This document shows positions 1 through 41,433 of a stretch of 41,433 nucleotides of DNA, piece by piece. Position 1 is the stretch's first letter; each line of letters begins with the position of its first letter. The position numbers and the translations under genes are program-made. The DNA comes from a virus: the IMG/VR virus record IMGVR_UViG_3300032160_000018, positions 1 through 41,433 of that record; one strand, 5' to 3'. The notes below the pieces were generated by a model that had not been told where the DNA came from, did no database searches, and was given only the letters and a program-made list of their open reading frames with translations.

Positions 1-102
1 GAGGACACCGAAGAGGTACTCAACCGACTCGACCTCAAGACGGCGGGCGGCATCGCTGACCTCCGTGCCGATTTGCTGGCTGCCATCCACGCCAACAAGT
101 GA
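1..102 (+). CDS. 3' end of DUF1003-like membrane protein (split by the contig ends)
   Basis: These 33 codons and the TGA stop repeat the C-terminal end of the gene at 40921-41394. The encoded end (EDTEEVLNRLDLKT...) is the cytoplasmic tail after the membrane segments. It is one gene, appearing twice only because the contig ends overlap. The stop overlaps the GTG start of the next gene. Confidence 0.85.
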   Translation, partial: EDTEEVLNRLDLKTAGGIADLRADLLAAIHANK

Positions 103-141
103 CCCTCACGGCTGACCCGCGGCTCCCCACGCTCTTCGACC
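1..141. repeat. Terminal overlap, left copy
   Basis: The first 141 bases recur at 41293-41433. The only difference is at position 127 (C here, A at 41419). The overlap carries the end of one gene and the start of the next, so both reading frames continue naturally through a circular join. The simplest reading is a circularly assembled, permuted or circular genome of about 41,292 bases; a true direct terminal repeat is less likely because the repeat lies inside coding sequence. The mismatch changes codon 10 of the following gene from Pro to His in the right copy. Confidence 0.9.
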
Positions 142-449
142 CACCGCCCCCCGAGCACATGCGCTCGATGTCGCTCGAGGACCGCTGGTGGTATTTCAAG
201 CAATCGAACTGGTCCCTCGTCTCAGCCATGGAGATGGACGTCCTGCGTCGCTTCGATGACGGGGCGACCTACATCTCGATGCGTCGGATCTTCGAGGAGT
301 ACAGAGGCCGCGCTGCCGCCGAGCCAGGGTCGGAGCACCAGCTCAACAACGACTTCACTGCGCCCTTCGGCCGGTGGCTGATCGACCGCCACCCGGAGCT
401 GCGCTCGGTGATCCGGTTGCGCCGATCCAAGCTCGACAAGGAGACCTGA
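99..449 (+). CDS. Small conserved phage protein, possible winged-helix-like fold
   Basis: 116 aa. The GTG start overlaps the stop of the upstream membrane protein (GTGA), so translation is probably coupled. The protein has an aromatic patch (DRWWYFKQSN), a central MRRIFEEYRG helix and a QLNNDFTAPFGRWLIDRHP segment. The order of these elements resembles small uncharacterised phage and bacterial proteins that carry a KLNNNY...ARLIM...P motif; this is a family impression from memory. A nucleic-acid-binding role is guesswork. There are no signal or membrane segments. It lies between the lysis cassette and a peptidase-like gene. In the right terminal copy residue 10 reads His instead of Pro. Confidence 0.6.
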   Translation: MTLTADPRLPTLFDPPPPEHMRSMSLEDRWWYFKQSNWSLVSAMEMDVLRRFDDGATYISMRRIFEEYRGRAAAEPGSEHQLNNDFTAPFGRWLIDRHPELRSVIRLRRSKLDKET

Positions 450-1171
450 TGCCCGACCGTCTCAAGCTCGGCCGCCGCGACGCCGTCTTCCCGGTCAAGC
501 TCTCGGCTCTCGCCGTCTACGGCACGCTGCCCAAGGCGAGCGAAGTCTGGACCGGTCCGCCCGACGGTGGCTTCGCCTACGGGATGCTCGGCAACGACCA
601 GTACGGCGACTGCGAGTGGGCCGGCTACGTCCACGGCGCCGACGTCGTCTCGCTGCTCGACGGGATCTCGCTCGCTCAGCCGACCGCTCAGGACGTGGTC
701 GGGGCCTACCTCACCGCGACCCACGGCCAGGACACCGGCGGGGTGACCGCCAACGTGCTGCGCATCGCCCACCGGGTCGGCATCTGCAAGATCAAGCTCG
801 ACGCCTACGCCCCCGGCCGCGGCCCCCTCTCCGAGCTCTGGCAGATCATCGAGACCTTCGGGACCGCCTGTCTCGGCGTCATGCTCCCGGCCGTTGCCCA
901 GCAGCAGTTCAGCGCCGGCGAGCCGTGGGACCTGACGGGGACCTCGGCCGACAACGACATCGAGGGCGGCCACTGCGTCTACGGAGTGGCGTTCGACCAG
1001 GGCGCAGAGATGGCTCAGGTTCTCACCTGGGGCCAGCGCCAGAAGGTGACGTTCCGCTGGCTGGAGCGGTACCTCGACGAGAAGTGGGCGCCGATCTACT
1101 CGATGGAGAAGGCCAAGGGCCTCGTCGATCTCGACTTCGACCAGCTCGTCTCTGATCTCAAGCTCGTCTGA
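449..1171 (+). CDS. Papain/C39-like cysteine peptidase candidate
   Basis: 240 aa. ATG overlaps the previous stop (TGATG). The key elements of a papain-like fold appear in order: NDQYGDCEW around residue 55 (Gln then Cys, candidate oxyanion and nucleophile residues), GGHCVYGVAF around residue 175 (candidate catalytic His) and VLTWGQ around 193, which corresponds to the Trp-Gly part of the family's N-S-W-G motif but with Thr in the Asn position. I see no signal peptide or membrane segment. Its place among tail and lysis genes suggests a virion-associated or lysis-associated peptidase acting on cell wall peptide or virion protein; this is inference. A catalytically dead structural relative is possible because the third triad residue is not obvious. 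Confidence 0.5.
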   Translation: MPDRLKLGRRDAVFPVKLSALAVYGTLPKASEVWTGPPDGGFAYGMLGNDQYGDCEWAGYVHGADVVSLLDGISLAQPTAQDVVGAYLTATHGQDTGGVTANVLRIAHRVGICKIKLDAYAPGRGPLSELWQIIETFGTACLGVMLPAVAQQQFSAGEPWDLTGTSADNDIEGGHCVYGVAFDQGAEMAQVLTWGQRQKVTFRWLERYLDEKWAPIYSMEKAKGLVDLDFDQLVSDLKLV

Positions 1172-1181
1172 AAGGAACCCC

Positions 1182-2069
1182 ATGACCACCGCTCTGCTCG
1201 ACGCGCCCGTTCGCCACTGGGCTTGCCCGTCCTGCCAGCATCAGGACCGCACCCAGGATGCCCGGACCCCGATGCACGACTGCGGGGGACTGCGCGGCCT
1301 GCTCGCGCCGCTGGTCGAGGTGCCCTCGCCCGGTTCAAAGCCCGACGCCATCCACCGGGTCCTGGAGCGCGAGGACAACTGCGCAGATGCGGACCGGATC
1401 ATGTCGGTGCGCACCGACCACGGCGACGGCCACAACGACCTGACCCTCTTCCCCGAAACGGCCCGCATGGTCATCCGCGCCGAAGACGTGCACCTGGGGA
1501 CCGTGATGAACGCCCACGTCGCTCGGGCGCAGGCCAAGGGGATCGATCAGGCCCGCTACCTGTTCAAAGACCCCTCCGTCGCCCGCATGGCCCGGATCGC
1601 CCAGCGGGTAGGGGCGACCATGGCCTGGTCAACCTCGAATATGAACGCCTACTACGCGTATGCGATGGGGACCAACGCGGTCAAGCCGTCGTCCGACTCG
1701 TTCAAGGTGGCGCTGTTCGGTACCTCGGTGACCCCGGCGCAGTCGACAACCGCCGCGGTCACGCAGTACGCCGGAGCCGGCTCGACGTGGAGCACCGGCA
1801 ACGAGTCCTCTGGCACCGGCTACACGGCTGGCGGCGTGTCGGTGACCCCGGTCTCCTGGGCCCAGTCGACCAACGTCATCACGTTCTCGTCGTCGGGCTC
1901 GCCGCAGTGGACGACCGTGTCCGTGACCACCTACGGGTGCCTGGTCTACGACACCACGGTCAGCAACCAGGCGATCTCCTGGAACTACTTCGGGGGCCAG
2001 CAGACGATCACCGCGGGGACTCTGACGATTGGCTGGAATGCCAGCGGCATTCTGACGATCACCTGCTGA
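1182..2069 (+). CDS. Zinc-ribbon plus virion-type beta-domain protein (paralogue of 34606-35388)
   Basis: 295 aa. The start is fixed by AAAGGA a few bases upstream. The N-terminus begins MTTALLDAPVRHWACPSC, a CPxC metal-ribbon start, with His-Asp-Cys near residue 33. The last roughly 150 residues form a Gly/Ser/Thr-rich beta domain with SDSFKVALF, GYTAGGVSV, TYGCLVYDTT and GTLTIGWNASGILTI. That C-terminal pattern is common in small phage structural proteins, where a later AVVYDTT...GTFTIxW motif is typical. The gene at 34606 has the same two halves with the same ALLDAP...CPSC start, so the two are internal paralogues. This copy has an extra middle segment (about residues 95-150). A tail-associated structural role is likely; biochemical function is unknown. 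Confidence 0.6.
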   Translation: MTTALLDAPVRHWACPSCQHQDRTQDARTPMHDCGGLRGLLAPLVEVPSPGSKPDAIHRVLEREDNCADADRIMSVRTDHGDGHNDLTLFPETARMVIRAEDVHLGTVMNAHVARAQAKGIDQARYLFKDPSVARMARIAQRVGATMAWSTSNMNAYYAYAMGTNAVKPSSDSFKVALFGTSVTPAQSTTAAVTQYAGAGSTWSTGNESSGTGYTAGGVSVTPVSWAQSTNVITFSSSGSPQWTTVSVTTYGCLVYDTTVSNQAISWNYFGGQQTITAGTLTIGWNASGILTITC

Positions 2070-2072
2070 GCA

Positions 2073-2318
2073 GTGCCCGACCTCAAGAACCACGCCGTCG
2101 CAGCCGGGGCCACCGTCCAGGTAGGTCCGAGCGCGGTCACCAAGGCAACGTCGTGGACCGTCTCGGGGGAGGTGGTCGATAGCGAGACCCAGGAGACGGT
2201 GCTGGCTTCCTACAGCTTCACCTTCCCCCAGGTGCTCTCGACCCTGACCGCAGCGCAGGCGTCGGCCCTCATGGACATCGTGGCGAGGTTCCTCGTCACC
2301 TGCCAAACCGGGTTCTGA
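2073..2318 (+). CDS. Small protein of unknown function
   Basis: 81 aa. GTG start three bases after the upstream stop, with a poor ribosome binding site, so coupling to the upstream gene is probable. The sequence looks like a small beta-rich domain (TVQVGPSAVTKATSWTVSG, then SYSFTFPQVLSTLT) followed by a helix (AAQASALMDIVARFLV). I do not recognise the family. Its position directly before the tail spike suggests a virion accessory or assembly role. Confidence 0.5.
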   Translation: MPDLKNHAVAAGATVQVGPSAVTKATSWTVSGEVVDSETQETVLASYSFTFPQVLSTLTAAQASALMDIVARFLVTCQTGF

Positions 2319-2319
2319 C

Positions 2320-4086
2320 ATGGCGGGGCCTTTTTTCGTTCGCAAGACAGGCAGCAATTCCAATAACGGGACTTCTCCCTCAACTGCGTGGCTCACTCTC
2401 ACCTATGCCCTGACCGCGGCGGGCGGCAACCCCGCAGGCGGCTCGATCATCTACGTCGGCGGTGGGGTCTACCGCGAGACCGTCGCCCCGACCGTCAGCG
2501 GGGCCTCCCTCTCGACCACCTACGACGGGACCAATGGCCTGTCCCTCGCCACCATCCTGGCGACCGGCCTGCTCACGGTCACCTCGATCACCGGTCTAGT
2601 CGCTCCACCAGCGGGCTACTACAACACCTTCCAACTCGTCACCTCCGCGGGCAACGTGCAGGGTACTTACACGGGACTGTCGGCGTCCGGTGGGATCGGC
2701 GGCAACCCGGCGCTCACCGGGATCAAGTTCCACGACAACGCCACAGTCACCAGCGCCGCCACGGTCGCCTCGTCTGCGGTCTGCATCATCGGCTCACCCA
2801 CCTGGGTCATCGGGGACACTGACGGGGCGCAGACCGGGGACGCTGGAGAGGTCACGCTCAGCAACTTCACGACGAACGACACAACCGCACCCAACTCGAC
2901 TCTGCTTGCCTTCGGCACACAGAGTTACCTCAGCTTCGCAAAGATGACGATGGTCCAAGGGGCGACAACCGCCCACACCTTCTCGACCAACGCCGCGGGG
3001 GGGATGATCGGATGCCTGTTCGTTGAGTGCACCTTCAACAGCCTCCTGGGCGTGTCCACGTCTGGCGGGTTCTTGTCCCTCACGTCGCCCACTACCGGGC
3101 TCGCGATGAACATCGTGTTCGATAGGTGCATCCACGGGAGTACTGGGTTCTCTATCGCGCTCGCTACCACGGCCAGCGGCTCGGGTGACTACGACGCTCT
3201 CATCTTGATTCGCAACATCGGCTTGCTTCTGGGCAATGTTTCGGTAACCGCCACGGGTACGAGCACCTACAAGGGCGGCGGTGTCCGTATAGTCAACAGT
3301 TCGTTTATCAGCAAGGCCAACACCGCTGTGACGGCGGCAACAGCAACGTATCTCTCGACCGCCATTCCTTGCGAAGTCCATAACTCCCTGTTGATCGCCG
3401 GAGCGAGCGGGACCGCCCTGAACGCAGCAACCTCGGGCCAACTGGTCGAGTCTTACAACAACATCTACGCCGGGACGCCGCGCACCAACGTCAGTGCAGG
3501 CACCGGCTCTCAGACCAATGCCTACGCGCCGCTCCTTGAACTCGGCCAGTCCCGCCAGTGGGCCGGAGTCTTCCGTCAGTTCATGGCCCCTGATGGCCCG
3601 CTCTCCCCGCTGCTCGGCTTCGGCTCGGACGGCTCGGGGAGCGACCCGACCGTCGACTGGATGAACCGAGTGCGTCCCTCGGGGGGGCAGTCCACAAAGA
3701 GTGCGGTGGGCTATGCCGAGCTGCACGACTTCCAGATCGAGGACACGAGCGTCTACAACGACAGCCCCGCCTCGCCGAAGATCGTCGGCCCGGGGGATGC
3801 AGAGTTCGACGTGCCCGTTGATGCGGTTGCCACGACGTTCTCGATCTACGTCTACGCGGGAAGCGGGTATGGCGGGTCGAACATGCCGACCGTCACGCTG
3901 CTCGCGTCGGGGGAGTTGGGGGTGACCGCGCAGACTCTGACCTATTCGGCGTCGCTCGGGACTTGGCAGCAGCTCACGTTCTCCCCGATCACGCCCACGG
4001 CGGCGGGGTTCGTCAAGATCAGAGTGACCAGTTTCGACACTTCGGCAACGGCACCCACGAACTTCGATACCTTCGCGGCAACCTAA
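2320..4086 (+). CDS. Tail spike / receptor-binding protein with right-handed beta-helix
   Basis: 588 aa. The N-terminus (FVRKTGSNSNNGTSPSTAW, about residues 6-24) matches the start of pectate-lyase-like beta-helix proteins, whose signature is a YVxxTGSDSNDGTSPxTAF motif. A long Gly/Thr/Ser/Asn-rich middle with repeated short strands follows, as expected for stacked helix rungs. The C-terminal 110 residues (from about 475) read as a jelly-roll or carbohydrate-binding module (ATTFSIYVYAGSGYG, then GTWQQLTFSPIT). The likely role is host surface glycan recognition or cleavage at the virion tip. No catalytic residues can be assigned by eye. The mid-gene DNA has more synonymous AT-ending codons than its neighbours, consistent with exchange of receptor-binding genes between phages. 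Confidence 0.7.
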   Translation: MAGPFFVRKTGSNSNNGTSPSTAWLTLTYALTAAGGNPAGGSIIYVGGGVYRETVAPTVSGASLSTTYDGTNGLSLATILATGLLTVTSITGLVAPPAGYYNTFQLVTSAGNVQGTYTGLSASGGIGGNPALTGIKFHDNATVTSAATVASSAVCIIGSPTWVIGDTDGAQTGDAGEVTLSNFTTNDTTAPNSTLLAFGTQSYLSFAKMTMVQGATTAHTFSTNAAGGMIGCLFVECTFNSLLGVSTSGGFLSLTSPTTGLAMNIVFDRCIHGSTGFSIALATTASGSGDYDALILIRNIGLLLGNVSVTATGTSTYKGGGVRIVNSSFISKANTAVTAATATYLSTAIPCEVHNSLLIAGASGTALNAATSGQLVESYNNIYAGTPRTNVSAGTGSQTNAYAPLLELGQSRQWAGVFRQFMAPDGPLSPLLGFGSDGSGSDPTVDWMNRVRPSGGQSTKSAVGYAELHDFQIEDTSVYNDSPASPKIVGPGDAEFDVPVDAVATTFSIYVYAGSGYGGSNMPTVTLLASGELGVTAQTLTYSASLGTWQQLTFSPITPTAAGFVKIRVTSFDTSATAPTNFDTFAAT

Positions 4087-4089
4087 GCC

Positions 4090-5103
4090 ATGCCCGCGAC
4101 CGGGACGAACACGTTCAACTACTGGTCCCGTGGTGGGCAGGTCATGCTCCCCGGCGTTCTCGGCAAGGTGGCGGGGACCGGGGACTTCTCGTACTGGTCG
4201 CGCGGCGGCCTGGTGCCGTTCCCGGTGGCGATACAGGCCGCGAGCACCAGCCTCACGGTCAACGCCGGTCTCGCCCAAGCGACCGCCGCCGCCTACGGCC
4301 CGACGCCCGAGCTCGAAGCCTTCGACCAGACCGGAGCCTCGGTGGTCGCGGCGGCCTACGCGGTGCTCGCCGAAGAAGAGCCGGCCGCTGGTCTCGGGGC
4401 TGCCACCGCTACTGGCTACGGGCCCAAGCCCTCCGGGACTGCGGCGCCGGGTCTGGCCACCGTGACCGCAACGGGGGAGAACCCAGTTGCTGAGGGGACG
4501 CCGGCCGCCGGTCTGGCCAGCGTCACCGCAACGGGGGAGCCCCCAACAGCCGAGTTGGAGCCCGCTGCGGGTCTTGGCACTGTCAGTGCCACCGGGCTCA
4601 GCCCGTCAATGTCTGAGACCATTGAACCCGGCGTAGCCGCAGCCACGGCGACTGGCGAGAGCCCCACCGCTGAGTCCACCATTCCCGCGGGAGTCGCGAC
4701 CGTCACCGTGGCTGCCCTTGCGCCGTCACTCTCCTTCGAGGCCATGGCGCAGGCCGCGAACGCCCTGGTCACTGCCTACGACCCCGCTGGTGCCCTCACC
4801 TTCACCGCTGGTCTTGCCGCTGCCACTGCCGCTGCCTACGGACCGACCCCCGGCGTCACCGCCGACGCGGGACTGGCGCAGGTCACCGTCGTCGCCAACC
4901 CCGCGTCGATCTCGATCACCGTCGATCCGGGGACCGGCGTCGTCATCGTCAGCGCCTACAACGCGTCGGTCACCACCCAACAGGCGATCATGCAGGGCGA
5001 CGTCACGATCCGACTCGCCGCTGACGGGGTTGCGATCGCGCTCACCACCGACGGGGCCGTCATCGAGTTGCAGGCTGACCAGGTCACCATCGAACTCACC
5101 TAG
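4090..5103 (+). CDS. Tail-associated protein built of ~22-residue Ala/Thr repeats
   Basis: 337 aa. The N-terminus has two short FxYWSRGG motifs (residues about 9-16 and 33-40). Residues about 57-300 are about ten imperfect repeats of the type AGLAxVTATGExPxAExxP, with a variant ending AAAYGPTP. The C-terminus is a regular beta stretch with alternating short units (VTIRLAADGVAIALTTDG, VTIELT), which looks like a short beta-solenoid. The same repeat unit occurs inside the large tail protein at 35754-39290. Similar AxATAYxPxV repeats are familiar from actinophage minor tail proteins. The likely role is a fibrous or adhesive virion appendage. No enzymatic motif is seen. Confidence 0.6.
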   Translation: MPATGTNTFNYWSRGGQVMLPGVLGKVAGTGDFSYWSRGGLVPFPVAIQAASTSLTVNAGLAQATAAAYGPTPELEAFDQTGASVVAAAYAVLAEEEPAAGLGAATATGYGPKPSGTAAPGLATVTATGENPVAEGTPAAGLASVTATGEPPTAELEPAAGLGTVSATGLSPSMSETIEPGVAAATATGESPTAESTIPAGVATVTVAALAPSLSFEAMAQAANALVTAYDPAGALTFTAGLAAATAAAYGPTPGVTADAGLAQVTVVANPASISITVDPGTGVVIVSAYNASVTTQQAIMQGDVTIRLAADGVAIALTTDGAVIELQADQVTIELT

Positions 5104-5111
5104 GAGGTCCC

Positions 5112-5426
5112 GTGTCACTGCCTGGACCTGTGTACGTGGGAACCGGCATCACGACCACCGCGACCTTCACGGTTCCCGGTGCACCCGGGACTCCTGGGGT
5201 TCTGACCGACCCGACTGTCGTGACCCTCTCGTTCCGGGTCGCGGGCGGAACCCCGACGGTGTGGACCTACGGAGGGGCCGGGTCGATCGTCAAGGTCTCG
5301 ACCGGCGTCTATTCGGCCGAGCTACTCGCCAACGCCCTGGGCGAGTGGGACGTGAAATGGGAGGGCACCTCGGCCTGTGCGGCGGTCAACGTGGCGTCGT
5401 TCAGCGCGGTGGAGCCTCCGTTCTGA
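5112..5426 (+). CDS. Small Ig-like beta-sandwich protein
   Basis: 104 aa. GTG start with an excellent AGGAGG site at 5102-5107. The pattern VGTGITTTATFTVPG, TVVTLSFRVAGG, VWTYGGAG, STGVYSAELLA, GEWDVKWEGT matches a short beta-sandwich family common in actinophage tail modules, where lines such as VTLTVRDPDG, TGVYHADL and GxWxYRWxGT recur. The function of that family is not established; a virion decoration or tail tip role is inferred from its neighbours. Confidence 0.55.
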   Translation: MSLPGPVYVGTGITTTATFTVPGAPGTPGVLTDPTVVTLSFRVAGGTPTVWTYGGAGSIVKVSTGVYSAELLANALGEWDVKWEGTSACAAVNVASFSAVEPPF

Positions 5427-5929
5427 TGAGCGACGACACCAACGTGGCTGCGCACGCGGCCAAGCAGACGCACTCCTATGTCGTCCACTTCCCCCCCCAC
5501 CCGGCTCGCACCAGCGACCCGCACTACGTGGACTTCAACCACTACCACCAGAAGTTCGGCCCTGACGCGCGGTGCGCCTTTGCTATCCATGGGGACCTGC
5601 CAGGAGACGCGGCTCCGGGGCGCCAGACAACGCCCCCTCACCGACTCATCGGTCCATCCGAGGTCCGCGTGGGTTGCGACACCGAACACCCGATGGAGCT
5701 CCACCACAGCCACGTCGAGTTCTCACTGCAGAACGGCGTGGATCTCGCGCTATTGGAAAAGGACTACCCAGGGATCTCGGACCCGACGCAGGTGGGTGCG
5801 TGGGTGGAGAGCGCCGCGAACTTCACCTGGTACTGCAGCGAACATCATCGGGGGTACGGCGGCGCACACTCTGCTGCCGCGTCGGACTTTGAGGCCGAGA
5901 AATACGTACAGGGTCTAATCAGCAAGTAG
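5426..5929 (+). CDS. HNH-fold nuclease-like protein, 3' end supplied by an inserted element
   Basis: 167 aa. ATG overlaps the previous stop (TGATG). The C-terminal half has an HNH/beta-beta-alpha-metal layout: CDTEHPMELHHSHVEF (His-His-x-His), then SAANFTWYCSEHHRG with Asn and a Cys-x-x-His-His pair. The final residues AEKYVQGLISK are encoded with codons (GTA, CTA) unlike the neighbours. They are repeated, recoded, as AEQYVKGLISKN followed by a stop at 6329-6366, beyond a leftward endonuclease gene. I infer that the endonuclease gene landed near the 3' end of this gene and brought a replacement end with it. The protein may be a nuclease or a structural HNH-fold relative. Confidence 0.6.
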   Translation: MSDDTNVAAHAAKQTHSYVVHFPPHPARTSDPHYVDFNHYHQKFGPDARCAFAIHGDLPGDAAPGRQTTPPHRLIGPSEVRVGCDTEHPMELHHSHVEFSLQNGVDLALLEKDYPGISDPTQVGAWVESAANFTWYCSEHHRGYGGAHSAAASDFEAEKYVQGLISK

Positions 5930-6298
5930 GTACTGACGGGCCCGGTCGCCGCGGATGAGCATCCATTCGAGCGACGAGTTGCAAGAGGCGCAGAGCAACC
6001 CGCGGATCTTCTTCGTGGCATGGTCGTGATCGACGTACAGGCGGCGTTTCTTCGGGGGCCTGCGGCAAATGGCACACCGCCCCTTCTGTCGCTTGAGCAG
6101 CGCGTCGTACTCGCCAATCGTGAGTCCATAGCGGCCCGCCAAGGCGGTGGCTCGACGCATCTCCGGCGTGACCGAGCCTCGTGACCGCTCGGCTTTGCAT
6201 TTCTTGCACTCTCCGACTGTCCACCCACGTTCGGTCGCGCGCTTGTCAGCGACCATTTCGTCAGGGGGCTTCTCCTGGCGGCATCGGTAGCACCTCAC
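5915..6298 (-). CDS. Recombination endonuclease VII-like HNH protein, probable mobile gene
   Basis: 127 aa from a GTG start, chosen because the family usually begins just before the first Cys pair (CYRCRQEKP). Residues about 20-45 include a second pair (CKKC). The core follows: RYGLTIGEYDALLKRQKGRC, CAICRRPP, the active-site strand YVDHDHATKKIRG and LLCASCNSSLEWM. This is the endonuclease VII (Zn-bound, DHDH) signature. It lies antisense to all its neighbours, and its stop overlaps the stop of the preceding rightward gene by 15 bases. Free-standing nucleases of this type often behave as homing genes. The flanking duplicated gene end (5892-5929 and 6326-6366) supports insertion. Longer starts are open upstream but would run through the orphaned gene end. 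Confidence 0.8.
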   Translation of the reverse strand: MRCYRCRQEKPPDEMVADKRATERGWTVGECKKCKAERSRGSVTPEMRRATALAGRYGLTIGEYDALLKRQKGRCAICRRPPKKRRLYVDHDHATKKIRGLLCASCNSSLEWMLIRGDRARQYLLAD

Positions 6299-6325
6299 TC
6301 CGCCGATATTAGTGGATAGCAGCGG

Positions 6326-6366
6326 AGCGCCGAGCAGTACGTGAAGGGTCTCATCTCCAAGAACTG
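6326..6366 (+). pseudogene. Orphaned 3' end of the HNH-fold gene at 5426
   Basis: The forward frame reads SAEQYVKGLISKN then TGA, preceded by an in-frame TAG at 6317 and by no start codon. It matches the last residues of the gene at 5426-5929 (AEKYVQGLISK) but with synonymous and a few non-synonymous changes. It therefore appears to be the original end of that gene, displaced by the inserted endonuclease VII gene. Just after it, AAAGGA at 6367-6372 serves the holin-like gene. Confidence 0.65.
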
Positions 6367-6377
6367 AAAGGAACCCA

Positions 6378-6635
6378 ATGGCAACTCCCATCCCCACCCC
6401 ACCCGTCGTACCGTCGGTCTGGACGCCCTCGACCGTCATCGCCTACGCCTCGGCCCTGGCCGTGTTCGTGCTCGGCCTGCTGACCTTCGCCGGGGTCGTC
6501 GTGCCATCCAACGTGAGCGGCGAGGTGAGCACGGTGACCGCAGTTCTCGAGTCGCTGGCTGGTGTCGTGACCGCGCTGGTGACGACCCTGTCCCATCACT
6601 CGGTCGTGAAGGCGCTCGCTCAGTACGACCGCTGA
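6378..6635 (+). CDS. Holin-like two-helix membrane protein
   Basis: 85 aa with an AAAGGA site upstream. A Pro-rich start is followed by a strong hydrophobic helix (residues about 19-42, AYASALAVFVLGLLTFAGVV) and a second amphipathic/hydrophobic helix (about 52-72, STVTAVLESLAGVVTALVTT), then a short polar tail. The size and two-helix layout fit small holins that permeabilise the membrane for endolysin release. It is the last gene of the rightward late block, before a strong terminator. The endolysin is encoded at 39426, upstream in the circular order. Other membrane proteins at 40320, 40709 and 40921 are competing holin candidates. Confidence 0.55.
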   Translation: MATPIPTPPVVPSVWTPSTVIAYASALAVFVLGLLTFAGVVVPSNVSGEVSTVTAVLESLAGVVTALVTTLSHHSVVKALAQYDR

Positions 6636-6670
6636 TCTGCGGGCTCCTCCGCCCTCGCAGCGACGACTTG

Positions 6671-6696
6671 GCCCTCACCTTCGGGTGGGGGCTTTT
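6671..6696 (+). terminator. Intrinsic terminator with UUCG tetraloop
   Basis: Stem GCCCTCACC (6671-6679), loop TTCG, partner GGTGGGGGC (6684-6692; one G-U pair), then TTTT. It sits between the end of the rightward late block and the convergent integrase gene. Confidence 0.85.
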
Positions 6697-6703
6697 CGTC
6701 GTC

Positions 6704-7603
6704 TCAGAGGCGATCACCGGGGGAGAGGCTGCGGTGCGCCGCCCGGGCCCGCTCGTCGGCCACCGAGGCCCCGTAGCGGGCGAGCATCTCCCGGCTCTTC
6801 CAGCCGGCGAGCCGCATCAGATCGCCCTCCTGGCCGCCCTCAGCGAGCCACACGTGGGCGAAGGTGTGCCGGAACTGGTGCCAGTGGAGCTGGCGGATCC
6901 CGGCCTGTCGGCAGCGCCGGCGCAGGATCTGGGTGAGCCCCGACGGCGTCATTGCACCGCCTCGGCCCTTCCCCTTGACGGTGCCCAGCCAGAACGCCGG
7001 GAGCGACGCCCGGGGGTGGACAGAGCGCACCCGGGAGTAGCGGTCGAGCGCGGCGAGGGTCCGGTCGCCGATCGGGACAGAGCGTGTGCGTGCTCCTTTG
7101 CCGAGGACGGTGACCACTTGGAGGCTCCACTCGACGTCGTCTGACTGCATGGCGGCGACCTCGGAGAGCCGGCACCCGGTGTCCAAGAAGAGGCGCACCA
7201 GCGCAGCATCACGCCGCTGCTCGAACTCCTTGCCGGCGCAGACTTTCAAGAGCGCCTGGAGCTCCTCTTCGAGGACCACCGGGACCGGCGACTCCGGCAC
7301 CCCGGGTGGGTGCATCTTCGCCATGGGGTTGACGGGGACTTCCTCTTCGTCGACCAGCCACCCGAAGAGCTGCTGAATGCTCCGGTACCGGACAGCAGCG
7401 GTGGCCGGCTTGCTCCGCTCGAGCTGGTCGGCGATGAACGCCTCGACGTCGGCGCCTGTGATCTCGGCGGCGTCGCGCACTCCCACGAAGGCGCTGAGCA
7501 TCCGGCCCGAGAGCAGGTAGCTGTAGATGGTGTTGGGCGAGCGGTTGCGCGCCTTGAGGCTGCGCTCCCAGGAGACGAGAAGGTCGTCGAGCTTCACCGG
7601 CAC
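6704..7603 (-). CDS. int: Tyrosine integrase
   Basis: About 299 aa from GTG 7603; a TTG start at 7627 would add eight residues, and neither has a convincing ribosome site. The N-terminal SAM-like core-binding domain ([20 protein letters not shown]) is followed by the catalytic domain. The active-site residues are visible: Arg in [10 protein letters not shown], Lys in [13 protein letters not shown], His-x-x-Arg in [10 protein letters not shown], Trp in [10 protein letters not shown] (in the His/Trp position) and the nucleophile Tyr in LARYGA. It catalyses site-specific integration and excision. A tRNA-derived attP candidate lies about 90 bases upstream of the start. It is transcribed leftward with the lysogeny genes and ends against the terminator at 6671. 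Confidence 0.95.
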
Positions 7604-7681
7604 CAATCGCTTTTCGCAATGGTGCAATTCGAACTATGCACGGTGTGCTTCTATCGCCGTGCTGCGACAGACCGGGTAGGT

Positions 7682-7782
7682 CCAGGTCAGGCCACTGGTG
7701 GAGGCGAAGGGACTTGAACCCTCGAACCTCTTGACTGCCAGGAATACGGCGTGCTCAGCAGTGCCACCCGGCCTCGACCTGG
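7682..7782. repeat. Near-perfect inverted repeat flanking the attP core
   Basis: Left arm CCAGGTCAGGCC (7682-7693) and right arm GGCCTCGACCTGG (7770-7782) are inverted copies with one extra base in the right arm. They bracket the tRNA-like segment. A second short dyad GCAC-GGT-GTGC lies at 7638-7648. Such elements next to int are plausible integrase or excisionase arm sites; this is inferred from position only. Confidence 0.6.
7696..7740 (-). other. attP: attP core candidate: 3' end of a tRNA gene including CCA
   Basis: On the minus strand this reads as a T arm (GAGGG-TTCAAGT-CCCTT), then CGCCTCC, A and CCA, the 3' end of a tRNA with its acceptor strand. The matching 5' acceptor strand GGAGGCG is not present on the correct side, so it is not a functional tRNA. 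Phages that integrate into tRNA genes carry just this 3' portion in attP, restoring the host gene on integration. The isoacceptor cannot be fixed from this fragment. It lies directly upstream of the integrase. Confidence 0.8.
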
Positions 7783-7824
7783 GTCTCGGTGTGTTGCGAC
7801 GGGGACGAGTCAAGAGCTTCGTGA

Positions 7825-8622
7825 TCAGCCTGTCGAGATCAGCGTGGCGTACTCCACGTGGACCACGGGCACGGTGTTTGAGCCTCCGATCGAGGTCGAA
7901 TAGGTATCCGAGCCCGCCGTTGGCCCCCAGAACTGGATGACGTCGTTCTGGACGAAGTTCATCGCGGCGATCGAGTCTGGAATCTGCAGCTCAACCGTGT
8001 TGCTCCAGTCGCCGTAGCCGTCATTGGTGACGTCGACCAGCATCTCGTTCTTCCCGGTGTTCGAGTCGTACTGGAAGATCTGAGCTTGGTAGGTGACGCA
8101 GACCCCGCTCTGAGCGTTGGGGCTGGTGAGGTCGCCATAGGAAGGCGACGCGGTGCACGTCGCCTCGATCTGAGCCGGAGTTTGCGGCGGGCTCGTCGTC
8201 GTCGTCGCAACCGCGGCGGTCTCGGCCGCCAATAGAGCCGGCAGATCGACGAGGAGCTGCGTGGAGGTCTTGGCTTGCGCGTTGATGACCCGGTTCTGCA
8301 CCTTTGATGACGCTCTCGACGAGAGGGCCGCATAGGCGATGGCGGCCTTGCCTGCAGCAACGAGATCCTTCTGCAGCTTCCCGCTGGCGTGAGTGGCGAG
8401 GAGCTCGGCCTCGCGACCGAAGAGACGGTTCGCCCGATTGGTGCCGCCTCCCACAGCCGCGATGTAAGAGGGCGCCAGCGCCTTCCCGATCCTGGCCTTG
8501 CTCCACTGGGCCGCCGCCCCCGCGGGCTGGGCAATCCCGATGAGAGCCATGGTGAGAGTTGCGACGAGCAACCCGAGGTGCTTGGCTCGGACCGGCGAAC
8601 GGGTGTTCGTAACTACACTCAT
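7825..8622 (-). CDS. Secreted protein with OB-fold-like C-terminal domain
   Basis: 265 aa from ATG 8622, chosen because of GAAGGAG a few bases upstream and because it begins a clean Sec signal peptide (basic VRAKH, hydrophobic LGLLVATLTMALIGIA, AGAAA|QW cleavage). A helical Ala-rich region (about 30-150) is followed by a Thr/Pro linker. A C-terminal domain begins CTASPSYGDL and includes SGVCVTYQAQIFQYDS, FVQNDVIQFWG and TYSTSIGGSNTVPVVHV, a pattern I associate with OB-like domains of actinobacterial secreted proteins. Its place between attP and the repressor, on the lysogenic strand, suggests expression in the prophage (lysogenic conversion); this is inference. Function unknown. Confidence 0.7.
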   Translation of the reverse strand: MSVVTNTRSPVRAKHLGLLVATLTMALIGIAQPAGAAAQWSKARIGKALAPSYIAAVGGGTNRANRLFGREAELLATHASGKLQKDLVAAGKAAIAYAALSSRASSKVQNRVINAQAKTSTQLLVDLPALLAAETAAVATTTTSPPQTPAQIEATCTASPSYGDLTSPNAQSGVCVTYQAQIFQYDSNTGKNEMLVDVTNDGYGDWSNTVELQIPDSIAAMNFVQNDVIQFWGPTAGSDTYSTSIGGSNTVPVVHVEYATLISTG

Positions 8623-8732
8623 GCGATTTCTCCTTCGGCCCAGTTCAGACCACAGATTCAGAAACAGTGTCACGACGCCCTGATTCGGTCGCCGGCACGG
8701 GCGAATGACCCGTGGGAGAAAGCAGTAGGGAG

Positions 8733-8894
8733 ATGGATGAGCACACGGACCTGGCGGACCTGAACAACGAGGAACTGGTGGCCCGCATCGGGGCATTGAC
8801 GGGGCGACTCATCGGCCTGCTGCCCTCACCCGACGCACCAGCTCGTCGACGAGCCGGTGAAGTTCCTGGGCGATCGTCTCTGCCTCGTCCCTGA
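8733..8894 (+). CDS. Short acidic protein, overlaps the repressor gene antisense
   Basis: 53 aa. ATG 8733 follows GTAGGGAG closely. The first 31 residues (MDEHTDLADLNNEELVARIG...) look like a genuine acidic helical protein. The last 20 residues are encoded in the 86 bases shared with the 3' end of the convergent repressor gene and look like shadow sequence. It lies alone on the plus strand inside the lysogeny region. It could be a small regulator or a remnant. Confidence is low. Confidence 0.35.
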   Translation: MDEHTDLADLNNEELVARIGALTGRLIGLLPSPDAPARRRAGEVPGRSSLPRP

Positions 8895-9174
8895 TCGGCG
8901 CCACCGGCTCGAGGATCTCAGGCTCTTCACCGCGGACCAGGCGCTCGAAGGCGTCGGGTTTCCAGTCGAGGGCCTTTGCCCAGCGGGTCCGGGTGGTGCG
9001 ACGGGCCGGCCAGATGAATCGGGTTTCGAGATCCCCCACCACATTGCGAGACGGTCCTCCCCATTCTTTGAGGTCTTGCCCACGCCCGAGTTCCTCCCGT
9101 CGAGTTCGTACCGCCGCCGCGATCGCCTCGACGACCCCCCGACCAGGTGGCACGTCCTCCATGTTGACGGGCAC
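8809..9174 (-). CDS. XRE-type repressor, probable immunity repressor
   Basis: 121 aa from GTG 9174 (ATG 9162 is an alternative; neither has a Shine-Dalgarno site). Residues about 14-80 form a helix-turn-helix domain (VVEAIAAAVRTRREELGRG, QDLKEWGGPSRNVVGDLETR) followed by RWAKALDWKPDAFERLVRGE, the layout of short actinophage repressors. A helical C-terminus (EAETIAQELHRLVDELVRRV) could mediate dimerisation. It is divergent from the Cro-like gene at 9320, across a control region dense in GGCAC/GTGCC half-sites. It would hold the lytic promoter off in lysogens and may control its own promoter. Confidence 0.75.
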   Translation of the reverse strand: MPVNMEDVPPGRGVVEAIAAAVRTRREELGRGQDLKEWGGPSRNVVGDLETRFIWPARRTTRTRWAKALDWKPDAFERLVRGEEPEILEPVAPIRDEAETIAQELHRLVDELVRRVRAAGR

Positions 9175-9202
9175 GGCCGGACACTACTAGTGGCACCCAG
9201 GC

Positions 9203-9231
9203 ACGCTAGGGCACTTTTCCCCGAACGACAA
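9203..9231 (-). promoter_or_regulatory. Leftward repressor promoter candidate
   Basis: On the minus strand: -35 TTGTCG (9226-9231), 17-base spacer, -10 TAGCGT (9203-9208), giving a start near 9196 and a short leader. A second -10-like TAGTGT (9181-9186) lies six bases before GTG 9174 and would give a leaderless message, but it lacks a good -35. Confidence 0.4.
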
Positions 9232-9283
9232 GCTTGGGATTTCCCGAAAGATCCCTGGTCAGAGGTAAAAAGGCCCGAATGAC

Positions 9284-9312
9284 TTGACAGGGTGCCCACC
9301 CGTGCCCATAAT
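9284..9312 (+). promoter_or_regulatory. Rightward early promoter (strong sigma70-type)
   Basis: TTGACA (9284-9289), exactly 17 bases, CATAAT (9307-9312). The start is predicted near 9319-9320, on or next to the GTG that best opens the downstream gene, implying a leaderless early transcript. GTGCC repeats fill the spacer, as expected for a repressible promoter. Confidence 0.8.
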
Positions 9313-9319
9313 GGCATTC

Positions 9320-9535
9320 GTGCGTGTGAACCCCGAGGCTTTGCGGGAACTCCGACTCCGCTCCGGGTTCACCGGGACGGACCTCGCCGAGGCCGCCGGG
9401 ATCAATCGGGCGTACCTGTCGCACATCGAAGCCGGCCGCAAAGAGCCTTCGCCCGAGGTCACCAGGCGGCTTGCCGCGGCGCTGAAGGTGCGACTCGTTG
9501 CCATCCTCGCCGACCCGCTCGAGGTGGCTCAGTGA
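9320..9535 (+). CDS. Cro-like XRE helix-turn-helix protein
   Basis: 71 aa from GTG 9320. The in-frame ATG at 9311 overlaps the -10 box of the promoter, so it would not be on the transcript; the GTG falls at the predicted transcription start, pointing to leaderless translation. Residues about 6-60 are a full XRE domain: ELRLRSGFTGTDLAEAAGIN, RAYLSHIEAGRKEPSPEV, TRRLAAALKV. As the first gene of the rightward early operon, divergent from the repressor, it probably acts as the lytic-side switch protein. It could instead serve as an excisionase-like factor. The next GTG overlaps its stop. Confidence 0.8.
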   Translation: MRVNPEALRELRLRSGFTGTDLAEAAGINRAYLSHIEAGRKEPSPEVTRRLAAALKVRLVAILADPLEVAQ

Positions 9536-9753
9536 AACCCGCCGAGCGCACCTTGCGCGCCCGCCGGGCGGCTCACGTCATGCACTCCCGGGGTCAGACC
9601 AACACCGGCCCGGCCCGGGCCGCGTTCCTGAAGCGATTCGAGGATGAGGTCGACCCAGAGCGTTCATTGCCGGAGGCCGAGCGCCAGAAGCGCGCCGGTC
9701 ACGCCCTGAAGGCCCACATGGCTCAGCTGCGACTGCAAAGGCGGCAGCCATGA
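9532..9753 (+). CDS. Small conserved basic protein
   Basis: 73 aa. The GTG overlaps the upstream stop (GTGA). Strongly charged, with RARRAAHVMHSRGQTNTGPAR and LPEAERQKRAGHALKAHM. I recall this RAA...PARAAFxxRF...VDP...LPExER..RA pattern as a frequent short early gene of actinophages, without a known function. It follows the switch gene in the early operon. Confidence 0.65.
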   Translation: MKPAERTLRARRAAHVMHSRGQTNTGPARAAFLKRFEDEVDPERSLPEAERQKRAGHALKAHMAQLRLQRRQP

Positions 9754-9842
9754 CCCTCTGGCTCCTCGTCCCGCTCTGCGTCCTCGCCTACCTCGCGCTC
9801 GTCGTCCTCGTCGGCAAACTCCTGAAGGCCCGAGCGCGATGA
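9750..9842 (+). CDS. 30-residue single-span membrane protein
   Basis: ATG overlaps the upstream stop (ATGA), and its own stop overlaps the next start in the same way, so it sits in a fully coupled chain. The sequence is almost entirely one hydrophobic helix (WLLVPLCVLAYLALVVLVGK) ending in a basic LLKARAR tail, giving an N-out/C-in prediction. Very short membrane proteins in early operons can modulate host membrane processes or exclusion; the role here is unknown. Confidence 0.55.
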   Translation: MTLWLLVPLCVLAYLALVVLVGKLLKARAR

Positions 9843-10162
9843 CCATTACCCGAGGCCATCTGAGGCTCGTCACCGAACCCGAGTACCAGCGGCCAACCTC
9901 GGTCCACCCCGCGAACGGGCGACTCGACCTCACCGCGCTGCTTCCCAAGCCCAAGCCGCGCCTCGTCACCTACCACTACGTCGGCACCGACACCGAAGGT
10001 CGCATCTGCGCCGGCCGCTGGCTCACCGCCAACGTCGCCCGGATGCTCGAAGCGGAGTTTCGCACCGGCTACTGGAGGCACCTGCGCGTGCACAAGGGCG
10101 ACGTCGAGGTCGGCGGCATCGGAGTGAACGAAGGCGAGTTCACCTGGTGGGCCGAGTCGTGA
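9839..10162 (+). CDS. Conserved hypothetical early protein
   Basis: 107 aa, ATG start overlapping the previous stop. The N-terminal 35 residues are flexible. A compact beta-rich domain then follows (RLVTYHYVGTDTEGRICAGR, VARMLEAEF, YWRHLRVHKGDVEVGGI, GEFTWWAES). I do not recognise a characterised family. No metal-binding or membrane motifs are seen. It belongs to the coupled early operon. Confidence 0.55.
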   Translation: MTITRGHLRLVTEPEYQRPTSVHPANGRLDLTALLPKPKPRLVTYHYVGTDTEGRICAGRWLTANVARMLEAEFRTGYWRHLRVHKGDVEVGGIGVNEGEFTWWAES

Positions 10163-10569
10163 TGCCGGTGACCAGCGGCCCGCAGCACGCGATCCAGTCC
10201 CAGAACTGGAAGACGAGCACGAGCACCGGGCCCTCATCAGTGCCCAGGTCGCCGAGCGCGCCCACGGTCGATGCCAGGCCATCGGCGTCATCCCCGGCCA
10301 CGGCTGCTCCGGCCGCCCCTCGGCTCACGAGATCGACAAGCGGTCAAGGAAGCCCGGTTGCCACCTCTCCGACGACCTCGACACCTACCTCTGGCTGCTG
10401 GGGCGCACAGGTCTGGGTCGAAGACCACCCGATCGAGGCGCAGCAGCTCGGCCTCGCCCGGTGGTCGTGGGAACCCTCCTCCCCGCCGGCCCCCCACTCC
10501 TCTCTTGACGGGGACGGATTGGACGGTCCAGCGAACTTGCCCGGTGGCCGGCGGGGGGAATCGCAGTGA
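10162..10569 (+). pseudogene. HNH endonuclease gene with two compensating frameshifts
   Basis: The frame open from ATG 10162 to 10569 (135 codons) gives an improbable Ser/Thr/Pro stretch in its middle but ends in a convincing HNH C-terminus (VWVEDHPIEAQQLGLARWSW). Between about 10190 and 10400 the convincing protein is in the -1 frame: ELEDEHEHRALISAQVAERA, HGRCQAIGVIPGHGC, SGRPSAHEIDKRSRKPGC. That frame has no start codon after its upstream TGA at 10125. One missing base near 10165-10200 and one extra base in GGGG near 10399 would restore a single HNH protein. The usual CxxCH is also degenerate (LLGAQVW), consistent with decay. Sequencing or assembly error remains possible. The stop overlaps the next GTG. 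Confidence 0.6.
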
Positions 10570-10871
10570 GCGAGGACAACTTGTTCACAGACCATCAGAG
10601 CGCGGCCTTGGCGGCGTTCGTGGAATGCGTCGTCGGCCACCTCAACCCGTCCCTCCGCGCATTCACGAAGCCCGCAAACGGCGGATGTGAGTACGAGATT
10701 GTGATCGGTGGCACCGGGCGCGGCATCCTCCACGAGCAGATCGAGGAAGTGCTGCGCATCGCGACAAAGCACGGAGCCCACGCCTTCATCTCTCACACGC
10801 ACGACGAAGACGTTTATGACCGGCCGCTCTGTTTGATCTGGCCCGACAAGAAGGTTCCGGGGCCGAAGTGA
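10566..10871 (+). CDS. Hypothetical early protein
   Basis: 101 aa. GTG overlaps the upstream stop; GGGGGGAA lies just before it. The protein has an N-terminal helical part (HQSAALAAFVECVVGHL), a strand (CEYEIVIGGTGRG) and HISHTHDE-like polar residues near the end (FISHTHDEDVYDRPLCLIWP). No family is recognised. A metal-binding role for the His-rich stretch cannot be shown. It is part of the coupled early operon. Confidence 0.55.
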   Translation: MSEDNLFTDHQSAALAAFVECVVGHLNPSLRAFTKPANGGCEYEIVIGGTGRGILHEQIEEVLRIATKHGAHAFISHTHDEDVYDRPLCLIWPDKKVPGPK

Positions 10872-11038
10872 TCTATCCGCTCGCCGACCCTGAAGCGGCC
10901 AAGAGGGAGGTCGCCCGCGTCATCCGACGTCGGCACACGCCCACCTACCTGCTCGTGCGCTCGACCGTTCGGGTCGCGCTGGTGCTGTCGATGGCGTGGG
11001 TCCTCGTCGCTCTCTATGTGCCGGGGGTGCCGCGGTGA
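10868..11038 (+). CDS. Small single-span membrane protein
   Basis: 56 aa. GTG overlaps the previous stop (GTGA), and its own stop overlaps the next GTG. A basic cytoplasmic N-terminal half (AKREVARVIRRRHTPTYLLV) is followed by one membrane helix (VALVLSMAWVLVALYVPGV) at the C-terminus. The tight coupling on both sides argues it is real although short. Function unknown. Confidence 0.55.
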   Translation: MIYPLADPEAAKREVARVIRRRHTPTYLLVRSTVRVALVLSMAWVLVALYVPGVPR

Positions 11039-11283
11039 CCGGCAAGTCGACCTCCACTGCCTGTAATCGCAGAGGGACCCGAGTCATCACTTCGATCCGC
11101 TTTGACGAGGCGACCTTTGACTATCTGCGGGCGCACGCCGACCGACTCGCCACTTCCGTCGCCGCTGTCGTCCGGGACGCCGTCGCCACCTACTTCGCAG
11201 CGCAAAAGCCAGCGACCACCGAGTCTTCCGCCGTGCAAGCGGACCCGTCGGGTGCCGAACGAAAGAAGGATACCCATGCCTGA
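11035..11283 (+). CDS. Ribbon-helix-helix DNA-binding protein
   Basis: 82 aa from GTG 11035, overlapping the upstream stop. Residues about 16-55 fit an Arc/MetJ/CopG-type ribbon-helix-helix: strand TRVITSIRFDEATFDYL, then helices DRLATSVAAVVRDAVATYFA. A flexible acidic/basic tail follows. It may autoregulate the recombination genes immediately downstream. The next ATG starts inside its 3' end. Confidence 0.6.
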   Translation: MTGKSTSTACNRRGTRVITSIRFDEATFDYLRAHADRLATSVAAVVRDAVATYFAAQKPATTESSAVQADPSGAERKKDTHA

Positions 11284-12133
11284 CACTGCGGTGAAGGCAC
11301 CGCGCAAATCGGACCTCTGCTCCTACCCGGGGTGCGAGGCGCCCGATCCCCAGCCGCCCTATCGCTACCTGCGCGATGGGGTGCCGTCGGTGACTGCGAT
11401 CTCGTCGATGATCGACATTGGGAAGGCGTCGAGCTTCGGCTATGCGGCCTCCCTGATCGCGGCGACCGTGGCCGTCCACGAACCGGAGCGGTGGGCACAC
11501 ATGTCGACCGCCGACTGCACGCACGACAAGGACGGACTGTGCGCAGCCTGCCGGTTCATCCGGGGCGAGCACCGTGCGCAGTGGGACGCCAAGGCCGCGC
11601 TCGGCAGTCACGTCCACCACCTCGCACTCAGCTGGGCCGAGGGCCAAACGGTCGCGGTCGAGCCCGAGGTCAACCCCTACATGGACGCGGTCGAGCAGTT
11701 CTACGACGAGCGCAAGCCCGAGTGGGTGGTGACCGAGCGCACCGTCGGCTACGAGGCGGTCGACGGGCGCTACCGGGGGAAGCTCGACGGCATCTGCGAC
11801 CTCGCGTGCCCGATCCACGAAGGCAACCGCTGTCGCTGGCTGATCGACTGGAAATCCGGGCGGTTCTATCCCGTCGAACAGTCCCTCCAGCTCAGTGCGT
11901 ACCGCTACGCCTACCTGACCCGCTGGGAAGCAAAGACCCAGATCATCGAAGAGCGGGTCCCGGCGGTCGACCACGCCGGGGTCGTGCTCCTGGACGTCGA
12001 CGCAGAAGGCAAGGGTGCGTACTCCCTGCGCCCGCTGCCCGCGGACACCGAGACCCACGGCATGTTCCTCGACCTGCTCAGCATCCACGGGTGGCACCAC
12101 CGCACCCAGAAGCTGCTGGAGGTGGCGGCATGA
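11276..12133 (+). CDS. PD-(D/E)XK exonuclease, RecB/Cas4-like
   Basis: 285 aa. ATG 11276 has AAGAAGGA upstream and overlaps the previous gene by eight bases. The nuclease motifs are in order: His in SHVHHLALSW (about 111-120), Glu in TERTVGYE, the Asp motif GKLDGICDL (about 169-176), the Asp-x-Lys motif WLIDWKSGRFYP (about 188-199) and the Gln-Tyr motif QLSAYRYAYLTRW. Scattered cysteines at CSYPGC, CTHDKDGLCAAC and CPIHEGNRC could bind metal, as in Cas4 or AddB relatives, but an iron-sulphur cluster cannot be confirmed. It probably resects double-strand ends for the RecT-like annealase encoded directly downstream, with which it overlaps by ATGA. Confidence 0.8.
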   Translation: MPDTAVKAPRKSDLCSYPGCEAPDPQPPYRYLRDGVPSVTAISSMIDIGKASSFGYAASLIAATVAVHEPERWAHMSTADCTHDKDGLCAACRFIRGEHRAQWDAKAALGSHVHHLALSWAEGQTVAVEPEVNPYMDAVEQFYDERKPEWVVTERTVGYEAVDGRYRGKLDGICDLACPIHEGNRCRWLIDWKSGRFYPVEQSLQLSAYRYAYLTRWEAKTQIIEERVPAVDHAGVVLLDVDAEGKGAYSLRPLPADTETHGMFLDLLSIHGWHHRTQKLLEVAA

Positions 12134-12954
12134 CCACCGACATCGTGCTCCACTCGACCAGCGAGGCGTTCTCACTCGCCGAGAAGATCGCCCGCTCCAG
12201 CCTGGTCCCCGCCGCCTACCGCGGCAAGCCCACCGACGCCGCGATCGCCATGCTGTACGGCGCAGAAATGGGGTTCGGTCCCATGACCTCGTTGCAGCGG
12301 GTCGTGGTGATCCAGGGCAAGCCCACCGTCGACGCGCAAGGGATGGTGTCGCTCATCCGTCAGGCCGGGCACTCGCTGTCGGGCGACGTGAGCGCAGAGA
12401 GCGCAACGGTCACGGGCAAACGCTGCGATACCGGCGACTCGATGACGATCACCTGGACCATGGACGACGCCCGCAAGGCAGACCTGCTCGGCAAGGACAA
12501 CTGGAAGAAGTTTCCGGCCGACATGCTCTGGGCCCGTGCGGTCTCCCAGATCGGACGCCGCCTGTTCGCCGACGTGCTGCTCGGGGTGTCCTACACGCCC
12601 GAGGAGATGGCCGATTCGGTGGTGGGCAACGGACAGGCCCCCAAGCCTGACCCCGAACCCCCCCCACCCCGCACCATGCGACCTCCGCCTGGGACGCCGC
12701 AGGCCGACTCCGAGACCGGCGAGGTCGTCGATGCCGAGGTCGTCGCAGAGGGCGAGGAGACGTTCAGGGAGGGCGGTAGTTCCGACACGCTGCCGTCCTC
12801 CCCGGACGCACTCACCGCCCGGGAGCTGGCCGACGAGCTGCGTGCGCTCGGCCTCGACTTCACCGGCACCAAGGCTGCGATGAAGGACCGACTGGCCGAA
12901 GCGTGGAGTGCGGGCGAGTCGGTGCCCGCGAGCGCAAGTGACGAGCCGTTCTGA
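12130..12954 (+). CDS. recT: RecT-like single-strand annealing protein with C-terminal SAP domain
   Basis: 274 aa, ATGA overlap with the exonuclease. Residues about 20-165 carry RecT-family features: YRGKPTDAAIAMLYGAEMG, QRVVVIQGKPTVDAQGMVSL, NWKKFPADMLWARAVSQIGR, LFADVLLGVSYTPEEM. It would coat and anneal single-stranded DNA made by the neighbouring nuclease. A Pro-rich linker (PDPEPPPPRTMRPPP) and an acidic stretch lead to residues about 232-262, LTARELADELRALGL...GTKAAMKDRLAEAW, a clear SAP helix-extended-helix DNA-binding motif. The RecT-SAP combination is noteworthy because classical RecT lacks it. Confidence 0.8.
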   Translation: MTTDIVLHSTSEAFSLAEKIARSSLVPAAYRGKPTDAAIAMLYGAEMGFGPMTSLQRVVVIQGKPTVDAQGMVSLIRQAGHSLSGDVSAESATVTGKRCDTGDSMTITWTMDDARKADLLGKDNWKKFPADMLWARAVSQIGRRLFADVLLGVSYTPEEMADSVVGNGQAPKPDPEPPPPRTMRPPPGTPQADSETGEVVDAEVVAEGEETFREGGSSDTLPSSPDALTARELADELRALGLDFTGTKAAMKDRLAEAWSAGESVPASASDEPF

Positions 12955-13131
12955 CCGTGACTGACGAGAGGACCCCCACCACGACCTAGGGAACACCCCG
13001 ACAACCGAGGACTCAACCTCACAAGCAGCCGAGGCGCCCGTTACCTGCGCCCCAACGGTGAGCGGCGGTCGAGTTCGCATGAACCCCATGGGAGGCGCTG
13101 AGAGGCGTCCCGACGCAAGGAGACGCGAACG
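12955..13131. other. Intergenic region after recT
   Basis: 177 bases without a confident gene. A GTG-led peptide of 10 codons starts at 12957. Another forward frame reads RGARYLRPNGERR before TGA near 13109, but it has no start codon. AAGGAG lies at 13119-13124, serving the next ATG at 13132. No strong hairpin terminator is seen. Confidence 0.4.
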
Positions 13132-13734
13132 ATGCGCCGCCGAGGATTACCGGATTTCACAAGGACACGACGATGGAGCAAGAGAAGGCGATGGGTGGGG
13201 GCAGCGAGCCTCGTCGCGATGGTGGGGGTGGGCACCGCGATCATCATTACGTCACCAGCGGCAACACGAAGCGCGGGATCGCTGCAGTCTGCTCCTGCGG
13301 CGACACGATCAAAGCCACCGGTGACCCCGCCGCGGTTGCCAAGGTCATCGACCTCTTCACCGCCTTCCACGGTGGCCTCCACATCGTCGACGACGCTCCC
13401 ACCCGCCGCGCCCCCTCCGACAACTACCCCGACGACGGTCCCTTCGCCAGTGGAGGGCCCTGGGGATGACGGCTGGAACCCGAACGACGGGACGGGTGTC
13501 ACCGAGGCCCAGTTTGCGGCTTGGTCGAAGGTGGCCGTCTGCGAAGAGGGGTCGTGGGCCAACTACCAGGAAGGCCCCAACTACTACGGCTCGCTCGGTA
13601 TCTCGTCGGCTGCTTGGGACGAGTACGGCCAGGGCGTCGGACGCGTCGACGCCACCCCCGATCAGCAAATTGAAGTTGCTCTCCGAATCCAGTCGCAGGC
13701 CCCCGACCAAGCCGGCACCTGTAGTGGCTGGTGA
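13132..13734 (+). CDS. Membrane-anchored Rpf/transglycosylase-like protein
   Basis: 200 aa, with AAGGAG upstream. A very basic N-terminus (RRWSKRRRW) precedes one membrane or signal-anchor helix (about 22-40, VGAASLVAMVGVGTAIIIT). A long Ser/Thr/Pro linker follows (about 41-110). The C-terminal domain (about 124-200) has AWSKVAVCEEGSWANY with candidate catalytic Glu after Cys137, SLGISSAAWDEYG, TPDQQIEVALRIQ and a final Cys in GTCSGW, as in actinobacterial Rpf-type transglycosylase domains (Cys-Cys bridge). It probably acts on peptidoglycan outside the membrane. It is placed in the early region, far from the endolysin. The linker region overlaps another convincing gene in a different frame. 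Confidence 0.75.
   Translation: MRRRGLPDFTRTRRWSKRRRWVGAASLVAMVGVGTAIIITSPAATRSAGSLQSAPAATRSKPPVTPPRLPRSSTSSPPSTVASTSSTTLPPAAPPPTTTPTTVPSPVEGPGDDGWNPNDGTGVTEAQFAAWSKVAVCEEGSWANYQEGPNYYGSLGISSAAWDEYGQGVGRVDATPDQQIEVALRIQSQAPDQAGTCSGW
13173..13469 (+). CDS. Out-of-frame gene nested in the transglycosylase gene
   Basis: 98 aa. ATG 13173 has AAGGA eight bases upstream. From TAC at about 13236 to the stop, nearly all codons end in G or C, a stronger coding signature than the overlapping frame shows over the same bases. The protein has CSCGDTIKATGDPAAVAKVI (a Cys-x-Cys site) and IDLFTAFHGGLHIVDDAP. It is a compact small domain of unknown function. If both are translated, the Ser/Thr/Pro linker of the transglycosylase is the frame-shifted reading of this gene. 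Alternatively one of the two is not expressed. Confidence 0.5.
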   Translation: MEQEKAMGGGSEPRRDGGGGHRDHHYVTSGNTKRGIAAVCSCGDTIKATGDPAAVAKVIDLFTAFHGGLHIVDDAPTRRAPSDNYPDDGPFASGGPWG

Positions 13735-13764
13735 GAGCGTCACAACGAGCTGGGAGGATCTGCT

Positions 13765-14316
13765 GTGCCGTCCGGTAGCTGCTCGATCGCAGGATGCGAG
13801 CGACCTGCTTACTGCCGTGGGTGGTGTCGCCCCCATTACTACCGATGGGCCCGAAGCGGCAGTCCCGAGTTCACCGGCGAGCGCGCAGTACCTCGGAATC
13901 GCCACACCCCCGAGAGCTTCTGGACACGGGTCGACCGTCGAGGCCCAGCGGACTGCTGGGAGTGGTCGGGCCACCTCACCAACGGCTATGGCCGTGTCAG
14001 GTACCAGGGCCGCATGGTGCTGGCTCATCGGCTGGCTTTCGAGCTCGTGGTCGGGTCGATCCCCGAAGGGCTCACGCTCGACCACCTTTGTCGAAACCGG
14101 GCCTGCTGCAACCCGGTGCATCTTGAGCCCGTCACCTCGGCTGAGAACACGCGTCGTGGAGATGGAAGCAACCGAGGCATCCGGAAACGGGAGCAGACGC
14201 ATTGCATCCGCGGGCACGAGTTCACGCCCGAGAACACCTACCGCCGGCGCAACGGAACTCGACTCTGTCGGGCCTGCAGTCAGATCGCGGACCGGAAGAG
14301 GCGCCGCACGCCGTAA
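13765..14316 (+). CDS. HNH homing endonuclease (HNH_3 type)
   Basis: 183 aa. GTG 13765 follows GGGAGG. An N-terminal metal-binding element (CSIAGCERPAYCRGWCRPHY) precedes the HNH_3 core: DCWEWSGHLTNGYGRVRYQG, LAHRLAFELVVG, LTLDHLCRNRACCNPVHLEP, then SAENTRRG. The C-terminus carries another Cys/His cluster (THCIRGHEF, LCRACSQIADRKRR), probably DNA-binding. Such proteins usually spread as free-standing homing genes. It sits between the transglycosylase gene and a small helical gene without overlap, unlike the coupled neighbours, which supports insertion. Confidence 0.85.
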   Translation: MPSGSCSIAGCERPAYCRGWCRPHYYRWARSGSPEFTGERAVPRNRHTPESFWTRVDRRGPADCWEWSGHLTNGYGRVRYQGRMVLAHRLAFELVVGSIPEGLTLDHLCRNRACCNPVHLEPVTSAENTRRGDGSNRGIRKREQTHCIRGHEFTPENTYRRRNGTRLCRACSQIADRKRRRTP

Positions 14317-14328
14317 CGGGTTCCCGAG

Positions 14329-14547
14329 ATGCCTTCCATGACTGACCTCGACGCCCTCCGGGCACTGACGAAGGCAGCCGTGGAAGCGGCGAAGGGGGCG
14401 ATCACGGCCCACGAGCACCACGCCGACTTCCTCTTGTCCCTGGCTGCTACGGCCCCTTCAAGTTTGGACACTCTCAACGCCTTGGTGGAAGCACGTCAGC
14501 GTTGGCTTGTCGCCCTCGATGCCTACGAGTCGGACGACACCCCGTGA
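14329..14547 (+). CDS. Small helical protein
   Basis: 72 aa from ATG 14329; ATG 14338 (MTDLDALRAL) is an alternative, with no clear ribosome site for either. It is predicted almost all helix (LDALRALTKAAVEAAKGAI, LDTLNALVEARQRWLVALDA) and may be coiled coil. No family is recognised. Its stop overlaps the next GTG. Confidence 0.5.
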   Translation: MPSMTDLDALRALTKAAVEAAKGAITAHEHHADFLLSLAATAPSSLDTLNALVEARQRWLVALDAYESDDTP

Positions 14548-14657
14548 ACCGTCTCGACGCCATCGCACCGAAGCGCGGCGACCTGTTCGTGGCCTACCCC
14601 GAAGCCAGAGCCTCCAGCGCCCGACAGATCGCGGCGCTCGGGAGTGGCGATGCCTGA
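14544..14657 (+). CDS. 37-residue hypothetical protein
   Basis: GTG overlaps the upstream stop (GTGA), and the next ATG at 14650 begins before its end. The sequence MNRLDAIAPKRGDLFVAYPE continues with a helical ARQIAALGSG end. There are no motifs. Accepted mainly because it links two coupled genes. Confidence 0.4.
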   Translation: MNRLDAIAPKRGDLFVAYPEARASSARQIAALGSGDA

Positions 14658-15084
14658 CCGCCCCGACCTCTCGCCCTCAGAGCCGCAAGGGACTCCCCGG
14701 CCAGGCCCCCGACCTCGCACGTCCTTCCTCTCGACCGCGCAGTTCTACCGTTTGGAGCACGCCTGCTCGATCATCGTGAAGGGCCTCGGCCACCCGCCCT
14801 ACCTGGTCGGGTCATCGACCGAGCGGCCTGACTTCCGCGACGTGGACCTGCGGGCGATCCTGCCGGACGAGGAGTTCGACGCGCTGTTCGCTCCGTGGGC
14901 CGACCGTCAGGAGTTCTGGTCGCTGTTCTGCCTCGCCGTCAGCTCCTATCTGAGCCAGGTGTCGGGCCTCCCCATCGACTTCCAGGTTCAGCGTATGACC
15001 GAGGCGAACGAGAAGCACGGCGGCAAGCCCCGCAACCCGATGGGCCATGGGTTCCGACTGTTCGCGGGAGGCGGCGATGTCTGA
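14650..15084 (+). CDS. Nucleotidyltransferase-fold protein
   Basis: 144 aa from ATG 14650. After a Pro/Arg-rich start, residues about 30-75 show the pol-beta-type nucleotidyltransferase signature: LEHACSIIVKGLGHPPYLVG, SSTERPDFRDVDLRAIL, that is Gly-Ser followed by Asp-x-Asp (Asp64, Asp66). Later SGLPIDFQVQRMTEANE contains a possible third Asp. I recall close relatives as a recurring early-region family of actinophages annotated as nucleotidyltransferase. Substrate unknown. There is no HEPN-type partner next to it, so a MNT/HEPN antitoxin role is not supported. Confidence 0.7.
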   Translation: MPDRPDLSPSEPQGTPRPGPRPRTSFLSTAQFYRLEHACSIIVKGLGHPPYLVGSSTERPDFRDVDLRAILPDEEFDALFAPWADRQEFWSLFCLAVSSYLSQVSGLPIDFQVQRMTEANEKHGGKPRNPMGHGFRLFAGGGDV

Positions 15085-15250
15085 CCAGACGATCCCGAAG
15101 GAAGTGCAGGAGCGGATCAACGCCCTGCCCGCTGATCCCTGGGACCTCGTGAGCGACGAGGACAAGGCGGCGTGGGCCGAGTGGGCCGAGAAGAACCGGC
15201 TACGCAAGGCGCGCCTCTCGATGGAAACGGGGATCGCCCATGTCGGCTGA
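15077..15250 (+). CDS. Small charged protein
   Basis: 57 aa. ATG 15077 overlaps the end of the nucleotidyltransferase gene, and GGGAGGCG lies just upstream. Helical and charged (EVQERINALPADPWDLVSDE, AAWAEWAEKNRLRKARL). No family is recognised. The next gene starts inside its 3' end. Confidence 0.5.
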   Translation: MSDQTIPKEVQERINALPADPWDLVSDEDKAAWAEWAEKNRLRKARLSMETGIAHVG

Positions 15251-15704
15251 CCCAGGGACACCCCAGGAGCCCGGCACCCGGTGGCCGACCATCCGCACTT
15301 ACGCCGTGGACGCTGACTGGCTCGACGCCCTCTCTGCTCGACTGGTCGCGGCAGAGGCGGAACGGGACCGCTATCGAGAGGCACTGACGGACATTGCCTA
15401 CGGCGACTACACCCGTGATCGTTCCGCCAGCGAGGCTCGGGATCTGCGCCCCGAGGAGGCCGACGCGCTGGCCGGGGAGTGTTCCTACTTCGGCCACGAC
15501 GGTCCACGTACACACATGGACGAAGGGTGCCCGGGATCTGTGTGTTGGGCAAAGCGAGCCCTCACGCCGCCAATCACTGACGCCGCCCGATCCGAGTTCT
15601 CCGAGACACCCGAGAGTCCAAAGCTGACCGATCTCGTCGGGCTGGGTCCGGTTCGACATGATCCCGAGACACCCGAGGGTGGCGAAGGGGGAGGGACGGG
15701 GTGA
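15240..15704 (+). CDS. Hypothetical protein with short coiled coil
   Basis: 154 aa, ATG 15240, overlapping the previous gene by 11 bases. Residues about 25-52 (DWLDALSARLVAAEAERDRY) predict a coiled coil. Two Cys and His residues (GECSYFGHDG, EGCPGSVCWAKR) might bind metal. The last 40 residues are low-complexity Pro/Glu/Gly. The DNA encoding the tail contains a direct repeat (CCGAGACACCCGAG at about 15599 and 15662). Unknown function. Confidence 0.5.
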   Translation: MSADPGTPQEPGTRWPTIRTYAVDADWLDALSARLVAAEAERDRYREALTDIAYGDYTRDRSASEARDLRPEEADALAGECSYFGHDGPRTHMDEGCPGSVCWAKRALTPPITDAARSEFSETPESPKLTDLVGLGPVRHDPETPEGGEGGGTG

Positions 15705-16312
15705 GGTTCGCTCATGCTCGGCACACAGCCCGCTACTACTCGGGCAAGCGGCGGTGGACGGCGATGTGCCGTGCCCTGTTCTGGACGATCATCTATTGCC
15801 ACGGGACGGAACTGTGCGACGAGTGCGGGAGGCGCTACGAGCGAGGGCTGGCGAGGGACCGGCACTTCTTCATCTGGCACGCTCCCCAACCCCTGTGGGA
15901 TGCGCTCATGCACCGCCACGGCGGATGCTTGTGCCCCGACTGCTTCAACCGGAAGGCTGATGCTGCGGGATACAGGCTGACGTGGGTGCCGATTGTCGAG
16001 TCGCTCGGGTTCCCCGGCGACCGGACGGCAACGACGAACCACTGGCACAACGAGTCGAGGGATTGGCTGTGCATGGGCATTCCCGATCCCGAGTTCCCTG
16101 ATCGCTCCGAGCCCCACGTCTGGGCGGTCGTGCGTGACGCACTGGAGGCGGCAGGGTACGCGCAGCCCCCGATGGACTACTACCCACCGGAGAACTTCAA
16201 GCTCCCATCGCGCAGCAATGCTGACGCCGGATACTCCAAGATGGACCGGCTGGCCCGTGAGGCAACACCCGAGCCTGGGCCGACTGCCACCCAGGAGGAG
16301 GAGGCGGGGTGA
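15701..16312 (+). CDS. Zinc-binding hypothetical protein
   Basis: 203 aa from GTG 15701 (GTGA overlap). A basic aromatic N-terminus leads to CDECGRRYERGLARD and GGCLCPDCFNRKA, together a four-Cys zinc site around residues 39-82. LTWVPIVESLGFPG and ESRDWLCMGIPDPEFPD follow, with a flexible C-terminal tail rich in Pro/Glu. It is probably an intracellular accessory protein of the early operon. I do not recognise an enzymatic signature. Confidence 0.55.
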   Translation: MRFAHARHTARYYSGKRRWTAMCRALFWTIIYCHGTELCDECGRRYERGLARDRHFFIWHAPQPLWDALMHRHGGCLCPDCFNRKADAAGYRLTWVPIVESLGFPGDRTATTNHWHNESRDWLCMGIPDPEFPDRSEPHVWAVVRDALEAAGYAQPPMDYYPPENFKLPSRSNADAGYSKMDRLAREATPEPGPTATQEEEAG

Positions 16313-16482
16313 GCGCCATCGAACGCGTGGTCGAAGCGGCCCGCGAGTTCATCGACAACGTGCACGAGGAGTGCCTGACCGATGACGGCTCACGTTGCGA
16401 GTGGTGCGACGCGCCCTGGCCGTGCCCGACGCAGGTCTTGAGCGAGGCGATCGCAGAGTGGGACGAGGCGGTGAGGTCGTGA
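16309..16482 (+). CDS. 57-residue Cys-rich small protein
   Basis: GTG overlaps the previous stop, and its own stop overlaps the next GTG. Helical N-terminus (IERVVEAAREFIDNVHEECL), then CEWCDAPWPCPTQVL with four Cys in the central part (a possible zinc knuckle), then a helix (SEAIAEWDEAV). This pattern of a small CxxC...WPCPT protein recurs in actinophages from memory. Function unknown. Confidence 0.55.
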   Translation: MSAIERVVEAAREFIDNVHEECLTDDGSRCEWCDAPWPCPTQVLSEAIAEWDEAVRS

Positions 16483-16811
16483 GCCGTGAAACATCTGTGA
16501 AACCTTCTGACCAGGACGTTGGGAAGCCAGAAGAGGACGGCGCACCGTGCAGTATGCAGCTTCGCGACGCCGGCGGTTCGAGTCTCACGATCGTCTACAC
16601 GTGTGGAGATTGCGGGGCCGACTGTTGGCCGCTCGCCCCTGGGCGCTCTAGCCGCGGCCACGTGACTCACGTCGTTCGCTGCACCGAGTGTGGAGCGCGC
16701 TGGGTGATCGCGGTCGAGATGCTGCGGGCCGACGCGGGAAGACTCAACTGCGCGCTCGGATCGAAGGGCGCACCGAGGGTGAAGGTGGCAGCGGTAATGG
16801 GGGGGGTCTGA
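16479..16811 (+). CDS. Zinc-ribbon protein
   Basis: 110 aa from GTG 16479 (GTGA overlap). The N-terminal 30 residues are polar and encoded with less GC-biased codons. The core has YTCGDCGADCWPL and later RCTECGARWVIAVEM, two CxxC pairs forming a treble-clef or ribbon-type zinc site. No catalytic motif is seen. It is placed just before the replication initiator. Confidence 0.5.
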   Translation: MSRETSVKPSDQDVGKPEEDGAPCSMQLRDAGGSSLTIVYTCGDCGADCWPLAPGRSSRGHVTHVVRCTECGARWVIAVEMLRADAGRLNCALGSKGAPRVKVAAVMGGV

Positions 16812-16816
16812 CCTGA

Positions 16817-17494
16817 ATGGCCCGGATCCGCACCGTCAAGCCCGAGTTCTACGCCGACCAAAAGGCCGGGAGCATCTGTCGGGATGCCCGGCTGGCGTTC
16901 ATCGGGATTTGGACCGAAGCCGATGACGAGGGGCGTCTAGTCGATTCCCCGAAGCTCTTGGCCGGGTCGCTTTTCCCGTGGGATGAGGACGTCACGGCCG
17001 AGGTCTTCGACTGCTGGCTGAAGGAGATGGAGGGCCAGGAGTTCATCGTCCGGTACTCGGTGGAGACGCTGCGATTCATCCAGGTCGTCGCGTGGAACCA
17101 TCAGCGAATCGACCGGCCAAGTGTGTCGAGGATCCCCTGTATCCCTCGTGACACCCTCGACAAACTCTCGCCGAATGTTCGACGAAAGCTCGCTGCTGGA
17201 ACAAGGAAGGGAAAGGGAGCAAGGAGCAAGGGAGCAGGGAGTGATGGCGCGCCGATCCCGGCCGACTTCGGGCTCACCGACGACATGCGCAAGTGGGCGA
17301 CCGAGCACTCGCCGCTGGTCAACGTCACGACCGAGACCAAGCGGTTCGTCGCCTACTGGACCGGCGAAGGCAAGCTCAAGCGTTCCTGGCCGCAGACCTG
17401 GCGCACCTGGATGCTCAAGGAGCAGGGCTACGGCGAGCAGCGACAGAAGCCGGCCAACCGCTCAGCCGCCACTCTCGATCGGACCTTCGGATGA
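16817..17494 (+). CDS. Replication initiator-like protein (replisome organiser type)
   Basis: 225 aa. Starts MARIRTVKPEFYADQKAGSI, the hallmark opening of phage proteins with an N-terminal winged-helix/replisome-organiser domain (RIRTIKPEFF...ARLLYIALWCEADxEGR); here ARLAFIGIWTEADDEGRLVD follows, around residues 28-47. A basic linker (KGKGARSKGAG, about 131-145) leads to a C-terminal segment (ADFGLTDDMRKWATEHSPL, RFVAYWTGEGKLKRSW) like those that bind helicase or loader. It probably recognises the phage origin and recruits the host replisome. No helicase or polymerase gene is present nearby. The stop overlaps the next ATG. Confidence 0.7.
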   Translation: MARIRTVKPEFYADQKAGSICRDARLAFIGIWTEADDEGRLVDSPKLLAGSLFPWDEDVTAEVFDCWLKEMEGQEFIVRYSVETLRFIQVVAWNHQRIDRPSVSRIPCIPRDTLDKLSPNVRRKLAAGTRKGKGARSKGAGSDGAPIPADFGLTDDMRKWATEHSPLVNVTTETKRFVAYWTGEGKLKRSWPQTWRTWMLKEQGYGEQRQKPANRSAATLDRTFG

Positions 17495-17856
17495 CCAACA
17501 CCGAGGCCCGCGACTTCCTCGAGGTGCTCATCGGCTACTGGCCGAGTCCGGCGCTCACCGACGAGGAGGCCAAGACCTGGCGCACGGTGCTCACCAAGGA
17601 GCTCGCCCACACCCGCCTCGTCGACCAGCGCGGCCGTCCTGTCGACACCAGCATCACGTTCACCGAGGCGCGGGTCTGGCTCAGCCGCAACCTCCAGCGC
17701 GAGTGGCGGCCGACGCCCAACCTTCTCGAGGTGTGGGTGCGCGCCGAGCGGAGAGCATCGACCGCGCCGGCCGGGCTCCCCGAAGGCACACCGATGCCCG
17801 AAGGGTTCAAGCGGATCATCACCGAGCGTCTCGACCCGAAGGAGGCCGTGAGGTGA
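17491..17856 (+). CDS. Possible helicase loader-like protein
   Basis: 121 aa, ATGA overlap with the initiator gene. N-terminal helices contain FLEVLIGYWPSPALTDEEAK, TWRTVLTKELAHTRL, followed by TFTEARVWLSRNLQREWRP and a Pro-rich end. The pattern (YWP...T.EE...W...L, then a helix and Pro-rich linker) resembles small helicase loader/inhibitor proteins of the G39P type. The resemblance is weak and rests partly on the neighbour. Otherwise a hypothetical replication accessory protein. Confidence 0.45.
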   Translation: MTNTEARDFLEVLIGYWPSPALTDEEAKTWRTVLTKELAHTRLVDQRGRPVDTSITFTEARVWLSRNLQREWRPTPNLLEVWVRAERRASTAPAGLPEGTPMPEGFKRIITERLDPKEAVR

Positions 17857-17900
17857 TCACCCAGGAGACTCACCGACCGAAGAAGGGAACGAACAGCTGA
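17853..17900 (+). CDS. 15-codon coupled mini-gene, doubtful
   Basis: GTG 17853 overlaps the upstream stop and its TGA overlaps the next ATG (17900), so ribosomes could read through it as a coupling peptide. It is too short to judge as a protein, and the upstream sequence also supplies AAGAAGGGA, a usable ribosome site for the next gene. Confidence 0.2.
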   Translation: MITQETHRPKKGTNS

Positions 17901-18517
17901 TGGCAACTCTGACCGACTTCCAGCTCCGGGAGCTGATGGGCGAGCTGCGCGCTGCGATGGACGAACTCGAGTTCGGACCGACACTCGACGGCTCGACGCT
18001 GCGCGGTCCGAACCTCGAAGAGCTGCTCCGACGCATGGCAGCGGCCAGAAGCGACGGCTTCAAGCGCCGTTCGATGGGAGGCGGCGAAGCCCAGACCATC
18101 CGCGACGAGAACGGCGACCCAATGCCGCCGGTGTCGGATCCGACCGGGGAGGTGGCAGCCAACGAGGTGAAGGTGCTCGACCCGATCAGGGTGAAGGGCG
18201 TGCTCGTGTTCAGCAACCTGCTTGGCGCGCTCGGCCAGTTCCGGGTGGCCAGGGGCGCGCTGATCGAAGCCTTCAAGGGGCAGGCCGGGGACGGCGATCC
18301 GGGGTGCAAGTGCCACGGCTCGATCGGGCGGTTCGAGGAGGTCCACCGGGCCGAGCGGTGCCGCTGGTGCTACGACTTCTGGCTGACCGAGGGTGTCGAC
18401 CCGCCGGCCGAGCTCCTGAAGGCCAGGGCGGCTGGGAAGCGGATCTCCGACGCCATGGTCAGGGAGGCCCTGGGTACGAAGGGCCGGAAGGTGAGCGTCG
18501 GCTCACTCCGACAGTGA
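17900..18517 (+). CDS. Conserved hypothetical protein with zinc-like cluster
   Basis: 205 aa. An N-terminal helix (TDFQLRELMGELRAAMDELE) is followed by a central region VKVLDPIRVKGVLVFSNLLG. A Cys/His cluster at about 138-160 (PGCKCHGSIGRFEEVHRAER, CRWCYDF) could bind zinc. The C-terminal helix (ELLKARAAGKRISDAMVREA) and basic end could bind DNA. It is the last gene of the early operon, directly before terminase, where many phages carry late regulators; a regulatory role is only suggested by position. Confidence 0.5.
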   Translation: MATLTDFQLRELMGELRAAMDELEFGPTLDGSTLRGPNLEELLRRMAAARSDGFKRRSMGGGEAQTIRDENGDPMPPVSDPTGEVAANEVKVLDPIRVKGVLVFSNLLGALGQFRVARGALIEAFKGQAGDGDPGCKCHGSIGRFEEVHRAERCRWCYDFWLTEGVDPPAELLKARAAGKRISDAMVREALGTKGRKVSVGSLRQ

Positions 18518-18642
18518 ACGACGCCCACCAGGGGAATCCACCACTTGGGTCTTCCCGACAGCTACGGTCCTCGTAACTTCAGCCGTCGTGTCCCCAGAGG
18601 GCCGGCGGCTGTTCCGCGTTCTAGACACAGGGAACATTGACG
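18518..18642. other. Gap between early operon and terminase genes
   Basis: 125 bases with no gene. CAGGGAAC at 18628-18635 is the probable ribosome site for ATG 18643. I find no convincing sigma70 promoter or terminator hairpin, although a late promoter and a packaging site are expected in this place in many phages. Confidence 0.4.
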
Positions 18643-19182
18643 ATGGCGAGGCCGAAGCGAGGCTCCCAAGAGGTCGACCAGGCCATTCTGGATGCCCAGG
18701 CGCTGGAGCTCCGGTACAAGGAGATGAGCTACCGGGCGATCGCTCAGGCGCAGGGCTGTTCGCACCAGGCGGCTTACGACCGGGTGAAGCGGGCCAAGGG
18801 TCGACTCGCCGGCCCTGAGGCCAGGCAACGGTTCTATGAGGACCTGGCCGACCTCGACGCGCTCGAAGCGATGGCGAACGAGGTCCTCGAGCGTGAGCAC
18901 ATCGTCGTCCGGGAGAAGGGCGCCATCGTCGACCCGAGAACCGGGAAGCCCTTGCTCGACGATGCCCCGGTGCTGCAGGCCATCGCCACCATCTTGCGGA
19001 TCAAGGAACGGCGGGCCAAGCAGATCGGCTACGACGCGCCGGCCCGGTCAGAGGTAACCCACCATGACGGCGACTCTGAGCTTGACCGAGAGATTGCGGG
19101 ACTCCTCGGTCAAATGGAGCGAGTGGCCAAAAGCAAGGGCCCGCTGGCTCCTCCAAGCAAGACCGAACCAGCTCACACCTGA
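18643..19182 (+). CDS. terS: Terminase small subunit candidate
   Basis: 179 aa from ATG 18643. Helix-turn-helix-like N-terminus (YKEMSYRAIAQAQGCSHQAA, YDRVKRAKGRL, about 24-56) suited to recognising the packaging site. A helical oligomerisation region follows (DLADLDALEAMANEVLERE), then RIKERRAKQIGYDAPARSE, a C-terminal motif often seen in small terminases. It directly precedes and overlaps the large terminase by 119 bases, an unusually long overlap in a different frame, which may tie their expression. Confidence 0.7.
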   Translation: MARPKRGSQEVDQAILDAQALELRYKEMSYRAIAQAQGCSHQAAYDRVKRAKGRLAGPEARQRFYEDLADLDALEAMANEVLEREHIVVREKGAIVDPRTGKPLLDDAPVLQAIATILRIKERRAKQIGYDAPARSEVTHHDGDSELDREIAGLLGQMERVAKSKGPLAPPSKTEPAHT

Positions 19183-20467
19183 CGGCGACTGGCTGACCTG
19201 GCTGGTCTTGTCCGGCCGAGGCTTCGGCAAGACGAGGCTCGGTGCTGAGGACATCAGCGAGTACTGCCGGACACATCCGGGCTCGCGGATCGCTCTCGTC
19301 GGTCGCACCAACAAGGATGTCCGCAACACGATGGTCGAGGGTGAGTCGGGACTGCTCTCGGTTCTTCCATCCTCCGCTGTCAAGAGCTGGAACCGAGCCC
19401 TGCAGAGCCTCGAGCTCGAGCTCGTGAACGGCTGCATGCTGACCGGGTTCTCATCGGAGATCCCGGGCGCGCTGAAAGGCCCGCAGCACCACCGAGCATG
19501 GTGTGACGAGCTGGCCGCGTGGATCTATCCACGAGAGACGTGGGACATGCTGATGTTCGGCATGCGGTTGCCCAACGCTCACCCCCAGGTGGTCGTGACC
19601 ACGACGCCGTTGCCGATCCCCTTGGTGGTCGAGCTGCACGACGCTCCTGGGACAGTGCTGACAACCGGCTCGACCTACGAGAACATCGACAATCTCGCCC
19701 CAAGCCTGCGGACCCAGATCCTCAGTCGCTATGAGGGCACGTCACTCGGACGCCAGGAGATCTACGGCGAGATCCTGACCGACATCGACGGCGCACTGTG
19801 GCACCGGACCATGATCGCCAACAACGTCATCGGTCATGCGCCCTCGGACCTGACCCGCATCGTGGTCGCCATCGACCCGGCCGGTGGTACTGGTGAAGAG
19901 AACGACGAGACCGGCATCGTGGTCTGCGGGCGTGACTCCGACGGCCACGGCTACGTGCTCGCCGACCTGTCGGGCAAGTACTCACCGCCCCAGTGGGCCA
20001 AGCGCGCCATCGCGGCCTACGACAAGTTCAAAGCCGACCGGATCGTGGCCGAGGTGAACTACGGCGGCCAGATGGTCGAGCACACGATCCGCACTGTGCG
20101 CAAGGGCGTGCCGGTCACCGTCGTCACGGCCAGCCGGGGCAAGCGACAGCGGGCCGAGCCGATCGCCGCTCTCTACGAGCAAGGTCGGGTCCATCACGTT
20201 GGTACCTTCCCGAAGTTGGAAGACCAGCTGTGCTCCTGGCTGCCGGACTCGAAGAAGTCGCCGGACCGCATGGACGCGCTGGTGTGGGCGATGAGCAACC
20301 TGTTCGACGGGATGCAGACGATCGACGACTACCTCGCCCAGATCGACGACAAGCCGGTCACCGAAGAGGCGCCTCATGAGCTGAAGCCGGTCGAGCGCGA
20401 ACCGGAGGTCGTGGCCGAGCGGAAGTTCCAGTCGCTGAGCGACTACTTCGCCGACGACGTGATCTAG
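19064..20467 (+). CDS. terL: Terminase large subunit
   Basis: 467 aa. ATPase: Walker A SGRGFGKT (about 50-57), Walker B WCDELAAW (Asp148, Glu149) and a likely coupling motif VVTTTPLP. RNase H-like nuclease: IVVAIDPAGG (Asp270), IVAEVNYGG (Glu329) and SPDRMDALVWA (Asp400/Asp403). It cuts concatemeric DNA and drives packaging into the prohead. ATG 19064 lies inside the small terminase gene; no later start would keep the conserved N-terminal ARPNQLTPDGDWLTWLVL segment. Confidence 0.95.
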   Translation: MTATLSLTERLRDSSVKWSEWPKARARWLLQARPNQLTPDGDWLTWLVLSGRGFGKTRLGAEDISEYCRTHPGSRIALVGRTNKDVRNTMVEGESGLLSVLPSSAVKSWNRALQSLELELVNGCMLTGFSSEIPGALKGPQHHRAWCDELAAWIYPRETWDMLMFGMRLPNAHPQVVVTTTPLPIPLVVELHDAPGTVLTTGSTYENIDNLAPSLRTQILSRYEGTSLGRQEIYGEILTDIDGALWHRTMIANNVIGHAPSDLTRIVVAIDPAGGTGEENDETGIVVCGRDSDGHGYVLADLSGKYSPPQWAKRAIAAYDKFKADRIVAEVNYGGQMVEHTIRTVRKGVPVTVVTASRGKRQRAEPIAALYEQGRVHHVGTFPKLEDQLCSWLPDSKKSPDRMDALVWAMSNLFDGMQTIDDYLAQIDDKPVTEEAPHELKPVEREPEVVAERKFQSLSDYFADDVI

Positions 20468-20483
20468 CCGCCAGGAGGTGGCA

Positions 20484-22835
20484 ATGCCCCTCCTGCGCCG
20501 CAAGCCCGCCGATACCGCGACACTGGCCAAGGCGGTCGTGGCCGAGCTGGAGAAGGCCAACCTGCTGGCCGGTCTCGGAGCCATGGGCACGGCCAGCGCC
20601 ATCCCGAGCACGCGATTCACGACGGGGTCGGGTGGCTACTACGAGGCGATGCCATGGACCGACCCGGCGACCCCGTTCAGTCCCGGCAAGCCGATCCCAC
20701 CGGGGGCCATCGACCCGCTGAACGAGCGTGGGCGGACCGAGCCCCGGACCTACGAGGTCCAGGTCGGCTGGAACCTCCTGCTCAGCCAGAGCCGGATGGT
20801 GCCCTTCGCCATCCTCAGGAAGGCCGCCGAGGTCGACCTGGTGCGTCGCTGCATCGAGATCCGCAAGGCCGACATCGTCGCCCTCGAGTGGGACATCACC
20901 CTCACCGACCGGGCTGTGCGCGAGGCGATGGACAAGAGCGGCGTCACCAAGGCGTCGGAGCGTGCCGGTGTGGCCCAGGCGGTGCGGGCGCAGTTCGAGG
21001 GCCAGATCATGGCCCTGAAGGAGTTCTGGACCAAGCCCGACCGGCTGAACAACATGACGTTCTCCCAGTGGCTGAACGCACTGCTGGAGGAGCGGTTGGT
21101 CACCGACGCGGTGTCGATCTATCCACACCCGACGCTGGGCGGCCCGATCGTCCCGGGGCTGAGCAGCGACACCCACTCGCTGCGGATCCTCGACGGCTCG
21201 ACGATCAAGCCGCTCTACAACCACCTCGGCAACCTGCCTCAGCCGCCTCAGCCGGCCTATCAGCAGGTCATGTACGGCTTCCCCCGCGGCGAGTTCACCT
21301 ACGACCCCGGCGCTCGCGGCGATCTGGTGGCCGACACCCTCATGTACCGGCCGGCCAACAAGCGGGTCACCAGTCCCTACGGGTATCCGCCGGTCGAACA
21401 AGCCCTGCCGTTCATCGACCTGTGGTTGAAGCGCGAGGAGTGGCTGCGCGACGAGTACAACGTCGGGTCGGTGCCCCGGCTGGCGCTGCGGCCGATCCCG
21501 GGTTCTGACATCGAGTGGAACCCCGAGAAGCGCCGGCTCGCCGAGCGGAACCTGAACAACGACCTGTCGGGTCAGACCGCCGAGCGGCTCAAGATCAAGC
21601 TGTTCCCGCCCGGCCTCGAGCCGCTCGAGCTGGCCGAGTTCGCCGAGAAGTACCAGACCGAGTTCGACGACTTCCTGGCCCTTCGGATCGCGGCGTTCTT
21701 CGACGTCATGTCCACCCAGCTCAACATCACCCCCAAGGGCGGCTTGGGTGGCAAGGGCCACCAGGAGGGCGAAGCCGAGAAGGCCGAGGACCAGGCTCGC
21801 CAGCCGACTATCAACTACCTGGTCGACGTGCTCAACGACTGCAGCCAGATGTTCTTGGGCGCACCGAAGGAACTGACCTTCGTGTTCCGCTCCGAGGACG
21901 ACGACGACATCGCCGAGGTCACCACTTCCCGCCAGACCGAGCTGTTCAGCGGCCAGACGACCCTCAACGACATCATGGCCGAGACCGGCCGTCCGCTCTT
22001 CGACTTCGCCGAGGCCGACATGCCCTTCATCGTGGCGCCCGGGGTGGGCATCACGTTCCTCGAGGGCGCGTCGGTCACCCCAGAGCCGCCCACCATCGTC
22101 CAGATGCCGGGTCTTCCCGGTGCTTCGCCATCACCGGGACCCACGCAGCGTGGCCCGGGGCCTTCAACTCCCCCGAAGGCCCCGGGCGCGGCTGCCAAGG
22201 ATGCCGAGAAGGCGGCCTACGCCAGGTTCGTCACAAAGGGCGATCACCGGCGTCGTGAGTTCGTCTGGAAGCACCACGACCCCGACGAGATCAAGGCCGT
22301 GGAGGCCGAGCTGGTCAAGGTCCAGGCGCCGGCCCGGCCGGCCAAGCCCGCCTCTGGCACGATCACATCGGTGGCCAGCGCCAGCGTCAACTGGGACACC
22401 TGGAAGCCCGGTTCCGACGTCGTGGCGGCCAAGGTCAAAGAACTGGTCACCGCGGCCTTGCCCTACGAGAGTCTGAACCCCGGTGCGTCCATGGCCCATG
22501 TGGCCGAGGTCATCGCCAACGGGGTGGCCGGAGGCGACAGTGTCGACACCATCGCCCGCAACCTCGGCACGCTGATCTCGAGCGCCGATGCGGCCTTCAT
22601 GGTGGCCGACACCGAGGTCGCCAGCGCCATGACCCAGGCGAGCCTCGACTTCTACTCCGCCAACGGGGTCACCCAGTGGAACTGGCTGGCCGAATCGGAC
22701 TGCTGCGCCGACTGCAACGACGCCGAGGCGTCCAACCCGCACGACCTGGGTGATGAAGCGCCGCCCCAGCACCCGCGCTGCCGTTGCGCCGTAAGCCCGG
22801 TGGTCGACACGGGCTATAGAGGCGATGACGAGTGA
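20484..22835 (+). CDS. Portal protein fused to MuF-like minor head protein
   Basis: 783 aa, AGGAGG site at 20473-20478. Residues about 80-530 form an SPP1/HK97-type portal (VDLVRRCIEIRKADIVALEW, SPYGYPPVEQALPF, LDGSTIKPLYNHLG). A Pro-rich linker (about 540-570) leads to a C-terminal MuF-like domain (about 640-783): VADTEVASAMTQASLDFYSA, QWNWLAESDCCADCNDAE and APPQHPRCRCAVSPV, with the family's Cys/His metal cluster. The portal forms the DNA channel; MuF-type proteins are minor head components or sometimes carriers of C-terminal effector domains. Here nothing follows the MuF domain. Confidence 0.9.
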   Translation: MPLLRRKPADTATLAKAVVAELEKANLLAGLGAMGTASAIPSTRFTTGSGGYYEAMPWTDPATPFSPGKPIPPGAIDPLNERGRTEPRTYEVQVGWNLLLSQSRMVPFAILRKAAEVDLVRRCIEIRKADIVALEWDITLTDRAVREAMDKSGVTKASERAGVAQAVRAQFEGQIMALKEFWTKPDRLNNMTFSQWLNALLEERLVTDAVSIYPHPTLGGPIVPGLSSDTHSLRILDGSTIKPLYNHLGNLPQPPQPAYQQVMYGFPRGEFTYDPGARGDLVADTLMYRPANKRVTSPYGYPPVEQALPFIDLWLKREEWLRDEYNVGSVPRLALRPIPGSDIEWNPEKRRLAERNLNNDLSGQTAERLKIKLFPPGLEPLELAEFAEKYQTEFDDFLALRIAAFFDVMSTQLNITPKGGLGGKGHQEGEAEKAEDQARQPTINYLVDVLNDCSQMFLGAPKELTFVFRSEDDDDIAEVTTSRQTELFSGQTTLNDIMAETGRPLFDFAEADMPFIVAPGVGITFLEGASVTPEPPTIVQMPGLPGASPSPGPTQRGPGPSTPPKAPGAAAKDAEKAAYARFVTKGDHRRREFVWKHHDPDEIKAVEAELVKVQAPARPAKPASGTITSVASASVNWDTWKPGSDVVAAKVKELVTAALPYESLNPGASMAHVAEVIANGVAGGDSVDTIARNLGTLISSADAAFMVADTEVASAMTQASLDFYSANGVTQWNWLAESDCCADCNDAEASNPHDLGDEAPPQHPRCRCAVSPVVDTGYRGDDE

Positions 22836-23011
22836 TCCCTGTCGTCATGGTCGACCGGATGGACCTCAGCGGTCAGATCCTGGCCGATGCCGAAAGGGCG
22901 GCGAAAGCGAGGGCCGCAGCTGAGGGGCTGAGCGTCGCCATGGCCGAGCACGTCGCGTTCCACCTCGGATGGACGTGGGGCCAGCGGATCAAGTGGGCCC
23001 TGCTCAACTAG
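22832..23011 (+). CDS. 59-residue helical protein in the head operon
   Basis: GTG overlaps the portal stop (GTGA). Helical throughout: SGQILADAERAAKARAAAEG, LSVAMAEHVAFHLGWTWGQ, ending RIKWALLN. No family is recognised. The coupled position supports a head assembly accessory or DNA-binding role only loosely. Confidence 0.5.
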   Translation: MIPVVMVDRMDLSGQILADAERAAKARAAAEGLSVAMAEHVAFHLGWTWGQRIKWALLN

Positions 23012-23181
23012 TGCCCCGCCACGGCAACACGCTCCGGCCAAAGCGCCGTCGCGGTCACCAGTCGGCCAAGAAGGGCCGCCAGCACGCAGCCAAACGGGAG
23101 TTCGATGCCGATAGAGACCCTCGCCCGAGAAGAGCACACCGAGATCGGGAAGCTCAGCCGACAGGTGCGGCGCAACATTGA
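23011..23181 (+). CDS. Very basic short protein, doubtful
   Basis: 56 aa from GTG 23011, which overlaps the upstream TAG by one base. The first 32 residues (RHGNTLRPKRRRGHQSAKKG and following) are strongly basic and fill an otherwise empty 93 bases. The rest overlaps the next gene (23105) out of frame and is probably a shadow. It may be a short DNA-binding peptide or not expressed. Confidence 0.3.
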   Translation: MPRHGNTLRPKRRRGHQSAKKGRQHAAKREFDADRDPRPRRAHRDREAQPTGAAQH

Positions 23182-23398
23182 GCGCAAGGCCAAGAAGGCC
23201 CACCCGATCCGTTGCGCCCGCTGCCCCCGCTTCGTGGTCGACCCTGAGACCGCGGTGTTCGACAACGGCCGGGTCAGCCATGCGGAGTGCGCCGAGCGGA
23301 TCAACGAGATGGTCGACGAGCTGAACGACCGGGCGGTCAAAGAGCGCCTGGCGGCCAGCGGGTTCGAGATCCCTGACTACGGCCTGGCCCGAGTCTGA
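23105..23398 (+). CDS. Small zinc-finger-like protein in the head operon
   Basis: 97 aa, with GGGAG upstream. A basic helix (LSRQVRRNIERKAKKAHP) is followed by CARCPRFVVDPETAVFDNGR, VSHAECAERI, a Cys-x-x-Cys...His-x-x-x-Cys arrangement consistent with one zinc site, then an acidic helix (NEMVDELNDRAVKERLAASG). It lies between portal and protease. Function unknown. Confidence 0.5.
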   Translation: MPIETLAREEHTEIGKLSRQVRRNIERKAKKAHPIRCARCPRFVVDPETAVFDNGRVSHAECAERINEMVDELNDRAVKERLAASGFEIPDYGLARV

Positions 23399-23408
23399 GA
23401 GGACGCCG

Positions 23409-24974
23409 ATGCAACCCACCCAGGTCTACGCGGACATCGTCAAGTTCGAGAAGGATGAGAACGGCGACCTCGTCGTCACCGGCAAGGCCGCCGGCCCCGA
23501 GCTCGACATCGACAAGCAGATCTGCGACCCGAACTGGCTGAAGACCGCCATGCCGGCCTGGATGGAGTGGGGGAACGTCCGCGAGCAGCACTCCAAAGTC
23601 GCTGCCGGCCTCGGGATCGAGCTCGAGGACCAGGGCGAGGGCAACTGGGGCCTGAAGTCCGTCGTCATCGACCCGATCACCGCCCGCAAGGTCGAGAAGG
23701 GCGTGCTGAAGGGCTACTCGATCGGGATCAAGGGCCCGCGGATCCAGAAGGACGCCGCTGCCCCCGGTGGGCGCATCATCGGCGGCGAGATCGTCGAGGT
23801 CAGCCTGGTCGACCGGCCCGCCAACGCAACCTGCCTGGTCGACATCGCCAAGTCGGCCACCGGGACCGCCGATCTCGAGCCTTGCGACGCCGTCTACACC
23901 GAGGCCGAAGCCTTGGAGCTGGCCAGCCTGCGGGTCAGCGGTCGGATTGACAAGGCGACTGGGGCCGATGCGGTCAAGTGCCCGACCTGTGACGGCAAGG
24001 GCTCGATCATGGAGGGCAACCGGGAGTGCCCGGACTGCCACGGCGACAAGAAGGTGAGCCCCGAGACCGCCGACAAGCTGAAGAGCAAGGCCGCCGACCC
24101 CGACGCCACCAAGAAGGACTACTCCGACGACGAGCGGTCCTCCATGGCCGACAAGGGTCAGGCGATGCCCGGCGGCGGGTTCCCGATCAAGACCGTCGCT
24201 GACCTGAAGAACGCCATCCAGGCCATCGGCCGGGCCAAGAATCCCGCGGCGGCCAAGGCGCACATCAAGAAGCGGGCCGCGGCGCTCGACCAGACCGACC
24301 TCATCCCCGACACCTGGAAGCTGGTCGTCGCGGACCTCGAGAAGGCATCCGACGACACCTGGATCCATGACCCCGCCACTCTCACCGCCGTCCGCGACAG
24401 CCTCGCCCAGCTGATGCAGGCCGAGCTCGACGAGCTGATGAAGGGCGAGTGTGAGATCGGCGACCTCTACAACCTGTTGTCCTCCCTCCAGACCTTCATG
24501 TGCTGGTGGGGAGACGAAGCAGACAACGGGGAAGATCCCCAGCCGTACACATCACCAGAAGGAGCCCAAGACATGCCCTCGTTCATCTCTCTTGGCGTGA
24601 ACCCTGACATCGTGAAGGCAGCCGAGGCTGACGACGCGACCGAGGAGGCCAAAGAGGCATTCCGAGCCGAAGCCGTCAAGGCGTTGGGGCTCGACAAGTT
24701 CGCAACCCCCGAGACCGTGAAGGGTCTGCTCGACGAGCGTTTCGGCGCTCTAGAGGAGCAGATCAAGCGGCTCGGCGCTGCGGCAGCGCCCGGTGGGCCG
24801 GTCACGACCCGCACCGGTGGCGAGGCGGTGAAGGCGGCTCAGGCCGACTTGCTGCGCGCCGAAGCCCAGAGCTACCGCGACACCGCCAAGGTGGTCGACC
24901 GGGAGATGGCTGGGGCGTACATGCAAAAGGCCGCCGAGTGCGATCGCAAAGCCGACGCGCTCGGCGCGGCCTGA
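23409..24974 (+). CDS. Prohead protease with internal zinc module and scaffold-like C-terminus
   Basis: 521 aa. Residues about 1-145 match XkdF/HK97-type prohead proteases: candidate triad His61 (GNVREQHSKVAAG), Ser104 (LKGYSIGIKGP) and Glu130 (EIVEVSLVDRPANA). Residues about 190-212 (VKCPTCDGKGSI, CPDCHGDKK) are a DnaJ-like CxxCxGxG pair. A YSDDERSSMADKGQAMPGGG, LKNAIQAIGRAKNPAAAKAH segment follows, as seen in other phage protease or capsid-associated proteins. The helical acidic C-terminus (about 400-521) looks like a scaffold that would be processed during maturation. The capsid gene follows directly. Confidence 0.8.
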   Translation: MQPTQVYADIVKFEKDENGDLVVTGKAAGPELDIDKQICDPNWLKTAMPAWMEWGNVREQHSKVAAGLGIELEDQGEGNWGLKSVVIDPITARKVEKGVLKGYSIGIKGPRIQKDAAAPGGRIIGGEIVEVSLVDRPANATCLVDIAKSATGTADLEPCDAVYTEAEALELASLRVSGRIDKATGADAVKCPTCDGKGSIMEGNRECPDCHGDKKVSPETADKLKSKAADPDATKKDYSDDERSSMADKGQAMPGGGFPIKTVADLKNAIQAIGRAKNPAAAKAHIKKRAAALDQTDLIPDTWKLVVADLEKASDDTWIHDPATLTAVRDSLAQLMQAELDELMKGECEIGDLYNLLSSLQTFMCWWGDEADNGEDPQPYTSPEGAQDMPSFISLGVNPDIVKAAEADDATEEAKEAFRAEAVKALGLDKFATPETVKGLLDERFGALEEQIKRLGAAAAPGGPVTTRTGGEAVKAAQADLLRAEAQSYRDTAKVVDREMAGAYMQKAAECDRKADALGAA

Positions 24975-25000
24975 CCCCTCTGTTCTGAAGGAGAACCGCC

Positions 25001-26746
25001 ATGCCCATGGCCCCACCGCGCCCGGCCGAGATGTTCGGCGAGCGCAGGACCCGTGAAGACGGGTCCAGTTATTGGAAGCGGCCCAACGCCGGCGAGCAGG
25101 TCGAGCGATTCGAACTGTTCAAGTTGGCCCTGCGCGACAGCCACGAGAGCCCGATGCAGGTCTCAGACGTGCTGGCCCGGGTGGCCGGTGCGCCGCAGGA
25201 CACCAGCCGCGCCGCCATCCATGCTCAGATCGAGGAGCTCGAGAAGTCGGTCAGCCCCGACGTTCTCGCCTCCATCGCTCCGCAGCTGGAGAAGATGAAG
25301 GGCGTCCAGGCCGACATCGGCAAGGAGTGGCTGTCCAACAGCCCGCTCGCCTCGGGTCTGGTCGCCTACGACCTCCAGGCGCCGGCCAAGTTCCTCGCTC
25401 CCCGGGACACCCCCATCCGTGACCGCACCCCCCGCAGCACCCAGGGGGCCGGCACCACGGCCCGGTACAAGAGGATCACCGGCATCACCAACTCGGGGAC
25501 CGGCGGCGTGGCAGACGCCACTCCGTTCTTCAACTCCGAGTCGGCGTCGGGGACCTCTGGTGGGGTGACCGGCCTGCGCCGGCCCGCCACCATCAGCTAC
25601 GCAGCCGACGAGAAGGCGATCCTGTTCCAAGAGCAGGGCTTCACCGACATCGTGTCGCTCAAGGCCATGTACCAGTCCCAGGGCTACGAGAACCTGCGCC
25701 AGCTGTCCCAGACCGCCCTTCTGTGGGCGACGCTTGTCGGCGAGGAGAAGTCGCTTCTCTACGCACGCGGCTCGGCCACTGGGTTCGAGGGTGCGCTGGC
25801 TGCGCCGACCGGCGTGGCGTTCGCGTCCAACTCGACGCCGCCTGCGGGTGTGACCGGGAACACCGCCGACATCGCCAACCTGTACGGCTACGTCTGCGCC
25901 AACTCGGGCCGTGGCTTGTCGGTCGCCTCGACCGTCGCCACCACGACCACCCTGTCGGCGGTGACGTCGAAGACCTCGGTCATGTCCTGGACGGACTCGC
26001 CGGGAGCGGTCGGCTACACCATCTTCCTCGGCACCACGACCGGGATCGCCAACGCCTACTTCGCAGGCACCAGCCAGACCAACAGCTTCACCCCGAGCTT
26101 CACCGGCGGTGGGACTGGTGGGGTCCCGAGCACGGGCGCACAGCCCAGTGCCTCGGACGCCTCGGCTGACGCCAACGCGTACGACGGCTACCTGTCGATC
26201 TACACCGACACGTCGTTGGCCGGCTACGTCGGGCGGCTCAACGCTGTGTTCTCGACGACCAACCCGGGCACCGAGTACCAGAGCGCGTTCCAGAACATGT
26301 ACTACAACGGGCTCGGCACCGGCCAGACGCTGTTGGCCGACCCCGACGTGATCTGGATCTACGCCGGCGGTCGCGTGGCCCTGTCGGACCTGTTGAAGAC
26401 GGCGAGCTCGACCAACTATCGGCTCACCATCGACAACGGCGAGGCCGGGACCGGTGTGCGGCTCGGGAGCATCGTGACGGGGATCTACAACGAAGTCACC
26501 GGCAAGATGCTGGACTTCGAGGTCCACCCCTACATGCCCAAGGGCTGCTCGCTCATCCACTCCGACACCGTTCCCGTGCCTGACAGCCAGGTCGGGGCCA
26601 CCGTCGAAGTGCGCAACGTCGTGGACTACACGGCGATCGAATGGGCGCAGATCCAGATGTCCTACGACACCTCGACCTACATGCTCGGTGCGCCGATCTT
26701 CTACGCACCGATGTTCAGTGGGTCCGTCGTCGGGATCGGGAACTAG
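25001..26746 (+). CDS. Major capsid protein, HK97-fold, with probable inserted beta-domain
   Basis: 581 aa; AAGGAGA site upstream. The N-terminal 120 residues are helical (delta-domain-like: IEELEKSVSPDVLASIAPQL). The main body has RYKRITGITNSGTGGVADAT, ILFQEQGFTDIVSLKAMYQS, LPDPDVIW-like ADPDVIWIYAGGRVALSDLL and a C-terminal MLDFEVHPYMPKGCSLI, EWAQIQMSYDTSTYMLGAPI pattern of capsid proteins. Residues about 287-385 (SKTSVMSWTDSPGAVGYTIF, TSQTNSFTPSF) read as an FN3/Ig-like insert, probably exposed on the capsid. The protein is longer than typical HK97-fold capsids because of the insert and the N-terminal part. A strong terminator follows. Confidence 0.85.
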   Translation: MPMAPPRPAEMFGERRTREDGSSYWKRPNAGEQVERFELFKLALRDSHESPMQVSDVLARVAGAPQDTSRAAIHAQIEELEKSVSPDVLASIAPQLEKMKGVQADIGKEWLSNSPLASGLVAYDLQAPAKFLAPRDTPIRDRTPRSTQGAGTTARYKRITGITNSGTGGVADATPFFNSESASGTSGGVTGLRRPATISYAADEKAILFQEQGFTDIVSLKAMYQSQGYENLRQLSQTALLWATLVGEEKSLLYARGSATGFEGALAAPTGVAFASNSTPPAGVTGNTADIANLYGYVCANSGRGLSVASTVATTTTLSAVTSKTSVMSWTDSPGAVGYTIFLGTTTGIANAYFAGTSQTNSFTPSFTGGGTGGVPSTGAQPSASDASADANAYDGYLSIYTDTSLAGYVGRLNAVFSTTNPGTEYQSAFQNMYYNGLGTGQTLLADPDVIWIYAGGRVALSDLLKTASSTNYRLTIDNGEAGTGVRLGSIVTGIYNEVTGKMLDFEVHPYMPKGCSLIHSDTVPVPDSQVGATVEVRNVVDYTAIEWAQIQMSYDTSTYMLGAPIFYAPMFSGSVVGIGN

Positions 26747-26772
26747 CTCACCTCCCTGGTGAACGCCTGAGA

Positions 26773-26817
26773 GGCGTCGCGCTGTCTTGGCCCGTCCGGG
26801 GCAGCGCGACGCCTTTT
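26773..26817 (+). terminator. Strong intrinsic terminator after the capsid gene
   Basis: Perfect 12-bp stem GGCGTCGCGCTG (26773-26784) with CAGCGCGACGCC (26802-26813), a 17-base loop, then TTTT. It is placed 26 bases after the capsid stop and probably trims or attenuates the late message between capsid and connector genes. Confidence 0.9.
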
Positions 26818-26848
26818 CTGGCGGCTCCAGTTCCACAAGGAGACTCAG

Positions 26849-27457
26849 ATGGCCACAGTCGGTCAGTACGCCTCGTCCCCCAACCCCCTCGTCGACAACC
26901 TCGGGGTTGCCGCTGCCTCGGTCACGGTCACGGTGCTGCGCGTCACCGCGGCTGGGACCGAACCCGCGGTTCTCTACACCGACGGCACCGGTGGCACGGT
27001 GGCCAGTGGCCACACGGTCACCAGCGGAGCCGATGGCAACGTCAGCTTCTTCGCCGCCATCGGCAATTACGTCCTGACCTGGACAAATGCCGATGGGGCG
27101 GGGGGCCAGTTGCCGGTCTCGATCACTGCTGGTGTCGCAACGAACGTCGACTCGGTCAACGTCGTGGCGGTCGGGGGAGCGACCAAGACCCTGCAGCCTG
27201 TGATTGACGGCATCGCCAACGACATCACGCTGTCCGCCAACCTCACCGTGACGATGCCCGCCGCCCAGCGTGGCGCCAAGTGCTACTGCCTGATCCACAC
27301 CGGTGCGGGCTCCTTCACGGTCGCCTTCACCGGGGTCAAGTGGGCCGGCGGGACGCCTCCCACGATCACCGCGACCGCATCTGCGACCGACTATTTCGAG
27401 TTCAAGTCCGACGGCACCAACTGGTACGGGACGGTCATTGCCCAGGCGCTCGCCTAG
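26849..27457 (+). CDS. Head decoration or minor structural protein, beta-rich
   Basis: 202 aa; ACAAGGAG upstream. The N-terminal half is an Ig-like sandwich (ASVTVTVLRVTAAGTEPAV, GNVSFFAAIGNYVLTWTNAD). The C-terminal half (TLSANLTVTMPAAQRGAKCY, VKWAGGTPPTITATASATDY, GTNWYGTVIA) matches a C-terminal domain common to phage virion surface proteins (KWAGGTxPTxT...DGTNWYG). Directly after the capsid gene, it is a good candidate for a capsid surface decoration protein. A shaft or fibre role is less likely. Confidence 0.6.
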   Translation: MATVGQYASSPNPLVDNLGVAAASVTVTVLRVTAAGTEPAVLYTDGTGGTVASGHTVTSGADGNVSFFAAIGNYVLTWTNADGAGGQLPVSITAGVATNVDSVNVVAVGGATKTLQPVIDGIANDITLSANLTVTMPAAQRGAKCYCLIHTGAGSFTVAFTGVKWAGGTPPTITATASATDYFEFKSDGTNWYGTVIAQALA

Positions 27458-27718
27458 ATGGCGGTCGTCAACCCCGGGTCGGTCGCCTGTCGCCAGATCG
27501 ACGTCAACGGCCGTCGCTACAGCGTCGGGCGTGACGGGCGGTTCCACGGGGTCCGGGACTCCGACGTGAAGGCGATGGTGCAGGGCGGCGAGTGCTTCCT
27601 GCCGACCACCCGCATGAGCGGACGGCCGGGATACCGCTGTGAGGACTGCGGGTTCCTGGCGGTGTTCTCCGACCGCTGCGGACGATGCGGAGGCGAGAGC
27701 CTGACCAAGGAGGGCTAG
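27458..27718 (+). CDS. Small zinc-ribbon protein in the head operon
   Basis: 86 aa, ATG immediately after the upstream TAG. N-terminal beta segment (CRQIDVNGRRYSVGRDGRFH, VKAMVQGGECFLPTT), then YRCEDCGFLAVFSDRCGRCG, a four-Cys zinc ribbon in the last 28 residues. It is placed between decoration and connector genes. Function unknown; possibly a head accessory. Confidence 0.55.
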   Translation: MAVVNPGSVACRQIDVNGRRYSVGRDGRFHGVRDSDVKAMVQGGECFLPTTRMSGRPGYRCEDCGFLAVFSDRCGRCGGESLTKEG

Positions 27719-28627
27719 ATGGTCGTCGCCCCCTACGTGTCGAGCTACGTCACCCGTGTCCCGTACCTGACCAACGACGAGTTCGCCGCCGCCCCGCTCG
27801 GCTTCGACCTGTCCAACCTCGTTCCCTCGGGCACCGCTCCGCAGGAGTCGACGGTGCTGACCGAGCTGATCCGCCGGGCCTCGGCCAGGGTCGACACCTA
27901 CTGCATGGGCTCGGACGGGACGCTGTGCGCCTCGCTCAACACCGAGTCCAAGCGCATCAGAGCCGACCGGCAAGGGAACTGGCTGGTCAACACCGAGTTC
28001 TGGCCGATCATCGAGGTCGTCAGCTTCTCGGTCGGCTCGACCATCGGCGATCTCCAGGCGGTCCCGCTTACCACCGACAACATCTGGATCGAGAAGCAGT
28101 CCTTCGAGGTCACCCAGGGCGGCTTGGCGAGCGTGACGAACCTCGGCCCGCTCCAGTTTGGTGGCGGGGTCCCGGGCCAGGAGTGTTTCTGCCAGTACAC
28201 CTACTCCAACGGCTGGATCAACTCGACGCTGTCGGCCGCCATCGCCGCGGGCAGCCCGTCGATCGCACCGGTGTCGGTGGTGGGCATCCAGCCGGGAATG
28301 CCGCTCACCGTCTACGACCCGGCCGGCGGTGGCGACGAGGACGTGGTCGTGTCGTCCACCTACGTGGCCGGTGCGGCGACCGTCACGCTCGCCGCCAACA
28401 CCCAGTTCGCCCACGCCAAGGGTGTGAACGTCACCTCGCTCCCGGCCACGGTGAAGGAGGCCACGATCCACTTCGTGGCCTCGCTCATCAAAGAGCGCGG
28501 CTCGGGCGGGTTCACCATGAGCTCGAAGGGCGGCGTCAGCAAGAACGAGGGCGGCGGGGGCAACGACCGGGACCGGCACCTGGCCGACGCCATGGACCTC
28601 CTCGACACCTTCATGAGGGTGGTCTGA
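27719..28627 (+). CDS. Head-tail adaptor candidate with inserted beta-domain
   Basis: 302 aa. An N-terminal helix-rich part (YLTNDEFAAAPLGFDLSNLV, TVLTELIRRASARVDTYCMG) resembles gp6/gp15-type adaptor proteins that dock on the portal. A middle beta stretch (SPSIAPVSVVGIQPGMPLTV, YVAGAATVTLAANTQFAHAK) looks inserted. The C-terminal helix (VKEATIHFVASLIKERGSGG, LADAMDLLDTFMRVV) completes the adaptor fold. The call rests on the order portal-protease-capsid-this gene and on the helix pattern. Confidence 0.6.
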   Translation: MVVAPYVSSYVTRVPYLTNDEFAAAPLGFDLSNLVPSGTAPQESTVLTELIRRASARVDTYCMGSDGTLCASLNTESKRIRADRQGNWLVNTEFWPIIEVVSFSVGSTIGDLQAVPLTTDNIWIEKQSFEVTQGGLASVTNLGPLQFGGGVPGQECFCQYTYSNGWINSTLSAAIAAGSPSIAPVSVVGIQPGMPLTVYDPAGGGDEDVVVSSTYVAGAATVTLAANTQFAHAKGVNVTSLPATVKEATIHFVASLIKERGSGGFTMSSKGGVSKNEGGGGNDRDRHLADAMDLLDTFMRVV

Positions 28628-28630
28628 GAG

Positions 28631-29152
28631 GTGGGTCGGGCGGCCGTCCTCGCCAACGTCGTCGACTACCTGAGCGCGGGCTCAGAGCCAGAGGGTGGCC
28701 AGATCACCTTCTTGGGCGAGGTCTTCGGGCACTTCCCCAAGTTCCTGGCCGAGCAGACCCTGTTCGACGGCCAGCCGGTCGGCGCTCCCTCGGGTGCCTT
28801 CGTCTGGGCGTGGCTGGGCAGCCGCAAAGAGAAGCGCATGTCGCTCCAGGGCGCCCCGGCCGGCGGCAAGATGCGCTACTACGACCTGCGGCTCCAGTGC
28901 GTGTTCATGTCGGCACAACCGACCGCCGATGCAGCCGGGGCGGACAACGACACCTTCCTCGACGCCCTGCACGACTACATCGTCGCCTCCAAGGTGGCCG
29001 GCGGCGGCGGGGCGGTGTTCCAGTGGGCCGAGGGCTCGACCGCCTTCGGCTTCGACTACGTCGAGGACGTGGGCGACCCTCAGCTCGACGAGGACAGCGG
29101 CGTGATCCACATCTACACGGCCATCTCGATCACGGTCCTCGAGGAGGCGTGA
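28631..29152 (+). CDS. Head-tail completion / tail terminator candidate
   Basis: 173 aa from GTG 28631, with GAGAGG before it. The N-terminus ANVVDYLSAGSEPEGGQITF and later FLDALHDYIVASKVAGGGGA, EDVGDPQLDEDSGVIHIYTA, ISITVLEEA fit a small alpha/beta joining protein in which a strand ends with IYxxIxItVxE, as in tail terminators. Position between adaptor and tail tube agrees. A stopper role is also possible. Confidence 0.5.
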   Translation: MGRAAVLANVVDYLSAGSEPEGGQITFLGEVFGHFPKFLAEQTLFDGQPVGAPSGAFVWAWLGSRKEKRMSLQGAPAGGKMRYYDLRLQCVFMSAQPTADAAGADNDTFLDALHDYIVASKVAGGGGAVFQWAEGSTAFGFDYVEDVGDPQLDEDSGVIHIYTAISITVLEEA

Positions 29153-29253
29153 TGGTGGCATCCAAGCGCGCCAAGACGCTCAAAGTCCGCCGGGCGAAGT
29201 CCGTGAGAGCCAAACGCACCAGCGTCGTGCGATCCAAGAAAGCGAAGGCGTGA
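29152..29253 (+). CDS. 33-residue Lys/Arg-rich peptide
   Basis: ATG overlaps the upstream stop (TGATG), and the next gene starts two bases after its stop. Fifteen of 33 residues are Lys or Arg, in runs such as KRAKTLKVRRAKSVRAKRTS, with almost no acidic residue, resembling a protamine or histone tail. It would bind nucleic acid or an acidic protein surface. It is coupled within the connector and tail operon. Function unknown. Confidence 0.55.
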   Translation: MVASKRAKTLKVRRAKSVRAKRTSVVRSKKAKA

Positions 29254-29254
29254 G

Positions 29255-29578
29255 ATGGCGACAGCCAAGTTCAAGCACACCGGCGATTCCCCCATCATCT
29301 ACAGCGACCTGAAGCGGCCCGACGGCCGCACGGTCGAAGCGGAGCCGGGTGAGGAGTTCGAGGTCGGCGCGGTGCTGCACCCGCTCGCCGTGCTCCACGA
29401 GCTGCTCCAGGCCCTCAACACCGAGGCCAAGAAGCTGGTCACCGACGCCAAGAAGGCGGCCAAAGAGGTCGTCGAAGAGGTCGAACACGTCGCCGAGGTG
29501 GTGGAAGCCGATCTCGGCCATGTCGAGGCGTCTGCGCACGACGCCACCGTGACGGTCGACGAGCCCCCGGCCGAGTAG
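29255..29578 (+). CDS. Small protein with beta N-terminus and long coiled coil
   Basis: 107 aa. The start FKHTGDSPIIYSDLKRPDGR, TVEAEPGEEFEV is typical of short phage head-tail region proteins that carry a TGxSPxxY...GxTVxxxPGExxxV motif. Residues about 45-92 are a charged helix (ALNTEAKKLVTDAKKAAKEV). The acidic helix could pair with the Lys/Arg-rich peptide encoded just upstream; this is speculation. Confidence 0.55.
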   Translation: MATAKFKHTGDSPIIYSDLKRPDGRTVEAEPGEEFEVGAVLHPLAVLHELLQALNTEAKKLVTDAKKAAKEVVEEVEHVAEVVEADLGHVEASAHDATVTVDEPPAE

Positions 29579-29611
29579 CACCCCGAGTCCGATCCTCCGA
29601 AAGGAACTGTT

Positions 29612-30796
29612 GTGGCTAACGCCTACATGCGGAAGAACGGCTTCACGTTGCTCGGGATCGAAGGGACCCGCGGCACGTTGGCCTCCACCCTGCACACCGT
29701 CCCCAACACCGCGGGCAAGTTCACCGCCGGTCCGAAGTACGCCGAGGACAAGTCGCTCATCGGCCAGTCCGGCGACATCCGTGACGTGGTGCTCGGCGTC
29801 CGGGCCGACACCTACGAGGGGAAGTGCTACCTCTTCACCGACGCCATGGCGGTCCTGTTCCGTGGGCTGCTCGGCTCGACCGACGCCACCACCGCCGCGA
29901 TCTCCTCGACGACGTTCGCGACCGGCGGCGGCGCCCTGGGAGCGACCACCTTTGCGTCGACCGCCTCGATCCCGGCGGGCTCGGTGGTCATCCTCGGAAC
30001 CGCCGGGACGACGGGCAGCGAAACCAAGCTCGTGACCGGGGTCACCGGCGGCGGCCCGTACACGGTGACGGTCGGGAGCCCGCTCGCCTACGCCCACCTG
30101 GCGGCCGACCCGATCACCGGGCTCACCGCCCACCAGTTCTCCCTGCTCAACAGCTACTCGGTCGGCTCCCAGCCCCCGAGCCTCTCGGTGCAGGACTTCG
30201 ACGGTGCGAATGCCTATCAGGGCCTCGGCTACCAGCTCGACAGCCTCGACATCGAGTACGGCGTCGACAAGGAGATGATGGCCACCTTCAAGCTGATGGG
30301 CAACCCGTTCACCTCGATCGCCACGCCCAGCTTCACCATCCCCTCCGAGCACCTGATCCCCGGATGGTCCCAGTGCGACACCATCGCCGGGACTGCGCTC
30401 AACACGGTCGAGGACGGGACCCTCAACCTGAAGCGCAACACCAAGCCGATCTTCGCCGGTGGGAGCCAGGGGCCCCAGTCGGTGTTCGCCGACGTGCTGG
30501 CCGCCGCGGGCAAGGAGAAGTTCACCGTCTACTCCGGCGACTCCACGCTGACCAACGGCCTCGCCCGCACCCCGCTCGTGGTGGTGCGCGAGTTCACCGA
30601 CCCGGTCACCGGTCACCTGATCCGCATCCAGATGTCCCAGGTGCAGTACACGAACCCGGCCCGTCTGGCCCCCGGCAACGAGTGGACCGAGGTCGAGGCC
30701 GGCTTCACGGCCGAGATGAACGCCACCGACGCGATCTCGACCGGCATCTCCCAGATGCTGGTCACGGTCGGCAACGCGCAGAGCACCGCGTACTAG
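29612..30796 (+). CDS. Major tail (tube) protein
   Basis: 394 aa from GTG 29612; AAAGGAAC upstream. A beta-rich protein with AYMRKNGFTLLGIEGTRGTL at the N-terminus, an inserted Gly/Thr-rich domain (about 90-170, FATGGGALGATTFASTASIP), and YQLDSLDIEYGVDKEMMATF, KLMGNPF in the second half, a pattern of tail tube proteins in which a strand pair is followed by xxGxPF. The C-terminus (NEWTEVEAGFTAEMNATDAI) resembles other actinophage major tail proteins. It immediately precedes the frameshifted chaperone, the usual order. Confidence 0.75.
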   Translation: MANAYMRKNGFTLLGIEGTRGTLASTLHTVPNTAGKFTAGPKYAEDKSLIGQSGDIRDVVLGVRADTYEGKCYLFTDAMAVLFRGLLGSTDATTAAISSTTFATGGGALGATTFASTASIPAGSVVILGTAGTTGSETKLVTGVTGGGPYTVTVGSPLAYAHLAADPITGLTAHQFSLLNSYSVGSQPPSLSVQDFDGANAYQGLGYQLDSLDIEYGVDKEMMATFKLMGNPFTSIATPSFTIPSEHLIPGWSQCDTIAGTALNTVEDGTLNLKRNTKPIFAGGSQGPQSVFADVLAAAGKEKFTVYSGDSTLTNGLARTPLVVVREFTDPVTGHLIRIQMSQVQYTNPARLAPGNEWTEVEAGFTAEMNATDAISTGISQMLVTVGNAQSTAY

Positions 30797-30812
30797 GAGA
30801 GGGTGATCCTGG

Positions 30813-31352
30813 TTGACCGAGCGGTTGGAGTTCAACAACGGACAGTGGGCCGAGATCCGCACCCGTGACGACGTCACGATGGAGGAGAAGATGCGGGTGC
30901 AGCGGGCCCGCGAACGCCACGCCGCCTGGCAGGGCGGTCTCCAAGCCAAGGGCTACGACGTCTCCGACAGCGCCAGCTACCAGATCATGCTCGACGCGAC
31001 CGCAGAGGACGAGCTGAACCCGTGGCAGCAGTTCTGCAACTGCGTGGTGTTCACCTACACCGACAAGTGGTCGTTCGGAATGGAGTTCCACACCGAGGAG
31101 CTGGCCCACAAGATCCCCGAAGGTCCCTATGAGGACATCTTCGCGGTGGGGTTCCGGTACTTCAGGGGCGTGGTGATCACACCGGACGGAGCGAACGACC
31201 CAAAAGTGACTACCGACAGTTCAGCCGGCTCCGATCCGCCCTCCGAGGAGAGCTCGCCGAAGGACGACCTGTCGACCCCGCCCTCCTCGCCCTCTTCAGA
31301 GAGTTCCGAGTCCGAAGAGCCCTTGGAGGACTCAGCCACGACGACTACCTGA
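30813..31352 (+). CDS. Tail assembly chaperone, short form
   Basis: 179 aa from TTG 30813, with AGGAGAGGG about 14 bases upstream; no better start is seen. The conserved part is residues about 1-125 (LEFNNGQWAEIRTRDDVTME, WQQFCNCVVFTYTDKWSFGM, EDIFAVGFRYFRG). After ANDPK the in-frame tail is low-complexity Ser/Glu/Pro/Thr, as expected for the unshifted product. The position between tail tube and tape measure and the slippery heptamer at 31199 mark it as the chaperone that binds the tape measure protein during tail assembly. Confidence 0.8.
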   Translation: MTERLEFNNGQWAEIRTRDDVTMEEKMRVQRARERHAAWQGGLQAKGYDVSDSASYQIMLDATAEDELNPWQQFCNCVVFTYTDKWSFGMEFHTEELAHKIPEGPYEDIFAVGFRYFRGVVITPDGANDPKVTTDSSAGSDPPSEESSPKDDLSTPPSSPSSESSESEEPLEDSATTTT

Positions 31353-31420
31353 GAGAGCCGTCGGGCAACGTCGACTGGTTCTTCCACTTCGACGACCTGA
31401 TGAGGGAGCTCCATGGCTAA
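30813..31420 (+). CDS. Tail assembly chaperone, -1 frameshift long form
   Basis: A -1 shift at CCCAAAA (31199-31205, read C CCA AAA in the zero frame) joins the first 131 codons to a second frame of 71 codons ending at TAA 31418-31420, giving about 202 aa. The second frame reads SDYRQFSRLRSALRGELAEG, PALLALFREF, LSHDDYLREPSGNVDWFFHF, DDLMRELHG, a far more protein-like end than the zero frame. It overlaps the next start by eight bases. Ratio-controlled production of both forms is known for lambda G/GT and many actinophages. Confidence 0.75.
31199..31205 (+). promoter_or_regulatory. Slippery heptamer for -1 ribosomal frameshift
   Basis: CCCAAAA fits X XXY YYZ in the exact zero-frame phase (codons GAC CCA AAA). 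Pro and Lys tRNAs can re-pair after the slip. A downstream GC-rich stretch could form a stimulatory hairpin, not worked out here. Confidence 0.8.
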
Positions 31421-31820
31421 CGCCCTCAGCGTCTCGGTCCACATCGACTCCGACGGGTTCGGGACCGCCGTCGACGAGCTGGTGGTCAAGGCCGCCGAAG
31501 CCGCGCAAGCCTTCGTCAGCCTGGGCGGCCTCGTCCTTGTCGCGGCGATGCAGCCGCACACCCCGGTCGAAACCGGCACGCTGCGACGCTCCGAGCGGGT
31601 CGATCAGGTGTCGATGATGGGCCCGGGAGTCTGGCAGAGCCAGTCCGGCCCGACCGTCGTCTACGGACGACGCCTTGACCAGGGCTTTCATGGGGCCGAC
31701 TCGCTCGGGCGCCACTACAACCAGGCCGGCACGTTCTACGTCGAGGCCGGGGTCACCGACGCGCAAGGGGCCCTCGAGGCGCTGCACGAGAAGGTCATGG
31801 CTGAGGCGGTGAGTGGCTGA
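31413..31820 (+). CDS. HK97 gp10-like tail completion protein
   Basis: 135 aa; AGGGAG at 31403-31408. The middle carries AMQPHTPVETGTLRRSERVD, then PTVVYGRRLDQGFHGADSLG and FYVEAG, matching the gp10-like family signature (PVxTGxLRxS...YAxxxExGF). In most phages this gene lies between connector and tail tube; here it sits between chaperone and tape measure. It could be tail-tip associated instead. The stop overlaps the tape measure start. Confidence 0.65.
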   Translation: MANALSVSVHIDSDGFGTAVDELVVKAAEAAQAFVSLGGLVLVAAMQPHTPVETGTLRRSERVDQVSMMGPGVWQSQSGPTVVYGRRLDQGFHGADSLGRHYNQAGTFYVEAGVTDAQGALEALHEKVMAEAVSG

Positions 31821-34396
31821 TGGCACTGCTGCCTCCCACCATGGCGGTGTTGACCGCCAGTAACAGCGACTTCATGGCCAAGATGGCCGAGTCCAAGGCG
31901 GCCATGGAGGATCTCTCCACCTCGGGCACCTCTTCGTTCTCCAAGCTCTCCTCGGTCGGCGGCGCCATGCTGGCCGGCATCGCCGGCGGTGCGGTCGCGG
32001 TCGGCGGCGTGTCGCTCAAGATGGCGGCGGACTTCCAAGAGGCGACCGACCAGCTCGTCACCGGGGCCGGTGAGTCCGAGAAGAACATCGGCATGGTCCG
32101 CGACGGCATCCTGGCCATGGCCGCCACTGTCGGGCAAACCCCGATCGAGCTGGCCAAGGGCATGTACCTGATCGAGTCGGCGGGCTACCACGGCGCCGCC
32201 GGCCTGACCGTGCTGAAGGCGGCGGCCGAGGGGGCAGCCACCGGCGGGGCGCAGATGGCCACCGTCGCCAACGCGGTCACCACCGCCCTGACCGACTACC
32301 ACCTCCCGGCCTCCCAGGCCGCCGACGTCACCTCGGCCCTCATCCAGACCGTCGCCGACGGCAAGACCCACCTGCAGGATCTCGCCGGCGCCCTCGGCAA
32401 GGTCATGCCGGTCGCTTCTGCGCTCGGGGTCAGCTTCCAAGAGGTCACCGGGGCCATGGCCACGATGACCAACGCTGGGCTCACCGCCCGCTTCGCTGCG
32501 ACCCACCTGCAGAACACGCTGCTGGCCCTCTCGGCTCCGAGCGCGACGGCCGACAAGGCGCTCGCCTCGGTCGGCCTGACCAGCCAGCAGGTGAAGGACA
32601 CCCTCGACGGCCCCGGCGGCCTGTCGGCAGCTCTGTCGCTCATCGAGACCCACGTGGGATCGACCTTCCCCAAGGGCTCGGTGGCGTCGGTCACCGCGCT
32701 AAAGGACATCATGGGCGGGGTCACCGGGTACTCGACCGCGCTCATGCTCAGCGGAGCCAACGCCAAGGCGTTCGAAGACGACCAGAAGAACATCGGGGGC
32801 GCCCTCGACCGCAACAGCCAGTCGGTGCAGGGCTTCAACATCGTCCAGAAGGACCTCTCGTTCCAGCTCAAGCAGGTCGAGGCCGGAGCCGAAGCCGCGG
32901 CCGTCAAGATCGGTGACTGGCTGATCCCCAAGGTCGAGACGCTCGGACATGACGCCGCCGACGTGGTCGTCTGGCTCGGCCACAACAAGGACGTGCTCTA
33001 CGGGATCGGCATCGTCGCGGGCACCACGGCGGCGGCACTCTCGACGATCTTCGTCGTCGACAAGATTTCGGGCTGGGTCAGCAAGATCGAGTCAGCCGGC
33101 CAGTCGGCGATCAACTTCGGGGCCAAGGTCCTCGGACTGGACGCGCCCTTCGCTTCGGCCAGCACCGCTGCCGACGCCAGCGCGACCGCGGTCACCGGTG
33201 CGGCCGAGACGATGCAGACCTCGATGTCGGAGCTCACCGCGGCCCTCGAGGCCAACACCGCCGCGATCCAGGCGTCTCTCGGCGGGGTCGGCACCTCAGC
33301 CGAAGGGGCCGCCACCGAGTTCGGCGCGGCCATGGACACCATGGATGCCGACTACGCGGCGACCCGGGCCGAGCTCGAGACCCCGATCACCGTCCCGCCT
33401 CCGATCACCGCTGGGGCCGGGGCGGCTGGAGCCGCTGAGGGGGCGGGGGCAGCAGGAGGCGTTGGTGCCGGTGCTGGGGTCGCTGAGGCGGGAGCGGGAG
33501 TGGCCGAGGGGACAGCCATCGCCGCCACCGCCGCGAGCGGGTTGACCATCGCCGCTGCGTCAGTAGGACTCGCCATCGGAGTCGCCGCAGCGGCTGTGAT
33601 CGCCGACAAGATCGGCCACCTGACCGGGATCTCGGGCGCGGGGTTCCAACAGCAGTACCTCCATGTCGCCCAGACCCAGGGGGGAGCAGCGGGGCAAGAG
33701 GCGCTGGTCCGGCTCGACCCGGCGAACCTCGCCATCATCGCCAAAGGGACGGGCCCGAACGCAGCGGAGGCGCAGAGCCTCATCATGCTCGCCCAGATCC
33801 ACGCCGACCAGGCCAAGGCGACCGACATCAAGGCGTTGCAGGACAACGTCAAGACCCAGACCCAGACCTACGGCGCGGACTCCAAGCAGGCGGCCTCGGC
33901 CCGGGCCCAGCTCTACCAGGCCGAGCATCTCGTCTCCACCCTCGGTGCCAAGGACTCGACGTTGCAGTCCAAGATGGCCGGCCTCGAGGCCGCCGTCCAG
34001 GGCGACCAGGTGAAGCTCGGCCAGCTGAACGAGAAGGCCGCGGCGCTCGCCAAGGACGGCACCATGGCCGACACCAAGACCGCGCTCGCGAGCAACCTGA
34101 ACGTGCTCCACGCCGACAACGCCGCCAACGCCTCGGGGGCGCACATCGACACCGGAGCGGTGAAGGCGGCGATCGCCCAGGAGTACACCCACATCGACGC
34201 CCTGAAGCAGGTCACCGACGAGATCACCAAGGCCAAGGACACCGAGAAGATGGACCAGGATCTGCTCGGTCAGCTGAAGTCCGAGCAGTCCGACATCCAG
34301 AAGCTGCACAACGACAGCCACGACCTCGTGACCGCCGTGCAGGCTCCGCGGTCGCTGGCGGCCAAGGGCGGGATCAGGATCACCTTCGTTGGCTGA
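31820..34396 (+). CDS. Tape measure protein
   Basis: 858 aa. Residues about 80-290 form a TP901-type phage tail domain (AADFQEATDQLVTGAGESEK, GMYLIESAGYHGAAGLTVLK, DVTSALIQTVADGKTHLQDL, ATHLQNTLLALSAPS). Hydrophobic stretches at about 47-64 and 392-413 (VLYGIGIVAGTTAAALSTIF) and a long Gly/Ala-rich segment at about 530-595 could insert in the host membrane during DNA ejection. The C-terminal 200 residues are coiled coil. The tail length predicted from 858 residues is moderate, roughly 130 nm by the usual 0.15 nm per residue rule. Confidence 0.9.
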   Translation: MALLPPTMAVLTASNSDFMAKMAESKAAMEDLSTSGTSSFSKLSSVGGAMLAGIAGGAVAVGGVSLKMAADFQEATDQLVTGAGESEKNIGMVRDGILAMAATVGQTPIELAKGMYLIESAGYHGAAGLTVLKAAAEGAATGGAQMATVANAVTTALTDYHLPASQAADVTSALIQTVADGKTHLQDLAGALGKVMPVASALGVSFQEVTGAMATMTNAGLTARFAATHLQNTLLALSAPSATADKALASVGLTSQQVKDTLDGPGGLSAALSLIETHVGSTFPKGSVASVTALKDIMGGVTGYSTALMLSGANAKAFEDDQKNIGGALDRNSQSVQGFNIVQKDLSFQLKQVEAGAEAAAVKIGDWLIPKVETLGHDAADVVVWLGHNKDVLYGIGIVAGTTAAALSTIFVVDKISGWVSKIESAGQSAINFGAKVLGLDAPFASASTAADASATAVTGAAETMQTSMSELTAALEANTAAIQASLGGVGTSAEGAATEFGAAMDTMDADYAATRAELETPITVPPPITAGAGAAGAAEGAGAAGGVGAGAGVAEAGAGVAEGTAIAATAASGLTIAAASVGLAIGVAAAAVIADKIGHLTGISGAGFQQQYLHVAQTQGGAAGQEALVRLDPANLAIIAKGTGPNAAEAQSLIMLAQIHADQAKATDIKALQDNVKTQTQTYGADSKQAASARAQLYQAEHLVSTLGAKDSTLQSKMAGLEAAVQGDQVKLGQLNEKAAALAKDGTMADTKTALASNLNVLHADNAANASGAHIDTGAVKAAIAQEYTHIDALKQVTDEITKAKDTEKMDQDLLGQLKSEQSDIQKLHNDSHDLVTAVQAPRSLAAKGGIRITFVG

Positions 34397-34586
34397 CGAC
34401 TCCCTCGACATCGACATCGACGCGACGGCCGACATCGGCCCGCTGGTCGACGTGATCCTCACCCGGATCGAGAACAACCCCCAGCTGCTCAACCGGCTCT
34501 GGCAACTGCTTGAGCCGCTGGTCGACGCCCGCGCCAACCAGGTCGCCGCCAACGTCGCCCGCTCGGGCACCGGCACCCGCTCCTAA
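34389..34586 (+). CDS. Small acidic protein after the tape measure
   Basis: 65 aa from TTG 34389, overlapping the tape measure stop by eight bases. An acidic beginning (MADDSLDIDIDATADIGPLV) is followed by a helix (DVILTRIENNPQLLNRLWQL) and an Ala/Asn-rich end. No family is recognised. Coupling suggests a tail assembly accessory. Confidence 0.5.
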   Translation: MADDSLDIDIDATADIGPLVDVILTRIENNPQLLNRLWQLLEPLVDARANQVAANVARSGTGTRS

Positions 34587-34605
34587 TCCCCCGGAGGTCC
34601 ACCCG

Positions 34606-35388
34606 ATGCGATCCGCTCTGCTCGACGCGCCCGAAGTCAAGTTCTGGCGCTGCCCGTCCTGCGGGGCGACCGAGCGCCAGGTGGCCGGCATCACCATCGC
34701 CCACCGCTGCCCGGCGCATGAGTTCCTCACCGTGCCCTTGGCGTGGGTAAAGAACCCGACCGACGTTCCCGACGTTGTGCACCGGGTGATCGAGCGCGAG
34801 GACTACATCGGCGACTCGGGTGGTCAGCGGGTCATGGCTGTGCGCCTCGAGCGGGCCGACGGCTCCTACGACACCAACGTCTACGCCCCGACCGCCGAGC
34901 ACTCGCTTGCCCAAGCATGGGGTGGCCCCGGGGCCTGGTCGGCCTCAGCGATCTTCGCCTACGCGGTCTACTCGTCGCTGACCAAGGCCATGAACTGGTC
35001 GAGCGACTCGCTGAAGGTCGCCCTCTACAACAACACCGGCACGCCGGACAAGACGGTCACCACCGCGGTCCTGACCGAGTACAACGGCTCGGGCTCCCAG
35101 TGGGTGACCGCCAACGAGGTGTCCCAGTCCGGCCAGTGGGCGGCCGGTGGCGTGGCGCTGGCGGGGGTGACGGTCACCCAGTCGACCAACGTCATCACCT
35201 TCAACGGGTCCAACACATCGTCGGGGTCGGCGGCCACGTTGTCCAACGTCTACGGCTGCCTCGTCTACGACACGACGGTGTCGAGCCAGGGGCTGTGCTT
35301 CAACTACCTCGGCGGTGCCAACGCGGTGTCCGGCGGCACGTTCACCGTGGTGTGGAACAGCTCGGGGATCGCCACCTTCACCACCTGA
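34606..35388 (+). CDS. Zinc-ribbon plus virion-type beta-domain protein (paralogue of 1182-2069)
   Basis: 260 aa; GGAGG at 34592-34596 fixes the start, although the frame is open further upstream. N-terminal part MRSALLDAPEVKFWRCPSCG, HRCPAHEF with a four-Cys/His ribbon, then VHRVIEREDYIGD. The C-terminal domain (about 120-260) has SDSLKVALYNNTG, GQWAAGGVALAGVTV, VYGCLVYDTT and GTFTVVWNSSGIATF. Both halves align in order with the 1182 product, indicating duplication of the whole gene within this phage. The two genes lie at opposite ends of the tail-tip/lysis block in circular order. The likely role is structural. Confidence 0.65.
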   Translation: MRSALLDAPEVKFWRCPSCGATERQVAGITIAHRCPAHEFLTVPLAWVKNPTDVPDVVHRVIEREDYIGDSGGQRVMAVRLERADGSYDTNVYAPTAEHSLAQAWGGPGAWSASAIFAYAVYSSLTKAMNWSSDSLKVALYNNTGTPDKTVTTAVLTEYNGSGSQWVTANEVSQSGQWAAGGVALAGVTVTQSTNVITFNGSNTSSGSAATLSNVYGCLVYDTTVSSQGLCFNYLGGANAVSGGTFTVVWNSSGIATFTT

Positions 35389-35750
35389 TGCCGGTCCAGC
35401 CTGCAGAGGCCGGGGCATCCGCGCACGACGCCACGGTCGTCGTCACCGAGAACGGGGTCGAACGGTCCGGCCTGGTCGATGCCCAGCCGACCGCCCCTCC
35501 CAAGCAGGAACTGTGGCTGCCGCCCAACATGGCGCCCTCCGGCCTGCGCGCCAAGCGCCAGCCGAACGGCTGGTGCTGGAGTGGCGACCACTGGCCGACG
35601 CCGTTCTCACGATTGGCCGACGGCGACTGGGAGCGTGTTTGTCTCTGGGCCGGGTGCGGTTGGCGCCAGCGCACGAGCGTCAACCCGGGCGAACCGGATC
35701 ACCCCGACCGTCGCTTCCTCGACGAGGAGAGACCGCCCGGAGAGGGGTGA
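35388..35750 (+). CDS. Tail-module hypothetical protein
   Basis: 120 aa, ATG overlapping the previous stop. A Pro/Ala-rich start (QPAEAGASAHDATVVVTENG) is followed by LWLPPNMAPSGLRAKRQPNG, WCWSGDHWPTPFSRLADGDW, ERVCLWAGCGWRQRT, with several Trp and Cys residues. It may be a small Trp-rich carbohydrate- or metal-binding domain. I do not recognise the family. It is placed before the large tail protein. Confidence 0.5.
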   Translation: MPVQPAEAGASAHDATVVVTENGVERSGLVDAQPTAPPKQELWLPPNMAPSGLRAKRQPNGWCWSGDHWPTPFSRLADGDWERVCLWAGCGWRQRTSVNPGEPDHPDRRFLDEERPPGEG

Positions 35751-35753
35751 GCG

Positions 35754-38700
35754 GTGTCCATCACCCACATCGCCCAGAACACCACGATCACCTCGGGCTC
35801 CAACTACTCGCCGACCACCGTCGCCAACATCCTCACCGCGTCGTTCCGTACCGCCAGCTCCAACCCGAGCGGGGGAGGGGCGACGACCTGGACGCTCGGT
35901 GCGGGCGGCGGGGGTGGGAACCAGGAGCAGTGGTGGGGGGCGGTCACCGCGACCGGCGCCCACGCCTTCAACTTCGCCGGGACCCTCCAGAGCCTCGACG
36001 AGTTCTCCAACGGCTCGACGGCCACGCTCTGGTCGGTCGACAAGAACGGGATCACCCACACGGGCGCGAGCGGCTCGACCTTCGCCGGCCCGACACTCAC
36101 GCCGACCGGCTCAGGGGAGCTGGCCGTCTACAACTTCGAGGCCCTCTCGGTGTCATCGGGCGGCACCAGCGGGTTCACCTACGAGGCCGGCGCCACCAGC
36201 ATCGACGAGATCGCCTACGACCTGAACGTCGGAGCCGCGGTCACCCCGAGCGTCAACGTCGGGACCAGCGGGTTCGGGGCCGCCTGTGCAGGCGTGCTCT
36301 ACAGCGCCCTCGTCGGCACCGATGCCTCCGCTGGCCTCGCTGCTGCCACCGTGGCTGCCTACGGACCGAGCGAGACGGTTGCGCCGACCGCCAGGGTGGC
36401 CGGTGTCACGGCCACCGCCCTCTCAGCCGCCCCCGACGTCCAGCCGGTCGCCAGCGTGGCCGCGGTCATCGCGGCCGCCTACAACGCCTCAGTGGTCACC
36501 GGCGACTTCGCCCCGGCCGGCACGGCTCCGGTGTCGGTCGCCGCACTGCTCGCCAGCGCCAAGGTCGGGAGCGGTGCGGGTCTCGCCAACGTGGCGGCCA
36601 CCGCCTACAACGCCAGCATCTGGCCCTACTCGCAGCTGCCGGTGTTCTCGGTCCAGGTTGCGCAGAACAACAACCCCTTCGACCCACCGTCCGCCATGGT
36701 GTGGAGCGAGCAGCGCGACTGGGTGCGCAAGATCCGGGTCCAGATCGGCAAGACCGGGAGCCTGGATCGGGTCAACGCCTCGACGGCGTCGATCACCTTC
36801 AACAACCGCTACGACCCGGTGACCGGGATCGGTGGCCGCTTCACGCCGAGCAACACCAACAGCCCGCTCTACAACGCCAACCCGTTCTACGGCCTGGTCC
36901 CCGAGAAGCCGATACGGGTGGTGGCCAGCTTCGGTGGCATCTCCTACCCGATCTTCTACGGGTTCGTCGACAGTTGGGGTCCCTCCATCCTCGGTCAGTG
37001 GAACCAGGACGCCGTGCTCGCAGCGAGCGACATCCTGTCGTTGCTCAACACCCGCTACCTCGCCAACACGACGCTGTACCCGAACACCGTTCTCGCCTCG
37101 GTGCCGAACTGCTACGCCCGCTGCGGGGACTTCCAGACGCCCATCGCCGGCGCGTCGCAGGTCACCCTTCAGGACTCCTCGGGCTACGGCTCAGTGCTGC
37201 TGGTGCCGGGCCTGGCGGCGGCCAGCGGGTCGAACTGGACCGGTGGACAAGGGGGGCCGTTCCTCTACGACCCCAACACCGCCCTCGCTCTCGGGGACAG
37301 CTCGGCGCTCTCGACGGCCATCTCGGCCGTGCAGAGCGCGCTGGCCCAGGCCAACTCGAACCAGAGTGCAGTCAGCTCGGCCTCCGGCGCGGAGTCGGCG
37401 GCCTTGTCCACGGCGTCCAGCGCGCTGTCGGCCCTCTCCTCAGCCGTCTCGACGGCCAGTGCTGACAACTCGTCGGCATCGAGCGTGTTCATCACCGCGG
37501 CGCTCCCCTACTCAGCCGGGTACAACGCGGTGCTCTCGGCGATCTCGCTCACCACCTCGTTCATCAGTGGTGGGACCCAGGCCGAGGCGTCTGCTGCGAT
37601 CGCGGCATGGAACGCGGGCCAGTCCGGGTGGACGAACTCGGCGGGCCAGGCCCTGACCGTGACGACGGGCAGCTCGACGGCACCGAACAACCTGGCCGCC
37701 AGCTACGCGAACTCGGTCGCCGCTGACTGCGCGAACGTGGCGAGCCTCGTCGCCTCGGCCATGGCGGCCCTCGCTGCCTACACCCAGGCCCAGGCCGCCT
37801 ACGGCACGGCTGCGGGCGCCAGTGCGATCGCCGGCGAGGCGTACACCGCGGCCCTCGCCGCGATCCCCGAGAGCGGGGCGTACATCGCTCTCTCGACGAG
37901 CGCCGGGGGCATGTTCTCGGGCGACCTGTGGTTCGCCACCACGACGTTGCCCACCTCGGGCTACTGGACCCAGACCGTCGCGTCGGTCTCGGGCAACAGC
38001 TCGGCGGTCGGCGCCTTCCAGATCAACACCACCGGCCAGCTGTGCTTCAACTGGGGCACCCCCGGCGGTTCTCTCGCGACCGAGATCGCATCGAGCGCGG
38101 TGGTCACCGACGGGAACTTCCACCACCTGTCGTGGTCGATGTCGGGCCACGGCGGGACGATCATCGTCGAGCTCGACGGCGTGACACTCGGCTCGTTCTC
38201 CAACGCCAACCTCTCCAGGGGGATCTCGGGGTCGATCTACGTCGGGGGCCTCTGGAAGAACCCGGCGGTGGTCTGCGACTTCATCGGCACGGTGAGTGAC
38301 ATCGCCACCTACTCGACCCAGATCGCCATCTCGGTGATGGACAACCACGACACCGTCGGCACGTACTTCCAGAACGTCGAGACCACCGACCAGCGACTGT
38401 TGAAGGTCCTGGACGTGGCTCTCGGACCCGCGGTGGTCGCCAACCTAACCCTCGACTTCGACGCCGGTACGCAACTGTGCGCGCCCGAGACCAACCCGAC
38501 GATCCAGACCCAAGGGCTCTCCTACGCCCAGAGTGTGAGCGACACCGAGGCCGGTCTGCTGCACGTCGGGGGCGACGGGGCGATCCACTTCTGGAACCGT
38601 CGTCACCCGACCACCGGGTCCCGGTCGACCACCAGCCAGGGGATCGTCGGCGACAACCTGTCGACGGCCACCTACCACTACCTGGCCGACCTCCAGATCG

Positions 38701-39290
38701 TCCGCCAGAACCGCAACCTCTTCACCGACATCCAGGCGATGATCTCGACGGGGGCCAGCTCGGCGACGGCCGCGGGGACGCCGACGGCGACCACGCCCCC
38801 CCAGTTGCAGGAGGCGATCAACACCGCGGCGCAGGGCCCGATCGGACCGAGGGTGCTCCAGCGGTCCGGTCTGCTGTACGCCTCCGAGCAGGGTGCGGCC
38901 GATCTGGCCACCCTCTACGAGCTGCGCTACTCGGTGCCCGTCGACGAGGTCGCGGTGATGTCGCTGTCCTCGCTCGCCGCCAACCAGGTGAACCTGCCGA
39001 TCATGCTCGGTTCCAAGCTCTGGGACCGATTGACGGTGCAGCGCCAGGGCCCGGGCGAGTCGGGGTTCAGCGGCGACCAGCTGGCCATCAAGATCGACCA
39101 CCAGATGGACATCGACACGACCGAGTGGAAGACCACCTTCGCCCTGTCCCCCTACGAGCTGATCCCGGCTCAGGCCGATGTCGCCAACGTGGCGGCCACC
39201 GCCTACAACGCCCACGTCTCGACCAACACCCCGACCGCTGGGGTTGCTCAGGTCCAGGCAGCAGCCCTGAATCCCACGGCTGTGCCCTAG
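35754..39290 (+). CDS. Large minor tail protein with repeats and a LamG-like domain
   Basis: 1178 aa from GTG 35754. N-terminal beta region about 1-180; Ala-rich repeats about 186-295 (AGLAAATVAAYGPSE, ANVAATAYNASI) of the same type as the gene at 4090. A distal tail-like region follows, about 300-480 (FSVQVAQNNNPFDPPSAMVW, ASITFNNRYDPVTGIGGRFT, RVVASFGGISYPIFYGFVDS), then Ala/Ser-rich helices about 515-690. A concanavalin/LamG-like domain covers about 705-870 (WTQTVASVSGNSSAVGAFQI, FHHLSWSMSGHGGTIIVELD), probably glycan binding. A baseplate-like C-terminal part (about 870-1140) ends in another repeat unit. It likely forms the tail tip and host contact. Confidence 0.75.
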   Translation: MSITHIAQNTTITSGSNYSPTTVANILTASFRTASSNPSGGGATTWTLGAGGGGGNQEQWWGAVTATGAHAFNFAGTLQSLDEFSNGSTATLWSVDKNGITHTGASGSTFAGPTLTPTGSGELAVYNFEALSVSSGGTSGFTYEAGATSIDEIAYDLNVGAAVTPSVNVGTSGFGAACAGVLYSALVGTDASAGLAAATVAAYGPSETVAPTARVAGVTATALSAAPDVQPVASVAAVIAAAYNASVVTGDFAPAGTAPVSVAALLASAKVGSGAGLANVAATAYNASIWPYSQLPVFSVQVAQNNNPFDPPSAMVWSEQRDWVRKIRVQIGKTGSLDRVNASTASITFNNRYDPVTGIGGRFTPSNTNSPLYNANPFYGLVPEKPIRVVASFGGISYPIFYGFVDSWGPSILGQWNQDAVLAASDILSLLNTRYLANTTLYPNTVLASVPNCYARCGDFQTPIAGASQVTLQDSSGYGSVLLVPGLAAASGSNWTGGQGGPFLYDPNTALALGDSSALSTAISAVQSALAQANSNQSAVSSASGAESAALSTASSALSALSSAVSTASADNSSASSVFITAALPYSAGYNAVLSAISLTTSFISGGTQAEASAAIAAWNAGQSGWTNSAGQALTVTTGSSTAPNNLAASYANSVAADCANVASLVASAMAALAAYTQAQAAYGTAAGASAIAGEAYTAALAAIPESGAYIALSTSAGGMFSGDLWFATTTLPTSGYWTQTVASVSGNSSAVGAFQINTTGQLCFNWGTPGGSLATEIASSAVVTDGNFHHLSWSMSGHGGTIIVELDGVTLGSFSNANLSRGISGSIYVGGLWKNPAVVCDFIGTVSDIATYSTQIAISVMDNHDTVGTYFQNVETTDQRLLKVLDVALGPAVVANLTLDFDAGTQLCAPETNPTIQTQGLSYAQSVSDTEAGLLHVGGDGAIHFWNRRHPTTGSRSTTSQGIVGDNLSTATYHYLADLQIVRQNRNLFTDIQAMISTGASSATAAGTPTATTPPQLQEAINTAAQGPIGPRVLQRSGLLYASEQGAADLATLYELRYSVPVDEVAVMSLSSLAANQVNLPIMLGSKLWDRLTVQRQGPGESGFSGDQLAIKIDHQMDIDTTEWKTTFALSPYELIPAQADVANVAATAYNAHVSTNTPTAGVAQVQAAALNPTAVP
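36583..36614 (+). repeat. 32-base exact direct repeat, copy 1 (copy 2 at 39181-39212)
   Basis: The bases encoding ANVAATAYNA are identical over 32 nucleotides at 36583-36614 and 39181-39212, inside the same tail gene 2.6 kb apart. Identity at synonymous positions indicates recent duplication or gene conversion of the repeat unit. Recombination between copies would delete most of the tail protein. Confidence 0.9.
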
Positions 39291-39291
39291 A

Positions 39292-39310
39292 AGCCCGTCT
39301 CAGCCGGGCT
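39292..39310 (+). terminator. Weak hairpin terminator candidate after the tail gene
   Basis: AGCCCG (39292-39297) pairs with CGGGCT (39305-39310); TCCTTTCT follows rather than a clean T run. The stem is short, so read-through into the lysis genes is expected. Confidence 0.4.
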
Positions 39311-39332
39311 GGTCCTTTCTGACACTCGGGTC

Positions 39333-39344
39333 CACGGATCCGTG
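39333..39344. promoter_or_regulatory. Perfect 12-base palindrome upstream of the lysis cassette
   Basis: CACGGATCCGTG is self-complementary and lies in the 135-base gap (39291-39425) between the tail gene and endolysin. It may be an operator for lysis timing or chance. No clear promoter could be matched to it. AGGAGG at 39415-39420 in the same gap serves GTG 39426. Confidence 0.3.
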
Positions 39345-39425
39345 CCTGGCGGGCGCTTCGTGCGTGGGATTTCGGAGTCCAGGGCAAACAGCCGTTCGAC
39401 GAACCGGTGTTCGACAGGAGGCCCA

Positions 39426-40316
39426 GTGGCCCTGGTCACCATGTACGACGCCGTCGATCCGGCCAACGTCCCCCGGGACGCCCAGGCGGTGGCCGGCTAC
39501 TTCGACGGCCACTACGTCTGGACGGTGGACGACTGGGCCCTGTTCCCGGGCGTCCCCCACGTCCCCATCACCGTTTTCGGTGCGCCCTCAGTCAGGGTCT
39601 GTGACTGCGAGGCGGGGGATCTCACGCCGGCACGAGCAGCGGCGTGGGCGGCCAGTGAGGTGTCCAGCGGTCGCCGCCCGACCATCTACTGCAACACCTC
39701 GACCATGCCAGCGGTCAAAACCGCACTGGCCGCTCTCAACCTCAGCCTCGGGACGGCTGGCGAGGTCGACTGGTGGCAGGCGCAGTACGACGGCGTGGCC
39801 GTGCTCGCCCGGGTCAACGGCGTCATGCCGGTGGCCAAGCAGTACGCCGGCTCACCGGGCAACAGCCCCGGGCCCTACGACGTCTCGGTTGCCGACCCGG
39901 CATGGCTCGGCACCGTCCCCACGCCACCCGCACCACCCCCGCCGCCACCCACACCCTCGAGGAGCGCCGACATGGGCAAGACCGCACACGCCGCTCGACC
40001 CGACGGCTCGGGCATCGACCACTTCGGGATCCGAGCCGACGGCGTGATCGACTGGCAGCCGAACATCGGTCCGATCACCGACGGCTCGGGGTCGGCGGTG
40101 CCAGCTCCGGTGGCAGGCCAGGCGGTCACCGAGATCGGCGCGCTCTGGTACCAGCCCACCCCGGGCGGGACGGGCGAGCTGTTCCTTTTCGCTCAGGTCG
40201 CCGACACGCTCCTCCAGAACCGCTGCTTGCCGGACTGGCAGGCCATCGGTGTCGACAACCCGGCGTGGAGTTGGGGCGGCTGGGAGGTCGTGATGAGCGG
40301 TCTGGCGGCTGGGTAA
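39426..40316 (+). CDS. Endolysin, GH25-like glycoside hydrolase
   Basis: 296 aa from GTG 39426, with AGGAGG six bases upstream; longer in-frame starts lack a ribosome site. The catalytic domain (about 1-165) begins MYDAVDPANVPRDAQAVAGY and has an acidic cluster in VRVCDCEAGDLTPARAAAW and RRPTIYCNTSTMPAVKTAL, then VDWWQAQYDGVA, the layout of lysozyme (GH25-like) domains used by actinophage endolysins. A Pro-rich linker (PTPPAPPPPPPTP) precedes a C-terminal domain (about 180-296) that includes HFGIRADGVIDWQPNIGP and NPAWSWGGWEVVM and may bind the cell wall. No signal peptide, so release depends on a holin. Membrane protein genes follow. Confidence 0.75.
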   Translation: MALVTMYDAVDPANVPRDAQAVAGYFDGHYVWTVDDWALFPGVPHVPITVFGAPSVRVCDCEAGDLTPARAAAWAASEVSSGRRPTIYCNTSTMPAVKTALAALNLSLGTAGEVDWWQAQYDGVAVLARVNGVMPVAKQYAGSPGNSPGPYDVSVADPAWLGTVPTPPAPPPPPPTPSRSADMGKTAHAARPDGSGIDHFGIRADGVIDWQPNIGPITDGSGSAVPAPVAGQAVTEIGALWYQPTPGGTGELFLFAQVADTLLQNRCLPDWQAIGVDNPAWSWGGWEVVMSGLAAG

Positions 40317-40319
40317 CCC

Positions 40320-40712
40320 ATGCTCCTGGCGCTCGCCTCGCCTCCGTCCTTCTGGCCCTATGTGTGGGGCGGGATGCTCGCCATCGTCTTCGCGTCATTT
40401 CTCGCCTTCGTCGGGACGGCGGTCTTTCGGGTCGTTCGTGGGCGGCGATTGCAGAAAGCGAAGGCGGAGCGTCAGCACCTCCGTACCGACCAGTCCGATC
40501 ACGACCTGCTCGTCCAGGTGACCGACCTCGTTGCGGGCCGCGAGCAGACCGACCTCGAGCGGATCATGGGCAAGGAGCCGCCACCGGGGATGGCTCAGCA
40601 GGTCGAGGATCTGGGGTCCTCCCTCGCCCACCTCCACGAGTGCTTCGAGAACCACAAGAAGGACGTGGTCACCCGGCTCACCGCGCTTGAGAAGAAGGGG
40701 GTCAGCGCATGA
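40320..40712 (+). CDS. Membrane protein with coiled-coil tail, lysis cassette
   Basis: 130 aa, ATG just after the endolysin stop. One membrane helix at about 12-36 (YVWGGMLAIVFASFLAFVGT) followed by a basic stretch (RVVRGRRLQKAKAER) and a charged helical C-terminal region (QQVEDLGSSLAHLHECFENH). The N-out single-span layout with a long cytoplasmic coiled coil is common in actinophage lysis cassettes. It could be a holin, pinholin or spanin-like accessory; the data do not decide. Its stop overlaps the next ATG. Confidence 0.55.
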   Translation: MLLALASPPSFWPYVWGGMLAIVFASFLAFVGTAVFRVVRGRRLQKAKAERQHLRTDQSDHDLLVQVTDLVAGREQTDLERIMGKEPPPGMAQQVEDLGSSLAHLHECFENHKKDVVTRLTALEKKGVSA

Positions 40713-40924
40713 GGAAATGGGCGGGCGTTCTGACCCCCGAGGTGCGCTGGTCGATCGCAGTGGTGATCGCCGTTGCGGGCGTCCTCGGAGGCATCGCCTT
40801 CGCCATCTGGATCGTGCTGCGGCTCAACAGCAACGCGCACGTGGAGATCCACTACATCCACGACTCGATCTGCATTCTCTATTCCAACTTCCACCGGGCC
40901 TGTCCGTTGCCCCCAGTGCCATGA
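40709..40924 (+). CDS. Small membrane protein, lysis cassette
   Basis: 71 aa, ATGA overlap on both sides. One strong membrane helix (about 14-37, WSIAVVIAVAGVLGGIAFAI) then an extracytoplasmic-looking tail (HVEIHYIHDSICILYSNFHR) ending ACPLPPVP with two Cys. It may be a holin component or a spanin-like protein. No family is recognised. Confidence 0.55.
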   Translation: MRKWAGVLTPEVRWSIAVVIAVAGVLGGIAFAIWIVLRLNSNAHVEIHYIHDSICILYSNFHRACPLPPVP

Positions 40925-41394
40925 CACGCCGCCCCACCCACGGCTGGACGCATCACGGCCACGAGGTCCACGGCAAGACGCTCGACCACCTCCCGGACGA
41001 CACCGCGTATGCCCGCTTCAACAAGAAGGTGGCGGTCCGCGTCACCAAGATGGTCGGCTCGATGACCTGCGCATGGGTCTTCTGCGTGCTCGCCTTGTGC
41101 TCGCTGCCCGCGGTGCTCTCGGGCTTCTCGGTGTTCCACGCCACGTTTCCGAACTGGCTGGTGAAGACGAGCGTGATCGCGCTGGTGGCCTGGATCGCGC
41201 AGACCTTCCTCCAGCTCGTGCTGCTCAGCGTCATCATGGTCGGCCAGGACGTACAGAGCCAGGCCAGCGACGCCCGAGCGGCCAAGACTTTCGAGGACAC
41301 CGAAGAGGTACTCAACCGACTCGACCTCAAGACGGCGGGCGGCATCGCTGACCTCCGTGCCGATTTGCTGGCTGCCATCCACGCCAACAAGTGA
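40921..41394 (+). CDS. DUF1003-like membrane protein, lysis cassette
   Basis: 157 aa, ATGA overlap with the previous gene. Two membrane helices: about 48-68 (TCAWVFCVLALCSLPAVLSG) and about 82-107 (VKTSVIALVAWIAQTFLQLV). The second runs into LLSVIMVGQDVQSQASDARA and KTFEDTEEVLNRLDLKT, the characteristic DUF1003 pattern (LxxxxIxxxQNxQxxxxDxRA). Proteins of this family are frequent in actinophage lysis regions and are putative holin-like proteins without proof. The 3' end is repeated at contig positions 1-102. Confidence 0.7.
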   Translation: MTRRPTHGWTHHGHEVHGKTLDHLPDDTAYARFNKKVAVRVTKMVGSMTCAWVFCVLALCSLPAVLSGFSVFHATFPNWLVKTSVIALVAWIAQTFLQLVLLSVIMVGQDVQSQASDARAAKTFEDTEEVLNRLDLKTAGGIADLRADLLAAIHANK

Positions 41395-41433
41395 CCCTCA
41401 CGGCTGACCCGCGGCTCCACACGCTCTTCGACC
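41293..41433. repeat. Terminal overlap, right copy
   Basis: Identical to bases 1-141 except A at 41419 versus C at 127. It contains the end of the DUF1003-like gene and, from 41391, the first codons of the gene that is complete at 99-449. Confidence 0.9.

Follow-up and report, generated by a model that had tools for sequence, protein, structure and literature searches.

Why does a small phage gene have its 3′ end twice, once in place and once, lacking a start codon, on the far side of a nuclease gene? The question is raised by the window, the whole 41,433-nt stretch of viral DNA analysed here (IMG/VR record IMGVR_UViG_3300032160_000018). Starting at the left, the relevant features are:

5426..5929, plus strand: the target gene, encoding a conserved actinophage protein with an HNH-like motif; full length, with a functional 3′ end
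5894..5929, plus strand: the working 3′ end of that gene, AEKYVQGLISK-stop; probably incoming, with AAA, GTA, CTA and TAG, codons that this phage seldom uses
5915..6298, minus strand: an Endonuclease VII-motif nuclease gene (127 aa, GTG start at 6298), convergent with the target gene
6299..6328, no strand assigned: the spacer from the Endonuclease VII (EndoVII) start to the stranded end, the right-hand junction
6329..6367, plus strand: the stranded, start-less 3′ end, AEQYVKGLISKN-stop, with a stop codon just upstream; probably native
6378..6635, plus strand: the next gene, an ORF for a small hydrophobic holin-like protein, the native downstream neighbour

The target gene terminates as ..SDFEAEKYVQGLISK-TAG, while the stranded copy reads GCC GAG CAG TAC GTG AAG GGT CTC ATC TCC AAG AAC TGA. 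The two ends are identical at 9 of 11 residues and 26 of 33 nucleotides. Their BLOSUM score of 45 exceeds both the 25 of the best other position in the window and the maximum of 31 reached across 30 shuffled windows. The start-less second copy reported on the forward strand by the first-pass annotation is therefore real, its reported coordinates being off by 1–3 nt. When matches need not end at a stop codon, scores of 45 are not exceptional in DNA rich in GC; what carries the case is the reading register, together with the stop codons and the conservation of this end in the family.

Relatives of the target protein are encoded in 313 IMG/VR stretches (alignment search), and terminate ..FEAEKYVxxLI... 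In 14 diverse members the C-terminal D154, E156, A157, Y160, V161, L164 and I165 are invariant, placing the last residues among the most conserved of the family. Distant relatives occur in 12 bacterial genome contigs, mostly actinobacterial (alignment query). A query with the single protein gave no match in bacterial genome contigs, and the gene has none in cultured phages. The HNH-fold label originally attached to the protein is provisional and derives from the motif (H93-H94-S-H.. N132 ..C137..H140-H141-R), there being no significant match in Pfam, PHROGs, PDB sequences or a fold search that used a modest model (pLDDT 70).

A further candidate HNH-like nuclease, with a cysteine/histidine-rich start, is located at 13765-14316 of the window. 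The genes at 1182-2069 and 34510-35388 are apparent paralogues sharing the start LLDAPV..W.CPSC. In other loci an N-terminal module, M-[SN]-W-[SN]-[EK]-R-Y-A, recurs at the starts of many small phage genes that are otherwise unlike one another (L005 at 4884 and 5354, L021 at 5420, L026 at 5567, L181 at 3408 and 4051, L189 at 3471 and 3902, L202 at 4356 and L206 at 4601).

The leftward gene at 5915-6298 is confirmed as Endonuclease VII-like. It matches PF02945 (Endonuclease_7; E = 1.9e-17, residues 55-113 of 127) and the PHROG endonuclease VII (E = 3e-28), and aligns with T4 EndoVII (1e7d) with retention of the catalytic DHDH, R and N and the CxxC pairs. These are arranged in the order CxxC - DHDH - R - CxxC - N (GRCAICRR..YVDHDHATKKIRGLLCASCN), with the EndoVII motif in the C-terminal half of the protein. 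The gene is atypical in its codons compared with the genes of the window. It overlaps the target gene by 15 nt, including both stop codons, as had been noted from the sequence. The ORFs of the insert include no integrase or recombinase between the two ends, and no sigma-70-type promoter was found in the spacer (6299..6328). Rfam gave no match, to a group I intron or to any other family, in the window or in two further loci described below, L129 and L022. The right junction of the window (6322-6335) contains a near-repeat, GCGGAGC/GCCGAGC, a possible trace of right-side joining.

Uninterrupted relatives of the target gene were sought as a check on the earlier annotation, and hundreds exist. The 3′ end is uninterrupted in nearly all family members scanned, and none carries both ends, an arrangement that would count against the proposed insertion. 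In L148 the gene ends AEQYVRGLISK-stop and a membrane-protein gene starts 72 nt later. In layout this corresponds to the empty site that had been predicted. No near-identical empty allele of the window gene is known, the closest relative being 72% at the amino acid level, and thus the assignment of donor and recipient rests on codon usage. The holin-like gene at 6378..6635 has no relatives in viral contigs. A degenerate DNA search of 2.9 million viral contigs for an AEQYVKGLI empty allele returned only an unrelated exonuclease-like gene at two near-identical loci. It thus yielded no empty allele, but the rarity of the peptide pattern is a further sign that the resemblance of the two ends exceeds chance.

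Among the other family loci scanned, an EndoVII gene directly follows the target-family gene only in L022. This is a different EndoVII at the same place, convergent with a 23-nt overlap, and there is no convincing stranded end. The phage record of L022 (L255) has a second EndoVII at 1429-2001, on the same strand as, and directly after, a structural-looking gene. In L005 (and L006) a 13-codon ORF, MNWSERYVRGLIK-stop, lies ~255 nt past a target-family gene (5139-5182 in L005). Its end, YVRGLIK, is identical to the native tail of L026, and the ORF may therefore represent a tail displaced without an intervening nuclease.

Which of the two ends in the window is the older? With 19 window genes as the reference for codon likelihood, the working end is improbable under phage codon usage (P = 0.0014), whereas the stranded end falls within the usual range (P = 0.61). 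Probably, therefore, the native end is the stranded copy and the working copy arrived later. Part of this signal, CTA and TAG, is imposed by the stop codon and C-terminus of the antisense EndoVII gene, and codons are no less atypical in the middle of the target gene than at its end, so that codon usage in the window serves as supporting evidence only.

A scan for peptides repeated on either side of EndoVII genes turned up a second case, L129 (IMGVR_UViG_3300032893_002134), with these features in reverse-complement coordinates:

1172-2782: terminase large-subunit gene, named from its sequence, ending GDNFRGDGFARDIIKYLRV-stop
3167-2760, minus strand: EndoVII gene, convergent with the terminase gene and overlapping it by 23 nt
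3210-3269: start-less stranded end, the same 19 residues plus stop

The working and stranded ends are identical at 19 of 19 residues, yet 15 codons differ, all silently. Upstream of the overlap 11 of 12 codons are changed, and antisense coding does not therefore force the changes. Recoding imposed by the overlap, which accounts for CTA and TAG in the window, was accordingly rejected for L129, where the changes lie mostly outside it. Two syntenic empty relatives (L237 and L238) carry the terminase gene, one gene and GroEL, with neither an EndoVII gene nor a stranded end between terminase and GroEL. Their terminase tails are strongly different from that of L129 (e.g. EKFKEGGFHFQITKYLKI), which makes the full residue identity beside silent codon changes in L129 notable. 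The EndoVII gene has 41.7% GC compared with 52.6% for the locus, marking it as foreign. The working end is the most codon-atypical stretch of the terminase gene, though the stranded end too departs somewhat from typical usage (P = 0.002). At the right junction (3194-3218, reverse complement) the 9-nt direct repeat GGGGATAAC occurs twice, possibly a trace of right-side joining. GroEL-like genes lie beside the terminase large-subunit gene in all three of these related phages.

The scan of 108 EndoVII loci gave stranded ends in two. A strong start-less displaced copy after unrelated sequence occurs only in the window and L129 among 4391 gene tails, a rate that is biased because the tails are those of all fetched loci, gathered around these genes; both displaced tails lie across an EndoVII gene. 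Matches in L158 and L220 are tail-protein-like paralogues and were judged ordinary. The nucleases of the window, L022 and L129 occupy separate regions of a tree built from 108 EndoVII sequences, many of whose nodes are poorly supported. EndoVII is present in 67 of 297 actinobacterial genomes, and the actinobacterial EndoVII loci (L256-L286) contain no stranded ends standing out from the null. The EndoVII genes of cultured phages are mostly on the same strand as their neighbours, and peptide-repeat or tail scans of these regions gave no stranded ends. In Microbacterium phage Wyvern (L239, 1252-2450) an EndoVII gene similar to that of the window at the DNA level converges on a membrane-protein gene, overlapping it by 4 nt, and no stranded end was seen.

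From its sequence, the window unit is rather more probably than otherwise a free-standing EndoVII-type homing element that carries a replacement 3′ end for the target gene. This reading, proposed in outline in the first-pass annotation, gains from three observations: almost all relatives have an uninterrupted version of the gene at whose 3′ end the EndoVII gene is placed; codon usage suggests that the working end came in and that the stranded end is native; and the same layout occurs independently at the terminase gene of L129. The different EndoVII at the same position on the target family in L022 also fits it, as does the existence of homing endonucleases with the EndoVII motif. On co-infection by a carrier and an empty relative, the nuclease would cut the gene of the relative in the conserved stretch encoding the last residues. 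In the target protein gene the likely cut would lie at the left edge of the stranded end, near E-A-E, and by the same reasoning that in L129 is predicted near G-D-N of the terminase. Repair of the break from the carrier would copy in the differently spelled gene end together with the overlapping convergent nuclease gene. The recipient's own end would thereby be displaced beyond the nuclease, start-less and separated from the left half of the recognition site; this product is what is seen. The target protein would remain whole, and with no intact native site left in either copy, further cutting should cease. Homing nucleases often tolerate silent changes, and the 7 mismatches in 33 nt of the window may thus not protect. 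The scarcity of stranded ends among EndoVII loci, the want of a convincing one in L022 and the atypical codons of the stranded end in L129 also weigh against the homing reading.

The main rival is illegitimate or mosaic recombination, in which a block holding the gene end of a diverged relative and an EndoVII gene (a passenger or phage resolvase) was joined in and the old end left behind. The silent differences would then be normal divergence under purifying selection, with neither homing nor protection. The same-strand EndoVII genes of cultured phages, lacking stranded ends, fit such an origin, as do the 9-nt direct repeat in L129, which is compatible with end-joining, and the ORF of L005, if that is a tail displaced with no nuclease. 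However, the same layout is found in two unrelated phages, with two target genes and two divergent EndoVIIs, and what recurs is specific: convergent genes, an overlap of 15–23 nt and a stranded end lying no more than ~50 nt from where the nuclease gene starts. Nor would divergence readily give no amino acid change in 19 residues beside 15 silent codons in a tail that is poorly conserved in relatives. We consider recombination less likely than homing, though a serious competitor.

Two other origins were rejected. By analogy with prophages e14 and 21, which rebuild the 3′ end of icd, the stranded end might be an attachment-site copy made by the tyrosine integrase encoded at 6704-7627, ~340 bp downstream of it. 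Yet the matching gene is the phage's own, with few relatives in bacterial genomes and none shown as a host target gene; the nuclease is the sole content of the inserted stretch; and the insert lacks flanking perfect core repeats of any useful length, the two ends sharing at most short identical runs. Integration is thus the least probable of the origins considered. It is only marginally less implausible that the stranded end is the leftover of a mostly deleted tandem copy of the target gene, or an assembly artefact. That the window is an uncultured metagenomic contig speaks for such an origin, but chimeric assembly needs a long shared junction sequence and none exists. Tandem copies are absent from the target-family loci examined, and the recurrence of the layout in L129 argues against both.

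The homing reading can be extended, tentatively and at slightly less than even confidence, to a class of natural 'home-and-rescue' elements among phage EndoVIIs. The mobile unit would join a nuclease gene to the 3′ end of a conserved target, silently re-spelled, with antisense overlap keeping the two linked, and at every invasion the end of the target would be swapped and the old one stranded. L129, as a second case, makes one oddity a testable pattern, and each stranded end indicates a probable cut site, so that activity is directly testable for two nucleases. If the proposal is true, it would account for the ability of free-standing phage nucleases to attack conserved, essential coding sequence while sparing both the gene and their own genome, and recent homing could be searched for by its footprint of stranded gene ends. 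No description of stranded, re-spelled gene ends beside phage nucleases was found in the open-access literature searched.

Replacement of a gene end is not a wholly new strategy, since the WHO elements of Torulaspora and Lachancea yeasts do so at FBA1 (Coughlan et al. 2020, PMC7282813). Their proposed route is a cut in the conserved 3′ part of the target and repair from a carrier with a resistant version, which strands the old end (PMC7282813). By analogy, the present layout suggests a natural phage version of this 'cut, copy and rescue' homing. In common with the window and L129, WHO nuclease genes lie downstream of a conserved, full-length target with a replaced and diverged 3′ end, and the former 3′ end is stranded beyond the nuclease gene. 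The WHO nuclease is an HO/intein-zinc finger protein, whereas that of the window is a PF02945 endonuclease VII. WHO genes occur in clusters of several, and the FBA1 fragments are ~400 bp compared with ~36–60 bp for the phage ends. Unlike WHO genes, the window nuclease gene is convergent with and overlaps the target end, and the phage cases are known from sequence alone.

Homing endonucleases with the EndoVII motif (DHHRN) are established, the example being F-CphI (PMC6083498). This shares with the window nuclease the EndoVII catalytic motif, its C-terminal placement (in the endonuclease clade) and a free-standing phage gene (PMC6083498). F-CphI adjoins an intron-containing psbA, the intron splitting its site (collaborative homing), whereas in the window an intron is absent and it is the target end that occurs twice. 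Intronless homing by T4 seg and mob genes (PMC2988022) likewise involves a free-standing phage nuclease near its presumed target. There the cut site is usually away from the nuclease gene, and a stranded copy of the target end is not described in the literature searched. In intronless homing resistance is assumed to come from sequence differences in the donor allele (PMC12724721). Engineered home-and-rescue gene drives (e.g. PMC7968924) also pair a nuclease with a functional target copy whose sequence is re-spelled, but unlike the window these are synthetic CRISPR systems in insects. If the present reading is true, phages have independently evolved a WHO-like replacement of gene ends that such drives imitate.
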